A stretch of DNA of 50,426 bases from the NCBI GenBank assembly GCA_013530545.1, contig SPVA01000047.1, forward strand, positions 1 through 50,426, written 5' to 3'. Positions 1 through 50,426 of this stretch are shown one piece after another. The DNA comes from Acinetobacter lwoffii. GTDB taxonomy: Bacteria; Pseudomonadota; Gammaproteobacteria; Pseudomonadales; Moraxellaceae. The notes below the pieces were generated by a model. That model saw only the letters and a program-made list of their open reading frames with translations. It had not been told where the DNA came from and ran no database searches. The translations under genes were made by a program, and so were the position numbers. How positions within the stretch are numbered: the stretch's first letter is position 1; the number at the start of each line of letters is the position of its first letter.

Positions 1-1685
1 GAATCGATGGAGTTTGACGTCGTCATCGTAGGCGCAGGCCCTGCGGGTCTTTCTGCTGCGATCAAAATCCGTCAACTTGCAATTGAAAACAACTTAAACG
101 ATTTGTCCGTTTGTGTCGTAGAAAAAGGCTCCGAAGTCGGTGCGCATATTCTGTCTGGTGCTGTGCTTGAACCGCGTGCCATGAATGAGCTGTTCCCGGA
201 CTGGAAAGAACAGGGTGCCCCGCTGAATGTCCCGGTGACTGAAGATAAAACCTTCTTCCTGCTGTCAGATGAAAAATCACAGGAAGCACCGCACTGGATG
301 GTGCCTAAAACCATGCATAACGATGGCAACTATGTCATCTCGCTCGGCAACGTGGTGCGCTGGTTAGGCCAGAAAGCCGAAGAACTCGAAGTATCGATCT
401 TCCCGGGCTTTGCCGCGTCTGAAATTCTGTATCATGCCGATGGTACAGTCAAAGGCATCCAAACCGGTGACATGGGCATTGGTAAAGATGGCGAACCAAC
501 GCATAACTTTACCCCGGGTTATGAACTGCATGCCAAATACACAATTTTCGCTGAAGGCTGTCGTGGTCACTTAGGTAAACGTCTGATCCAGAAGTTCAAC
601 CTGGACAAGGACGCTGATCCGCAACACTACGGTATCGGCATTAAAGAGCTTTGGGAAATCGATCCTGCCAAGCATAAACCGGGTCTGGTGATGCACGGTG
701 CCGGCTGGCCGCTTTCTGAAACCGGTTCTTCAGGTGGCTGGTGGTTATACCATGCTGAGAATAACCAGGTGACTCTGGGCATGATCGTAGATCTGTCTTA
801 CACCAACCCGCATATGTATCCCTTCATGGAAATGCAGCGCTGGAAAACCCATCCATTGATCAAGCAGTATCTGGAAGGTGGTAAGCGTATTTCTTATGGT
901 GCGCGTGCTGTGACCAAAGGTGGTTTTAACTCATTACCAAAATTCACGGTTCTTTGATTGGTGATGATGCCGGCTTCCTGAACTTTGCCAAGATCAAGGG
1001 TTCACATACTGCGATGAAATCCGGCATGCTCTGCGGTGAAGCGGTATTTGAGGCGATTGCTGCTGGTGTCGAAAAAGGCGGTGATCTGGCGGTGGCGCGT
1101 GTAGTGGAAGGCGAAGATTTCTTTGTGAAAGAACTCACCGCATATACCGACAAGTTCAACAACAGTTGGTTAAAAGAAGAGCTGTATAACTCGCGTAACT
1201 TTGGCCCGGCAATGCACAAGTTCGGTCAATGGATCGGTGGTGCATTTAACTTTATCGACCAGAACGTGTTTAAAGTGCCATTTACCCTGCACGATCTGGT
1301 TCAGGATCATGCTGCGTTGAAAACCCAGGCGGCTGAAAGCTTCAAGCCAAACTATCCAAAACCGGATGGCAAGCTGACCTTTGACCGTCTGTCTTCAGTG
1401 TTTGTCTCGAATACCGTGCATGAAGAGAACCAGCCAGCACATTTGAAACTCACCGATGCTTCAATTCCCGTGGAAGTCAACCTGCCGACATGGGATGAGC
1501 CTGCACAGCGTTACTGCCCGGCGGGGGTCTATGAGATTATGGAAAATAATGACGGTTCAAAACGCTTCCAGATCAATGCAGCCAACTGTGTACACTGCAA
1601 GACCTGTGACATCAAGGATCCGTCCCAGAACATCACCTGGGTGACACCGGAAGGTGGTGGTGGTCCGAATTACCCGAATATGTAA
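1..1685 (+). pseudogene. etfD: Electron transfer flavoprotein-ubiquinone oxidoreductase, 5'-partial and frameshifted
   Basis: ETF-QO passes electrons from electron-transfer flavoprotein to ubiquinone in the inner membrane, linking fatty-acid, amino-acid and choline-derivative oxidation to respiration. The frame is open from base 1, so the 5' end lies outside the window. The N-terminal part shows the FAD motif VVIVGAGPAG. The C-terminal part ends with the Cys-rich 4Fe-4S site (RYCPAGVYE, then NCVHCKTCDI). The two parts are in different frames: the first stops at 957 after LPKFTVL, the second resumes around 950 with GSLIGDDAGF. Family members have a Pro-Gly-Gly stretch here. Restoring it suggests loss of about 10 bp between two GGTTC copies (inferred). 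Everything else looks normal, so the lesion is recent or an assembly error. A one-frame protein from this sequence would lose the iron-sulfur domain. Identity is secure; pseudogene status is not. Confidence 0.85.
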
Positions 1686-1783
1686 GGTAATTCCTGTGAA
1701 TGAGAAAAATACATCTATTTCTCACATTCATATACCCACTCTTGAAGCAGTTAGTATTAACACTTCACTTTAATTTTTTAGGT

Positions 1784-1811
1784 AATTCCAGCTCCCTCGG
1801 GAGCTGGAATT
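1784..1811. repeat. Perfect 12-bp inverted repeat after etfD
   Basis: AATTCCAGCTCC and its exact complement flank a 4-base loop. No T run follows on either strand; the T-rich tract lies before it on the plus strand. It may mark the 3' end of the etfD transcript but is not a standard intrinsic terminator. Confidence 0.5.
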
Positions 1812-1861
1812 AATAAGTTAGAATAGAAATAATAGAAAAGATTTTATAGCGTACTGGATAT

Positions 1862-1893
1862 AAAAATGGCTTAACCAAAATGAGCTAAGCCAT
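1862..1893 (-). terminator. Intrinsic terminator of ycaO
   Basis: On the minus strand, an 8-bp stem (ATGGCTTA with TAAGCCAT, 12-base loop) is followed by five T's, about 40 bases after the ycaO stop codon. Confidence 0.7.
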
Positions 1894-1935
1894 CTTTAAA
1901 ATTTAAAACCAATGACGAAAAATTTTAGTCATTCA

Positions 1936-4143
1936 TTAAGATTTTTGATTTGCTACAAACTTGGCGCGTGCTGCATGCAGTTTTTTATAGCTGTCAATCA
2001 GGCGTAAATGACGGTCCAGTCCTTCAAGCTGCATATTGGTTTCGGTCAAACCATAGAAACGAACTGTGCCTTCGATTGAACCTAGAACGGCATCCATACG
2101 GGCATCACCAAACATACGACGGAAGTTGTGTTCATAATCTTCCAGTTCCATTTCATCATCCAGAATGACTTCCAGAACGACATTCATGCACTGGTAGAAC
2201 AGGCCACGTTCAACGGTATTGGTATTGAACTGCAGGAACTGCTCAACCAGATCTTTGGCTTCTTCAAATTGCTGCAAAGCCACATAAATCAGAAGTTTCA
2301 GTTCCAGAATCGACAGTTGGCCCCATTCAGTATTTTCATCGAATTCGATACCGATCAAGGTTTTGATCTCGGTATAGTCATCCTCATCTGCTTCTTCCAG
2401 ACACTCAACCAGTGCTTCCAGTTGTTCATCATCCAGACGGTGCAGATTCAGGATATCTTCACGGTATAACAAAGCCTTGTTGGTATTGTCCCAAACCAGA
2501 TCTTCTACCAGATAAATTTCTGAATGACCCGGTACCAGAATACGGCAAGCTGTTGCACCTAGATGCTGATACACCGCCATATAAACTTCATGGCCCATGT
2601 CTTCCAGAATTGTGAATAATTCCTGAGCTTCATCCGCATTCGAGTTTTGACCGTTATTAGTGAAATCCCACTCGACAAAATCATAATCTGATTTCGCGCT
2701 GAAGAAACGCCAAGACACCACACCGCTTGAGTCAATAAAATGTTCGACGAAGTTATTTGGTTCAGTTACTGCATTGCTGCTAAAGGTTGGTTTAGGCAGA
2801 TCATTCAGACCTTCAAAACTCCGGCCTTGTAACAACTCAGTCAGACTGCGCTCCAAAGCCACTTCAAAGTTTGGATGAGCACCAAATGAGGCAAATACAC
2901 CGCCAGTACGTGGGTTCATCAAGGTAACGCACATGACCGGGAACTGACCGCCTAGTGAAGCATCTTTGACCAGAACCGGGAAGCCCTGTTCTTCCAGACC
3001 TTTAATGCCTTCAACAATTTTTGGATATTTTGCCAGAACATGTTCAGGCACATCCGGAAGTGCCAGTTCGCCTTCAAGAATTTCACGTTTAACCGCACGC
3101 TCAAAAATTTCAGACAGACATTGTACTTGCGCTTCAGCCAGCGTATTCCCAGCGCTCATACCGTTACTTAAGTACAGGTTTTCAATCAGATTCGATGGGA
3201 AATAAACGGTTTCACCATCCGACTGACGTACAAATGGCAGTGAACAGATGCCACGAGCCTTATTGCCTGAGTTGGTATCATAAAGATGGATACCCAATAA
3301 TTCATCTTCAGGATCATAAATTTCACGGGTATGTTCATCTAAAACTTCTGCAGGTAGTTCGCCATTCGGACCTGGCTGGAACCATTTTTCATCTGGATAA
3401 TGCACAAATTCGGCATTGGCAATATCCTCACCCCAGAACTGGTCGTTATAGAAGAAGTTACAGTTCAGACGCTCAATAAATTCACCCAAAGCAGATGCCA
3501 GCGCACTTTCTTTGGTCGAACCTTTACCGTTGGTAAAGCACATTGGCGACTGCGCATCACGAATATGCAATGACCAGACATTCGGCACGATATTACGCCA
3601 AGACGCAATTTCAATCTTCATGCCGAGGCCTGCCAGAATGGCAGACATATTGGCAATGGTTTCTTCCAGCGGCAGGTCTTTACCTGGAATGAAAGTCGTA
3701 TGATCAGAAGCCAGGCTTGGCATCAATAAAGCTTGAGCATCCGCATCAATGCTTTCCACTTCTTCAATGACAAATTCAGGACCGGTTTGAATTACTTTCT
3801 TGACAGTACAACGATCAATCGAACGTAAAATCCCTTGGCGGTCTTTTTCAGAAATATCAGCCGGCAGTTCCACCTGAATTTTAAAAATCTGTTTATAGCG
3901 GTTTTCAGGATCAACAATATTGTTTTGCGAAAGGCGGATATTATCAGTCGGAATGTCACGTGCTGCGCAATAGACTTTGACAAAATAAGCCGCACAAAGT
4001 GCTGATGACGCCAGAAAATAATCGAATGGGCCGGGTGCTGAACCATCGCCTTTATAGCGGATCGGCTGATCGGCAATCACCGTGAAGTCATCGAACTTGG
4101 CTTCCTGGCGAAGATTATCGAGATAATTGACCTTAATTTCCAT
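1936..4143 (-). CDS. ycaO: OsmC-like domain fused to YcaO cyclodehydratase-family protein
   Basis: The 735-residue protein has an OsmC-like N-terminal domain (about residues 1-135). A YcaO domain follows (about 170-580) with the ATP-binding acidic motifs typical of the family, for example KESALASALGEFIERLNC. The C-terminal part (about 590-735) is acidic and helical. E. coli YcaO, about 586 residues and lacking the OsmC part, assists RimO-dependent beta-methylthiolation of ribosomal protein S12. A like role is inferred here because there is no RiPP precursor or dehydrogenase nearby. The OsmC domain could bring a thiol or peroxide-linked function, but that is untested. It stands alone between its own terminator and a 340-base upstream region. 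An AGG lies about 8 bases before the ATG. Family assignment is strong; substrate is less sure. Confidence 0.88.
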   Translation of the reverse strand: MEIKVNYLDNLRQEAKFDDFTVIADQPIRYKGDGSAPGPFDYFLASSALCAAYFVKVYCAARDIPTDNIRLSQNNIVDPENRYKQIFKIQVELPADISEKDRQGILRSIDRCTVKKVIQTGPEFVIEEVESIDADAQALLMPSLASDHTTFIPGKDLPLEETIANMSAILAGLGMKIEIASWRNIVPNVWSLHIRDAQSPMCFTNGKGSTKESALASALGEFIERLNCNFFYNDQFWGEDIANAEFVHYPDEKWFQPGPNGELPAEVLDEHTREIYDPEDELLGIHLYDTNSGNKARGICSLPFVRQSDGETVYFPSNLIENLYLSNGMSAGNTLAEAQVQCLSEIFERAVKREILEGELALPDVPEHVLAKYPKIVEGIKGLEEQGFPVLVKDASLGGQFPVMCVTLMNPRTGGVFASFGAHPNFEVALERSLTELLQGRSFEGLNDLPKPTFSSNAVTEPNNFVEHFIDSSGVVSWRFFSAKSDYDFVEWDFTNNGQNSNADEAQELFTILEDMGHEVYMAVYQHLGATACRILVPGHSEIYLVEDLVWDNTNKALLYREDILNLHRLDDEQLEALVECLEEADEDDYTEIKTLIGIEFDENTEWGQLSILELKLLIYVALQQFEEAKDLVEQFLQFNTNTVERGLFYQCMNVVLEVILDDEMELEDYEHNFRRMFGDARMDAVLGSIEGTVRFYGLTETNMQLEGLDRHLRLIDSYKKLHAARAKFVANQKS

Positions 4144-4484
4144 GTGGATACCTAAATATTCTTATGTGCCGTCACGGACAGATAAGATGCTGAATCTGAA
4201 TATACAAGCCGGTTCACGGAGGAGAACTTGAATGAAAAATAGAAAATGGTCAGGTTATACCATTTGACGAAGTGTCTGGATAACGCTGCCGAGAATGGGC
4301 GCTATTATAGAATTATTTTATGAAATTGATAATGTTTGTCTGAAATTCTGGCAGATTAAACCAGATCCTCAGTCTTTCCTGAGCTGCCGGAGCATGAATC
4401 AACTTCAAGTCATGGCTTATACTATTAATCAAAGTTGTAGATAAGGCAGATTTTCACCCGCCTAGTCTGAATGATTTCATAATT
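4144..4484. other. Intergenic region between the TorF-like gene and ycaO
   Basis: 341 bases, AT-rich. It must hold the ycaO promoter and the 3' end of the TorF-like transcript. I see no convincing operator, RNA structure or small gene; a weak GGC/GCC-ended inverted repeat near 4440-4460 lacks a T run. Confidence 0.4.
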
Positions 4485-5254
4485 TTAAAAATCATAACTC
4501 AGTGCAAATACTGCAAGATTACGCTGCTTGTCATCATAGCGGTCATAACCGCCAAAGATATATTCACCTGACACACTCAACTGCGGTAAAAGCGCATAAC
4601 TGAGTCCGGCAGAAGCATAACGAAAGGCAAACTGCTTTTCGGTATCGCCCAGTTCACCGCCCTCATATTTGCCTTCATCGTTAAAATAGCTTCCTGCTGC
4701 TGTAATGCTGGCATTGAGACAATCATTCAACTGATGGTTCAGGTTAAGCGTATAAAAAGTATCGCCCTGATTGGCATAAGCCACATCATACAGATAGGTC
4801 GATACGCTGGCGCCGATACTGGTTTGATCATTCAACGCACGACTTACATTTAAGCCCAACTCATTTCCAGTGGTGTTCTCACCGCCCGGATAATAATAGG
4901 TCGCATTCCATAAATCCCAGTCATAATTTTCGCTGCTATGGGTATAACCCAGCAGAAAATCATGCTCGAATTTGTCTGAACGATGTCCCGGACGCCCCTG
5001 CACTTTTGCATAAGAGTATCCAAGCGTAGATCCCCAATATCCAACATAAAAATTGCCATAAGCCAGATTCAATGCAGCCTGTACAGCAACGTCGTCATTT
5101 TCAGGTGCATTGGTCAAACCACGGGAGACGTACTTGGAGACCACACTCAAGTTTCCGCTTGCTTCTATTTTTTTACTTCCGCATCATCAGCATAACAGTA
5201 AAAACTTGAAACAGCAGCACAGCCAAACAGCACTGTTTGATTGAATATTTTCAT
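4485..5254 (-). pseudogene. TorF-like putative outer-membrane porin with a frame break after the signal peptide
   Basis: The mature part reads as an outer-membrane beta-barrel of the TorF/TIGR02001 type: NLSVVSKYVSRGL at the start, repeated aromatic strand patterns, and a C-terminal strand ending in ALSYDF with the terminal Phe typical of porins. No signal peptide is in that frame. Upstream, an ATG at 5254 opens a good signal peptide (MKIFNQTVLFGCAAVSSFYC, then YADDAEVKK) that stops at TAG just after a run of seven A's on the coding strand (5168-5174). One extra A would join the two parts (KKIEASGNLSVV). The gene is therefore a one-base frame break in a homopolymer. That may be sequencing error, phase variation or inactivation. 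Substrate is unknown. Confidence 0.75.
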
Positions 5255-5383
5255 AAAATATAAATTGTATTAAGCAAAGCCGGAGATAAAACGAAAGCAG
5301 TCGAGATTTTATCTCCGTTTTGGGGAAAAAATTGAAATTCGTTTTACTCCTGCTTTACTAGACGACAGGAATAAAACCATGAT

Positions 5384-7039
5384 TTAAGCGCGAGGCGCCT
5401 TGTAAAAAGGTGCAGATGAAGGCGCAAGAGGAGGTTTGCCACGAATATGGTCTGCCAGTTTTTCAGCGATCATAATCGTAGTTGCATTGAGGTTGCCGGT
5501 AATGATCAAAGGCATTATCGAGGCATCAATCACACGCAGACCCTGCATTTCATGTACGCGTCCATAACCATCGACAACCGCCATGTCATCCTCACCCATT
5601 TTACAGCTACACGATGGATGATACGCGGTTTCTGCATGATTACGAACAAATTCATCAATTTCAGCATCTGTTTGTAGATGTTTTCCCGGACTGATTTCTT
5701 CACCACGATAGGGATCCAATGCCGGCTGATGCATAATTTCCCGGGTAATGCGGATGGCATCGCGGAATTCACGCCAGTCCTGCTCGGTACTCATATAATT
5801 AAACAGAATACTTGGATGCTCAAACGGGTCTTTGGATTTCAGACGAATACGGCCACGTGACGGCGAACGCATAGAGCCCACATGAGCCTGGAAGCCATGT
5901 TCATGAATGGCATTGGTGCCATTATAATTAATGGCCACAGGCAGGAAATGATACTGGATATTGGGCCATTCAAATTCGTCGGAAGAGCGGATAAAACCAC
6001 CGGCTTCAAACTGGTTGCTGGCTCCAATACCTTTACCTAAAAATAACCATTCAGCGCCAATCATCGGCTGGTTATACCACTTGAGTGCCGGATATAAGCT
6101 AACCGGTTTTTTGCATTTATATTGCAGGTACATTTCCAGATGGTCTTGCAGGTTTTCACCCACACCAGGCAAATCCTGAACCACAGGAATATCCAGACTT
6201 TTTAACAGTTCGGCCGGACCTACACCGGAGCGTTGCAGGATTTGCGGCGAGGCAATTGCACCTGCACATAGCAATACTTCACGGTCTGCAAAGACCTGAA
6301 TCGGCTGTAAGGTATTTTGTCCTTCAAAATATTCCACACCAATCGCCTGATTACGATTAAACAGAATACGGTTGGTCATGGCGTGGGTAATAATCGTGAG
6401 ATTATCCCGGCCTTTGGCTATATCGAGATAACCACGTGCTGTACTGGAACGACGGCCTTGCGGCGTTACAGTACGGTCCATCGGCCCAAAACCTTCCTGC
6501 TGATAGCCATTCAGGTCATCAGTACGTGGATAACCGGCCTGTACACCTGCCTCGACCATGGCATGGAACAGTTCATTATTGCCATTTTTAGGTGTTGCCA
6601 CCGAAACCGGTCCAGAATCACCATGATAATCATTGCCGCCAATATCGCGCGTTTCAGCTTTTTTATAATACGGCAGACATTCAGCATAGCTCCAGTGTTC
6701 TAGCCCCTTCAGGCTGGCCCACTGTTCAAGATCCATAGCATTACCGCGAATGTAACACATGCCGTTAATTAATGAAGAACCGCCCAGACCTTTTCCGCGC
6801 CCGCACTCCATACGACGATTATTCATATGAGGTTCGGGATCGGTCAGATAGGCCCAGTTATAGCGTCGTCCCTGTAATGGATAAGCCAATGCAGCAGGCA
6901 TTTGTGTTCTGAAGTCTAGACGGTAATCCGGCCCACCTGCTTCCAGCAATAGGACTTTCACATCCGGATCTTCAGTTAAACGCGCTGCGAGTACATTCCC
7001 TGCCGAACCTGCACCGATAATAATATAGTCGTAATTCAT
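5384..7039 (-). CDS. betA: Choline dehydrogenase
   Basis: This membrane-associated GMC-family flavoprotein oxidises choline to betaine aldehyde, the first step to the osmoprotectant glycine betaine. It is 551 residues, normal for BetA. The N-terminus has the FAD dinucleotide-binding motif [15 protein letters not shown]. The GMC signature [20 protein letters not shown] is near residue 80. The conserved C-terminal catalytic His lies in [10 protein letters not shown]. The ATG is preceded by AGGGAGG at good spacing. It is the last gene of betI-betB-betA, 11 bases after betB, so it is very likely co-transcribed and repressed by BetI in the absence of choline. Confidence 0.95.
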
Positions 7040-7050
7040 CCAATCCTCCC

Positions 7051-8526
7051 TTATGCGCTAAATACAGACTGGAAAGGACTAAGTTCAACTTGCACCGACT
7101 TGGTCTGGGTATATTGCTGTAGCGTGACAATACCGTTTTCGCGACCGACACCTGAATGTTTATAGCCACCGACAGGCATTTCTGCCGGTGATTCGCCCCA
7201 GGTATTAATCCAGCAAATGCCGGCTTCGATTTGATGAATAATACGATGCGCACGTGCCAGATTCGGTGTCACGACACCAGCTGCCAAACCATATTCGGTA
7301 TCATTGGCACGACGAATCGCCTCTTCTTCTGAGTCATAACTCAGAATACTCATGACTGGACCAAAAATTTCTTCACGGACAATCGTCATGTCGTCACGGC
7401 AATCGGTAAATACCGTTGGTAGCACATAAGCGCCTTGGGCAAACTGCTCATCTTCGGCACGGCCACCGCCACAAAGTAAACGAGCACCTTCTTTTTTGCC
7501 CTGTTCGATATAATCCAGCACTTTTTCCATATGAGAGAAGCTGGAAACTGGACCAAAATTGGTTTCAGGATCGAGTGGGTCCCCCATCCGGATATAAGGA
7601 ATACGCTGCAGAATCTTTTCTTCAAATTCTGCTTTTGAGGCTAAAGGTACAAATACCCGTGTACCATTGGTACAGACCTGACCTGAACTGTAGAAGTTGG
7701 CCATCATGGCAATATCTGCTGCCAGATCCAGATCGGCATCTTCACAGATAATCAGCGGGGATTTTCCGCCCAGCTCCATGGTGACTTCTTTCAGGCTGGA
7801 ATTTGCAGCTTGGGCCATGACTTTTTTGCCGGTTGCGACACCACCGGTAAATGAAACTTTGGCTATGTCCGGATGTGAAGTCAGATAGCCACCAATGTCA
7901 CCACTACCGGTCACCACATTAAATACACCATGCGGCACACCTGCTTCAGTATAAATTTCTGCCAGTTTTAATGCAGTTAAAGGCGTCACTTCACTGGCTT
8001 TAAAGATCATGGCATTGCCTGCTGCCAGTGCAGGTGCAGATTTCCATAAGGCAATTTGAATCGGGTAATTCCATGCACCAATCCCGGCAACCACACCCAA
8101 AGGTTCACGGCGGGTATAAACAAACGAACTGCTTCTGAGCGGGATTTGCTGGCCTTCTAATGCTGGCAAAATACCTGCATAGTATTCGAGTACATCTGCA
8201 CCTGTCGCAATATCGACGGTGGATGTTTCACTGAAAGCTTTACCACTGTCGAGACTTTCTAAACGCGCCAGCTCATCATTACGTTCACGGAGGATGGCAA
8301 CAGCCTTGTTCAAAATACGCGAACGTTGAATCGCCGTCATTTCTGCCCAGACTTTTTGTCCTTTCTGTGCCGATTCAACAGCGCGATCGATATCTTTTCG
8401 CGTACACACTTGCACGTCTGCCAGAACTTCGCCTGTTGCAGGATTAATCGTTTGAAACGTGCTATTGGACGTTGCATCGACATATTGTCCATGAATATAA
8501 GGACGTTGCAGTTTGAATGTTGTCAA
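7051..8526 (-). CDS. betB: Betaine aldehyde dehydrogenase
   Basis: This cytoplasmic NAD(P)-dependent aldehyde dehydrogenase converts betaine aldehyde to glycine betaine, completing the two-step pathway begun by BetA. It is 491 residues, typical for BetB. ELGGKSPL carries the general-base Glu and [12 protein letters not shown] the catalytic Cys. [19 protein letters not shown] near the C-terminus is characteristic of the BetB branch. It sits 21 bases after betI and 11 before betA in one operon. Confidence 0.95.
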
Positions 8527-8547
8527 TGGAATTTCCTCGCAGGTGGG

Positions 8548-9126
8548 TTATTTGAGTTGTTGCCGGATATATTCACTACACAGTTCAATCGGCAGTTCCG
8601 GGTCAATTTCGCCATTTACCAAAGCACCTCTTAGCCAGAATCCGTCAATCAATGCTGCCAGACCTTGAGCGGATTTCTCTGCCTGGTCTTTACTCAACTT
8701 TTTCATGAATTCATATTTGAGATTGGAATGTAAACGGTAATGATTGATTTGCTGTAAACGGTGTAATTCAGGTTGGTGCAAACTGCTAGCCCAGAACGCC
8801 AACCAGACTTTCATGGCTGCTTTGTCCGTTTGTGGAGCAGCAAAATTACCGCGTACGATCGCCAGCAGGCGCTGCTCCGGTAAGTCATCAACCTGTATCT
8901 TTATCTGTGCAACAGATTTACCCAATTGCTGCAATAAGTAACGCATTGTGGCTTCAATCAGCCCATTTTTACCTTGAAAATAATGACTTATGATACCAGT
9001 TGAAACACCTGCCCTCTGAGCAATCTGATTAATTGACGCTTCTGCAAAACCTAGCTCATTCACTGCAGCTAAGGTGGCATCGATCAGTTGCTGACGACGG
9101 ATCGGTTGCATACCAACTTTTGGCAT
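8548..9126 (-). CDS. betI: TetR-family choline-responsive repressor BetI
   Basis: BetI represses the bet genes and is released by choline. The 192-residue product starts [15 protein letters not shown], the usual BetI N-terminus. The TetR helix-turn-helix follows ([20 protein letters not shown]). I chose the ATG at 9126 over one 72 bases upstream because it matches the family start and has an AGG in front at usable spacing. It is first in betI-betB-betA and divergent from betT. A perfect palindrome that fits a BetI operator lies in the shared promoter region. Confidence 0.93.
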
Positions 9127-9213
9127 AGGACTAACCTGAATAACGGATATAACAATAGAAAGCCACTCTGCTAAAAAATTAGCAGAATGAGGTAACAATT
9201 CATAAACGCTTTT

Positions 9214-9233
9214 TTAATTGAACGTTCAATTAA
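9214..9233. promoter_or_regulatory. Probable BetI operator
   Basis: A perfect 20-bp palindrome centred on GAAC/GTTC (TTAATTGAAC and its complement) lies between divergent betI and betT, 88 bases from the betI start and 163 from betT. It resembles the symmetric GAACGTTC-centred sites described for BetI. One dimer here could control both directions. Confidence 0.65.
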
Positions 9234-9395
9234 TAAAAATTATAGTGCCAGCTCACCCTTGATGTACAGCGCAGTTTGTTTTGGATTTGCAAAAGTTTGT
9301 AATTCACGAAAACAAGGAAACTTTACCGCAGGCTTTTGCTTTTAAATCACACTGCACTGTAGATCATCCGGCAACAAAACGATGGTCATGGATTT

Positions 9396-11432
9396 ATGCA
9401 AAAGAAAAATGAAGAGATGCGAGATGGTCTGAATAAAGTAGTTTTTTATTTTTCGGCGACACTTATTCTGCTGTTTTCTATCATCACCATTTTATTTAAT
9501 GAACAAGCCAATCAAGTCATTATCAATATCTTAAACTGGGTTAGTCGTACCTTTAGCTGGTATTACCTGCTGGCGGCCACGCTGTATCTGGTTTTTATCG
9601 TCTTTATCGCCTGCTCACGTTATGGCGAGATTAAATTAGGCCCCAAACATTCCAAGCCAGAATTTAGCCTGCTGAGTTGGTCGGCGATGCTATTTTCTGC
9701 CGGAATCGGGATTGACCTGATGTTTTTCTCGGTGGCGGAACCACTTTCCCATTATATGAATCCGCCTATAGGCGAAGGTGAAACCTTTGAAGCTGCGCGC
9801 CAGTCCATGGTGTGGACCCTGTTTCACTACGGTTTAACCGGCTGGAGTATGTACGCGCTGATTGGGGTCGCCCTAGGTTATTTCAGTTACCGCTACAATT
9901 TACCGCTCACCATCCGATCAGCACTCTATCCTATTTTTGGAAAAAGAATTAATGGCCCGATCGGCCATACGGTGGATACGGCTGCAGTACTTGGCACAAT
10001 TTTCGGTATTGCTACGACCTGCGGGATTGGCGTTGTGCAATTAAATTACGGCCTGCATGTATTGTTTGATTTACCAGAAAATATCTGGATTCAAACTGTA
10101 CTCATCGCCGTTGCCGTGATTATTACTATTATTTCAGTCACTGCCGGTGTCAATAAAGGCATCCGAATCCTGTCTGAAATTAATATCTATGTGTCAATTG
10201 GGCTGCTGCTATTCATTCTGTTTGTAGGCAATACCGAGTTTTTATTAGCCGCCTTGATTCAGAATTTTGGTGACTATATCAGCCAGTTCCCGAAGCTTTC
10301 TTTAACCAGTTTTCCTTTTGAACAACCGAAAGAGTGGATGAATAGCTGGACCCTGTTCTTCTGGGCATGGTGGATCGCCTGGTCACCTTTTGTTGGTCTG
10401 TTCCTGGCCCGTATTTCCCGTGGTCGTACCATTCGCGAATTTGTCACCGGGACTTTGGTTATTCCTCTGTTATTTACCCTGACCTGGTTGTCTATTTTCG
10501 GTAACAGTGCTTTATACAGCGTGATTTTTGATGGTAATACTCAACTTGCTACGACAGTTTTAGAAAATCCGGCACATGGTTTTTATGATCTGCTGGCGCA
10601 GTATCCAGGCTTTATGTTTACTGCAGGTGTCGCCACCATTACCGGCTTGCTGTTCTATGTGACCTCAGCGGATTCAGGGGCATTGGTATTGGGAAATTTC
10701 ACCACCAAATTCACTAATATTGAGCATGATTCACCGCGCTGGCTGAGTGTGTTCTGGGCCATTGCCATCGGTTTGCTGACTTTGGCAATGCTCATGGCGA
10801 ATGGCGTGACAGCATTACAGAACACTACGATTATTATGGGTCTGCCTTTTAGTTTCGTCATTTTCTTTGTGATGGCCGGACTGTATAAGTCCTTGCGTCT
10901 GGAGGATTTTCGTCAGGCCAGTACTAGCCTGAATGCGGCACCTGTGGTCGGCAATGTGGATATCCTGAACTGGAAGAAGCGTCTGAGCCGGGTCATGCTG
11001 CATCCAAGCCTGTCCCAGACCCGGACCATGCTGGACAATGTCTGCAAGCCGGCCATTGAGGCCGTTGCAACCGAGTTAATTGACAAAGGCATTCAAGTCA
11101 ATATTCAGGAAAAATCACTTGAGGAAGAACCTGAACTGTATCACCTGGATCTGACCATTCAGCTCGATGAAGAAGAAAACTTTGTTTATGAAATATGGCC
11201 AGTACGCTATGACACGCCAAATTTCAGTTCACGTGGTAAACGAACCAAACGTTATTACTATCGTCTGGAAAGTTATCTGTTTGAAGGCTCTCAGGGCAAC
11301 GATCTGGTCGGTTATAGCAAGGAACAGGTGATCAATGACATCCTGGATAAATATGAACGCCATATGATGTATTTGCATATTAACCGGATCAGCCCAGGTA
11401 AACGTCCGCTGTTCCCGGATCGTGAAATCTAG
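9396..11432 (+). CDS. betT: High-affinity choline transporter, BCCT family
   Basis: Proton-coupled choline uptake across the inner membrane, feeding BetA and BetB. The 678-residue protein has about 12 membrane segments (residues 15-510) and the BCCT signature tryptophans in FFWAWWIAWSPFVGLFLARI. A hydrophilic tail of roughly 160 residues follows. Such a long tail is the osmosensing feature of osmotically activated BetT proteins, in contrast to short constitutive forms. It diverges from betI across a 269-base region containing the probable BetI operator. The downstream MarC-type gene starts 25 bases after it and may be co-transcribed. Confidence 0.93.
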   Translation: MQKKNEEMRDGLNKVVFYFSATLILLFSIITILFNEQANQVIINILNWVSRTFSWYYLLAATLYLVFIVFIACSRYGEIKLGPKHSKPEFSLLSWSAMLFSAGIGIDLMFFSVAEPLSHYMNPPIGEGETFEAARQSMVWTLFHYGLTGWSMYALIGVALGYFSYRYNLPLTIRSALYPIFGKRINGPIGHTVDTAAVLGTIFGIATTCGIGVVQLNYGLHVLFDLPENIWIQTVLIAVAVIITIISVTAGVNKGIRILSEINIYVSIGLLLFILFVGNTEFLLAALIQNFGDYISQFPKLSLTSFPFEQPKEWMNSWTLFFWAWWIAWSPFVGLFLARISRGRTIREFVTGTLVIPLLFTLTWLSIFGNSALYSVIFDGNTQLATTVLENPAHGFYDLLAQYPGFMFTAGVATITGLLFYVTSADSGALVLGNFTTKFTNIEHDSPRWLSVFWAIAIGLLTLAMLMANGVTALQNTTIIMGLPFSFVIFFVMAGLYKSLRLEDFRQASTSLNAAPVVGNVDILNWKKRLSRVMLHPSLSQTRTMLDNVCKPAIEAVATELIDKGIQVNIQEKSLEEEPELYHLDLTIQLDEEENFVYEIWPVRYDTPNFSSRGKRTKRYYYRLESYLFEGSQGNDLVGYSKEQVINDILDKYERHMMYLHINRISPGKRPLFPDREI

Positions 11433-11457
11433 GATCTCTCAACTACGTAAGGACTCA

Positions 11458-12069
11458 ATGATGTCAGAAAGTTTGAATGCCTTTGCCCTGTTTTTTTCAT
11501 TACTCAATCCATTTTTGATGAGTATTTACATGCTCGGAATTATCCGTAATTCCGACGCAAAAATATTCAACATGGCATTGATTCAGGGCAGCCTGATCAG
11601 CTTTATTGTGTTCATCATTTTTGCAAAAACCGGTGAAGCCTTCTTTAATGAATTCTTGCATGTACGGTTTGAGTCCTTCCAGATTTTTGGCGGTATTATT
11701 TTTCTGGTAATTGGCTATCGTTATGTCTTTGAAGGTGCTGATACGATTGGCGTGATGCGCGGCGCGCCCAGCCATCTGGCAGGCACCATCGCCATGCCGT
11801 TTATGATCGGTCCGGGCACCATTTCGGCATCTGTGATCACCGGTATACAGCTCAGTTTAATGCAAACCATTCTGGTGATTTTCTTTACCCTGTTTCTAAC
11901 CTGTAGCTTGCTGATCCTGATGAAATATCTCCATGATCATTTACAGCATAAATATTCCAACTACATTGACCTGTATGTCGATATTGTCGGTCGTGTTGCA
12001 GCGCTTCTGATTGGTACGATTGCCATTGATATGATTGTGACAGGCGTTACCGGAATTTTAGAAACCTGA
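11458..12069 (+). CDS. MarC/UPF0056-family inner-membrane protein
   Basis: The 203-residue protein has six predicted membrane segments and the family layout: SLLNPFLMSIYMLGI in the first helix, GGIIFLVIGYR in the third, and the loop MPFMIGPGTISASVITG in the middle. MarC proteins were once linked to multiple antibiotic resistance but their function is unknown. Translation probably starts at 11458 (or the next codon, 11461), preceded by AAGGA; an earlier in-frame ATG at 11422 overlaps betT. It ends just before a strong bidirectional terminator. Co-transcription with betT suggests, but does not show, a link to osmotic stress. Confidence 0.85.
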   Translation: MMSESLNAFALFFSLLNPFLMSIYMLGIIRNSDAKIFNMALIQGSLISFIVFIIFAKTGEAFFNEFLHVRFESFQIFGGIIFLVIGYRYVFEGADTIGVMRGAPSHLAGTIAMPFMIGPGTISASVITGIQLSLMQTILVIFFTLFLTCSLLILMKYLHDHLQHKYSNYIDLYVDIVGRVAALLIGTIAIDMIVTGVTGILET

Positions 12070-12091
12070 TAAATCCTTTCTATCAATAAAT

Positions 12092-12121
12092 AAAAAGAGC
12101 GGTTTTTACCGCTCTTTTTTT
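12092..12121. terminator. Bidirectional intrinsic terminator
   Basis: Stem AAAAAGAGCGGT with its complement and a short loop, ending in seven T's on the plus strand and five on the minus. It serves the MarC-type gene and the convergent TonB receptor gene. Confidence 0.88.
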
Positions 12122-12133
12122 GATTTTAAAAAA

Positions 12134-14296
12134 TTAAAATTTAAATGACACACCGGCATAAGTAGAAAAACCTTCACCTGGTGAAGATCGCGCTACATCA
12201 GCACCTTGATCATTCAGACCAGGAATCACGACCGCAGCATATTTCTCATCGGTGATATTTTTAAAGTTGATCCAGGTTTTCCACGATTGATGTTCTGGTG
12301 CATAACCCAAATCAATGCCCCAGATCTGATAATCATCACTGAATCGGCTATTGGCATAATCATGCGCCATTTTGGATGCATATTCAGTATTCAGACCAAT
12401 ATAGAGGCCATTATTCAAAGCATAACTCAGTTGAGCCTGATAAAGATGTTTTGGTATTCCCGGTAACTGGTTCTTGCCAAACAATGGATCATTTTTATAC
12501 TGGAAATCGCCAAGCGTATAAGCCTGTTGCAGACGCAGTTCGCCATATCGGGATTCATGTAATGGCGTATCCAGACTTAGCTCCACCCCTTGATGAATCG
12601 TTGGCGTCGCATTTGCTTCTACACTAATTCTTTCAGATTTAGGAGAATTATTCCCATAATCCTTAATCATTTCAGAGGTTAACAGTTCATTTTTCACTTT
12701 GGAATAATAGTAGCTCAGTGCCCAGTCTCCAAAGACTGATTGTCCACGTCCACCCAGTTCAAAGCTATTGGCGGTTTGCGTGTCCAAATAGATGGGCGCG
12801 CGCACCCGGCCTGAAGCGACACCACTGTCAAAATAATACGGTGAAGACCAAGCCATCGCCCAAGGATGTGCTGGCTCAATGCTGCGGCTTAAATTGGCAA
12901 ACCATTGCACAGACTCATTCGGCTGATAGGTCAAACCAAGTCGTGGTGCAAAATTCCATTCATAACGGCTGACTTCAGGACTCGCCACAGGATAAGTTAC
13001 TTCACTTTCCCGATGGGTATACACCGCTGCCAGTCCCAAATCTAATTTGAACTGATCATTTAATGTGGTTTCCTGATCAAATTGCAGGACGTTGTCTGAA
13101 CCGCGATAGGTATAACGGCGGGTAACGGTATCTGCCGGATACAAAGTTCCATCAATAGTCGTATCACGTCGGATGGTTTCCGTTACACCACTGTCCGGAC
13201 GATGAGTCGTGCTGCGCAAGGCAATACGTCCCTGATGCTCCAGACCTAGAAACTGGTAAGGTTTTTCATACTGGAAGCGCGCTGTAATATCTTCATAATC
13301 GACATTGGTACGATAACTGCTTTCACGTAAATCCAGCGGATAATGATGATAAGCCAGACTGCCAGTCAGTTTTGCATCATCCTGTAAATTCCAGGTCGTG
13401 GTATTGGCCAGCCAAGTACTGCCCGGCTGAATCCGTTTGGCATCTACCGCTAAATTAAAGCTATTCGCTGCTTCAGGATCATTTTTGAGCTGTTCTTGTG
13501 TAATCCGTCCTGGAGTTAAATGCTTGCTCTCACGGTAACGAGCATAAAAACGGGTTTCGATATCCGGACTGATCTGATAGCCCAAATTAAAAGCCAGACC
13601 CTTACCATCGCCTTCAGCATGATCCTGAATTCCATCAAACTGGGTACTCGTCAGCGCCAGATAATAATCCATCTGATCCAGCTTTCGGCCGGTACTAAAC
13701 TGATATTTTTGATAACCATGGCTGCCCATTTCATATTTGAGTTCAGAGCCATCCTGATCTGCGCCGGTCTTGGTTCTATAGTTGATTGTTCCACCTAAGG
13801 CCAGTCCGCCTTGCTTAAAGCCATTGGCTCCGCGATAAACCCCGACATGATCAATCCACCAGGGTTCTAGCAGTTCATACGCTGTACCGCCCGGCCCGGT
13901 AAATGGAATATCGTCAATCAGGACGTGCGTACCGGATGCGTGTGCACCTGAAGTCCGGTTGATTCCTGAGCCACGGATCGATATTTTTGCACCTTCATTC
14001 CCTGCAGACTGGGCATAAATTCCTGGCTGTAAACGGAACACATCGGCTGTGGTTGCAAGTCGCTGCTGTTCTAATTGCTGCTCACCAATGAAATTCGTTC
14101 CTCCTGAAACCTGAGCCAGCTCTTTCTGATATTGCTGCTGCGGATTGGCATTTTGCTCAGCGCTGATCACAATAGTATTCAGCTGTTGAACATTGTCCGG
14201 TTCTACGGCAGTTTCAGCATAAAGATGACCTGAGACAATCGACAGAATCATGAGGCTCAGCGGGCTTTTCTTGAGAGGAATTTTTGTCATGTGCAT
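12134..14296 (-). CDS. TonB-dependent outer-membrane receptor
   Basis: The 720-residue protein has a signal peptide (hydrophobic SLMILSIVSGHLYA), a plug domain (about residues 40-190, with LRLQPGIYAQ-like and ISIRGSGIN segments) and a 22-strand-type barrel to the terminal Phe (YAGVSFKF). It belongs to the FecA-like group of TonB receptors, most of which import ferric siderophores or other metal chelates using energy from TonB-ExbB-ExbD. No siderophore gene, FecIR pair or TonB is adjacent, so substrate is unassigned. There is no N-terminal signalling extension. The start at 14296 or the ATG two codons later is possible. An 18-base inverted repeat sits immediately upstream. Confidence 0.85.
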   Translation of the reverse strand: MHMTKIPLKKSPLSLMILSIVSGHLYAETAVEPDNVQQLNTIVISAEQNANPQQQYQKELAQVSGGTNFIGEQQLEQQRLATTADVFRLQPGIYAQSAGNEGAKISIRGSGINRTSGAHASGTHVLIDDIPFTGPGGTAYELLEPWWIDHVGVYRGANGFKQGGLALGGTINYRTKTGADQDGSELKYEMGSHGYQKYQFSTGRKLDQMDYYLALTSTQFDGIQDHAEGDGKGLAFNLGYQISPDIETRFYARYRESKHLTPGRITQEQLKNDPEAANSFNLAVDAKRIQPGSTWLANTTTWNLQDDAKLTGSLAYHHYPLDLRESSYRTNVDYEDITARFQYEKPYQFLGLEHQGRIALRSTTHRPDSGVTETIRRDTTIDGTLYPADTVTRRYTYRGSDNVLQFDQETTLNDQFKLDLGLAAVYTHRESEVTYPVASPEVSRYEWNFAPRLGLTYQPNESVQWFANLSRSIEPAHPWAMAWSSPYYFDSGVASGRVRAPIYLDTQTANSFELGGRGQSVFGDWALSYYYSKVKNELLTSEMIKDYGNNSPKSERISVEANATPTIHQGVELSLDTPLHESRYGELRLQQAYTLGDFQYKNDPLFGKNQLPGIPKHLYQAQLSYALNNGLYIGLNTEYASKMAHDYANSRFSDDYQIWGIDLGYAPEHQSWKTWINFKNITDEKYAAVVIPGLNDQGADVARSSPGEGFSTYAGVSFKF

Positions 14297-14303
14297 GGCG
14301 ATT

Positions 14304-14321
14304 TTATACAGTCCTGTATAA
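14304..14321. promoter_or_regulatory. Inverted repeat in the TonB-receptor leader
   Basis: TTATACAG and CTGTATAA, a perfect 8-bp inverted repeat with 2-base spacer, end 8 bases before the receptor start codon. It could be an operator or an RNA hairpin masking the ribosome site. It does not read as a standard 19-bp Fur box. Confidence 0.4.
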
Positions 14322-14797
14322 GTGATTCCGTTTTATGAGAGGAAATCAGTTTAAAAATTATGCTGTAGCATAGATCAACATTGTTATTTTCAGGAGTTAT
14401 TTTCTGCCAAAAAATTGACTGATCAGCGTATGTTTTTTCATTTTATTTAATATTTTTATTAAAAATCAACTTGCAAGATCAAAACCACATCCTCACAAGT
14501 TCCAAGAACTTAATTTTTAAGTAACTGATATTTAATAATATGTAATTTAATTATGCACAGATGTATTTCCACTTGGCAAAATGTGATAAGTAGAAAAATT
14601 TATAATCGACCAAACCAGTTCTTTAATTTCGAAAGTTGGCCGAAGTTGTATATTTTCTGATTTAAAGTAGACAAGATTAACCTCATCACCTTATAGAAAA
14701 ATTGAAATCCTTGAGAGAAAAACAATCAATTTTTAAAAATTCTGACGATGCAGGATTTTTAAAAATAACGGACTAAATATATTTAACTATTCGCAAA
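14322..14797. other. AT-rich intergenic region upstream of the TonB receptor
   Basis: About 475 bases between the metR-like stop and the receptor leader, both reading leftward. It must hold the receptor promoter. I see no RNA gene, no convincing small ORF and no sigma-54 match. Confidence 0.4.
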
Positions 14798-15715
14798 TTA
14801 GCTGTAATAGACCTGTCTTTTCTTGGAAAACCGATCCAGCTGTTTCAAGAAGCCTTCAAAATAATCTTTCTGTTTTTCTTCTGTGCGATAGCCTGCATAT
14901 AAAGTTCGACGTAAGCCTTCAGGCGCCACACAGTCTAAACGGCGTGATGTCACCCAGCCTTTCTGCTCATATTCATTGACCACCCAATCAGGTAATGCAC
15001 CAATCCCGCGACCACTTGCCACCAACTGAATCAGCATTTGAGTCAAGTCGGTGGTGCGAATGGCTTTTGGTAGAATATTAGCGGGAATAAACAAGCGCGA
15101 CATAATGTCCAAACGGTGTTTATCCACCGGATAAGTCACTAGCGTTTCTTCAGCAAGTTCCTGAACAGTAATCTCTTTCGCACGTACCAGTGGATGGGTA
15201 TTGGATAAAACCAAGCGTGATTCATATTCAAAAATCGGAAAATATTCAATGCCTTTAAGCGCAATCGGATCAGCCGTAATCAGCAGATCAAACTCTCCAG
15301 TTTGCAATAATTCATGCGGATTCGATTCAAAACCTGAAGCAAAGTCCAGATCTACATCCGGATATTGCATCCGGTATTGATTGAGTAGCGGCATTAGCCA
15401 GTCAAAACAGCTATGACATTCAGAAGAAAAAACAATTCGCCCGGTCTGGCCATGCACAATACGGCTGATATCACTCTGTGCAATTTGAACTTGCGGTAAT
15501 ATTTCATCTGCCAGTTTTAGCAACCGTTCTCCAACATTAGAAAAGCTCACAGGGCGACTACGCCGATTGACTACTTCAACCCCGAACCATTGGTCGAGTT
15601 CACGTAGCTGATGTGACAAGGCCGATGGTGTTAAACATAAATCACTTGCGGCTGCAACCAGGGAGCCATGCTCCCGCAGAGCAGTCAGGGTTCTTAAATG
15701 GCGGAGTTCTATCAT
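14798..15715 (-). CDS. metR: LysR-family regulator, MetR type
   Basis: MetR activates methionine-biosynthesis genes with homocysteine as co-inducer. The 305-residue protein starts MIELRHLRTLTALREHGSLV and has the LysR winged helix (about residues 1-60), then an effector domain. The match to E. coli MetR is close at several places: SSECHSCFDWLMPLLNQ, FDLLITADPI, LVTYPVDKHRLD and GIGALPDWVV. No met gene is next to it, so its targets lie elsewhere. It is probably autoregulated; a MetR-box-like site lies about 100 bases upstream. Confidence 0.85.
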   Translation of the reverse strand: MIELRHLRTLTALREHGSLVAAASDLCLTPSALSHQLRELDQWFGVEVVNRRSRPVSFSNVGERLLKLADEILPQVQIAQSDISRIVHGQTGRIVFSSECHSCFDWLMPLLNQYRMQYPDVDLDFASGFESNPHELLQTGEFDLLITADPIALKGIEYFPIFEYESRLVLSNTHPLVRAKEITVQELAEETLVTYPVDKHRLDIMSRLFIPANILPKAIRTTDLTQMLIQLVASGRGIGALPDWVVNEYEQKGWVTSRRLDCVAPEGLRRTLYAGYRTEEKQKDYFEGFLKQLDRFSKKRQVYYS

Positions 15716-15818
15716 GGAAAATACCGGAAATTCAAAAGACGGATGACACTTGATCTGTCTTAAGCATAACCCATTTCTCTTATTTTATTTAGTTTTTCTC
15801 ATTTTAAAACCAGAATAA

Positions 15819-15831
15819 TGAGATATATTCA
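15819..15831. promoter_or_regulatory. MetR-box-like site
   Basis: TGAG-N5-TTCA, one mismatch from the MetR consensus TGAA-N5-TTCA. It is followed directly by a second inverted repeat, CCTATT-N5-AATAGG (15832-15848). Both lie between metR and the small gene at 16046. A short motif, so chance is possible. Confidence 0.3.
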
Positions 15832-16045
15832 CCTATTGGATTAATAGGTTTAAATTTCTATTCCATTAATTTTTATTAATTTAGTTTTCTTGGTTAACTT
15901 AAACATCATTAAAATAACCCATTAAATATCGTTTAAACTTACAACAGCAACAAGATCGAAAACTAACTCAAGTATAAAAGTTACAGAATAATTTTGCTGC
16001 ATTCATACAATAAAAATTAGAAAGTATTTTAGAGAATGAAAAACT

Positions 16046-16213
16046 ATGTCCAATCCAATCGATCGAAATGATGAAGAACTCACTGAAGAACAACTTGATC
16101 CGCAAGAAAAACAGGATCGTGAGATCCAGCGAGGTCAATTAGGCCTTCATGATCCACAGAGACAACGTGATCAGCTGCGTCAGGAAAGACAGGATGAGGA
16201 ACAAATTCAGTAA
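16046..16213 (+). CDS. Small, highly charged hypothetical protein (55 residues)
   Basis: A 55-codon frame starting MSNPIDRNDEELTEEQLDPQ and ending QDEEQIQ. It is almost entirely Glu, Gln, Asp, Arg and Lys with no hydrophobic core, so it is probably disordered or a short amphipathic helix. A strong intrinsic terminator 20 bases after the stop supports a real transcript. The ribosome site is weak (GAGA). I do not recognise the family; many Acinetobacter genomes carry small acidic stress-linked proteins, but no role can be claimed. Not a shadow of another gene. Confidence 0.6.
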   Translation: MSNPIDRNDEELTEEQLDPQEKQDREIQRGQLGLHDPQRQRDQLRQERQDEEQIQ

Positions 16214-16233
16214 TTTTCCCTGAGATGCAAAAT

Positions 16234-16275
16234 AAAAAACTCCCCATTTTTAAAAATAGATGGGGAGTTTTTTTT
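16234..16275 (+). terminator. Strong intrinsic terminator
   Basis: A 14-bp stem (AAAAAACTCCCCAT with its complement) around a 12-base loop, with a T run to 16275. It ends the 55-codon gene. Confidence 0.88.
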
Positions 16276-16372
16276 CAGTATTAAAAAGTTAGGGACTAGT
16301 TTTTCGCATCACCACATCTTATACATCTGATCTAATCTGAACAGCTCACCTTCTTGGATGAGTGCTATTTTA

Positions 16373-16570
16373 CTATTTCGTTTCTATAGAGGCTTTTGCT
16401 TGTAGGGACTGCGCTTGTATTTCTGCCGTTTTTTTCTTGGCCTGAATTTGTGCCGCTATTTCCTGATTTTTCTCAGCAAAACGCAAGCCGCCATCTCCGG
16501 CGAAACTAGTTTGGCTCATCGCCATACTGCTTCCCAAGATTAAAATCAGCTTAAAAAATTGAATTTTCAT
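16373..16570 (-). CDS. Small secreted hypothetical protein (65 residues)
   Basis: It starts MKIQFFKLILILGSSMAMSQ, a clear signal peptide with likely cleavage after SFA. A 40-residue Ala/Gln/Lys-rich helix-forming region follows. AGAAGAG lies just before the ATG. The mature peptide would be periplasmic or exported and coiled-coil-like. I do not recognise a family. It stands alone, 250 bases downstream of the kinase-phosphatase gene on the same strand. Confidence 0.6.
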   Translation of the reverse strand: MKIQFFKLILILGSSMAMSQTSFAGDGGLRFAEKNQEIAAQIQAKKKTAEIQAQSLQAKASIETK

Positions 16571-16823
16571 GTCTCTTCTGCCTTTTTATTCTAATGGTAT
16601 TAAAAATAAGCAATTATTATTCCAATGTTTTTATGCTTATTTAGATTTTAACTGCACTTTCTATTTTATAGGGATAATCCTCGAAAACACAAAGTCAATC
16701 ATCGTAAAAATATAAAAATCTGCAATAAGAATAAATAGATATTTTTACTACATCTCAGCTTAAATCACTATTGATTTTTTATTTAAATCAAAAAAATAGT
16801 TCAACAGCTTATTTGAATTATTT

Positions 16824-18554
16824 TCATTGACTAAAATACAGTGCAAATACCCCGAGCAATAACAAAAAAAGAATCGCTGTGCAGGATTTCCAGAAAGTGA
16901 CTGGATGCTTTTCAAGCATAGGACGTGAAACTGATTTTTTAAATTTGAGATCTGGGTGTTTCAGATCATATATAAATGCTGAAAGTGCCTCATAACGCTG
17001 CTCCGGGCGAATAGAAAGCGCTTTTTTAAAGATTGCATCCAGGCCATGTGGCAGATCCGGTCGATACTCATAAAGTGGATGATATCGAACCTGCTTTAAG
17101 GCCTTTTCGGTCTTGCAGCGCGCGAGGTCTGTCCCATAAGGTAATTGCCGGGTTAATAAATAATAACTCATCACCGCCAGCGAGAACTGGTCTGATTTTA
17201 CTGAGGGCGAGCGTCCAATAAAATATTCAGGTGCCATAAAGGCCAAGGTTCCCAAAGGAACGTCTGCATGTTTGGGATTCAGTTCAACCAGACCTCTGAC
17301 CGCCGCCGACCCATAATCAATCAGTTTCACTTTCAAGGTATCGGCTGATTCGAGCAGCATGACATTTTCTGGCCGTACATCCTGGTGCAGCATTTCAAGA
17401 CGGTGCATGGCATTCAATGCTTTGGCCACCTGCTCAATGATCGGGAGCAACTGTTGTAAAGTTAAAGCAGTTTTTTGACGATGCAGCCAGCGACTTAGGT
17501 TTTCCCCTTGCAAGTATTCATAACTTTGAAATAAAAACTTCTTGCTGCCCTTATGTGGATAGCCTTGCAGCAGATTTTCATGTTTTAAGCGTTTCGATAC
17601 CCAGTCTTCTAGCTGGAATTGTTCTATCGCTTTCAGGTCATCCTGCACATCGACAGACAAGGTTTTAATGACCAGCTGATTTTTTGTCGCTTCATCACGC
17701 GCCAAATAGAGGCTGCTGCGATGATTTTGGTGCAGGATTTTATCAATTCGATAACCTTCAAACAGGTCGCCATGACTCAGCTGTTGCGGAAATAAAACAT
17801 GGCTCTTGATATGAAAGGATTCCTCATCAGGCAACTGTTCCACTTTAATGATTTGAATGGTGAGATTGTCATCACTCCCCCGCTTTAAGGCCAGTTCGAT
17901 TATCGACTTGGCAATGATATCCAGATGTTGTTTCTGTTGCAGCATCTCCGAGATGAGCTGCATCTCCATAAATTCATAGACCCCATCCGTCATCAAGATA
18001 AAGAAATTATCTTCACATAATTCAAGCTGCTGATAATCGACATCGATACGATGGTCGGCACCCAGTGCACGACTTAAATAATGTTCTGTTGATGACAGGC
18101 AAACCCGGTGATCAGCCGTCAACTGTTCAATGGCTTGTGCCTGAATGCGATAAATCCGGCTATCGCCAGCATGAAATATATGCGCCCTGTTCTGTTTCAA
18201 AATCAGTGCACTAAAAGTGCAGACATACCCCCGGTCTTTATCAAAACGTCCGCGACTTTGCTGGGTTTGTGCACAGAGCCAGGAGTTGGTCGCACGAATG
18301 ACCCGTGCCGCTGAAGTTTGGGTGCTCCATGCATCCGAAGTCGAGTAATAATCAGATAAAAAACTGCTGACTGCAGTTTCTGCTGCAATATGACTGACAT
18401 TGCTGCTACTGATCCCGTCTGCAATTGCACAGGCAATTCCCTTACTGCTAAGCGCGTGGCCTTCAGGAATATAGACTCCATGGAAATCCTGATTCTGTGC
18501 TTTGATTCCAGCGGAAGAATATTGCCCGATGCTGATCTTTAATTTTTTATTCAT
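16824..18554 (-). CDS. PP2C phosphatase-serine/threonine kinase fusion protein
   Basis: One 576-residue chain. Residues 1-235 form a PP2C phosphatase with metal-binding motifs AIADGISSS, HAGDSRIYR, LMTDGVYEF and GSDDNLTI. Residues 265-530 form a protein kinase with the Lys in LVIKTL, a variant catalytic loop HQDVRPEN (Arg replaces the usual Lys), LIDYGSAA in place of DFG, and MAPEYFIG. A single membrane helix ends the protein (ILFLLLLGVFALYFS). The glycine loop is degenerate. Similar fusions sit in nitrate-assimilation clusters of Pseudomonas. It lies 66 bases after the nitrite channel gene, separated by a hairpin terminator, so it is probably expressed by read-through of that NasT-controlled transcript. 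Target unknown. Confidence 0.85.
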   Translation of the reverse strand: MNKKLKISIGQYSSAGIKAQNQDFHGVYIPEGHALSSKGIACAIADGISSSNVSHIAAETAVSSFLSDYYSTSDAWSTQTSAARVIRATNSWLCAQTQQSRGRFDKDRGYVCTFSALILKQNRAHIFHAGDSRIYRIQAQAIEQLTADHRVCLSSTEHYLSRALGADHRIDVDYQQLELCEDNFFILMTDGVYEFMEMQLISEMLQQKQHLDIIAKSIIELALKRGSDDNLTIQIIKVEQLPDEESFHIKSHVLFPQQLSHGDLFEGYRIDKILHQNHRSSLYLARDEATKNQLVIKTLSVDVQDDLKAIEQFQLEDWVSKRLKHENLLQGYPHKGSKKFLFQSYEYLQGENLSRWLHRQKTALTLQQLLPIIEQVAKALNAMHRLEMLHQDVRPENVMLLESADTLKVKLIDYGSAAVRGLVELNPKHADVPLGTLAFMAPEYFIGRSPSVKSDQFSLAVMSYYLLTRQLPYGTDLARCKTEKALKQVRYHPLYEYRPDLPHGLDAIFKKALSIRPEQRYEALSAFIYDLKHPDLKFKKSVSRPMLEKHPVTFWKSCTAILFLLLLGVFALYFSQ

Positions 18555-18565
18555 TTTAAATACTC

Positions 18566-18590
18566 AAAAAGGGATCGAATCGATCCCTTT
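18566..18590 (-). terminator. Terminator or attenuator between nitrite channel and kinase genes
   Basis: AAAGGGATCGA pairs with TCGATCCCTTT. On the minus strand the stem is followed by T's (18566-18570). It lies after the nitrite channel stop and 12 bases before the kinase start, so it probably lowers kinase expression relative to the channel. Confidence 0.7.
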
Positions 18591-18620
18591 AATCTCAAGG
18601 CATAAATCATCATGCTCAGA

Positions 18621-19430
18621 TTAGAATTCTTTTTTATCACCAGTACGTACATGCGTGGTATAGAGCGCCAGACCTGTCAGTGCCAGACCACCCACCAGAT
18701 TACCCAGTGCCACCGGTAATTCATTCCACAAGAAATAGTCTGTAATCGAGAAATCACCGCCCATCATCATGGCAAATGGGAACAGGAACATATTCACCAC
18801 TGAATGTTCAAAACCCATGGCGAAAAACAGCATGATTGGCATCCACATCGCGATGAATTTGCCGCTGACCGTGGTTGACATCATGGCACCAATTACCCCA
18901 AGTGACACCATCCAGTTACACAGCATGCCGCGGATAAAAATCGTCATCCAGCCAGCAAAACCATATTCGGCATAGCCTAAAGTCCGGTCTTCACCAATAT
19001 GGGCAATTTTCACCCCGACCGCATTCGGTTCAGCGGCGAAACCCATGGTATAGACTGCGGCCATCAACACTGCCACGGTTAAACATCCGGCAAAGTTACC
19101 TAAAAAAACCAGTCCCCAGTTTTTTAAAATACGTGACCACGTTACCCCAGGACGTTTATCTAGCCAGGCTAATGGAGTCAATACAAATACCCCAGTGAGC
19201 AGATCATAGCCCAATAGATATAACATGCAGAAACCGACTGGAAATAGCAGCGCTCCAATCAGTGGTACCCCTGTTTGTACCGCAATCGTCACGGCAAATA
19301 CTGCTGCCAGCGCCAGAATTGCGCCTGCCATAAACGCACGAATTAAAACATCACGCGTGGCCATATGAAGTTTTGCCTCACCGGCATCGACCACTTTTTT
19401 TGCAAACTCTGCAGGAGCAAGATAAGCCAT
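18621..19430 (-). CDS. Formate/nitrite transporter-family channel (probably nitrite)
   Basis: FNT proteins are pentameric aquaporin-like channels for small anions. The 269-residue product has six membrane segments. FNT signatures are FLGNFAGCLT near residue 110 and FIRGMLCNWMVSLGV near residue 175. AAGGGGA precedes the ATG. Nitrite rather than formate is inferred from context: the gene has a sigma-54 promoter plus a NasT-type antitermination leader, and lies in the nitrate-assimilation region. It is divergent from cynS. Confidence 0.85.
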   Translation of the reverse strand: MAYLAPAEFAKKVVDAGEAKLHMATRDVLIRAFMAGAILALAAVFAVTIAVQTGVPLIGALLFPVGFCMLYLLGYDLLTGVFVLTPLAWLDKRPGVTWSRILKNWGLVFLGNFAGCLTVAVLMAAVYTMGFAAEPNAVGVKIAHIGEDRTLGYAEYGFAGWMTIFIRGMLCNWMVSLGVIGAMMSTTVSGKFIAMWMPIMLFFAMGFEHSVVNMFLFPFAMMMGGDFSITDYFLWNELPVALGNLVGGLALTGLALYTTHVRTGDKKEF

Positions 19431-19471
19431 ATTTTTATCCCCTTTATATAAATTACTTGCCTGTTTGCAAA

Positions 19472-19559
19472 TAAAAAACGCCTAAGGTCTATTTCAACCC
19501 TAGGCGTCTTTGCCTTGCATTATTCAAACAGATCAATTGTGTCATGGCGTCGTTGCCAT
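19472..19559 (-). promoter_or_regulatory. ANTAR-target leader with overlapping terminator (NasT antitermination)
   Basis: Read on the minus strand. Hairpin P1 (19559-19544) is ATGGC-AACGAC-GCCAT. Hairpin P2 (19515-19502) is AGGC-AAAGAC-GCCT. Both are hexaloops with A at position 1 and G at position 4, the known requirement for ANTAR proteins. The 3' arm of P2 is also the 5' arm of a terminator (ACGCCTA with TAGGCGT, 19507-19478, then six T's), so P2 and terminator exclude each other. The leader starts about where the sigma-54 promoter should initiate. NasT, encoded at 36747, is the obvious ligand. Confidence 0.88.
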
Positions 19560-19575
19560 ATTTAATATAGATAAA

Positions 19576-19592
19576 AGCAAATAGCATGCCAT
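19576..19592 (-). promoter_or_regulatory. Sigma-54 promoter of the nitrite channel gene
   Basis: TGGCATGCTATTTGC on the minus strand: TGGCA at -24 and TTGC at -12 with exact GG-N10-GC spacing. Predicted start near 19565, a few bases before hairpin P1 of the leader. Confidence 0.85.
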
Positions 19593-19654
19593 TTATTTTA
19601 AATGGCTAATAAAAATCCTATAAATTATTTTAAAATTTAATTCTTATAATTATA

Positions 19655-19671
19655 TTGGCACAATCTCTGCA
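19655..19671 (+). promoter_or_regulatory. Sigma-54 promoter of cynS
   Basis: TTGGCACAATCTCTGCA: a perfect -24 TGGCAC and a -12 TGC with GG-N10-GC spacing. Predicted start near 19682, about 34 bases before the cynS ATG. It is back to back with the nitrite channel promoter, about 65 bases apart. Confidence 0.85.
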
Positions 19672-19715
19672 TTATCTATAGCGGTCATTTTTAAATATAG
19701 CTATTGGAGAAGATT

Positions 19716-20165
19716 ATGATTAGCCATCGTCAACAAGTGACAGACATGATTATTTCAGCGAAAGTTTTAAAGTCTATCAAATGGGCAGATGTCGCTGAAA
19801 AAATAGGCCTTTCTAAAGAATGGGTGACAGCCGCATGTTTGGGTCAGATGGCTTTTAATAAAGAACAGGCAGAAAAAATTGGTGAAATATTTGGATTGAC
19901 TGATGAAGCCATCGCCTGGCTGCAAATCGTACCCTATAAAGGTTCTCTGCCAACTAGCGTGCCGACAGATCCGCTGATTTATCGCTGGTATGAGGTTGTC
20001 AGCGTCTATAGTATGACCATTAAAGAACTGATCCACGAAGAATTCGGGGATGGAATTATGAGTGCAATTGATTTCAGCATGGATATTCAACGGGAGAATA
20101 ATCCAAACGGAGATCGGGTGAATGTCGTATTATCCGGAAAGTTTTTACCTTATAAAACTTATTAA
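19716..20165 (+). CDS. cynS: Cyanase (cyanate hydratase)
   Basis: Cyanase converts cyanate and bicarbonate to ammonia and CO2, both detoxifying cyanate and releasing nitrogen. The 149-residue product has the N-terminal helical domain (ADVAEKIGLSKEWVTAACLG) and the catalytic C-terminal fold. The active-site Arg and Glu are in YRWYEVV and the Ser in DGIMSAIDF. I chose the ATG at 19716, with GGAG 6 bases upstream, over a TTG four codons earlier. No cynT or cynX is beside it. Its sigma-54 promoter places it under nitrogen control rather than the CynR-type cyanate induction of E. coli. Confidence 0.93.
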   Translation: MISHRQQVTDMIISAKVLKSIKWADVAEKIGLSKEWVTAACLGQMAFNKEQAEKIGEIFGLTDEAIAWLQIVPYKGSLPTSVPTDPLIYRWYEVVSVYSMTIKELIHEEFGDGIMSAIDFSMDIQRENNPNGDRVNVVLSGKFLPYKTY

Positions 20166-20182
20166 TCCTCTTCTATAAGAAT

Positions 20183-20207
20183 AAAAGCCATTATTAAAAT
20201 GGTTTTT
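20183..20207 (+). terminator. Intrinsic terminator of cynS
   Basis: AAAAGCCATT pairs with AATGGTTTTT (one G-T pair), loop of 5, ending in T's, 17 bases after the cynS stop. Confidence 0.7.
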
Positions 20208-20403
20208 ATTTTATCTGCACTTATTAAATTTATTTAGAATGATTATTAAAATATATATAATTTTTTCACCTCAAATTAAACATATAAACTATAAATGATT
20301 TTATTTTTATCCAATTAATTCAATCATCCTGTCCTTTTTAAATGATAATTTCTCATTTTGAATATATAGTTCGTCATTTTATTATTGAGTTAGCAAAAAC
20401 AAC

Positions 20404-20427
20404 AAAAAGGACATTGCTATCCTTTTT
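20404..20427. terminator. Bidirectional terminator after the nitrate transporter gene
   Basis: AAAAAGGA pairs with TCCTTTTT around an 8-base loop, giving T runs on both strands. The rest of the 292-base convergent gap is plain AT-rich sequence. Confidence 0.6.
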
Positions 20428-20457
20428 ATCGATTCATTTTAAATCAGGAATGTAGTG

Positions 20458-21776
20458 TTATTGCTGTGCTTCTGCCAGATGACGTTCAGTCACGGCCTGT
20501 TCATATAAACGCTGTTCTTTTTCTTTATGCTCGACAGAGAAACGGATCATTAGTACACAACTCGCTGCAATTACTACCAATCCACCCAGTACCATCAGGG
20601 TGGTTTGAATATCCAGCATGCCCTTTAACAGGAACCCCGCAGCAACTGCGCCGACATTGCCACCTGCACCAATAATACCAGCTACACCACCCAAGGCATC
20701 ACGGTCGATAAAAGGCACCAGTGCATAGGTAGCGCCACACGCCATATGAGTAAACAAGGCAAAGATGGTCATCGCCATGATCGCCAAGGTCGCGCTGTTC
20801 ATTTGCGAAAAAAGAATAAGAAACAGACCTTCCAGCATGATCAAGGCAAACAGGACTTTGGTTCGACCATCCAGACCTTTTTGAATGGCAACTTTGTCTG
20901 AAACAATGCCACCCAAGGCGCGGGCAAATAATGCCAGTAAACCAAAAATCCCGGCTGCCATGCCTGCTTCTTTTAGGCCAAACTGAAAGTTGTCGACAAA
21001 GTACAAGGCAATAATATTATGGATAAAAATTTCAATACCAAAACAGGCTGCATAAGCCCCAAATAGAATCCACACACGGTAGTTACGTGCGGCATGCATC
21101 AAGATTGCAAGACCACCTTTTTTATCGCTACCGACAGAAATACCTTGAGCACGGAGTTCTTTAAAATTACCTTGTGGACAGTCTTGGGTGAATTTCCAGT
21201 ACAGTACACCGACAATCATCATCAGAATACCCGGCACCAGAAGTGCAATTCTCCATCCCATTGCCTGTTCTACACCGAACATCACCAAAGCAGCCAGCAT
21301 TAAAGGCATCAGGGCTTGAGTCGCACCGCCACCGGCATTACCCCAGCCTGCTGTAGTCGCATTTGCCGTTCCCACCACATTTGGCGCAAACATGATACTG
21401 GTATGATATTGGGTGATCACGAAGCTGGCACCGATGGCGCCAATCAATAAACGGAAAAACAAGAAAGATTCATAACTGTTGGCCGACGCCACACCAAACA
21501 CCGGAATACTGCCAATAATCAGTAAGGCGGTATAGGTCCCACGATCAGACGCACCAGAATTGTAATAGCGACTGCGGCAATATTGATATTGGCGATCTGC
21601 TCTTTGGTCAGGCTGAATTCACCGGCAATGACAGGCATTAAGGGTGCACAGGCAAACCATGCAAAGAAACAGACAAAAAAAGCGAGCCAACTCATATGGA
21701 AGGCCCGCATCGCTGAAGTACTGAAGTTAAATAGACTTATTTTTGTTGCTTTATTGAGACTTGTATTTGAAGACAT
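20458..21776 (-). pseudogene. Nitrate/nitrite MFS transporter (NarK/NrtP type), frameshifted
   Basis: The MFS nitrate importer would bring nitrate into the cell for NasA. The first part begins MSSNTSLNKATKIS (ATG at 21776, AAGGA 7 bases upstream) and includes AFHMSWLAFFVCFFAWFA, a family hallmark. It runs off frame after VRLIVGP at about 21545. The second frame resumes with TYTALLIIGSIPVFGV and continues through eleven more segments to 20458. The segment lost is the conserved loop between membrane helices 2 and 3 (G-P-x-x-D-R-x-G-P-R). Filling it in suggests about 31 bp are missing between two ACC copies; this is inferred. A sigma-54 promoter and ANTAR leader precede it, so regulation is intact though the coding frame is not. 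Confidence 0.85.
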
Positions 21777-21812
21777 AGCCATTTCCTTACCAGAACTGAA
21801 CGTATTTAAGTC

Positions 21813-21892
21813 ACTGTGATGCCGAGGCATATCAGTAACGATCAGAACGGACGTCATTGGCCGTCATACAAATGTAGAGTCTTCTTTGACTT
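21813..21892 (-). promoter_or_regulatory. ANTAR-target leader of the nitrate transporter
   Basis: Minus strand. P1 (21892-21879) is AGTC-AAAGAA-GACT. P2 (21865-21848) is ACGG-CC-AATGAC-GT-CCGT. Both hexaloops have A1 and G4. A third hairpin (21836-21813, ACTGATATGC with GCATCACAGT, two mismatches) follows P2. Unlike the nitrite channel leader it has no long T run, so its terminator function is less certain. Much of the sequence (CGATCAGAACGGAC) is shared with the nirB leader. Confidence 0.8.
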
Positions 21893-21905
21893 TAATCAGA
21901 TATAT

Positions 21906-21922
21906 GCATAGGTCATGCCAGA
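21906..21922 (-). promoter_or_regulatory. Sigma-54 promoter of the nitrate transporter
   Basis: CTGGCATGACCTATGCA on the minus strand, with GG-N10-GC spacing. Predicted start near 21895, just before hairpin P1. Confidence 0.82.
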
Positions 21923-22104
21923 TTATTTTTAAAATAAAATAAGATATTGTTTTACATAAAATAATTTATATTCAAACTCTTAAATTAGATGTTTCTTTCT
22001 TAAAAATAGTGAAAAAATAGTTATTTTCTGAGGCATTATGAGCAAAACAGCGAGAGGATGACCTGCTCGGAGTCATTGCTGGTTTAAATCGGTGCAGCAT
22101 TGAA

Positions 22105-22746
22105 TCAGAGTATTTTTCCCTTTTCAAAATGCAATACCTGCGCCTGTAAATATGCCACTTCATCTACATGATGGGTCACATAAATCATGGGTAAGTTTGT
22201 TTGATTAATCACAATTTTCAGAAAGGGTAAAATCTGGTTTTTCAGCTTTTGATCCAGTCCATTTAAAGGTTCATCCAAAAGTAATAGATCGGGAGAAGAT
22301 AAAAGTGCACGTCCAATAGAAACGCGCTGTGCCTGTCCACCAGAAAGTTGATGCGCCCTATGCCGAAGTAGTGGCTTTAATTCGAGTAACTCCACAATGT
22401 CTTCAAACATAAATTTCTGCTGACCTTTATTTTTTACATTTAGCTGTTCTGCATATTTTAAATTCTGCATGACATTCAGATGCGGAAACAGTAAGGCTTG
22501 CTGAAAAATCAGGGCAATTTTTCTTTGATGAACCGGAATATTCAGTTTCTGCTGATGATCAAATAGTATTTTTTGCTGAAAATGAATAAAGCCTTGTGAT
22601 GGTTTTAATAGCCCTGCAATATTTTTTAAAAAGGTGCTTTTTCCACTTCCTGATGCTCCCACAATACCAATCAACTGCGATTGCATATCCAGATTGGCCA
22701 GTAGCTTGAAATTTGCGTAATTAAACTGAAAATCACACTTCAACAT
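22105..22746 (-). CDS. modC: Molybdate ABC transporter ATPase, short form
   Basis: ModC powers molybdate import with ModB and ModA. It has Walker A (GIVGASGSGKSTFLKN), the signature LSGGQAQRVSIGRAL, Walker B (LLLLDEPLNGLD) and the switch His (YVTHHVDE). The start is the ATG at 22746, one base after the modB stop, with GGAGG inside modB. At 213 residues it stops just after the nucleotide-binding domain. Typical ModC is about 350 residues with a C-terminal Mop/TOBE molybdate-binding domain, which is absent here. Sequence after the stop does not obviously encode one in another frame. Confidence 0.88.
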   Translation of the reverse strand: MLKCDFQFNYANFKLLANLDMQSQLIGIVGASGSGKSTFLKNIAGLLKPSQGFIHFQQKILFDHQQKLNIPVHQRKIALIFQQALLFPHLNVMQNLKYAEQLNVKNKGQQKFMFEDIVELLELKPLLRHRAHQLSGGQAQRVSIGRALLSSPDLLLLDEPLNGLDQKLKNQILPFLKIVINQTNLPMIYVTHHVDEVAYLQAQVLHFEKGKIL

Positions 22747-22747
22747 C

Positions 22748-23434
22748 TTAAGCCTCCAATTTACATTGATACTTCTGCATGATCCAGTAATTTGCAATCA
22801 AGGCAGAAAAAGCCAGAATCAGAGATAAAATGACCAGACGCATAGCCATGCTTTCTCCATCAGGTTGTTGCAACAGGCTATAAATGGCGATAGGGATCGT
22901 GCGGGTTTCCTCGGGAATATTACCGACAAAAGTAATCGTGGCACCAAACTCTCCCAGACTACGACTGAAACATAAAATGCTGCCGATTAAAATTCCCGGC
23001 AAAGCCAGAGGCAGGCTAATGCTACAGAATACCCGCCATGGTGCTGCGCCTAGAGATCCTGCCACCTGTTCTAACTGCCGGTTGATCATTTGAAAAGACA
23101 AGCGAATTGGTTGAACCATTAAAGGAAATGCCACAATCATTGCTGCCAGTACCGCACCTTTCCAGTTAAATATCAGCTGAATTCCCAATGCATGCAGATA
23201 TTGCCCCAGTATCCCCTGATGACCAAATAGCAGGAGCAGAAGATAACCCAATACTACCGGCGGTAGCACCATGGGCATCTGCAATATAGCCTCTACGAGA
23301 AATTTGGCCCTGAATTCATAACGTGCCAGTAGCCATGCCACGGCGATAGCAAATGGCAGGCACACCGCTGTGGCAAAGCCCGCCACTTTGGCTGAAAGCA
23401 TCAAGGCACTCAATTCTTCTGGTGTGAGCATCAT
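22748..23434 (-). CDS. modB: Molybdate ABC transporter permease
   Basis: The 228-residue inner-membrane protein has five hydrophobic segments and the permease coupling motif SLPLALPGILIGSILCFSRS followed by LGEFGATITF, which is characteristic of ModB. It lies between modA (3 bases upstream) and modC (1 base downstream), indicating tight translational coupling. Confidence 0.92.
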   Translation of the reverse strand: MMLTPEELSALMLSAKVAGFATAVCLPFAIAVAWLLARYEFRAKFLVEAILQMPMVLPPVVLGYLLLLLFGHQGILGQYLHALGIQLIFNWKGAVLAAMIVAFPLMVQPIRLSFQMINRQLEQVAGSLGAAPWRVFCSISLPLALPGILIGSILCFSRSLGEFGATITFVGNIPEETRTIPIAIYSLLQQPDGESMAMRLVILSLILAFSALIANYWIMQKYQCKLEA

Positions 23435-23437
23435 TAG

Positions 23438-24223
23438 TTATGGAGCCTTGAACTTAAAACCATATTTCTGGAAAATCTGTCTGGCCTGTGCGCTCGTCTG
23501 GATAAATTCAGAAAACTGGACTGCTGCCTGATTTTTCTGGCCTTGCCGGGTTAAAGCAATCGGATACACAATCGGACGATGTGTACTGGCTGGAAACACC
23601 CCCGAAATTTTAACTTTTTTACTCATCAAGGCATCAGTTCTATATACAATGCCGACCTGACATTCGCCACGTTCTACAAAAGCCAAGGTTGAACGAACGC
23701 TATCCGTACCGACTATTCTACCCCGAAGCGGATTTAACCAGCCCAGCCGGGTTAAGCTTTCCTGGGCATATTTCCCGGCAGGCACCGATTCCATTTGTCC
23801 GGTACATAAATAACCTTGAAAGGCTTTAGCAAAATTAAAGTCGGCCGACATTTTAAAATGATTTTTTTGCTGAATAGGACTAATCAATACAAGTTCATTC
23901 AAGAGCAAAGGTCGAATCTGACCGATCTGAATTTTTTGTTTTTTAAGTAAATCATGCATCCATTCAAGATCTGCAGAAAAAAAGATATCACTCTCAGCTC
24001 CTGCTGCAATCTGTCTGGCCAGCACAGAAGATGCTCCAAAAACAGGAATAATCCGAATATTTCGATGTTGCTGCTGATATAGCTTGGAAATATCAGTGAT
24101 TGCATTGGTCAGGCTTGCTGCAGCATATATTTTTACTGTCTCAGCATGTGTTAAGCCGGGTATAAGCAGCATACCGATGAATAAGATTCTGAAAAGATGC
24201 ATCTGTTTATTTCTACTTTGCAT
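23438..24223 (-). CDS. modA: Molybdate-binding periplasmic protein
   Basis: ModA captures molybdate in the periplasm and delivers it to ModBC. The 261-residue protein has a signal peptide (ILFIGMLLIPGLTHA) and opens its mature part with VKIYAAASLTNAITDI, where the AASL Ser contacts the oxyanion. GASSVLARQIAAGAESDIFFSA follows the usual ModA pattern. The gene starts 5 bases after moeA. The ATG seven codons later is an alternative start. Its place after the cofactor genes means molybdate uptake and cofactor synthesis are transcribed together. Confidence 0.92.
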   Translation of the reverse strand: MQSRNKQMHLFRILFIGMLLIPGLTHAETVKIYAAASLTNAITDISKLYQQQHRNIRIIPVFGASSVLARQIAAGAESDIFFSADLEWMHDLLKKQKIQIGQIRPLLLNELVLISPIQQKNHFKMSADFNFAKAFQGYLCTGQMESVPAGKYAQESLTRLGWLNPLRGRIVGTDSVRSTLAFVERGECQVGIVYRTDALMSKKVKISGVFPASTHRPIVYPIALTRQGQKNQAAVQFSEFIQTSAQARQIFQKYGFKFKAP

Positions 24224-24228
24224 TCAGT

Positions 24229-25470
24229 TTAAATCCACAAACCCTGTACGACTTGCCCCGCCTGGATTTCTGTTCCGGCCGGAATACGGACCAGACAGTT
24301 GGCCTGCATCAGATTACTCAACATATGCGACTGTTGCTTTGCCAGGCTTTTGAGTTTTAAAGTGCCCTGATCAAATTCAGCAGCCATCCTTAAAAATCGT
24401 TCGCGTGCATCCGCTTTCAAATCATGCGTCATTACCGCACTCAACCATGCGGGTGACTGCTTTTTCCCTTGTAAGGCATTCAGTAAAGTTGCCGTATAGA
24501 TTTGCATACCGACATAAACGGCAGCCGGATTCCCCGGTAAACCCAAGAGATAACAGTAACCTTGATCATCTCGACGATACTTAGCAAATAACATCGGTTT
24601 TCCAGGCTTCTGCTTCACTTTCCAGAAAATCTGCTCAAAACCCTGCTCTAGGGCAACTGGGCGAATGAAATCATAATCACCCACCGACACGCCGCCAGTG
24701 GTCAATATGACATCGTATTGGTTTTTAAGACGAGGCATTAATGCTTGCAACTCAGACTCATTATCTGAAACATGGAAAATATCAACCTCTTGTCCCTGTG
24801 ACTGAAACCAGGCCTGAATCAATGGAGCATTGGCGTCAAAGATTTTTCCGCAATTCAGGTCTTCAATACTGGAAGCCACTTCATCTCCAGTAATCACAAC
24901 AGCAATTTTAGGATAACGATAAACTAAAACCTGCTTCACACCTGCCATACTTAAAGCTGCAATTGCACCTACATGCAATTTTTGCCCTATATCTGTGAGA
25001 CGTTGCCCTTGTGCGATTTCCTCGCCTGCATCACGTATATCCGTATGAGGTTTTAGGTCTGTTGTAATAATGATTTGATTGGCATGGCATTCGACAATTT
25101 CCTGACGGGCGACCGTTGTAGTTCCTGCTGGAATCCTGGCACCGGTAAAAATCCGGACTGCCTGACCTGGCCGCAGTTCAATTTCAGTACTTTGCCCTGC
25201 CCGAATCTCTCCAATGAGTTCAAAAGTGCTGTGTGCATTAATATTTTCTGGACTGCAGAGCGCATAGCCATCTACAGCACTTTGTGAAAATAGCGGCAAT
25301 GGAATGGCCGAATCAATCGCCTCTGCCAGATAGCGATTCAGAGCCTGAGCAAGCGGCAGGCTTTCAGTTGCTAGGATATGCGTCTGCTCAAGTATCATCT
25401 GCAGCGCCTGATCAACAGAAATCAGTCCCGGCTCAGCACCGCAGGCTGAATGCAATAGTGCCTGATTCAT
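24229..25470 (-). CDS. moeA: Molybdopterin molybdenumtransferase
   Basis: MoeA inserts molybdate into adenylated molybdopterin, the last step of molybdenum-cofactor assembly. The 413-residue protein has the MoeA opening SQSAVDGYAL. The central MogA-like domain shows VVITGDEV and LTTGGVSVGDYDF, and the C-terminal lobe runs from about residue 330. GLPGNPAAVYVG matches the conserved substrate loop. The ATG overlaps the original moaCB stop (ATGA), so the two genes were translationally coupled; the broken moaCB frame could reduce moeA translation. Confidence 0.94.
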   Translation of the reverse strand: MNQALLHSACGAEPGLISVDQALQMILEQTHILATESLPLAQALNRYLAEAIDSAIPLPLFSQSAVDGYALCSPENINAHSTFELIGEIRAGQSTEIELRPGQAVRIFTGARIPAGTTTVARQEIVECHANQIIITTDLKPHTDIRDAGEEIAQGQRLTDIGQKLHVGAIAALSMAGVKQVLVYRYPKIAVVITGDEVASSIEDLNCGKIFDANAPLIQAWFQSQGQEVDIFHVSDNESELQALMPRLKNQYDVILTTGGVSVGDYDFIRPVALEQGFEQIFWKVKQKPGKPMLFAKYRRDDQGYCYLLGLPGNPAAVYVGMQIYTATLLNALQGKKQSPAWLSAVMTHDLKADARERFLRMAAEFDQGTLKLKSLAKQQSHMLSNLMQANCLVRIPAGTEIQAGQVVQGLWI

Positions 25471-26365
25471 TGATAACCTCCCGCATGTGGGATATTTTTT
25501 TGCACATCAAACAAGTGCACCAAAGCCGGAAGTACCGCGATCAGAGATTCTTTCGCACCCTGACGACTTCCCGGTAGGGTCATCACCAGACTGTTCTCAA
25601 TGCTGCATAAGGGGTACGTTTTTGCCCAAAACTACGTGAAGCTTCCATTAAACCGGGAATTTCCCGTTGCAGCAAAGGTTGTAGGGTTTCGACGGTCAGG
25701 TCTTTACGACCTAAGCCAGTACCGCCCACAGTTAGAATCAGCGGATACTGATTTTTCTGCTGTTCAATCAGGGTCAAGAGCTGTTCTGGGCTATCGGGAA
25801 TAACCTGATAACTAATAGAATCAAAATTGGCTTCTTTTAAAATTTCCATTACGTTTTGTCCGGCAGTGTCCGGCTTTTTGCCTGCTGCAACCGTATCGGA
25901 CAGCACAATAACCGAAGCGGACAGACTCTCTTTAAGTACGCGGGTAAAATGTGATTTTCCGCCTTTTTTCTGCTGCAACCTGCATTGATCCAGCGACAAA
26001 TCTTCCGGTTCACAATGCGGCTTCAGCATGTCATACAAGGTCAGACCTGCCAGACTGACCGCTGTCAAAGCTTCCATTTCCACACCAGTTGGTCCAATGG
26101 TTTCAACAGTAGCAATAATTTCGACATGTGCATCACACAGTTCATATTCCACATCGGCACGATAAATCGGTAATGGATGGCACAATGGAATCAGCTCATC
26201 GGTACGTTTGGCACCTAGAATGCCGGCAATGCGTGCTGTTTTCAGGGCATCACCTTTTTCAGTATTGCCATTACGTAGCAGCTCAATGCAATGTGGCGGT
26301 GCATGCAGGATTCCAGTGGCAATTGCTGTACGGTAACTTTCTGCTTTCATCCCTACATTTTTCAT
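25467..26365 (-). pseudogene. moaCB: Fused MoaC/MoaB molybdopterin synthesis protein, frameshifted near the C-terminus
   Basis: MoaC (about residues 1-145) makes cyclic pyranopterin monophosphate; its conserved stretches LIPLCHPLP, TGVEMEALTAVS and KKGGKSH are present. A MoaB/MogA domain follows from about 150, with VIVLSDTVAAGKK and TVGGTGLGRKDLT. After KRTPYA the frame runs into a premature stop at 25583. The correct C-terminus resumes in another frame (NSLVMTLPGSRQGAKE) and ends at 25467, overlapping moeA. The missing piece is the M-L-S-R-G-V-A-G type loop, about 25 bp, apparently lost between short GCA-containing repeats (inferred). The MoaC half should still be made. MoaC here also lacks the usual dozen N-terminal residues; an in-frame stop just upstream rules out a longer start. 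Confidence 0.82.
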
Positions 26366-26435
26366 GATTCATCCCAGGCTAATTTTTAAAATCTGTTTTA
26401 AAGTGATTCATCTTATGCATCCTCATTGGACGCAT

Positions 26436-26978
26436 TTAATTAGATGGTGATTGGCAAGCGTGTTCTGCTACATGGTGATGGTGACAATGCGCTTCTTCTG
26501 CATGATGAGAGTGATTAGTTTCAGGTCCATGATCTTTTCGAATACAACAGCCTTCCACATACTGGCTGCTACCATCCAGATAAAACTCTTCTTTCCAGAC
26601 CGGAACCTCATGCTTCACCCGTTCCACAGCTTCCTCACAGGCAGCGAAGGCCTCACGACGATGGGCCGCATAAGCCATAGCAATAATGGCTGTTACCCCA
26701 ACCTCCAGCTCACCAATACGGTGCACTACCCGCACATAAGACACCTGGTATTTGATCTGGATCTGCTGTTCAATTTCACGAATCATTTTTTCAGCCACAG
26801 GCGCATAGGCGGTATATTTCAGGGCACGCACAGCTTTCCCCTGATGATGGTTACGTACTGTTCCGACAAAGATGCCGATTCCACCACATTCCGGAAAATG
26901 CTGGATACCATCAAAATCCTCCAGACTAAAAGCAGTCTGCTGGATTCGGGCAAATTGTTTTAGTGACTTGAGTTGCAT
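26436..26978 (-). CDS. moaE: Molybdopterin synthase catalytic subunit with a His-rich tail
   Basis: MoaE with MoaD adds two sulfurs to precursor Z to form molybdopterin. Core MoaE motifs are present: GIGIFVGTVRNHHQG, GELEVGVTAIIAMAYAAHR, and VPVWKEEFYLDGSSQYVEG holding the catalytic Lys. The protein is 180 residues, about 30 longer than typical. The extra C-terminus is rich in His and Cys (NHSHHAEEAHCHHHHVAEHA) and looks like a metal-binding tail. The start is one base after moaD, with AGGAGG at the moaD end. Confidence 0.92.
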   Translation of the reverse strand: MQLKSLKQFARIQQTAFSLEDFDGIQHFPECGGIGIFVGTVRNHHQGKAVRALKYTAYAPVAEKMIREIEQQIQIKYQVSYVRVVHRIGELEVGVTAIIAMAYAAHRREAFAACEEAVERVKHEVPVWKEEFYLDGSSQYVEGCCIRKDHGPETNHSHHAEEAHCHHHHVAEHACQSPSN

Positions 26979-26979
26979 C

Positions 26980-27246
26980 TCAGCCTCCTGCTACCGGCGA
27001 TAACAGCACCAGCGTACTGTCACGATTTAAAACATTCTGTCTGGAAATAATGTCTTCACCGATTGCACAGGCGCAGCGTTCCAGCATGGGCTGTATATCA
27101 GGATAGAGGGATAGCAACTGGTTCAGGACTTCAGAAACCTGAATTTCAGACTCGCATTGCAAACTCAAATCTGCGGGGATTTGTCGTTCAATCGCACCGA
27201 AGGCTTCTATTTTGATATGAATTAATTTTTGCTGAGTGAGTGACAT
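26980..27246 (-). CDS. moaD: Molybdopterin synthase sulfur-carrier subunit
   Basis: This 88-residue ubiquitin-fold protein ends in the diagnostic double glycine (LLSPVAGG). The C-terminal Gly is adenylated and thiolated to carry sulfur for MoaE. LVLLSPVAGG and the beta-grasp pattern agree with MoaD. It lies 2 bases after moaA and 1 before moaE in the same operon. A separate adenylating enzyme (MoeB) is not in the window. Confidence 0.92.
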   Translation of the reverse strand: MSLTQQKLIHIKIEAFGAIERQIPADLSLQCESEIQVSEVLNQLLSLYPDIQPMLERCACAIGEDIISRQNVLNRDSTLVLLSPVAGG

Positions 27247-27248
27247 AT

Positions 27249-28274
27249 TTATCCTCCAATGCTGTGCATGCTGATTTTTCGGATCGGCTTTTGTATTTGT
27301 GATTGCTGGATCGCATGAAAACCGGCCTCTTTATGCCAGATATAAGCGTGAAGCTTGTGCTGAAATGTCTGTGCGACGAAATGATCCAACGCCAGTTGTT
27401 CGATATCTGCCTTAAGGTTCAGGCCTTGTCTGGCAAATAAACAGTTATAAAATTCACCTTGGGCATTGAGGCGCAGACGGTCACAATCACCGCAAAATGA
27501 ATGGGTAATGGTGGAAATAATCCCCAAAGGCTGCCCATTGACCAAATAGCCACGGGCTGGATTGGCGCCTTGTCCTTGAGATACCTGGACATCAAATTCA
27601 GTTTTCAGTTGATCCAGGATATCCTGCTCACTGATGACATCAGACGGATTCCATTTCTGATCGCCATCGAGGGGCATAAACTCAATAAAACGCAGTTCTA
27701 TAGCCTGATGCTGTGCCCATTTCACCAAAGGAATAATCTGATTGTCATTGATGCCTTTGATGAGCACACTATTGATCTTGACGGTCAAACCTGCCTGCTG
27801 TGCGGCAGAAATACCTTGAAGTACAGGCTGTAACTGTTTTTGGGTCAGTTGCTGAAACTGCTTTGGATCAAGACTGTCTAGACTGATATTCAGATCGTCC
27901 AGTCCTGCCTGTTTAAGCGCTTGAGCATAATCTTTTAAATAATGGCCATTACTGGTCATGGAAATACGTTTCAGGCCAATTGCTTTCAATGTCTGTAAGC
28001 AGGCAATAAAATGAACAATACCCTGACGCATCAACGGTTCGCCCCCCGTCACGCGGATCTGCTCAATCCCGTGTCGCACCATAAACTCGCAAAAAGCATA
28101 CAGGGCTTCAAAACTGAGCAAATCTTTTTTATTTATCCATTGCGGATGTTCAGGCATGCAATAGCTGCATTTAAAATTACAGCGGTCAGTCACCGAGATC
28201 CGCAACTTACGTTTCTGGCGTCCAAACTGATCCTGAAAGATACTGCGAGGTGCTAAAGCTGTCATGCTGTTCAT
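27249..28274 (-). CDS. moaA: GTP 3',8-cyclase (radical SAM)
   Basis: MoaA starts molybdenum-cofactor synthesis from GTP. The radical-SAM cluster is in CNFKCSYC and the second cluster in FCGDCDRLRLNAQGEFYNC. The protein ends with the conserved Gly-Gly tail (SIGG) needed for catalysis. The start is uncertain: the ATG at 28274 gives a normal length of 341 residues, while ATGs at 28301 and 28265 are possible; no strong ribosome site decides. First gene of moaA-moaD-moaE-moaCB-moeA-modABC, about 66 bases after a probable sigma-54 start. Confidence 0.92.
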   Translation of the reverse strand: MNSMTALAPRSIFQDQFGRQKRKLRISVTDRCNFKCSYCMPEHPQWINKKDLLSFEALYAFCEFMVRHGIEQIRVTGGEPLMRQGIVHFIACLQTLKAIGLKRISMTSNGHYLKDYAQALKQAGLDDLNISLDSLDPKQFQQLTQKQLQPVLQGISAAQQAGLTVKINSVLIKGINDNQIIPLVKWAQHQAIELRFIEFMPLDGDQKWNPSDVISEQDILDQLKTEFDVQVSQGQGANPARGYLVNGQPLGIISTITHSFCGDCDRLRLNAQGEFYNCLFARQGLNLKADIEQLALDHFVAQTFQHKLHAYIWHKEAGFHAIQQSQIQKPIRKISMHSIGG

Positions 28275-28349
28275 TGCTGCGGTCCATGATGAGATCTGCA
28301 CGGTTATTTAACAGTCTTGAGTTACTGCCCTATTTCTTCACAATGAATG

Positions 28350-28366
28350 GGCAAAAAGTGTTCCAA
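28350..28366 (-). promoter_or_regulatory. Probable sigma-54 promoter of the moa-moe-mod operon
   Basis: TTGGAACACTTTTTGCC on the minus strand: GG-N10-GC spacing and a good TTGC at -12, with one mismatch in the -24 box (TGGAAC). Weakest of the nine sigma-54 matches. It would tie cofactor and molybdate supply to nitrogen control. Confidence 0.6.
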
Positions 28367-28504
28367 CTTTGCACAAATTTATGTTTAATGAATATTAATG
28401 GGTAATATTTGTTCTTTTTTAGTCCAAAATTTCGCTCGAAAAATAAAAAAAGCAATATTTTGGTGAACCAGGATATGATAATTCGACTTTTAGCATTTTA
28501 AACG

Positions 28505-29131
28505 CTAGAGAAAGTTAAGCTGTTGATGCTGCTGTAGCTCATCAAATGAATTAATACTGTGAAAAAACAGGGCACGATTTTTAAAGCTTGCCCGCTGCAT
28601 GTGCATGTCAACAAAACAGAGTTTTAAACTGTGCTGATCATTTTCAAGATGTTGTATAAGAGTGGGTAAGCTGCTGTGTTTCATCAGACAGAATGGAAAC
28701 AATGCCTTTTCATTGATTTCAACTACCGCCACTTCACACAAGGGATGTCGTTGCAAGGCCTGATGTAAACGTGAAATGACCTTTTTGGGGATATAGGTCA
28801 CATCACAAGGCACGAACAGCACATAATCAGATTCCACATGTGACCAGGCACTCTTCATGCCCATCAATGGTCCCTGAAAGCCGGGTTCATCGTCCTGATA
28901 AAAATCAATCGAAGGAATCATCCGTTTATAAATAGAGTGATCCCGATGGCTATTGACCCAGACTTTGCTTGCCCGGGACTTCAGTTGCTGATGGATTTTA
29001 ATCAGCTGGATTTCATCATCAAATTTGTGCAGCAATTTATTGATGCCATTCATGCGCCGCGCTAAACCTCCGGCCAGAATCACCACGTCGGTTTCCGGAT
29101 AAGACACCGTCTTCATCACTCTTCTTTTCAT
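28505..29131 (-). CDS. mobA: Molybdenum cofactor guanylyltransferase
   Basis: MobA attaches GMP to Mo-molybdopterin to form the bis-MGD cofactor used by NasA-type nitrate reductases. The 208-residue product has the nucleotide-binding motif VILAGGLARRMNGINKLL and the metal-binding VLFVPCDVTYI. The chosen ATG at 29131 overlaps the nasA stop as ATGA and has GGAG 8 bases upstream; earlier and later ATGs exist. It ends the nirB-nirD-nasA-mobA operon, placing cofactor maturation beside its client enzyme. Confidence 0.9.
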   Translation of the reverse strand: MKRRVMKTVSYPETDVVILAGGLARRMNGINKLLHKFDDEIQLIKIHQQLKSRASKVWVNSHRDHSIYKRMIPSIDFYQDDEPGFQGPLMGMKSAWSHVESDYVLFVPCDVTYIPKKVISRLHQALQRHPLCEVAVVEINEKALFPFCLMKHSSLPTLIQHLENDQHSLKLCFVDMHMQRASFKNRALFFHSINSFDELQQHQQLNFL

Positions 29132-31905
29132 TCTATGCACTCCGTCTGGCAGGCCTTAATCAGGCCTCTAATTTCTGGCAAACACGAACCGCAATTTCCT
29201 CCGGCTTTTAGACATGCAGTCACCTGTTTTTCATGCGTGATATTTTTATCTTTAATGGTTTGAATAATTCGGTTCTTGCCGACCTTAAAACAGCTACAGA
29301 CCAATGCTCCTTCACTATTTCCCATCGACATGGCCTGACCTGCCAGCAATGCTTTACGATGTAATGCACTCAGACGTTCACGTCTAAACAGGCCAGCCAC
29401 CCAGTCACGATCTGGCAATAATGCCGCCGGTGCGATATAAAAACTGGCAATTAACTGGCCATCCTGAAGAACCACACTATGACTGATATGCGCCGTTTGA
29501 TCTTCGAGATTCAGCCATTCAAAACTTTCATCATCAAAGGCTAACAGGCTCTTGATCTGCCCGGTGATATCAGAAAAACGGCGCCGGTCTGCCAGTTCAT
29601 ACCGGATGGCCTGAGTGGTTTGAATTTTGCTCCACCACACCGTATTTTCAATCATGGTCTGGATCTGTTGTTCAAAGCCTTCCCGTACATACAGCACGCC
29701 CTGCAACTGGGTATAAAATGGCTGGATCATCACCGGAGTATGTTTAAATTCTGGCTCACCAGAAATCGGGTCAACTACAGGATTCACCACTTTGCCAATC
29801 CGCGCATCTGAGGCAAACTGGTCGTTCCAGTGAATCGGTGCAAAAATCTGGCCACGTCGCATATTTTGTGAAAATTGCACACGGAGCACACAACTTCCCC
29901 AAGCGGATTTCACCTCGACCAGCTCGGCATCTTTCAGGCCATATTTCAGCGCATCGTGCGGATGCAGCTCACAATAAGGCTCGGCACGATGCTGGGATAA
30001 ACTGGCAGATAATCCGGTACGGCTCATGGTGTGCCATTGATCGCGAATCCGTCCGGTATTCAGGATCAGAGGATATTCAGCAGAAATAGCATGTACCGGA
30101 TCGGCTGCAACTGTCGGCACCAATCTGGCTTTGCCATCTGCATGGCTAAACTGGCCTTGGCTAAATAGTTGACCAACCTGATGAACTTCTTGCTTATCCC
30201 AGACCGGCCACTGGATCGGTGTTAGATTCTGATATTCAGCAAAACTGAGATGAGTTAAACCTTGCAGATTGAAATAGCGGAAATTAGGGGTATCTTCACG
30301 TTGCGAAAGCGAACTATTCTGATAAGCAGATAAACGGGCATGTTCCAGAAAAATGTCATGGCTATTATTAAAGTCAAAACCGCTAAAATCCAAGACCTTG
30401 GCCACTCGGGAAATGGCCCACCAGTCTGCTTTGGCTTCACCCGGAGCCGGCAAAAAAGCCTTTTGCCGTGAAATACGTCGCTCCGAATTGGTGACTGTGC
30501 CATCTTTTTCGCCCCAACCCAGTGCCGGCAACAGTACATCGGCATATTGCGTAGTATCGGTGTCGAGACAAATATCGGAAACCACCACAAATTCACACTG
30601 TTCCAAGGCGCGTTTAACCTGATCTGCATCGGGCAAACTCACGATCGGATTGGTGGCAATAATCCAGATGGCCTTGATTTTCCCGCTTTCCACCGCTTGA
30701 AATAAATCTACTGCTTTTAATCCGGGCTGCCGCGCGATGACCGGGCTTTGCCAGAAATCTTGCACCAGTTGCTGATGCTGCAGATTGTCTAAATCCAGAT
30801 GACTGGCCAGCATATTGGCCAGCCCACCGACTTCCCGTCCGCCCATCGCATTCGGTTGTCCAGTCATGGAAAAAGGTGCCGAACCGGGTTTGCCTATTTT
30901 CCCTGTCAATAAATGACAGTTGATAATGCTATTGGCCTTGTCTACGCCTTGAGAGGATTGGTTTACACCCATGGAAAACAGGCTCATAATTTTTTCGGTC
31001 TGGGCAAATTTCTGAAAAAATAAGGTTAATTTTTCAATAGCAATACCAGTACGCTTTGCCACGCTTTCAATCGATAACTCTGTCGAGCTGCTGGCAAGCG
31101 CTTGCTCCAGACCTTGAGTATGTTGGGTAACAAAATCCAGATCAGCATGGCCATTTTGCTGAAGATATTGCAACAAGCCATTAAACAGCGCGACATCCTG
31201 ACCTGGTAAAATGGGTAAGTGTAAATCTGCCGCTTCACAGGTTGCAGTAAAGCGTGGATCAATCACTACCACAAATAAATCCCGCTCTTCCTTGGCTTTC
31301 ATGATGCGCTGATATAGCACCGGATGGCACCAGGCGGTATTGGAACCGACCAGAACCACCATTTCTGTCTGCTCAAAATCTGTGTAGCTGGCCGGCACCA
31401 GATCTTCGCCAAAAGCTCGTTTATGTGCTGCCACAGCAGATGACATGCACAGTCTTGAATTGGTATCAATATTGGCAGTACCGAGATAGCCTTTTACAAA
31501 CTTGTTCACCACATAATAGTCTTCAGTTAAAAGCTGGCCAGAGACATAAAAGGCGATGCTGTCGCGCCCATACTGATCAATACATTGCTGAAATTTATTG
31601 GCAATACTTGAAATGGCATGATCCCAAGTGCTTATTTGCCGCTGTTCTTTTCGACCTGTCATCGGATGCAGAAGCCGGGTTTTTAAGCCAAGTGTATCGG
31701 CGAGATGACTGCCTTTAATACACAACTTGCCCAAGTTCGCCGGATGCTGAACATCGCCTTCAACCTGAACCTTTTCACCCATAGGGGTTTGGCTTACGTG
31801 CGCGATGACGCCACAGCCTACTCCACAATAAGGACAGGTCGTCTGAACGGTTTTTATTTGGGATTCAGTAGAGCTATGTAGTTCCATAACCGGAATACTA
31901 TTCAT
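29128..31905 (-). CDS. nasA: Assimilatory nitrate reductase catalytic subunit
   Basis: This cytoplasmic molybdenum enzyme reduces nitrate to nitrite. The 925-residue protein opens with the 4Fe-4S motif TCPYCGVGCGV and continues through the molybdopterin oxidoreductase domains (ILTLIMT-type folds to about residue 600) and the dinucleotide-binding domain to about 730. It ends in a BFD-like 2Fe-2S domain (CSCFKVGKNRI, then GGNCGSCLPE), as in Klebsiella-type NasA. AAGGAG precedes the ATG. Electrons likely come from the NirD-FAD protein encoded just upstream. It overlaps mobA. Confidence 0.94.
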   Translation of the reverse strand: MNSIPVMELHSSTESQIKTVQTTCPYCGVGCGVIAHVSQTPMGEKVQVEGDVQHPANLGKLCIKGSHLADTLGLKTRLLHPMTGRKEQRQISTWDHAISSIANKFQQCIDQYGRDSIAFYVSGQLLTEDYYVVNKFVKGYLGTANIDTNSRLCMSSAVAAHKRAFGEDLVPASYTDFEQTEMVVLVGSNTAWCHPVLYQRIMKAKEERDLFVVVIDPRFTATCEAADLHLPILPGQDVALFNGLLQYLQQNGHADLDFVTQHTQGLEQALASSSTELSIESVAKRTGIAIEKLTLFFQKFAQTEKIMSLFSMGVNQSSQGVDKANSIINCHLLTGKIGKPGSAPFSMTGQPNAMGGREVGGLANMLASHLDLDNLQHQQLVQDFWQSPVIARQPGLKAVDLFQAVESGKIKAIWIIATNPIVSLPDADQVKRALEQCEFVVVSDICLDTDTTQYADVLLPALGWGEKDGTVTNSERRISRQKAFLPAPGEAKADWWAISRVAKVLDFSGFDFNNSHDIFLEHARLSAYQNSSLSQREDTPNFRYFNLQGLTHLSFAEYQNLTPIQWPVWDKQEVHQVGQLFSQGQFSHADGKARLVPTVAADPVHAISAEYPLILNTGRIRDQWHTMSRTGLSASLSQHRAEPYCELHPHDALKYGLKDAELVEVKSAWGSCVLRVQFSQNMRRGQIFAPIHWNDQFASDARIGKVVNPVVDPISGEPEFKHTPVMIQPFYTQLQGVLYVREGFEQQIQTMIENTVWWSKIQTTQAIRYELADRRRFSDITGQIKSLLAFDDESFEWLNLEDQTAHISHSVVLQDGQLIASFYIAPAALLPDRDWVAGLFRRERLSALHRKALLAGQAMSMGNSEGALVCSCFKVGKNRIIQTIKDKNITHEKQVTACLKAGGNCGSCLPEIRGLIKACQTECIE

Positions 31906-32009
31906 TGCTGCTGCGCTCCTTAATCATCCAAATTCACTTGTTTCACCAAATCTCTGATCTCTAGCTTTTACAGGTTTGATTTAAATTTTTTCTATGTCTC
32001 AAAAGCTTT

Positions 32010-32080
32010 AATCCTCCCCCTCCCTCCTTTAATAAAGGAGGGAGGTTCCCCTCTTTGGAAAAGAGGGGTTGAGGAAGATT
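32010..32080. repeat. Palindromic intergenic repeat with two hairpins
   Basis: A 71-base element: outer arms AATCcTCC and GGAaGATT enclose a perfect 13-bp hairpin (32019-32045) and an 8-bp hairpin (32048-32068). The CCTCCCTCCTTTA and CCCCTCTT stems resemble the dispersed palindromic repeats common between Acinetobacter genes. It sits between the nirD fusion and nasA, within the operon, and may tune mRNA stability or end part of the transcripts. Confidence 0.7.
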
Positions 32081-32087
32081 GATCCGA

Positions 32088-33698
32088 TTACCCTGCCTTT
32101 TTTAATGCAAAATCCCGACCAAAAAGCAGTTTGCTGCGGATCTTACTAATTGGTGTCTGGTCCGCAATCAGTTCTGCATACCAAGCCCCATCTTCGGTAT
32201 CGCCAAATAGCACCGCACCAATGACCTTGTCCTGCTGGATGATGATCCGTTTATAAATCTGACGCTTCTCATCATTCAGCACGATATCTTCAAAATCATC
32301 CTGAGGTTCAAAATTACCTGCCGAGAATACGTCACATCCGCTGACCTTCAGTTGGGTCGGAACAGTCGGTGCCTTAAAGGTCAGTCGGCCATGTTCAGCC
32401 AGATGCGTCGCACAGATAAAGGCCTGTCCCCATAATGGCTCAACCAATCCAAAGGTCTGGCCACGATGCTCAATACATTCACCAACGGCATAGATACTCG
32501 GATCATAGGTCTGCATGGTGTCATTCACCAGCACGCCGCGGTTACAGCGTAAGCCAGCCTGTTCAGCCAAAGTTTTATTTGGTCGAATCCCGACGGCGAA
32601 GACCACCAAATCGGCATCCAGCATTGTCCCGTCTTTTAGCCGCAGTTGAGTCACGCGACCATCAATACCGATCAGCTCTTCGGTGTTGGCTTCGGTGATG
32701 ATCCGGATACCTTTATCTTCAATTGATTTTTTCAGCATTTGACTGGCTTTCATATCCAGCTGACGATCCATAATACGGTCCATCAGATGAAGCACAATCA
32801 CATTCATTCCCTGCTGCTTCAGCCCATAAGCTGCTTCCAGTCCCAGCAGACCGCCCCCAATCACGACGGCGTTTTGCTTGGTTTTGCAGTAATCCAGCAT
32901 GCGGTTAACATCCTGAATATCCCGAAAGCTAATCACGCCTTCAAGTTCAACACCCGGAATTGGCGGTACAAAGGGTTTGGAACCGGTCGCGAGGATCAGA
33001 CGGTCATAAGCAACGACTTCGCCTTTTTGGGTATGAACCTGCTTACGTGAACGGTCGATAGAGCTGGCAGCATCTCCAGCAATGAATCGAATGCCTTTTT
33101 CGGCATACCAGTCAGCTGAATGCAGCATAATTTCGGTAAAGCTTTTTTCACCAGACAATACCGGTGATAACATGATCCGGTTGTAATTGCCCCACGGTTC
33201 TTCCCCAATCACGGTAATGTCATAACGATCTGGCGCCATATCCAGCAAGTCTTCCAGACAGCGCATACCCGCCAGTCCATTCCCGACCAGTACCAGTTTT
33301 AAGCGCTCTGTGTTTTGACCATTACTGGAAATATAGGTCTTTTGTGGAGTTGGACTCACCAGAACTTTGCCATTTTCAATTCGGGTTGGAAATACCAGTA
33401 ATTTCTGGTCTTGTTCTTCCAGACAACGGCCGGTCACCAGACTGAAATGCTGCTTGTAAATGGGGGATGCGACTACACGCTCACCTTGCAGATCACCCAG
33501 AATGCCACGTGCTATGACATTGGCCAGACTAAAAGGATCCTGATTGCTGAGTGCATAAACCCGCTGTTCCTGACCCACGCGAAAAATTGCAATCTGCTGA
33601 TCTTCAATCAAGGCTGCAACACCGGTATTCGGGGTGATCTCATCCAGATGACAGACTTCGTACCAGTTCAGTTCGTTCATGTCTTTTAAAATTGTCAT
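32088..33698 (-). CDS. nirD: NirD-type Rieske-like domain fused to an FAD/NAD(P) reductase
   Basis: The 536-residue fusion begins with a NirD-like nitrite reductase small-subunit domain (about residues 8-112). A pyridine-nucleotide-disulfide oxidoreductase follows, with FAD motif LVLVGNGLAGMRCLEDL and NAD motif AVVIGGGLLGLEAAYGL, then the C-terminal rubredoxin-reductase-like domain. Stand-alone NirD is about 110 residues, and separate FAD proteins (NasB/NasC) feed nitrate reductase elsewhere. The fusion may therefore serve both NirB and NasA. The start at 33698 has GGGAG 7 bases upstream; an ATG six bases earlier is too close to it. No Rieske Cys/His pairs are visible in the NirD part, as is usual for NirD. 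Confidence 0.88.
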   Translation of the reverse strand: MTILKDMNELNWYEVCHLDEITPNTGVAALIEDQQIAIFRVGQEQRVYALSNQDPFSLANVIARGILGDLQGERVVASPIYKQHFSLVTGRCLEEQDQKLLVFPTRIENGKVLVSPTPQKTYISSNGQNTERLKLVLVGNGLAGMRCLEDLLDMAPDRYDITVIGEEPWGNYNRIMLSPVLSGEKSFTEIMLHSADWYAEKGIRFIAGDAASSIDRSRKQVHTQKGEVVAYDRLILATGSKPFVPPIPGVELEGVISFRDIQDVNRMLDYCKTKQNAVVIGGGLLGLEAAYGLKQQGMNVIVLHLMDRIMDRQLDMKASQMLKKSIEDKGIRIITEANTEELIGIDGRVTQLRLKDGTMLDADLVVFAVGIRPNKTLAEQAGLRCNRGVLVNDTMQTYDPSIYAVGECIEHRGQTFGLVEPLWGQAFICATHLAEHGRLTFKAPTVPTQLKVSGCDVFSAGNFEPQDDFEDIVLNDEKRQIYKRIIIQQDKVIGAVLFGDTEDGAWYAELIADQTPISKIRSKLLFGRDFALKKAG

Positions 33699-33722
33699 TT
33701 TCATTCTCCCTGACTATGGTGT

Positions 33723-36269
33723 TTAGGCTTCAACCACTGGAATACGGTTTAAATCACGTTCAGCTTCTGTCTTTGGACGAATCTGGCCACGTACAGGCGC
33801 AAACTGAATATGTGGGTCATTCTGCTCGGCTGCTTTGGCATTGATAAAAGTCTTAAAACGTTTGCGTACTTCAGGATCTTCAATCGCGCTGCGCCATTCA
33901 TCCTGATAAGTGCCAATCACATGCTGCATACGGCTTTCCAGTTCAGTAGCAATGCCGAGCGAATCATGCACAATGACATCTTTGAGATAGTCCAGCCCGC
34001 CTTCCATATTGTCACGCCATACGCTGGTGCGCTGCAGACGGTCCGCCGTCTGGATATAGAACATAAAGAAGCGGTCGATATATTTGATTAGGGTGGAAGT
34101 ATCCAGATCAGAGGCGAGCAGTTCAGCATGGCGCGGTTTCATGCCGCCATTGCCGCATACATATAGATTCCAGCCTTTTTCCGTGGCAATGACACCGACA
34201 TCCTTGCTCTGTGCTTCTGCACATTCACGGGTACAGCCGGATACTGCCATTTTAGTTTTATGTGGTGAACGCAGGCCTTTATAACGGTTCTCCAGGAAAA
34301 TTGCCAAGCCGACAGAATCATCGACCCCGAAACGGCACCAAGTGCTGCCCACGCAAGATTTCACCGTACGTAAAGATTTGCCGTAGGCATGTCCGGACTC
34401 GAAACCGGCATTAATCAGCTTTTCCCAGATTTCAGGCAGTTGATGTACCTGCGCACCAAACATGTCAATTCGTTGTCCGCCCGTGATTTTGGTATATAGA
34501 CCATAATCTTTGGCGATCTGACCGATGGTAATCAGACCATCCGGGGTAATCTCGCCGCCTGCCACACGTGGCACAATCGAATAGGAACCATCTTTCTGGA
34601 TATTGCCGAGGTAGTAGTCGTTGCTATCCTGCAAACCGGCATGACTTGGTTTCAGAACAAAATCATTCCAGCAGGATGCCAGAATATTGGCTACAGTCGG
34701 TTTGCAGATATCACAGCCCATGCCGTGCCCATGTTGCTGAATCAGGTCAGAGAATGTCTTGATTTCATGCACGCGTACCAGGTGATACAGTTCCTGACGT
34801 GAATAGGCAAAGTGTTCGCACAGGTGATTGTTCACCGTGACACCCTGACGCTGTAATTCAGATTTGAGAACCTGCGTTACCAGTGGCGCACAGCCACCGC
34901 ACGCTGTTGCAGCCTGCGTGCATTTTTTCAATGCACCCAATGAAGTTGCACCGCCATCAATGGCTGAACAGATATCAGCTTTGGAAACGTTATTACATGA
35001 ACAGATGGTCGCACTGTCAGGCAATAAATCGATGCCACTGCCACCTGATTTGGAGGTTGACTGATCAAAGCCCGGCATGATCAGGCTTTCCGGTTGCTCC
35101 GGTACAGCCAGACCATTTAGCATCATTTGCAGGAGATCACTATATTCTTTGGCACAGCCCACCAGCACCGCGCCCAGCAGCTTGGTCTTGTCTGCTGACA
35201 CCACGATTTTTTTATAAACCTGCGCGGCTTCATCAGCATAGAAATAGCTCAAGGCACCTGGTGACATGGCGTGTGCATCACCAATAGAAGCGACATCCAC
35301 GCCCATCAGTTTGAGCTTGGTACTCATGTCCGCACCAGCGAATGCATGACTTTCTTGGCCTAGGACATGTTTTGCCGCGATCCGCGCCATGTCATAGCCT
35401 GGTGCAACCAGACCATAAATTTTATTGTCCCAAAGTGCACATTCACCAATGGCATAAATGTCCGGATGTGAGGTCTGGCAATAATCATTAATGATGATGC
35501 CGCCACGCTCACCAATCAGTAAACCACTTTGGCGCGCCAGTTCATCACGCGGACGAATGCCGGCCGAGAACAGGATGATATCGGTTTCAAGCACCGAACC
35601 GTCTCCGAACTTCATTACATGCTGAGTGCTGTCACCATCTTCAATACTTGACGTGGCCTTTTGAGTATGTACCTTGACACCAAGGTCTTCAATTTTAGAG
35701 CGCAGTACCCGGCCGCCCAGATCATCAATCTGCACCGCCATCAGACGCGGAGCAAATTCTACGACATGGGTTTCCAGATTCAGATCTCGCAGGGCTTTCG
35801 CTGCTTCCAGCCCTAGCAAGCCGCCGCCAATCACTACGCCAGTTTTGGCATTCAGACTGGCTGCACGAATGGCATCCAGATCTTCAATGGTACGATAAAC
35901 AAAGCAATTCTGACGGTCATTGCCCGGGATTGGTGGCACAAAGGCATAAGAACCGGTAGCGAGAATCAACTTGTCAAAACTCAGCACATCACCCTGGCTG
36001 GTGGTGACGGTTTTATGGAGCTGATCAATTTCAACCGCTTTAGTATTAAGTCGCAAATCAATGCCATAAGCATCGGCAAAATCACTACGACACAGACTCA
36101 GATCCTTGACCGACTTGCCGCTGAAATATTCGGTCAAATGTACCCGGTCATAAGCTAAATGTGGCTCTTCTGCCAAAATGGTCAGCTCAATGTCATCACC
36201 GGTCTGTTCCAGTACAGATTCGATGAATTTATGCCCCACCATGCCATGCCCAATCATGAGAATTTTCAT
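33723..36269 (-). CDS. nirB: NAD(P)H nitrite reductase large subunit
   Basis: NirB reduces nitrite to ammonia in the cytoplasm. In order, the 848-residue protein has FAD and NAD domains (MKILMIGHGMVGHKF; VVIGGGLLGLEAAKAL) and a BFD 2Fe-2S domain (ATICSCNNVSKADIC). The siroheme/4Fe-4S domain follows, with its cysteines in KSCVGSTWCRFG and VSGCTRECAEAQ. The ATG at 36269 has GGAG at proper spacing; the frame extends six codons upstream without support. It heads nirB-nirD-nasA-mobA behind a sigma-54 promoter and ANTAR leader. Confidence 0.95.
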   Translation of the reverse strand: MKILMIGHGMVGHKFIESVLEQTGDDIELTILAEEPHLAYDRVHLTEYFSGKSVKDLSLCRSDFADAYGIDLRLNTKAVEIDQLHKTVTTSQGDVLSFDKLILATGSYAFVPPIPGNDRQNCFVYRTIEDLDAIRAASLNAKTGVVIGGGLLGLEAAKALRDLNLETHVVEFAPRLMAVQIDDLGGRVLRSKIEDLGVKVHTQKATSSIEDGDSTQHVMKFGDGSVLETDIILFSAGIRPRDELARQSGLLIGERGGIIINDYCQTSHPDIYAIGECALWDNKIYGLVAPGYDMARIAAKHVLGQESHAFAGADMSTKLKLMGVDVASIGDAHAMSPGALSYFYADEAAQVYKKIVVSADKTKLLGAVLVGCAKEYSDLLQMMLNGLAVPEQPESLIMPGFDQSTSKSGGSGIDLLPDSATICSCNNVSKADICSAIDGGATSLGALKKCTQAATACGGCAPLVTQVLKSELQRQGVTVNNHLCEHFAYSRQELYHLVRVHEIKTFSDLIQQHGHGMGCDICKPTVANILASCWNDFVLKPSHAGLQDSNDYYLGNIQKDGSYSIVPRVAGGEITPDGLITIGQIAKDYGLYTKITGGQRIDMFGAQVHQLPEIWEKLINAGFESGHAYGKSLRTVKSCVGSTWCRFGVDDSVGLAIFLENRYKGLRSPHKTKMAVSGCTRECAEAQSKDVGVIATEKGWNLYVCGNGGMKPRHAELLASDLDTSTLIKYIDRFFMFYIQTADRLQRTSVWRDNMEGGLDYLKDVIVHDSLGIATELESRMQHVIGTYQDEWRSAIEDPEVRKRFKTFINAKAAEQNDPHIQFAPVRGQIRPKTEAERDLNRIPVVEA

Positions 36270-36443
36270 ATCTGCACTCCAAGCCACATATCAAGTCTAG
36301 GCATTGATATGTCTGCTGATTGAATATGTTGTAAAGACCGCGTCCTGGCTGCTTGTCTTGCTGGACGAAAGGTTGTAACGCTGATGCGTTTTGTATTGCT
36401 GAACAACTGACCATGTCATTTATCCTGTGCTGAACGAAACTTC

Positions 36444-36521
36444 AATCACACTCCTTGAGAGTGCGATTACGATCAGAACGGACATCGTTGGCCGTTGTTA
36501 GTATTGAAAGTCATCTTTGAC
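36444..36521 (-). promoter_or_regulatory. ANTAR-target leader of the nirB operon
   Basis: Minus strand. P1 (36521-36510) is GTC-AAAGAT-GAC. P2 (36495-36478) is ACGG-CC-AACGAT-GT-CCGT. Both hexaloops have A1 and G4, though the P1 stem is short. A 10-bp hairpin with one G-T pair follows (36468-36444, AATCGCACTC with GAGTGTGATT), a possible weak terminator. It begins right at the start predicted from the sigma-54 promoter. Confidence 0.8.
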
Positions 36522-36532
36522 GATTTAATAAA

Positions 36533-36549
36533 AGCATAAATCGTGCCAA
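36533..36549 (-). promoter_or_regulatory. Sigma-54 promoter of the nirB operon
   Basis: TTGGCACGATTTATGCT on the minus strand: perfect TGGCAC at -24, TGC at -12, GG-N10-GC spacing. Predicted start near 36522. Confidence 0.88.
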
Positions 36550-36626
36550 CTTTTATTAAAGTAGAAACGCCTAATTAACGACAAATCATCCAGCCAGATG
36601 CTTCATTTTGAGCACTTGACGGCTGT

Positions 36627-36644
36627 TGCACCTTAAGTTGTGCA
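36627..36644. promoter_or_regulatory. NtrC-like inverted repeat between nirB and nasT
   Basis: TGCAC-N8-GTGCA lies about 80 bases upstream of the nirB -24 box and about 43 upstream of the nasT one. It resembles the NtrC site TGCACC-N5-GGTGCA but the spacer is one base longer. Candidate enhancer shared by the two sigma-54 promoters. Confidence 0.4.
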
Positions 36645-36685
36645 CTAAATTGAATACATCAGCGGACTTTTATGCACCAAATTAA

Positions 36686-36702
36686 TGGCATGTTTTTTGC
36701 TT
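36686..36702 (+). promoter_or_regulatory. Sigma-54 promoter of nasT-nasS
   Basis: ATGGCATGTTTTTTGCT: TGGCAT at -24, TTGCT at -12, GG-N10-GC spacing. Predicted start near 36712, 35 bases before the nasT ATG. Confidence 0.82.
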
Positions 36703-36746
36703 TATTCGTGCTTGAATATTCCTTAGGCCTTACTTGAAAATATTCC

Positions 36747-37325
36747 ATGTCCAAATTACGAATAGCTCTTATTGATGATGATCTGGAGCGCGCTCAATTT
36801 ATCCAGGAATCCCTGCTTTTACATGATTTTCAGGTGGTGGCCTGTCTCATCCTGAATGACCTGAATATGGTGCATGTCAAAGGCATTCATGCCGATGTGA
36901 TTCTGCTGAATATGGATCATCCACATCGGGATATTATTGAAAGCTGCGTCAGCCAATATGAACTTCCGACGGTCCTGTTTACCCAGAACTCCAATAAAGA
37001 CACCATCAAGAGTGCAATAGATGCCGGAATCACGGCTTATATTGTTGATGGTATTGATCCCACCAAATTGGAAAGCATTCTGGAAATTTCCATTGAGCAG
37101 TTTCGTAAGCATAAAAAGCTGCTCGATGATTTAAAAGAAACCCAGGACAAGCTGACTGATCGTAAAGATATTGATAAAGCCAAAGCCCTGCTGATTCAGC
37201 TGCATGCCCTAACCGAAGAGCAAGCCTTTGCTTTATTACGTAAAAATGCCATGAGTCACCGGATTACCATTGGTGAAATGGCCAGACGCTTGCTGGATGC
37301 ACAGAAGCTGTTATTGGGCCAATAA
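36747..37325 (+). CDS. nasT: NasT antitermination protein (receiver-ANTAR)
   Basis: NasT binds leader RNA hairpins and prevents termination so nitrate-assimilation genes are transcribed. The 192-residue protein has a receiver-like domain (about residues 1-120) and an ANTAR RNA-binding domain (about 125-188; DRKDIDKAKALLIQLHALTE, then AFALLRKNAMSHRITIGEMA). The expected phosphoacceptor Asp appears replaced by Asn (DVILLNMD). That fits control by NasS binding rather than by phosphorylation. The start has only a weak ribosome site. nasS follows 10 bases later. Three matching RNA targets lie in this window. Confidence 0.93.
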   Translation: MSKLRIALIDDDLERAQFIQESLLLHDFQVVACLILNDLNMVHVKGIHADVILLNMDHPHRDIIESCVSQYELPTVLFTQNSNKDTIKSAIDAGITAYIVDGIDPTKLESILEISIEQFRKHKKLLDDLKETQDKLTDRKDIDKAKALLIQLHALTEEQAFALLRKNAMSHRITIGEMARRLLDAQKLLLGQ

Positions 37326-37335
37326 GGAAAAGCAT

Positions 37336-38316
37336 ATGTCTACATTAGAAAAAACCGAACTCAATATTGGCTATATTCCGCTGCTTGACTGTGTTGCCAT
37401 TCTCTGGGCAGAAAAACAGGGCTATTTTGCCGAACAAGGATTAAAAGTGAATCTAATCCGGGAAGCCTCCTGGTCAAGTCTAAGAGACCGTCTGGCCTAT
37501 GGCTTTCTGGATGCAGCGCATTGCCTCTCTGCCATGTTGCCCGCTGCTGCCCTGGGCACAGACCAGTTACAGGTGGCTTTGCAAACCCCTCTAGTACTGA
37601 GCGTGAATCAGGCTTTTATTAGCCTGCGCCAAGATCTGTGCTATGAACTCGGTATCCAGCCTGAGGATGATGAACAAAGCACCTCAAAGAAACTGGTACA
37701 GGCTTTACAACAGAATCATCCCATCAATCTGGCCTATGTGTATAAATATTCGATTCACCATTACTGCTTAAAAGAATGGCTGGCACTGACTGATCCACAA
37801 CTGGCCAAGAATATCCAGCTGATGACGTCTCCACCGCCTTCCATGGTAAAAGGAATTTCAAAACAGGTATTCGATGGCTTTTGCGTGGGAGAACCCTGGA
37901 ATATTCAGGCCAAACTTGAAGGCTATAGTTTTATCGTCGCGGCAAGCCAGAATGTCATTCCAAAAGTTGCCGATAAAGTCGAACAGCATCCATTTACTGT
38001 AGAGGCAGTGGTCAAGGCAGTACAAAAAGCGCAGGATGATTTAAAGCAGCGCAGTGATTTATCAGAAGTATGGGACATGTTAGTCGATTATCAGATTATT
38101 CAGTTTGAATGTTCCGCCCAGCGGCATGTCTATGACTTTTACAAGATCAAGAATATTATCCGGAATTTTGTTGGGAAAAGTGCCCAACCGAAAGTCGATG
38201 ATTTTATCTGGCTCCTGCAGCAGATGCAGAAATGGGAAAATCTTGATCTGTCGATGGAGGATCAGCTACTGATTGCGCAATCCTGTATTTATCAACAAGA
38301 AGCTAGCACTGTTTAA
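37336..38316 (+). CDS. nasS: NasS nitrate/nitrite sensor
   Basis: NasS is related to the nitrate-binding proteins NrtA/CmpA but is cytoplasmic. It sequesters NasT until nitrate or nitrite binds. The 326-residue product has no signal peptide and shows the family features LNIGYIPLLDCVAILWAEKQ, EASWSSLRDRLAYGFLDAAH and GFCVGEPWN. AAGGA precedes the ATG at 37336; the frame extends further upstream inside nasT without support. The order nasT-nasS is the reverse of the more usual nasS-nasT. Confidence 0.92.
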   Translation: MSTLEKTELNIGYIPLLDCVAILWAEKQGYFAEQGLKVNLIREASWSSLRDRLAYGFLDAAHCLSAMLPAAALGTDQLQVALQTPLVLSVNQAFISLRQDLCYELGIQPEDDEQSTSKKLVQALQQNHPINLAYVYKYSIHHYCLKEWLALTDPQLAKNIQLMTSPPPSMVKGISKQVFDGFCVGEPWNIQAKLEGYSFIVAASQNVIPKVADKVEQHPFTVEAVVKAVQKAQDDLKQRSDLSEVWDMLVDYQIIQFECSAQRHVYDFYKIKNIIRNFVGKSAQPKVDDFIWLLQQMQKWENLDLSMEDQLLIAQSCIYQQEASTV

Positions 38317-38334
38317 TACATTATATATTCCCAT

Positions 38335-38365
38335 AAAAAAGACCCGGAAAATTCGGGTCTTTTTT
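38335..38365. terminator. Bidirectional terminator between nasS and mtlD
   Basis: GACCCG pairs with CGGGTC around AAAA-rich loop sequence, flanked by six A's and six T's, so it works for both convergent genes. Confidence 0.88.
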
Positions 38366-38379
38366 ATTTAACTTTTTAT

Positions 38380-40506
38380 TTAGCTTAATGCCTGTTGTAA
38401 ATCCAGTTGCATGAATTTTTGCAAGGACAATTTTCCAGCAATAATATAGTTGATGAATTGTGACATTTCATCATACAAAGTCTCATAAAGCTGCGGCTCT
38501 AATGCCATATGTCTCAACTGAATCTGCAAATGCATCAAAAGTTCCTGCTGCTCGCATTCACCCTGCTCGAGAGCATAGACATAACCGAGCACCGCTCCTT
38601 TTAAAACGACATCAAAAGCTAAGCTATATTTAAGCAAGGTGGCCAATGACCCCATAACACGCTCATTATGCTCAAGTTTTCTTAGGGGCTCACGACCTAC
38701 ACGTGCGCATGGATCCTGATAGGCATTGGCACAGGATTCACTAAAGCTTTGAGCCAGACGTTCCAGGTCTGAGGCATGTTTTGGAATCTGGTAGCAGAGG
38801 CCATGCTTCACCTGAGCTAAGGCCTGGTGCATAAATTTTCTGACTGTATGATCAGACATGGCAATACCAATAGTCTGATGTCCACGCAGACTGGCATACC
38901 ACGCCATCATCGCATGCACGCCATTCCATAAGCGGTTTTTAATCAGCTGGATATTGGCAATATCATCCACCAGAATCATCTGCCGCATTTTCGCCAGTAA
39001 CGGACTGTTATTTTCTACATAAATCGGCATATCCGTTTCAGCATTAAACAGAATCAGATCCATAGACTGCAGAATATGACTCGGCTGGAAATTACGGCGC
39101 AGGTCTTCAATATATAGCCCAGCCTGATGTTCCTGTTCTGCATTCAGTGCAGTAGCATCATCCAGATCAACTACGGACAGATCCTCATCCAGCTGATACT
39201 GCTTAAACATGTTGTATTTGATACGCAGCTGACGGTACAGTTTCTGGTCTGACAGCTTGGACACCATACGGTTGACCACGGTGTCACAGAAATAATGCTG
39301 ATCCATAATTTTCTGGGCTGTCTGTTCATCAGTAATCATTCGCAGACTATTCAGAATCTGCTGCATCACCCGTTGTTTAGCACCGATTTTATTCAGGATA
39401 ATTAAAACTGTCAGTGGCTGATCCTGCTGCTCATAAGCCAGATAACGTGCGTATAAGCCCTGTGCAATTACCTCCGCTTCAGAAACCAGCGCTTCCTCAG
39501 GTACGCAGACTGCTACAAGACTGGATTCAATATACATGTTCTGCATTTGTTCCAGATCATGCGCATCAATCACGCTCATATTTTCGATACGCTGGTCAAA
39601 AGAATTCTGGCCATAGCGAATACAGTAAGTGCCAAAGGCATTGACGCTAGATTGATACAGCGGATTACGTGTCGAAGCAATAATTTTGCGCGGACGAGTG
39701 TATCCATCCCAGTGTGATAATACCTGAGCCAGATAACCGCCCCCAATTGCACCAAAACCGTGAATCCCGACAGTCAGCTGATTGAGTGTTTGCGGAAAAG
39801 CGGTCTCCAGTTCCGGCATGTCCAGAACCGGAACAAACTGATTCAGTTCTGTCAAAAAATCTTCGACCGTTTTATAATAATACTGGGCTTGTGCCAGCAT
39901 GGACTCGTTCGGTATTTTGATATCCTTGAAAAGTACCGTCATACCACCTGCATCATAGGCAGAACGCAAACCGTTTTCAGAATCTTCAAACATCAGGCAC
40001 TGGGCCGGGCTTAAATTGATTTTTTCGGCTGCACTGATAAAAATTTCCGGATGAGGTTTCCCCTGTTTAATCTCATCGCCACACACCAGCACATCAAAAA
40101 ACTTATAGACATTGGCATTGATCAGATATTCTTCTGCGATCGCACGGCGACTTGAAGTCGCCACCGCCATTTTCAGGCCTGCCTTGCGTAAGCGTTCCAA
40201 TACCTGTAATAAACCCTTTTTAATGGGAACACCGTGATGACGTACATGTTCCAGTTCCAGCACATCGGCACGCTGGCGAATCTCGGCATAGGGCACATCC
40301 TGTCCATAACGCTCTTTGGCCAGCTGCTCTGCACTACGGGCACTGAGGCCCAAACACTGCATTAAATAACTTTCAGAAAATTCGACACCAATCAGCTCAC
40401 GTGAAGCTTGCTGCAAGGTTTGAAAGCGCAAGCGTTCCGTATCAAACATGGTTCCATCCATATCGAAAATTGCGCCATGTGCGATTTGATTTTTAAACTC
40501 TAACAT
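38380..40506 (-). CDS. mtlD: Bifunctional mannitol-1-phosphate dehydrogenase/phosphatase
   Basis: In Acinetobacter this enzyme reduces fructose-6-phosphate to mannitol-1-phosphate and removes the phosphate, making the osmolyte mannitol. The 708-residue chain starts with a HAD phosphatase (residues 1-220; AIFDMDGTMFDTE with the DxD nucleophile, CLMFEDSENGLRSA). The dehydrogenase follows (about 240-700; GIHGFGAIGGGYLAQVL dinucleotide fold, ILNKIGAKQRVM). AAGGGGAG precedes the ATG. It is a single gene with its own terminator; the adjacent 318-base region is shared with the divergent ABC permease. With bet genes in the same window it suggests two routes to compatible solutes. Confidence 0.92.
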   Translation of the reverse strand: MLEFKNQIAHGAIFDMDGTMFDTERLRFQTLQQASRELIGVEFSESYLMQCLGLSARSAEQLAKERYGQDVPYAEIRQRADVLELEHVRHHGVPIKKGLLQVLERLRKAGLKMAVATSSRRAIAEEYLINANVYKFFDVLVCGDEIKQGKPHPEIFISAAEKINLSPAQCLMFEDSENGLRSAYDAGGMTVLFKDIKIPNESMLAQAQYYYKTVEDFLTELNQFVPVLDMPELETAFPQTLNQLTVGIHGFGAIGGGYLAQVLSHWDGYTRPRKIIASTRNPLYQSSVNAFGTYCIRYGQNSFDQRIENMSVIDAHDLEQMQNMYIESSLVAVCVPEEALVSEAEVIAQGLYARYLAYEQQDQPLTVLIILNKIGAKQRVMQQILNSLRMITDEQTAQKIMDQHYFCDTVVNRMVSKLSDQKLYRQLRIKYNMFKQYQLDEDLSVVDLDDATALNAEQEHQAGLYIEDLRRNFQPSHILQSMDLILFNAETDMPIYVENNSPLLAKMRQMILVDDIANIQLIKNRLWNGVHAMMAWYASLRGHQTIGIAMSDHTVRKFMHQALAQVKHGLCYQIPKHASDLERLAQSFSESCANAYQDPCARVGREPLRKLEHNERVMGSLATLLKYSLAFDVVLKGAVLGYVYALEQGECEQQELLMHLQIQLRHMALEPQLYETLYDEMSQFINYIIAGKLSLQKFMQLDLQQALS

Positions 40507-40759
40507 TGCTCCCCTTTTTATAATTCAATGAGTTAAGAAGTGAGCAATACCTTAAAGAAAAGCTGGGTCGAATTAAACCGATGTAAAGATATGAAATAGT
40601 TTGGATCAAAAAATAACCAATAAAGACTAAAATTCCATGTTTTATGTTTCTACATGTAATCAGAATGTTAACTTAAGTAAGTTGACATCCTTACCTTTCA
40701 TTTTAAATTTTCTTTTGAAATATAAGATTATTTTAACATTTTGGCTGTTTCCCCTCATC

Positions 40760-40777
40760 ATGGCATCCATTTTGCTT
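40760..40777 (+). promoter_or_regulatory. Sigma-54 promoter of the ABC permease operon
   Basis: ATGGCATCCATTTTGCTT: TGGCAT at -24, TTGCT at -12, GG-N10-GC spacing. Predicted start near 40787, inside the operator-like repeat at 40783-40810. Confidence 0.82.
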
Positions 40778-40782
40778 AGTCA

Positions 40783-40810
40783 GTATTACGTTTTATAAAA
40801 TTTGTAATAT
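40783..40810. promoter_or_regulatory. Operator-like inverted repeat at the permease transcription start
   Basis: GTATTAC-N14-GTAATAT, arms complementary over six bases. A 28-bp site of the same length and arm type lies at the predicted start of the NikR-like operon (48428-48455). The layout GTATTA-N16-TAATAT echoes the NikR site GTATGA-N16-TCATAC. The NikR-fold regulator at 47845 is the likely binder (inferred). Confidence 0.55.
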
Positions 40811-40824
40811 TGAGGGGCAACACT

Positions 40825-41769
40825 ATGAGTTACGTTGCACGTGAACTCAGTCAAAGAAATAAACTACTGTTTGGCTTGGGGTCTTTTTTAATACCAATTC
40901 TAATTTGGTGTGCAGTCAGCTACTTGCCATTTATCTGGCATCCACAAGTCCAGATTACTGATTCAGGTAGTGTTGCCTATTTACAGGTAGAGAGTCGTAT
41001 TGATAAAGACCAGTTTTTTTCTGCTGCGCAGTCTGCGGTAGATCAAGGTCTGGCTCCGCCGCAGGGTATTCTGGTCAACCCGATTTATCTGCCTGCACCG
41101 CATGAAGTTGCGATTGCACTGATCACAGCTTTTACCACGGAGCCGGCTCAGGCCAATGCGCCCTGGTTTCATGAAAGCCTGTGGCACAGTATCAAGCTGG
41201 TCTTTAGCGCGTTCTTTATTTCTTCCTTGATTGGTATTCCACTCGGTATTTTATGTGGGTTTTCAAATAAATTTTCCCAGCTGACCGAACCCTTTGTCGA
41301 GTTCTTCCGTTACTTGCCTGCTCCGGCTTTTGGTGCACTTGCAGTTGCGATATTAGGGATCAATGATGCACCTAAAATAGCCATTATTGTGATTGGAACC
41401 CTGTTCCAGATGATTCTGCTGATTGCCAACACTACTCGTCTGGTTGATCGCAGCCTGATTGAAGCCGGTTTTACCCTAGGTACCAATAAAATCAAAAGTC
41501 TGTTTTATGTGGTGATTCCAGCAGCCATGCCAGAAATTTACCGTAATCTGCGCGTGCTGCTGGGTTGGGCATGGACTTACCTGATCGTGGCTGAACTAAT
41601 AGGCAGTACCTCCGGGATTACCTGGTTTATTACCCAGCAAGCCCGCTATCAGAACTTCGACAATGTCTTTGCCGCGATCCTGATCATTGGGGTGATTGGT
41701 CTGCTGTGTGATGTGATTTTAATGAAACTGGGACAACGCTTATTTAAATGGAAACCGGGAGCTAACTGA
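40825..41769 (+). CDS. ABC transporter permease, nitrate/taurine/guanidine type
   Basis: The 314-residue inner-membrane permease starts MSYVARELSQRN at 40825, with GAGGGG 7 bases upstream. It has one N-terminal membrane helix, a periplasmic stretch of about 60 residues, then the BPD_transp_1 domain. GFTLGTNKIKSLFYVVIPAAMPEI is the coupling loop that contacts the ATPase. It belongs to the NrtB/TauC/SsuC group. The matching ATPase overlaps its stop, and the solute-binding lipoprotein is encoded on the other strand at 45006. A guanidine riboswitch in the same operon suggests the cargo is guanidine or a related nitrogen compound (inferred). Confidence 0.86.
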   Translation: MSYVARELSQRNKLLFGLGSFLIPILIWCAVSYLPFIWHPQVQITDSGSVAYLQVESRIDKDQFFSAAQSAVDQGLAPPQGILVNPIYLPAPHEVAIALITAFTTEPAQANAPWFHESLWHSIKLVFSAFFISSLIGIPLGILCGFSNKFSQLTEPFVEFFRYLPAPAFGALAVAILGINDAPKIAIIVIGTLFQMILLIANTTRLVDRSLIEAGFTLGTNKIKSLFYVVIPAAMPEIYRNLRVLLGWAWTYLIVAELIGSTSGITWFITQQARYQNFDNVFAAILIIGVIGLLCDVILMKLGQRLFKWKPGAN

Positions 41770-42615
41770 TGCAAAACACTGAATTTAATACCCGCGAATA
41801 CTTTGACAAGATTTATAGCCGTCCGGTGATTCTGGAAAACCGAACGTACGGTTTTAAATGCACTCAATTTGAAAATTCATAAGCGGGAGTTCATCTGTGT
41901 GATTGGGCCTTCCGGTTGCGGCAAGTCAACCTTTAGCCGTGTAGTCGCCGGTCTGGATCCTTATAGCAGTGGTGAGATTCTGGTGGATGGTCAGCCGATT
42001 ACCGGCCCAAGTCCGGAACGTGGCATGGTGTTTCAGGGCTATACCCTGTTTCCATGGAAAACCGTCAAGGAAAATGTCATGTTTGGTCCGCGCATGAAAG
42101 GCCAAAGTAGTGCAGCGGCCGAAGCACAGGCACGTGAATGGATCAATATTATTGGTCTGGAAAAGTATGAAAACCAGTATCCGCATGAGCTGTCTGGCGG
42201 GATGAAACAGCGTGTCGCGATTGCCCGGGCTTTGGTCAATGAACCGAAAATCCTGTTGATGGATGAACCTTTTGGGGCACTTGATCCGCATACCCGACAA
42301 AAAATGCAGCGTCACCTGATGGACCTGTGGCAAAACATCGACATTACCATCATCTTTGTAACGCATGATATGGATGAAGCCATCCTTTTGGCCGACCGTA
42401 TTGTGGCGCTGAAAGCCAATCCGGGTGAAATCAAGGAAATTATCGAAGTTGATCTACCTCGTCCACGCCATCCAGACGTCATGCTTAGTCCTGAATTTAA
42501 ACAGTTAAGACAACGTGTCGATTATCTGGTGCATGCTGAAGAAGATGAACTGGATCCGGCACTGGCAGAACTGCCGGTCATTCCGCGTATGACCAAGGTC
42601 AGCAGCAATAAATAA
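41769..42615 (+). pseudogene. ABC transporter ATPase of the permease system, frameshifted near the N-terminus
   Basis: An ATG overlapping the permease stop (TGATG) opens MQNTEFNTREYFDKIYSRP-VILEN, typical of the Acinetobacter protein, then leaves frame at about 41840. The second frame resumes at TERTVLNALNLKIHKREF and holds Walker A (GPSGCGKSTFSR), the signature LSGGMKQRVAIARAL, Walker B (ILLMDEPFGALDP) and THDMDEA. About 14-17 bp seem to be missing between AAAAC repeats, removing the first beta-strand turn (inferred). A TTG at 41869 could give a shortened protein, but that would lack the first strand of the fold. The rest is intact. Confidence 0.82.
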
Positions 42616-42629
42616 TCTTATCCAAAATG

Positions 42630-42686
42630 CCTTTGGGACGACCCGAAGGTTTTAATCGCTGTGTTGGACGACCAACATTAGAGGTG
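42630..42686 (+). promoter_or_regulatory. Guanidine-II (mini-ykkC) riboswitch
   Basis: Two hairpins with identical ACGA tetraloops, each closed by G-C pairs: P1 42630-42649 (CCTTTGGG-ACGA-CCCGAAGG) and P2 42662-42677 (TGTTGG-ACGA-CCAACA). A 12-base linker joins them, and GAGGTG follows at 42681. This is the mini-ykkC architecture, in which free guanidine bridges the two ACGR loops and exposes the ribosome site. It sits after the ATPase and controls dioxygenase translation. Confidence 0.9.
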
Positions 42687-42692
42687 ATTGTC

Positions 42693-43700
42693 ATGCAAGC
42701 GCAATATGTACTCCCACTGGTTGATATTTCAAAATTGCAAAGTCCGGATTTAGCCGATCGTATTGAAGTTGCTCATGCTCTGGATCATGCCTGTAAAGAA
42801 GTTGGATTTCTTTATCTGCAAGGTAGCCAGTTTAATTTTGATTACGCCAAAGCCCTGATTGAAATGGCTCAGTCCTATTTTTCTCAGGATCTGGACACCA
42901 AAATGCAGCACTATATTGGCAAATCAAAAAACCATAGTGGCTATGTGCCGATTGGCGAAGAACAGTTTGCCGGCAACAGTTATGATTTAAAAGAAGCCTA
43001 TGATGTCAATTATGATTATCAGGGGGTAAGAAAAGACTGTCCTTTACTTGGGCCCACCTTATGGCCAGACCATCCGGATTTCAAGTCTATTGTCAGCCAA
43101 TACTATAGTCATCTGCGTGAGATCAGCCGGCAGATTTTTTCTGCCTTTGCACTGGCGTTGGGCGTTCGTGAGGACTTTTTTGAAAGCAAAATTACTGATG
43201 CACCAAGTCAGCTACGCTTGATTCATTATCCTTATAATCCGGAAGTGAAAGACGCCGAAGGCATTGGCGCACATACCGATTACGAATGCTTTACCCTGCT
43301 GTTACCAACCGCACCCGGCTTACAGGTTTTGAATAAAGCCGGTGAATGGATCGACATTCCCCTGATTGAAAATACACTGGTGATGAATATCGGGGACATG
43401 ATGGAAATTCTGTCAAATGGTAAATATCTCGCCACCAAGCACCGCGTGAAAAAGGTCTCGGAAGAACGTTATTCATTCCCGCTGTTTTGCGCCTGCAATT
43501 ATGACACCGTGATTGAACCGGTTATTCACACTGAAAATTCCAAATATTCTGCCCTGATCGGGGGCGAACATCTATTTAATCAGACCGCCCAGACCTTTCA
43601 ATATTTAAAACATCGCGTTGCTAGCGGTGAACTGGTCTTAAAAAATGCTGTACCACTTTCCTCTTTTGGACTTGAAGAACAGGCGGAGACAGCATCATGA
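42693..43700 (+). CDS. Fe(II)/2-oxoglutarate dioxygenase, isopenicillin N synthase-like
   Basis: The 335-residue protein has a DIOX_N region (LPLVDISKL at the start) and a 2OG-Fe(II) domain. The iron ligands are in GIGAHTDYECF (His, Asp) and ATKHRV (His), with the 2-oxoglutarate Arg in SEERYSFP. The start at 42693 has GAGGTG 6 bases before it. A guanidine-II riboswitch lies directly upstream. Relatives in this fold include the ethylene-forming enzyme and homoarginine hydroxylases, which release guanidine from arginine-like substrates. A similar role, or hydroxylation of a guanidino compound, is plausible but not shown. The next gene overlaps its stop. Confidence 0.85.
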   Translation: MQAQYVLPLVDISKLQSPDLADRIEVAHALDHACKEVGFLYLQGSQFNFDYAKALIEMAQSYFSQDLDTKMQHYIGKSKNHSGYVPIGEEQFAGNSYDLKEAYDVNYDYQGVRKDCPLLGPTLWPDHPDFKSIVSQYYSHLREISRQIFSAFALALGVREDFFESKITDAPSQLRLIHYPYNPEVKDAEGIGAHTDYECFTLLLPTAPGLQVLNKAGEWIDIPLIENTLVMNIGDMMEILSNGKYLATKHRVKKVSEERYSFPLFCACNYDTVIEPVIHTENSKYSALIGGEHLFNQTAQTFQYLKHRVASGELVLKNAVPLSSFGLEEQAETAS

Positions 43701-44578
43701 ATCTGTTTGAAGTAATTAAAACTTTAAAGCCCACTACCCCTCAGCCAGAGATTATTCCTGACTTTTTATATGGGGCATTTCGGCGTAAAAGCATCAGCTT
43801 TTATAATGGCCTAACTGATGAAAATACCATTGTGTACTGGTTTCAGTCGCACAGTTTTACCATTGATCTTCGTTTAAAAAGCCAGATAGAAACTGCTGTT
43901 CAGGAACGCCAAGGCTGGATTGGCAATACGATTTGGGATAGCACCAACCAGTTATTGTCCTGGGAGGTGAAAGACTACGCCAATTACCAGAATCATGTGC
44001 AGTGGCCGGAACCAGCCAGATTACATGCGATTGGTAACTGCATTCTGGAATTTTCTCCAAGTAATGTGTATGTCGAAGACTGGCGCCAGCAGGTACAGCA
44101 CGGTTTATTTTTAGGGCTGCGGCTGCAATCTGCGATTGATGTTCAATCTGGTCAGACACTGGAAATGGATGGTGGCCTGATTATTTGCGCTGATCATATT
44201 GCTTATGCTCTGACGCGTTTGCCTGAAGTGCAAAGTGCAGTAGCTCAAATGGACTTTAAAGCTGTCGATCCGACCGTGTTTACCTTGTTAGAAAGTTTTG
44301 AGGTTTCTATTAGTATTGATGGTCAAAGTAAAACTTATAGCACTCGCAGCAATGAAACAGGTAAAGCCTTTAATCTGGAAAATTTTGAAGTTCTCGATGA
44401 AACCCGTCTGGTTCAGCACGTCATTTTAGATGGTCGCGACATTGACCTGATTTTTGAGCTGGATATATACCAGCCGGATTACCAATTTCAATATACAACC
44501 CCCACGACTACACAAGCTGAAATCTGGCTGAAGTCAGAACAGGATCACCTGATGCAGCATGCAGAACGGGCGTTATAG
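43697..44578 (+). CDS. Hypothetical protein, possible two-domain beta-barrel
   Basis: The 293-residue protein overlaps the dioxygenase stop (ATGA), so the two are coupled. It has no signal peptide or membrane helix. A conserved-looking pattern is FRRKSISF, VYWFQSHSFTIDLRL, LLSWEVKDYA, then VYVEDWRQQ. This resembles the calycin/HRI1-like beta-barrel proteins of unknown function, but I would not rely on that. Being translated with a guanidine-controlled dioxygenase and an exporter suggests a part in handling the substrate or product. Confidence 0.75.
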   Translation: MNLFEVIKTLKPTTPQPEIIPDFLYGAFRRKSISFYNGLTDENTIVYWFQSHSFTIDLRLKSQIETAVQERQGWIGNTIWDSTNQLLSWEVKDYANYQNHVQWPEPARLHAIGNCILEFSPSNVYVEDWRQQVQHGLFLGLRLQSAIDVQSGQTLEMDGGLIICADHIAYALTRLPEVQSAVAQMDFKAVDPTVFTLLESFEVSISIDGQSKTYSTRSNETGKAFNLENFEVLDETRLVQHVILDGRDIDLIFELDIYQPDYQFQYTTPTTTQAEIWLKSEQDHLMQHAERAL

Positions 44579-44586
44579 GGAGAAAT

Positions 44587-44916
44587 ATGTCTTTTTTATA
44601 TCTGTCGATTGCCATTATTGCAGAAGTCATTGCTACTTCAGCATTGAAAGCTTCCAATGGTTTTAGCGTGCTCTGGCCTTCACTTGCCACCATTGCCGGT
44701 TATGCCGTTGCCCTGTTTTTCCTGTCACTGACCATGAAAACCATTCCGATGGGCATTGCCTATGCAATCTGGTCTGGTGCCGGCATTATCTTGATTTCAA
44801 CGGTTGGCCTCTTGGTGTTTAAACAGCAACTGGATCTTCCCGCGCTGATCGGTCTGGCGTTTATGATCATTGGCATTATTTTTATCAATGTCTTTTCCAA
44901 AAGTACGCAGCTTTAA
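44587..44916 (+). CDS. abeS: Small multidrug resistance exporter, AbeS/EmrE-like
   Basis: The 109-residue protein has four membrane helices, the essential Glu in IIAEVIATSALKAS, and MGIAYAIWSGAGIILIS in helix 3. It is close to A. baumannii AbeS. SMR proteins export cations in exchange for protons; AbeS and EmrE belong to the drug (Qac) branch. Guanidine-II riboswitches often control the Gdx guanidinium-export branch. This copy lies downstream of such a switch, yet its sequence looks Qac-like. GGGAG precedes the ATG, 9 bases after the previous gene. Confidence 0.88.
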   Translation: MSFLYLSIAIIAEVIATSALKASNGFSVLWPSLATIAGYAVALFFLSLTMKTIPMGIAYAIWSGAGIILISTVGLLVFKQQLDLPALIGLAFMIIGIIFINVFSKSTQL

Positions 44917-44940
44917 TTTTTTAATATTCATCTGACTAAT

Positions 44941-44970
44941 AAAAAATCCCCAATCTGGGGATTATTTATT
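44941..44970. terminator. Bidirectional terminator between abeS and the solute-binding protein gene
   Basis: AATCCCCA pairs with TGGGGATT around a 3-base loop. Six T's follow on the minus strand and a looser T-rich tract on the plus strand. Confidence 0.85.
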
Positions 44971-45005
44971 AGTTTAGAATACCTTCCAGAATGAGGCGGC
45001 ATGCT

Positions 45006-46028
45006 CTATTTGAGTTCTTGCACCAGCGTTGGAACAATCACGCCATCCACATTCATTTCAGTCGTATAAATGCCGTTGGCTACATTGAACTTGTTCACAT
45101 GATAGCTGGAACCATAGATCGAGTCGAAACCATCACCTTTGGTAAAGACTTTCTTGTTGGCGGCCAGATCCAGTAAATGTGTGCCATCAATGAACTGCAT
45201 ATAGGTCTTCGCATCGACACCAACCCGCTTGGACATGATCTGTGCAGCGTCTTCTCGAGTCGCCGGGTCATTGATATATTTGACAGTTTTATCCCAAACC
45301 TGAATCACCTTTTTCCATTGCTCTTTATTGGCTTCCAGATGGGCAGGATTCACGGTCAAGGTATCGTAGATTAACCCCGGCTTGTCTTTAGAGGTAAAAA
45401 TAATCTTGGAACCGGCCACCGCAGATAAAGCCTGATTTGCTACTGGCTGCCATACCGCAATTGCATCAATATCGGGAGTAGCAAAAACCTGTGGCAATTC
45501 ATTGGTCATGGTATTGACCAGTTTGACCTCATTCAGGCCAACTTTGGCATCATCCAGTGCAGTGGACAGTAACAAGTGATCGACCAGACCTTTTTCAGTG
45601 GCTACGGTTTTACCGCGCAGATCCTGAATCGAATTAATGCCATTCTTGGCAATAATCACGTCATTTCCAGCTGAATAATCGGTCGCCATGATCATCACGC
45701 CCTTGGTCCCGCCAGAGCCAGTGACCAGATTATCACCATTAGTGACCATGACCGCATCCAGCTGGTTGGCAGCAAAAGCTGAAAGTGAGGCTGAATAGTC
45801 AAACCATTTAAAATCAGCATTGACTCCAGCTTCCTCTAACCAGCCTTTTTCAATCGCAACTTGCCACGCAACCCAACCCGGCCAGTCGCTATAACCAATC
45901 CGGATGGGTTGAGTATTTACAGTACCTTCAGCCTTGGCATTTGGTTCAGGTACTTTAGCGGTATTGTCACAACCGCTTAAAAGGATTGCAGACAGTACGG
46001 AAACTGACATCTGTGCTTTTTTGATCAT
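45006..46028 (-). CDS. ABC transporter substrate-binding lipoprotein, NitT/TauT type
   Basis: The 340-residue protein starts MIKKAQMSVSVLSAILLSGC, a lipoprotein signal with lipobox LLSGC, so it is anchored in the periplasm. IRIGYSDWPGWVAWQVAIEK is typical of the NMT1/TauA-like fold that binds small nitrogen or sulfur compounds. The start at 46028 overlaps the atzF stop as ATGA, with GGGGAAG upstream. Its permease and ATPase lie on the other strand at 40825-42615. Binding of guanidine, urea or a biuret-like amide is inferred from the neighbours. Confidence 0.88.
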   Translation of the reverse strand: MIKKAQMSVSVLSAILLSGCDNTAKVPEPNAKAEGTVNTQPIRIGYSDWPGWVAWQVAIEKGWLEEAGVNADFKWFDYSASLSAFAANQLDAVMVTNGDNLVTGSGGTKGVMIMATDYSAGNDVIIAKNGINSIQDLRGKTVATEKGLVDHLLLSTALDDAKVGLNEVKLVNTMTNELPQVFATPDIDAIAVWQPVANQALSAVAGSKIIFTSKDKPGLIYDTLTVNPAHLEANKEQWKKVIQVWDKTVKYINDPATREDAAQIMSKRVGVDAKTYMQFIDGTHLLDLAANKKVFTKGDGFDSIYGSSYHVNKFNVANGIYTTEMNVDGVIVPTLVQELK

Positions 46029-47833
46029 TTTGCGACTTCCCCTATGCATTCACATTTAAATTTGGTATTTGAAAGTTGTTTAGATTTCATAAATTCGCGC
46101 CAGCCACCGAAATGACTAATATCTGTTGCATCCTCAAGTGCATAGCCTTCACAGATAAAGCCTTTGACCCAAGTACCATCAATCAGCTGAACATTACCGA
46201 TCCCCAATGGTGCCGGAACTTCTGCAACAATGTCTCCGAACAGTGCACGCGGAATGTCCCAGACTTCGACTTCAATTGAACAACCTTTCGCGTTGTATTG
46301 GAGGCCGGGTTTTGGTGGTGTGGTATTTTTTAAAGCATAGAGTTTGTAATGCGAAGCAGTCCGGGTCTGCTTGATCAGGGTGCCACTGCGTGTGGTCAGC
46401 TGAAAGTTCAGCGGCATTCTACTTAGATGTGCACCGACGACAGCCAGTTTGACGCTGTGATCCGATGAGATTTCAGTTGTTTTTTCATAGCTAAGTTCAG
46501 AGGTGCCTAGCTTTAACTGGCTCGATTGCTGCCATTTTTGCCCGAATTTGGCCAGTGCTTCATCCATCCAGGCTGGCGCAATAAAGGTCACACCCGTTGG
46601 AAGACCATCAGCACGAATGCTATTTGGTAATGCCAAAGCCGACAGGTCGGCAAAATTGACAAAATTGGTATAAGCGCCCATGTGGCTGTTTTTTACCAGA
46701 GGATCGGCTTCTACTTCTGCAATGCGATAAATGGTGGGTGCAGTAGGCACCATCAAGGCATCATAATCTGCCAGTGTATTTTGAATAACACGGCTCAGGT
46801 GGGCACGTTCATATTCATCCTGCATGACATCGACCGCATTGAACCGGTCTGCCTGCGCAATAATCTGGCCAATGACCGGATGGGTCTGCTCGCGTTGCAC
46901 CATTTTTTCCACGGCACTGGTACGTTCAGCCACCCAAGAGCGGTTATACAAGGCCGCTGCCAGTTGTTGAAATGGAGCAAAATCAATCGGCTCAACCGTA
47001 TAACCCAAGCTTTGTACACGTGCGATCGCCAGCTGGAATGCTTTTTCAGTTTCAGCATCGCCATAAAATTCGAGTGTATCCGGAATGGCAATTTTCCCTT
47101 TTGAAAATTGGCTCGGTTCATTCTGAGGATGCATTCTGGAATAATCATCGCTGGCATCATAGCCTTGCATAACTTGCGCTACCTGCCAGGCGTCATCCAC
47201 AGTCAAAGCAAAAACCGAAATCACATCGATGGTGCGGCAAGCCGGAATCAGGCCTGAAGTCGAGAACCAGCCTTTGGTTGGTTTGAGTCCGACAATGTTA
47301 TTGTGCCCTGCCGGTACACGTCCTGAACCTGCAGTATCTGTACCCAGACTGAATGGCACTTGTCCATTTGCCACAGCAACACTTGAACCGGAACTCGAAC
47401 CACCACTGATATATTCAGGATTAAAGCTGTTCTTCACCGCGCCGTATGGAGAGCGCACACCGACTAAGCCTGTGGCAAACTGGTCCAGATTGGTTTTACC
47501 CACGACAATCGCGCCGGCAGCTTTTAATTTGGCGACTGCTGTTGCATCGGAAGTTGCCAGATAAGCTACCTCTTTACATGCTGCTGTGGTATAGAACCCT
47601 GCAACATCAATATTGTCCTTGACTGCAAATGGCACCCCATAAAGTGGCAAGCTTGCACTATCTGCACCAGTCAATGCATCAATTTGTGCCTGTAATTGTG
47701 CTGCTGTTGCAATTGAAATCCAGGCATAATCGTCATTATTCAATCCGGCAACATACTCAATCAGGTCACTGAGCTGGATATTGTTATTCTGGTAGGCGTG
47801 TTGCCAGTCCTGTACAGTCCATAAGTTGTGCAC
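46025..47833 (-). CDS. atzF: Allophanate hydrolase
   Basis: AtzF splits allophanate into ammonia and CO2, ending urea, biuret, guanidine and s-triazine breakdown. The 602-residue chain has the amidase domain (about residues 1-440): Lys in GVPFAVKDNIDV, then SGGSSSGSSVAVANG and TDTAGSGRVPAG with the Ser-cisSer-Lys triad. The C-terminal allophanate domain follows (about 475-600), ending near the Gly-Gly-rich HFGGWREFM. A urea or guanidine carboxylase to make allophanate is not in the window. It is second in the NikR-like operon. Confidence 0.93.
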   Translation of the reverse strand: MHNLWTVQDWQHAYQNNNIQLSDLIEYVAGLNNDDYAWISIATAAQLQAQIDALTGADSASLPLYGVPFAVKDNIDVAGFYTTAACKEVAYLATSDATAVAKLKAAGAIVVGKTNLDQFATGLVGVRSPYGAVKNSFNPEYISGGSSSGSSVAVANGQVPFSLGTDTAGSGRVPAGHNNIVGLKPTKGWFSTSGLIPACRTIDVISVFALTVDDAWQVAQVMQGYDASDDYSRMHPQNEPSQFSKGKIAIPDTLEFYGDAETEKAFQLAIARVQSLGYTVEPIDFAPFQQLAAALYNRSWVAERTSAVEKMVQREQTHPVIGQIIAQADRFNAVDVMQDEYERAHLSRVIQNTLADYDALMVPTAPTIYRIAEVEADPLVKNSHMGAYTNFVNFADLSALALPNSIRADGLPTGVTFIAPAWMDEALAKFGQKWQQSSQLKLGTSELSYEKTTEISSDHSVKLAVVGAHLSRMPLNFQLTTRSGTLIKQTRTASHYKLYALKNTTPPKPGLQYNAKGCSIEVEVWDIPRALFGDIVAEVPAPLGIGNVQLIDGTWVKGFICEGYALEDATDISHFGGWREFMKSKQLSNTKFKCECIGEVAK

Positions 47834-47844
47834 AGCTGTTCTCC

Positions 47845-48288
47845 TTAAGTGTGTTCGGTATTTTGTGGAATAGGCGGCATGACGGCATCCATCAGTTCGA
47901 GATGCCCTTTAATCACGCCTTTCAGTGCAATAAATTGTTCGCTAATTTCTTTCAGGTCACTGCTCGCGCCCTGCATCAGCATGACTTGCAGAATTTTTTC
48001 ATCATCCAGCTGGATATGAAGCGAATTGATCACTTGTGCCAGATACTGCTGCTGCAGATCGACCAGCTGACTACGCAGCGGTTTCAGGCTGACGTCATAG
48101 AGCAAGGTAAGTGTGCCAACCATGACTTCATCGCGAATCACCAGATCATCAATCAGGTGACGGTTAATCATGTCGACAATGGCCTGCGAACGGCTTTCAT
48201 AGTGTTGCTCGACAATCTTTTGATCCATTGCCTGTAATGTGGTTTCTGGCACGGTGATACTGATCCGTGCTAATTTGGCTTTAGGCAC
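47845..48288 (-). CDS. NikR-fold transcription regulator lacking most nickel ligands
   Basis: The 147-residue protein starts at a GTG (48288) with AAGGA 8 bases upstream. A ribbon-helix-helix DNA-binding domain (LARISITVPETTLQAMDQ, then SRSQAIVDMINRHL) is followed by an ACT-like domain that aligns with NikR over GTLTLLYDV to KGVIKGHLELMD. Of the four E. coli NikR nickel ligands only His87 is kept (His91 here). His76, His89 and Cys95 become Gln80, Gln93 and Ile99. It should therefore sense something other than nickel. It heads nikR-like-atzF-SBP, with operator-like repeats at its own promoter and the permease promoter. Confidence 0.85.
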   Translation of the reverse strand: MPKAKLARISITVPETTLQAMDQKIVEQHYESRSQAIVDMINRHLIDDLVIRDEVMVGTLTLLYDVSLKPLRSQLVDLQQQYLAQVINSLHIQLDDEKILQVMLMQGASSDLKEISEQFIALKGVIKGHLELMDAVMPPIPQNTEHT

Positions 48289-48412
48289 GATGTTGATCCT
48301 TAGGTTGATAGTGTGAAGACTGTTTAATGTGAAAGCCTGCGCGTACGCTGAGAAGCTCAACCAGAAAGTGAAGCCATGGATGCATTTTTTTATTTGAGGT
48401 TGAATTGTTCAT
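48281..48412 (-). CDS. Small ORF overlapping the NikR-like gene (43 residues)
   Basis: It starts MNNSTSNKKMHPWLHFLVEL behind an excellent ribosome site (CAGGAGATGCAC then ATG). The stop lies 8 bases inside the NikR-like gene, whose GTG it overlaps. It is the first frame on the sigma-54 transcript. It could be a real small protein or a leader peptide that couples translation to the regulator. No family recognised. Confidence 0.5.
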   Translation of the reverse strand: MNNSTSNKKMHPWLHFLVELLSVRAGFHIKQSSHYQPKDQHRA

Positions 48413-48427
48413 GTGCATCTCCTGTGA

Positions 48428-48455
48428 ATATTACAAAACCAAAATTTCGTATTAC
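48428..48455. promoter_or_regulatory. Operator-like repeat at the NikR-like operon start
   Basis: ATATTAC-N14-GTATTAC, half-site pair of the GTAWTAY type, 28 bp long. It covers about +1 to +27 of the transcript predicted from the sigma-54 promoter at 48465. Same length, spacing and position as the site before the permease (40783-40810). Confidence 0.55.
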
Positions 48456-48464
48456 TTAGGAAAA

Positions 48465-48481
48465 TGCAGAAAGCGTGCCAG
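48465..48481 (-). promoter_or_regulatory. Sigma-54 promoter of the NikR-like operon
   Basis: CTGGCACGCTTTCTGCA on the minus strand: perfect TGGCAC at -24, TGC at -12, GG-N10-GC spacing. Predicted start near 48455. Confidence 0.85.
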
Positions 48482-48525
48482 TTTTGTTTATTTGGACGTG
48501 ATAAATAAAATTGGGTAAAAAGGCG

Positions 48526-48557
48526 AAAAAAAGCCCCATAACAGTGAAATGGGGCTT
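48526..48557 (-). terminator. Strong intrinsic terminator
   Basis: AAGCCCCAT pairs with ATGGGGCTT around a 9-base loop, followed on the minus strand by T's to 48526. It could end the candidate small RNA, read-through from relE, or both. Confidence 0.85.
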
Positions 48558-48685
48558 GTTCTAAAGCAAAAGTAAGTTTTGTATTTCACCGGTTTATTCC
48601 ATTTTGATTGCTCATGTCCTTGCTATTCTTTTTATACATGAATGGTTAACCGATGTTTGTGATTATGAGTGATCAAGTGGTTGTA
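48526..48685 (-). ncRNA. Candidate sigma-54-dependent small RNA
   Basis: About 160 bases between a sigma-54 promoter match (48696-48712) and a strong intrinsic terminator (48557-48526). No meaningful reading frame lies inside; the only start with a ribosome site gives nine codons. No ANTAR hairpins are seen. Promoter and terminator define a short independent transcript, like nitrogen-regulated small RNAs of other gammaproteobacteria. Not supported by homology. Confidence 0.4.
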
Positions 48686-48695
48686 TATAAATAAA

Positions 48696-48712
48696 AGCAT
48701 AAAGTATGCCAC
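48696..48712 (-). promoter_or_regulatory. Sigma-54 promoter before the candidate small RNA
   Basis: GTGGCATACTTTATGCT on the minus strand: TGGCAT at -24, TGC at -12, GG-N10-GC spacing. No protein gene starts within 280 bases downstream before the terminator. Confidence 0.7.
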
Positions 48713-48861
48713 AATATAAAATTGAATAGATTTAAGCAGAATGCCTGAGAAATTAATTACATATGCAAAAAGAGGCAAAACAAGGATGATTTATTTTTTA
48801 AGTATGCCTAAAAAATAGCCCATTTTGCACCATTGGGGTTCGAGTATGCATCAAAGTGTGG

Positions 48862-49170
48862 CTAAAGGATGTTTAATAATGGCAAGCACTTCTTAGATAA
48901 TTTTTTACATCTTTTATAGATGGCATCTCGACGATCTACATCTAGTACCAAAACGACAATTTTGAAGTCGATAAGCTGATATACTAAGCGATAGCCTGCC
49001 GATCTAAGTTTCACTTTATATAAATTAACAGAGCCACTGAGTTTGTTTTTCGGGATTTTGGGGTTATCTAATATTGTTTCGAGCTTACGAATGAACTGTT
49101 CTGCGATTTGCGGATTCAGCTTATCAAACTTTTTAAGCGCGGTTTTTGTGAACTCGAGCTCGTAGGTCAT
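48862..49170 (-). CDS. relE: RelE/ParE-family toxin
   Basis: The 102-residue protein starts MTYELEFTKTALKKFDKLNP and has the RelE-fold pattern AGYRLVYQ and VDRRDAIYKR with basic residues near the C-terminus. RelE toxins cut mRNA in the ribosome; ParE relatives act on gyrase, and the sequence alone does not fully separate them. It overlaps the antitoxin gene by 38 bases, so its ribosome site is inside that gene. Confidence 0.88.
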   Translation of the reverse strand: MTYELEFTKTALKKFDKLNPQIAEQFIRKLETILDNPKIPKNKLSGSVNLYKVKLRSAGYRLVYQLIDFKIVVLVLDVDRRDAIYKRCKKLSKKCLPLLNIL

Positions 49171-49408
49171 CTAGGCTTACCTTTACAGTGTCTTCTGTTT
49201 GCGCTTCTTCGGCTAGTATCAATAGTTCTTTGTCTTCAATCAGATCCATCAGGCGTTCATACATATCCGCAGGTACGCAATAGAATGCTGGATTATTACG
49301 ATTAAGGATGGCAACTGCTTCACCAAAGCCGTTATTGACCACTTCCATTGGGTTCTTTTTTAGGTCTGATACGCTTGCGACAAAGCGTGAATGGATAATA
49401 TTGTTCAT
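49133..49408 (-). CDS. relB: RelB/Phd-type antitoxin
   Basis: The 91-residue protein begins MNNIIHSRFVASVSDLKKNP, a Phd/YefM-like DNA-binding start (S-D-L-K-K-N-P). NNGFGEAVAILNRNNPAFY and the helical C-terminal region then bind toxin. It precedes and overlaps the toxin gene, the usual order. The last 12 codons are shared with the toxin start in another frame. Confidence 0.88.
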   Translation of the reverse strand: MNNIIHSRFVASVSDLKKNPMEVVNNGFGEAVAILNRNNPAFYCVPADMYERLMDLIEDKELLILAEEAQTEDTVKVSLDDLRARVHKNRA

Positions 49409-49415
49409 CTTGGCG

Positions 49416-49428
49416 ATGTCCTAGACAT
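49416..49428. promoter_or_regulatory. Possible toxin-antitoxin operator
   Basis: ATGTC-CTA-GACAT, a short palindrome 8 bases before the antitoxin ATG, where autoregulation by the complex would be expected. Confidence 0.35.
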
Positions 49429-49453
49429 GTAAACAATAGTCAAATGATAACCA

Positions 49454-49483
49454 ATTTAGAGATCTTTTAAAAGGTCTCCAAAT
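49454..49483. repeat. Imperfect 30-bp palindrome between HEPN gene and antitoxin gene
   Basis: ATTTAGAGATCTTTT against its near-complement (two mismatches). No T run follows on the minus strand, so terminator activity for the HEPN gene is uncertain. Confidence 0.4.
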
Positions 49484-49494
49484 CGGTCTATTTC

Positions 49495-50307
49495 TTAACG
49501 ATGTAAAATATTTTCAATGTGATTATTTAACATTTCTATACTCTCTATAACTTTATCTAGTAGAAAGTCTAAAGCCTTCCCATAGCCACTACTTACAGAT
49601 GATGGGTCAAATCCTAACCTTCTTAGAAGCTCTAATGCCTCTCCAACAGATTCGTGTGCTTCCGCATTTCTTAGATCATTATTTATAAAAAGTGGTGCCA
49701 TTTTAAAATTAGGCTTTAATACATCGAAATCTATTGAGTAACCAATTAGTGCTTCTTTTGACTCATAATCATCATCAAGCTTTTCAAATATATTTAGTAA
49801 AATTTGTAATAATTTAAGAGTTTTGAAGTCATTAATTCTTTTTCTTTCTACACCTAATGTAACCAAAATGTTTTTGATGCTTCCAGGCTTTAATCTCATC
49901 AAAATTTCATTAATAGTTTTACATCTACTCAAGAAATCTTGCTCGTACATATTAAGAGGGGCTATTTGATATAACCTTGCAAATATAGGAAATGCTCTAA
50001 AACCTTCTCTTTCATAATTATCAATTACAAATTCCGAGAATTTCGAAGTATCACTATTTCCAGTCAATAATAGGTCTAGTTTGGTTAAATTTGCAGTTAA
50101 ACTACATAATTGTAATAAAAACTTTTCTGCTTTTTTTACAATATTTTCCTGACTCAAATCAAACTGATTAACTTCAATTTGAGTTAAGGCATATTGATAT
50201 ATATGCAAAATTTCTTCATCAGGTACATTTTTATATAACTCGTATAAAGATACTCTAACTAAATTTCGACCTTCTCTTAAACAATTTTGAAATGACCACT
50301 GTCCTTT
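49495..50307 (-). pseudogene. HEPN-type (abortive-infection-like) gene, 5' end removed by an IS element
   Basis: The frame runs for about 270 codons with no ATG before the IS boundary. It stays open up to the transposase stop codon (50335), in the same frame, so the original N-terminus is gone. The C-terminal third holds NNDLRNAEAHESVG, matching the Rx4H motif of HEPN ribonucleases, with helical sequence around it. The coding DNA is much more AT-rich than its neighbours, suggesting transfer. HEPN proteins often act in phage defence and toxin systems; a toxin-antitoxin pair is next to it. Family assignment rests on this one motif, so it is moderate. Confidence 0.6.
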
Positions 50308-50426
50308 TGTATTAGCCCCCGTAAAAACGGACAGTTAACTTGCTAATTTTAGCAATCGATACTCCTGAGGAGATTTCATTTTTAGCCCACTATGAGGATG
50401 ATTGCAATTGTAATCTTCAATCCAAG
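50308..50426 (-). mobile_element. IS3-family insertion sequence, right end (partial)
   Basis: The terminus TGTATTAGCCCCCGTAAAAA has the TG start and C-run of IS3-group inverted repeats. The transposase reads inward from the window edge. Only about 119 bases are in the window, so the other end and target duplication cannot be seen. Confidence 0.8.
50335..50426 (-). CDS. IS3-family transposase OrfB, C-terminal end (partial)
   Basis: The last 29 codons read WIEDYNCNHPHSGLKMKSPQ then EYRLLKLAS, typical of the integrase-type OrfB C-terminus (NxxHPHSGLKMKSPxEY). The gene continues beyond the window. Confidence 0.85.
   Translation of the reverse strand, partial: WIEDYNCNHPHSGLKMKSPQEYRLLKLAS

Follow-up and report, generated by a model that had tools for sequence, protein, structure and literature searches.

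A predicted methylguanidine and guanidine utilization regulon with a NikR-like regulator in Acinetobacter lwoffii

Gene content and control sites of the locus

We analysed a 50,426-nucleotide stretch of contig SPVA01000047.1 of Acinetobacter lwoffii (hereafter the window), in which a locus at positions 40760–48481 is delimited at both ends by sigma-54-like sites on opposite strands (Table 1). Pfam and NCBIfam models identified an ABC permease (BPD_transp_1), an ABC ATPase, a dioxygenase (DIOX_N and 2OG-FeII_Oxy), an SMR transporter (Multi_Drug_Res), an NMT1-type substrate-binding protein, an allophanate hydrolase (Amidase and AH_C; TIGR02713 cut-off, 511 bits) and a regulator with a NikR_C domain. 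An earlier note on this DNA had listed an importer, a dioxygenase, an unknown protein, an SMR exporter, an allophanate hydrolase and a NikR-fold regulator, and all were found in place. Motif counts and a riboswitch model match likewise bore out its two sigma-54 promoters, paired operator-like repeats and guanidine riboswitch. The ABC transporter is indeed divided between the strands, with permease and ATPase on the forward and the lipoprotein on the reverse strand.

Table 1. Features of the locus, with positions in the window. Promoter and operator counts cover loci with a permease or nikR match above 60% identity.
Feature	Position	Strand	Basis
Sigma-54 promoter-like site, transcript 1	40761..40776	+	TGGCAYN5YTGCW pattern; 44/44 upstream regions with a permease match, window included
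Operator 1, GTATTAC-N14-GTAATAT, just downstream of the sigma-54 site	40783..40810	+	44/44 upstream regions
ABC importer permease	40825..41769	+	Pfam PF00528, 86.5 bits
ABC importer ATPase, frameshifted; 35 bp missing after ~41835, ORF resumes at 41869 without N-terminal part	41770..42615	+	Comparison with relatives
Predicted guanidine-II (mini-ykkC) riboswitch, two GGACGACC hairpins	42630..42676	+	27.3 bits, covariation, fold z -3.5
mgdH homologue, 2-oxoglutarate/Fe(II) dioxygenase, predicted methylguanidine hydroxylase	42693..43700	+	Pfam; homology
mgdL homologue, predicted N-(hydroxymethyl)guanidine lyase	43697..44578	+	Profile-profile match; D57/R59
SMR transporter, EmrE/Qac type	44587..44916	+	Family models
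Importer substrate-binding lipoprotein	45006..46028	-	Family models; start chosen by eye
atzF, allophanate hydrolase (amidase + AH_C)	46025..47833	-	TIGR02713, 775 bits
NikR-fold ribbon-helix-helix regulator, 3 of 4 nickel ligands replaced	47845..48288	-	Pfam; alignment to 2bj1
Conserved small ORF, 43 aa, stop overlaps nikR start	48281..48412	-	Conservation
Operator 2, GTAATAC-N14-GTAATAT	48428..48455	-	39/39 upstream regions
Sigma-54 promoter-like site, transcript 2	48465..48480	-	33/39 by the pattern used

The importer ATPase looks broken in the present strain, as the N-terminal reading frame is open in all 43 named relatives compared and is shifted here by the 35-bp deletion. An example of an environmental strain whose cluster is intact is A. 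venetianus RAG-1 (L099). The models nearest to the binding protein were those of the SsuA family (141 bits, cut-off 163.5) and of a urea-carboxylase-linked family (138 bits, cut-off 334). The SMR transporter scored best with the Qac (121.6 bits, cut-off 188) and EmrE (116.2 bits, cut-off 162) models, under both cut-offs, and because these outscored SugE (60.7 bits) it was rejected as a Gdx guanidinium exporter; a separate SugE/Gdx-type gene is located elsewhere in the genome. Its likeness is to EmrE/Qac exporters, but its gene follows a guanidine riboswitch, a position that Gdx-type exporters occupy in the available passages of PMC9574504, and many riboswitch-associated exporter genes are annotated as emrE in those of PMC12186494.

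The sigma-54 pattern TGGCAYN5YTGCW matches five times in the window (0.54 expected) and the operator pattern GTAWTAY-N14-GTAWTAY twice (0.00 expected from shuffles). Genome-wide, the operator pattern occurs at three places in 2.96 Mb (reversed control, 0), namely at the two promoters of the window and before the gca operon described below, each with a sigma-54 site. In view of these expected and control counts and of the conservation in relatives, we rejected chance as the origin of the sigma-54 sites and operators.

The dioxygenase–lyase pair and its riboswitch

Homology links the dioxygenase to MgdH and the unknown protein to MgdL, the two proteins that in Vreelandella boliviensis demethylate methylguanidine to guanidine and formaldehyde (Nat Commun 2025; PMC12508155). 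As reference for both proteins we used the genes of an operon with the published order gca-mgdH-mgdL-atzF (Vreelandella-type), not the published accession. MgdH of the window has 49% identity over 329 aa to the reference MgdH. Its residues H194, D196 and H250, and R259 and S261, which we take from the enzyme family to be metal and 2-oxoglutarate ligands, respectively, are unchanged in 11 aligned sequences. Pairwise BLAST of the two MgdL proteins gave almost no similarity (25.8 bits), whereas profile-profile comparison with hhalign matched them with a probability of 97.4 and an E value of 1.2e-11. D57/R59 of the window MgdL align to D49/R51 of the reference, where the Asp/Arg pair occupies the published positions 49 and 51, and both residues are unchanged in 39 sequences.

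No Pfam family was found for the 293-aa MgdL, and only L015-type relatives touch HRI1; a search for further L015-type MgdL in the order of genome G241 (3 genomes) gained nothing. Sequence searches of the PDB yielded no useful match, and neither did Foldseek alone at E 0.001 with the structure model (pLDDT 93.5). After re-alignment of the Foldseek list, the modelled fold matches a yeast protein called uncharacterised in its PDB entry. The mgdH and mgdL genes are adjacent in 80 of 80 named loci (the best 80 of 146).

Both loops of the element upstream of mgdH read GGACGACC, giving the two hairpins with ACGR tetraloops of guanidine-II. Its score lies below the curated Rfam cut-off of 32 bits, which is a detection threshold and not a structural feature, and neither scans at this cut-off nor a scan of the whole genome at E 0.001 picked it up. 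None of eight relatives scanned gave a guanidine-II match at the Rfam cut-off, although seven have both loops; the Vreelandella-type operon has an element scoring 42.6 bits. The stem pairs covary among relatives, two loops are located upstream of mgdH in 59 of 81 loci, and the predicted fold of the region also pairs a Shine-Dalgarno stretch.

The guanidine carboxylase route and the NikR-like regulator

The window contains neither a carboxylase nor a carboxyguanidine deiminase, as had been noted before; both are however encoded elsewhere in the genome. The genome search for a urea or guanidine carboxylase that the earlier note had called for led to contig C101, where a guanidine-I riboswitch (72.4 bits, cut-off 63), behind the same sigma-54/operator pair, is followed by homologues of cgdA, cgdB and gca, the last encoding a guanidine carboxylase of 1215 aa. 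A second urea-carboxylase-family enzyme is encoded on contig C32. In relatives, the gca operon is located beyond nikR, and operator, sigma-54 site and guanidine-I core precede cgdA in 14 of 14 loci examined. The genome that carries mgdHL therefore also has the guanidine carboxylase pathway (the C101 genes plus atzF in the window), and allophanate supply, as judged from these homologues, follows this known route. Of the two options considered earlier, supply encoded elsewhere holds; a novel route, differing from known pathways, was rejected in view of the gca and cgdAB homologues.

The novel part of the system is the NikR-like regulator. The NikR fold proposed for it was upheld by its ribbon-helix-helix and NikR_C domains and a match of 80.7 bits to PDB 2bj1. 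The NikR operator spans 28 bp and consists of two half-sites, a layout shared by the operators found here. Unlike in the NikR nickel repressor, the apparent targets are guanidine genes and the ligands are mostly lost: at the positions that we take to be the nickel site (His, His, His, Cys), placed by the 2bj1 alignment, the protein has Q, H, Q and I. At least three of the four ligands are lost in six of six aligned sequences, and in six from mgdL-less clusters. With the nickel ligands mostly gone, the regulator was rejected as a canonical nickel sensor. The 43-aa ORF upstream of nikR had been overlooked in the earlier note.

Among 175 genomes of the genus, at least three operator strand hits, a threshold picked after the counts were seen and with the palindromic site counted twice, were present in 86 of 97 NikR-positive genomes (two of the 97, G392 and G494, having fragments only) and in 4 of 78 NikR-negative genomes. 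Fewer than three hits occurred in 11 of the NikR-positive and at least one in 27 of the NikR-negative genomes. In one open-access library, we found no literature linking NikR with a guanidine riboswitch, and the passages matching NikR and urea carboxylase concern yeast and a reference. The available passages of PMC12508155 do not mention Acinetobacter, NikR or sigma54. The description of the cluster as new consequently stands, within the literature searched, for Acinetobacter and for its regulation; it falls for the dioxygenase/unknown-protein pair, which corresponds to MgdH/MgdL in that source.

Proposed function, alternatives and occurrence

The cluster very probably represents two of the three transcripts of a regulon for the use of methylguanidine and guanidine as nitrogen sources. 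The ABC importer would take up both compounds, MgdH would hydroxylate methylguanidine, and MgdL would cleave the resulting hemiaminal to release guanidine and formaldehyde. From guanidine, Gca and CgdA/CgdB, encoded on the other contig, would make allophanate, which AtzF would break down to ammonia and CO2. Transcription would require sigma-54, signalling nitrogen limitation, with the NikR-like protein gating at the 28-bp operator, and ligand control would come in addition from the guanidine-I element ahead of cgdA and the guanidine-II element ahead of mgdH. The genes, the families they belong to and the conserved sets of promoters, operators and riboswitches are read directly from the sequence. 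By contrast, we infer the substrate, the specificity of the importer and, for the NikR-like protein, its binding at this operator, its ligand and the direction in which it acts. Sigma-54 sites, NikR-like protein with operators, and riboswitch, the three control layers proposed earlier, are all seen in the sequence; the proposed scavenging of amides is without support of its own.

An alternative that we consider unlikely is that the dioxygenase and lyase process a different N-alkylguanidine (for instance N,N-dimethylguanidine or some larger natural product) and merely supply this pathway with guanidine. MgdH of V. boliviensis does accept N,N-dimethylguanidine (PMC12508155, in the passages available), the cassette at locus L103 has as its neighbour a diverged MgdH paralogue carrying a separate two-loop guanidine-II motif, and the sequence-distant Acinetobacter MgdL is longer than the Vreelandella-type protein (293 versus 238 aa). 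However, the catalytic pair and metal ligands are conserved, and in a midpoint-rooted tree (31 of 80 named loci entered; L014 and L169 dropped for a stop in the match or short length) the window MgdH groups with gca-linked MgdH, separate from Pot-type MgdH. A more distant MgdH/MgdL-like pair is found next to a Pot-type importer, where no guanidine riboswitch is present, so pairs of this kind may have other substrates.

As a clear NikR homologue, the regulator could be taken for a conventional nickel sensor that serves a nickel-dependent enzyme of nitrogen metabolism and is linked to the cluster indirectly; the replaced ligands (Q, Q, I), a cluster in which no nickel enzyme was recognised and the confinement of the exact operator pattern in this genome to three guanidine promoters make this improbable. 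General urea, amide or sulfonate scavenging with an incidental dioxygenase would fit the similar, sub-cut-off scores of the binding protein to SsuA and the urea-linked family, and the second urea-carboxylase-family enzyme. We consider it very improbable, since two guanidine riboswitch classes, the CgdA/CgdB homologues and the common operator tie the cluster to guanidine, in line with the guanidine scavenging proposed earlier.

Within a methylguanidine and guanidine regulon, we tentatively consider, with more doubt than confidence, that the NikR-like protein is nickel-independent and was recruited to sense a compound of the guanidine pathway (guanidinium, methylguanidinium, carboxyguanidine or allophanate), that it forms a three-input gate with sigma-54, and that the 43-aa protein modulates it. 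The regulator would then be a protein counterpart of guanidine riboswitches, and the gate would combine nitrogen limitation, a protein-sensed metabolite and RNA-sensed guanidine. The clusters suggest a regulator of the NikR fold that has moved away from nickel and has a defined operator of 28 bp and a regulon of three promoters.

As far as described in the available parts of PMC12508155, the V. boliviensis system shares with ours a dioxygenase followed by an MgdL-type lyase, both riboswitch classes, gca, cgdA/B, atzF and an ABC importer with binding protein. Its genes form one operon in which mgdHL is flanked by gca and atzF and guanidine-II precedes gca, whereas here we found three sigma-54 transcripts, guanidine-II before mgdH, a NikR-like regulator with operators, a small ORF, an EmrE-type SMR transporter and a distant MgdL subfamily. 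Enterobacterial guanidine carboxylase operons have Gca, CgdA/B, AtzF, an importer, guanidine-I and guanidine-II in common with our system; the passages of PMC12186494 available do not name mgdHL for them, and in A. lwoffii gca/cgd and atzF belong to different transcripts.

Growth on methylguanidine was demonstrated for one halophile (PMC12508155). MgdL homologues are present in 59 of 175 genomes of the genus, and named relatives include Pseudomonas, Marinobacter, Novosphingobium and Sphingomonas (among the matches listed), and methylguanidine may thus be a broader nitrogen source than thought; as a counterpoint, a single-sequence search across the class found MgdL in 3 of 369 genomes, its own included. 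In several clusters, atzF, nikR or the binding protein is absent nearby. In mgdL-less clusters, the operator pattern is missing before cgdA in two of four and before the permease gene in one of five. Six clusters from mgdL-less genomes are without both the guanidine-II motif and mgdL, and mgdHL therefore looks like an add-on cassette.

Organization and identity of the predicted methylguanidine cassette

Two converging transcripts fill 40761–48480 of the window, which is the whole of contig C31 in an assembly of 2.96 Mb (93% complete, 127 contigs). Among the best 80 of 146 loci, MgdL is closest to that of three named relatives, Acinetobacter lwoffii, A. pecorum, and Acinetobacter sp. BY419 (87–92% identity), which points to Acinetobacter as the genus. 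The ATPase gene lacks 35 bp in its N-terminal part compared to seven relatives, which shifts the frame; this N-terminus is open in 43 of 43 named relatives. Either this strain has lost a working importer or the assembly is in error.

Features of the window and of related loci, with coordinates
Feature	Position	Strand	Content
Plus-strand transcript	window 40761 onward	+	sigma-54 site, operator, permease, ATPase, guanidine-II riboswitch, dioxygenase (mgdH), 293-aa protein (mgdL), SMR
Minus-strand transcript	window from 48480	-	sigma-54 site, operator, small ORF, nikR-like, atzF, binding lipoprotein
Guanidine-II match	window 42630–42676		27.3 bits (Rfam cut-off 32)
Further sigma-54-like sites (n = 3)	window 19576–19591, 19656–19671, 36686–36701		neighbours, by eye: formate/nitrite-transporter-type gene; nitrate/nitrite assimilation block with cofactor genes
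nikR-gca gap	window 48862–50426		variable site; by eye: RelE/YefM-like toxin-antitoxin pair, unknown ORF, contig end resembling an insertion sequence
Stretch also shared by L068	window 49122–49471		
Second guanidine-II locus, Acinetobacter proteolyticus	L103 9301–10400		two-loop motif under Rfam cut-off, MgdH paralogue (41%), second binding protein; adjoins mgd cassette
Desaturase-linked locus	L187 1384–8992		guanidine-I riboswitch, 80.3 bits

According to PMC12508155, methylguanidine is hydroxylated in Vreelandella boliviensis by the 2-OG dioxygenase MgdH, the hemiaminal is split by the hypothetical protein MgdL, which requires D49 and R51, and the guanidine-II riboswitch there binds methylguanidine about as well as guanidine. 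The demethylation chemistry has been known since 2025. Proteins of locus L171, from the genus of genome G365, served as reference and were found by matching the published operon: permease, ATPase, cgdA and cgdB (carboxyguanidine deiminase homologues), guanidine-II (42.6 bits), gca (guanidine carboxylase), dioxygenase (354 aa), a 238-aa protein, and atzF (allophanate hydrolase), an order identical to that published for V. boliviensis. Residues 49 and 51 of the 238-aa protein are Asp and Arg. Over 329 aa, the dioxygenase of the window shares 49% identity with its L171 counterpart. Pairwise likeness of the 293-aa to the 238-aa protein is barely present; profile comparison aligned them over 189 columns (probability 97.4, E 1.2e-11), placing D57 and R59 onto D49 and R51 and also aligning a later Y-x-E-x-W. 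D57 and R59 are unchanged across 39 relatives.

In an MgdH tree of 41 of 43 candidate rows, to which 31 of the 80 named loci contributed, Acinetobacter, sphingomonad, Pseudomonas/marine, and gca-operon proteins grouped apart from the Pot-transporter type, with the root placed by midpoint only. In the family of G365, loci L014 and L166–L170 encode a distant MgdH/MgdL-like pair, perhaps for another N-alkyl substrate, with a Pot-type importer; no guanidine riboswitch was found there, and some contain, by eye, a phytanoyl-CoA-type dioxygenase.

No element in the window reaches the Rfam gathering score, a guanidine-II scan of the whole genome gave no match at E 0.001, and none of eight relatives scanned passed the cut-off, though two loops are visible in seven. 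With such scores Rfam by itself would not settle the identity of the mgdH leader; covariation does. Two GGACGRCC loops at suitable spacing occur in 59 of 81 mgdH upstream regions (the best 80 of 146 loci plus the window), the other 22 being 19 sphingomonad loci, the truncated contig L106, L129, and L134. Three core-adjacent pairs of the second hairpin are intact in all 32 distinct hairpins, and two of them vary (CG/TA; GC/TG/TA/AT/GT; shuffle maxima 28 and 26). The first hairpin keeps its second pair in 33/35 and its third in 31/35 (shuffle maxima 31 and 30), and pairing decays at the outer pairs. The window RNA folds more stably than shuffles (z −3.5), and in the predicted fold the linker pairs with the mgdH Shine-Dalgarno stretch, as would be expected of a translational switch.

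Five Acinetobacter elements (L075–L078, L095) have GGACGGCC (ACGG tetraloops) instead of GGACGACC in both loops, and their ligand preference could differ. Sphingomonad loci (L100–L127) carry mgdHL without guanidine-II; by eye, many have a CATAG...CTATGAC-like motif upstream of mgdH, and in some a weakly LysR-like gene is divergent from it.

A sigma-54/operator regulon and its predicted NikR-fold regulator

Upstream regions were searched for the operator GTAWTAY-N14-GTAWTAY, with G or A allowed as first letter. Counting the window, a sigma-54 site followed by the operator precedes the permease gene in 44/44 sequences, and nikR has the operator in 39/39 and a sigma-54 match in 33/39. Each of the 14 cgdA loci examined shows the operator, a sigma-54 site, and the guanidine-I core, the operator lying upstream of the sigma-54 site, opposite to the permease and nikR promoters. 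Within the genome, these three promoters are the sole sites of the exact pattern, which is absent from the reversed control. At least one match was found in 122 of 175 genomes of the genus. At least three strand matches, a threshold picked after the counts were known and with palindromic sites counted twice, occurred in 86 of 97 genomes with a nikR-like gene versus 4 of 78 without; one or two occurred in 9 and 23, respectively. The regulator is present in 58 of 59 mgdL-bearing genomes.

The regulator is a NikR-fold protein, and its place and co-occurrence suggest that it binds the operator. The nickel ligands H, H, H, and C of the solved NikR 2bj1 align with Q, H, Q, and I in the window; at least three of the four are lost in each of six aligned sequences (L094 retains the first His only, L138 none). 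We rejected a canonical nickel sensor, the ligand residues being mostly replaced. Between the operator and the GTG start of nikR lies a 43-aa ORF, with comparable small ORFs in 39/39 loci; their core resembles FLVELLSVRAGFYVKQ, least clearly in L097 and L126. By codon position, 37 distinct cores show differences of 0.32, 0.12, and 0.60, a pattern indicative of coding; Pfam has no family for the product. Neither the Acinetobacter regulon nor the NikR-like regulator or small ORF was found in the accessible parts of the literature searched (including PMC12186494, PMC9574504, and PMC2667541).

The regulator occurs without mgdL in 39 genomes, six of which were fetched. All six lack mgdL and the guanidine-II motif, with a 43% MgdH-like gene near the stretch edge in L179. 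Their nikR has sigma-54 site and operator in 6/6, the permease gene (within the stretch in five) in 5/5 and 4/5, and cgdA (within the stretch in four) has guanidine-I core and sigma-54 site in 4/4 and the operator pattern in 2/4. Ligand positions are Q, H, Q, then Ile or Val, and the quick pattern used for the small ORF found it in four. Because these clusters have regulon parts without guanidine-II and mgdL, mgdHL and its dedicated riboswitch look like a cassette that was probably added onto an older guanidine regulon.

The guanidine carboxylase locus outside the window

The earlier note had proposed that allophanate supply either differs from known pathways or is encoded elsewhere. The latter fits and the former is not supported: homologues of gca, cgdA, and cgdB lie on contig C101 of the same genome, which encodes two full-length enzymes of the urea carboxylase family. 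Ahead of the C101 carboxylase lie UAAP1-family (266 bits, cut-off 206) and UAAP2-family (310 bits, cut-off 285) genes, named cgdA and cgdB by order, and before these a guanidine-I riboswitch scoring 72.4 bits against a cut-off of 63. The second, on contig C32 beside a GntR-like regulator (by eye), may be a true urea carboxylase. In a number of relatives gca sits past nikR in the same orientation, with variable inserts between them. Alignments of the window and of C101 to the same five of these relatives both stop at the nikR-gca gap, with L068 as the exception, which also shares window 49122–49471. The window and C101 loci probably adjoin each other, separated by a break in the assembly. In L045 and L046 the nikR-gca gap contains an OLD-like ATPase (622 and 628 aa).

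Predicted MgdL fold and desaturase-linked relatives

The MgdL structure model (pLDDT 93.5) is mostly beta-strand. Among solved structures, yeast YLR301w (3rby_A; Z 13.4, 195 of 245 residues), which we take to be HRI1, matches it best, followed by a lipocalin-like protein (Z 12.1, just 102 residues); most lipocalins cover the first barrel only. From this modelled fold, YLR301w may cleave or bind a hemiaminal. Pfam HRI1 matched the MgdL-like protein of L015 with 27.5 bits (cut-off 27), or 26.9 when a longer start was taken. Across 398 Pseudomonadota genomes it matched two proteins, both under cut-off; both are MgdL-like, contain a D-L-R motif, and are encoded downstream of guanidine-I riboswitches. 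Among 39 window-type and four Vreelandella-type MgdL proteins, HRI1 had no match at E 1.

By tblastn, no MgdH was found in L015 or in the loci of the two sub-cut-off matches, where a fatty-acid-desaturase-family protein replaces it (L187 versus L015, 46% identical). These loci are possibly a second, non-homologous route of alkylguanidine oxidation. In L187, L188, and L015 an MgdL-like protein is paired with such a (di-iron) protein and not with MgdH; the guanidine-I riboswitches of the latter two score 76.3 and 75.3 bits, and L187 additionally encodes two SDRs, EamA, creatininase, and, by eye, an isochorismatase-type hydrolase.
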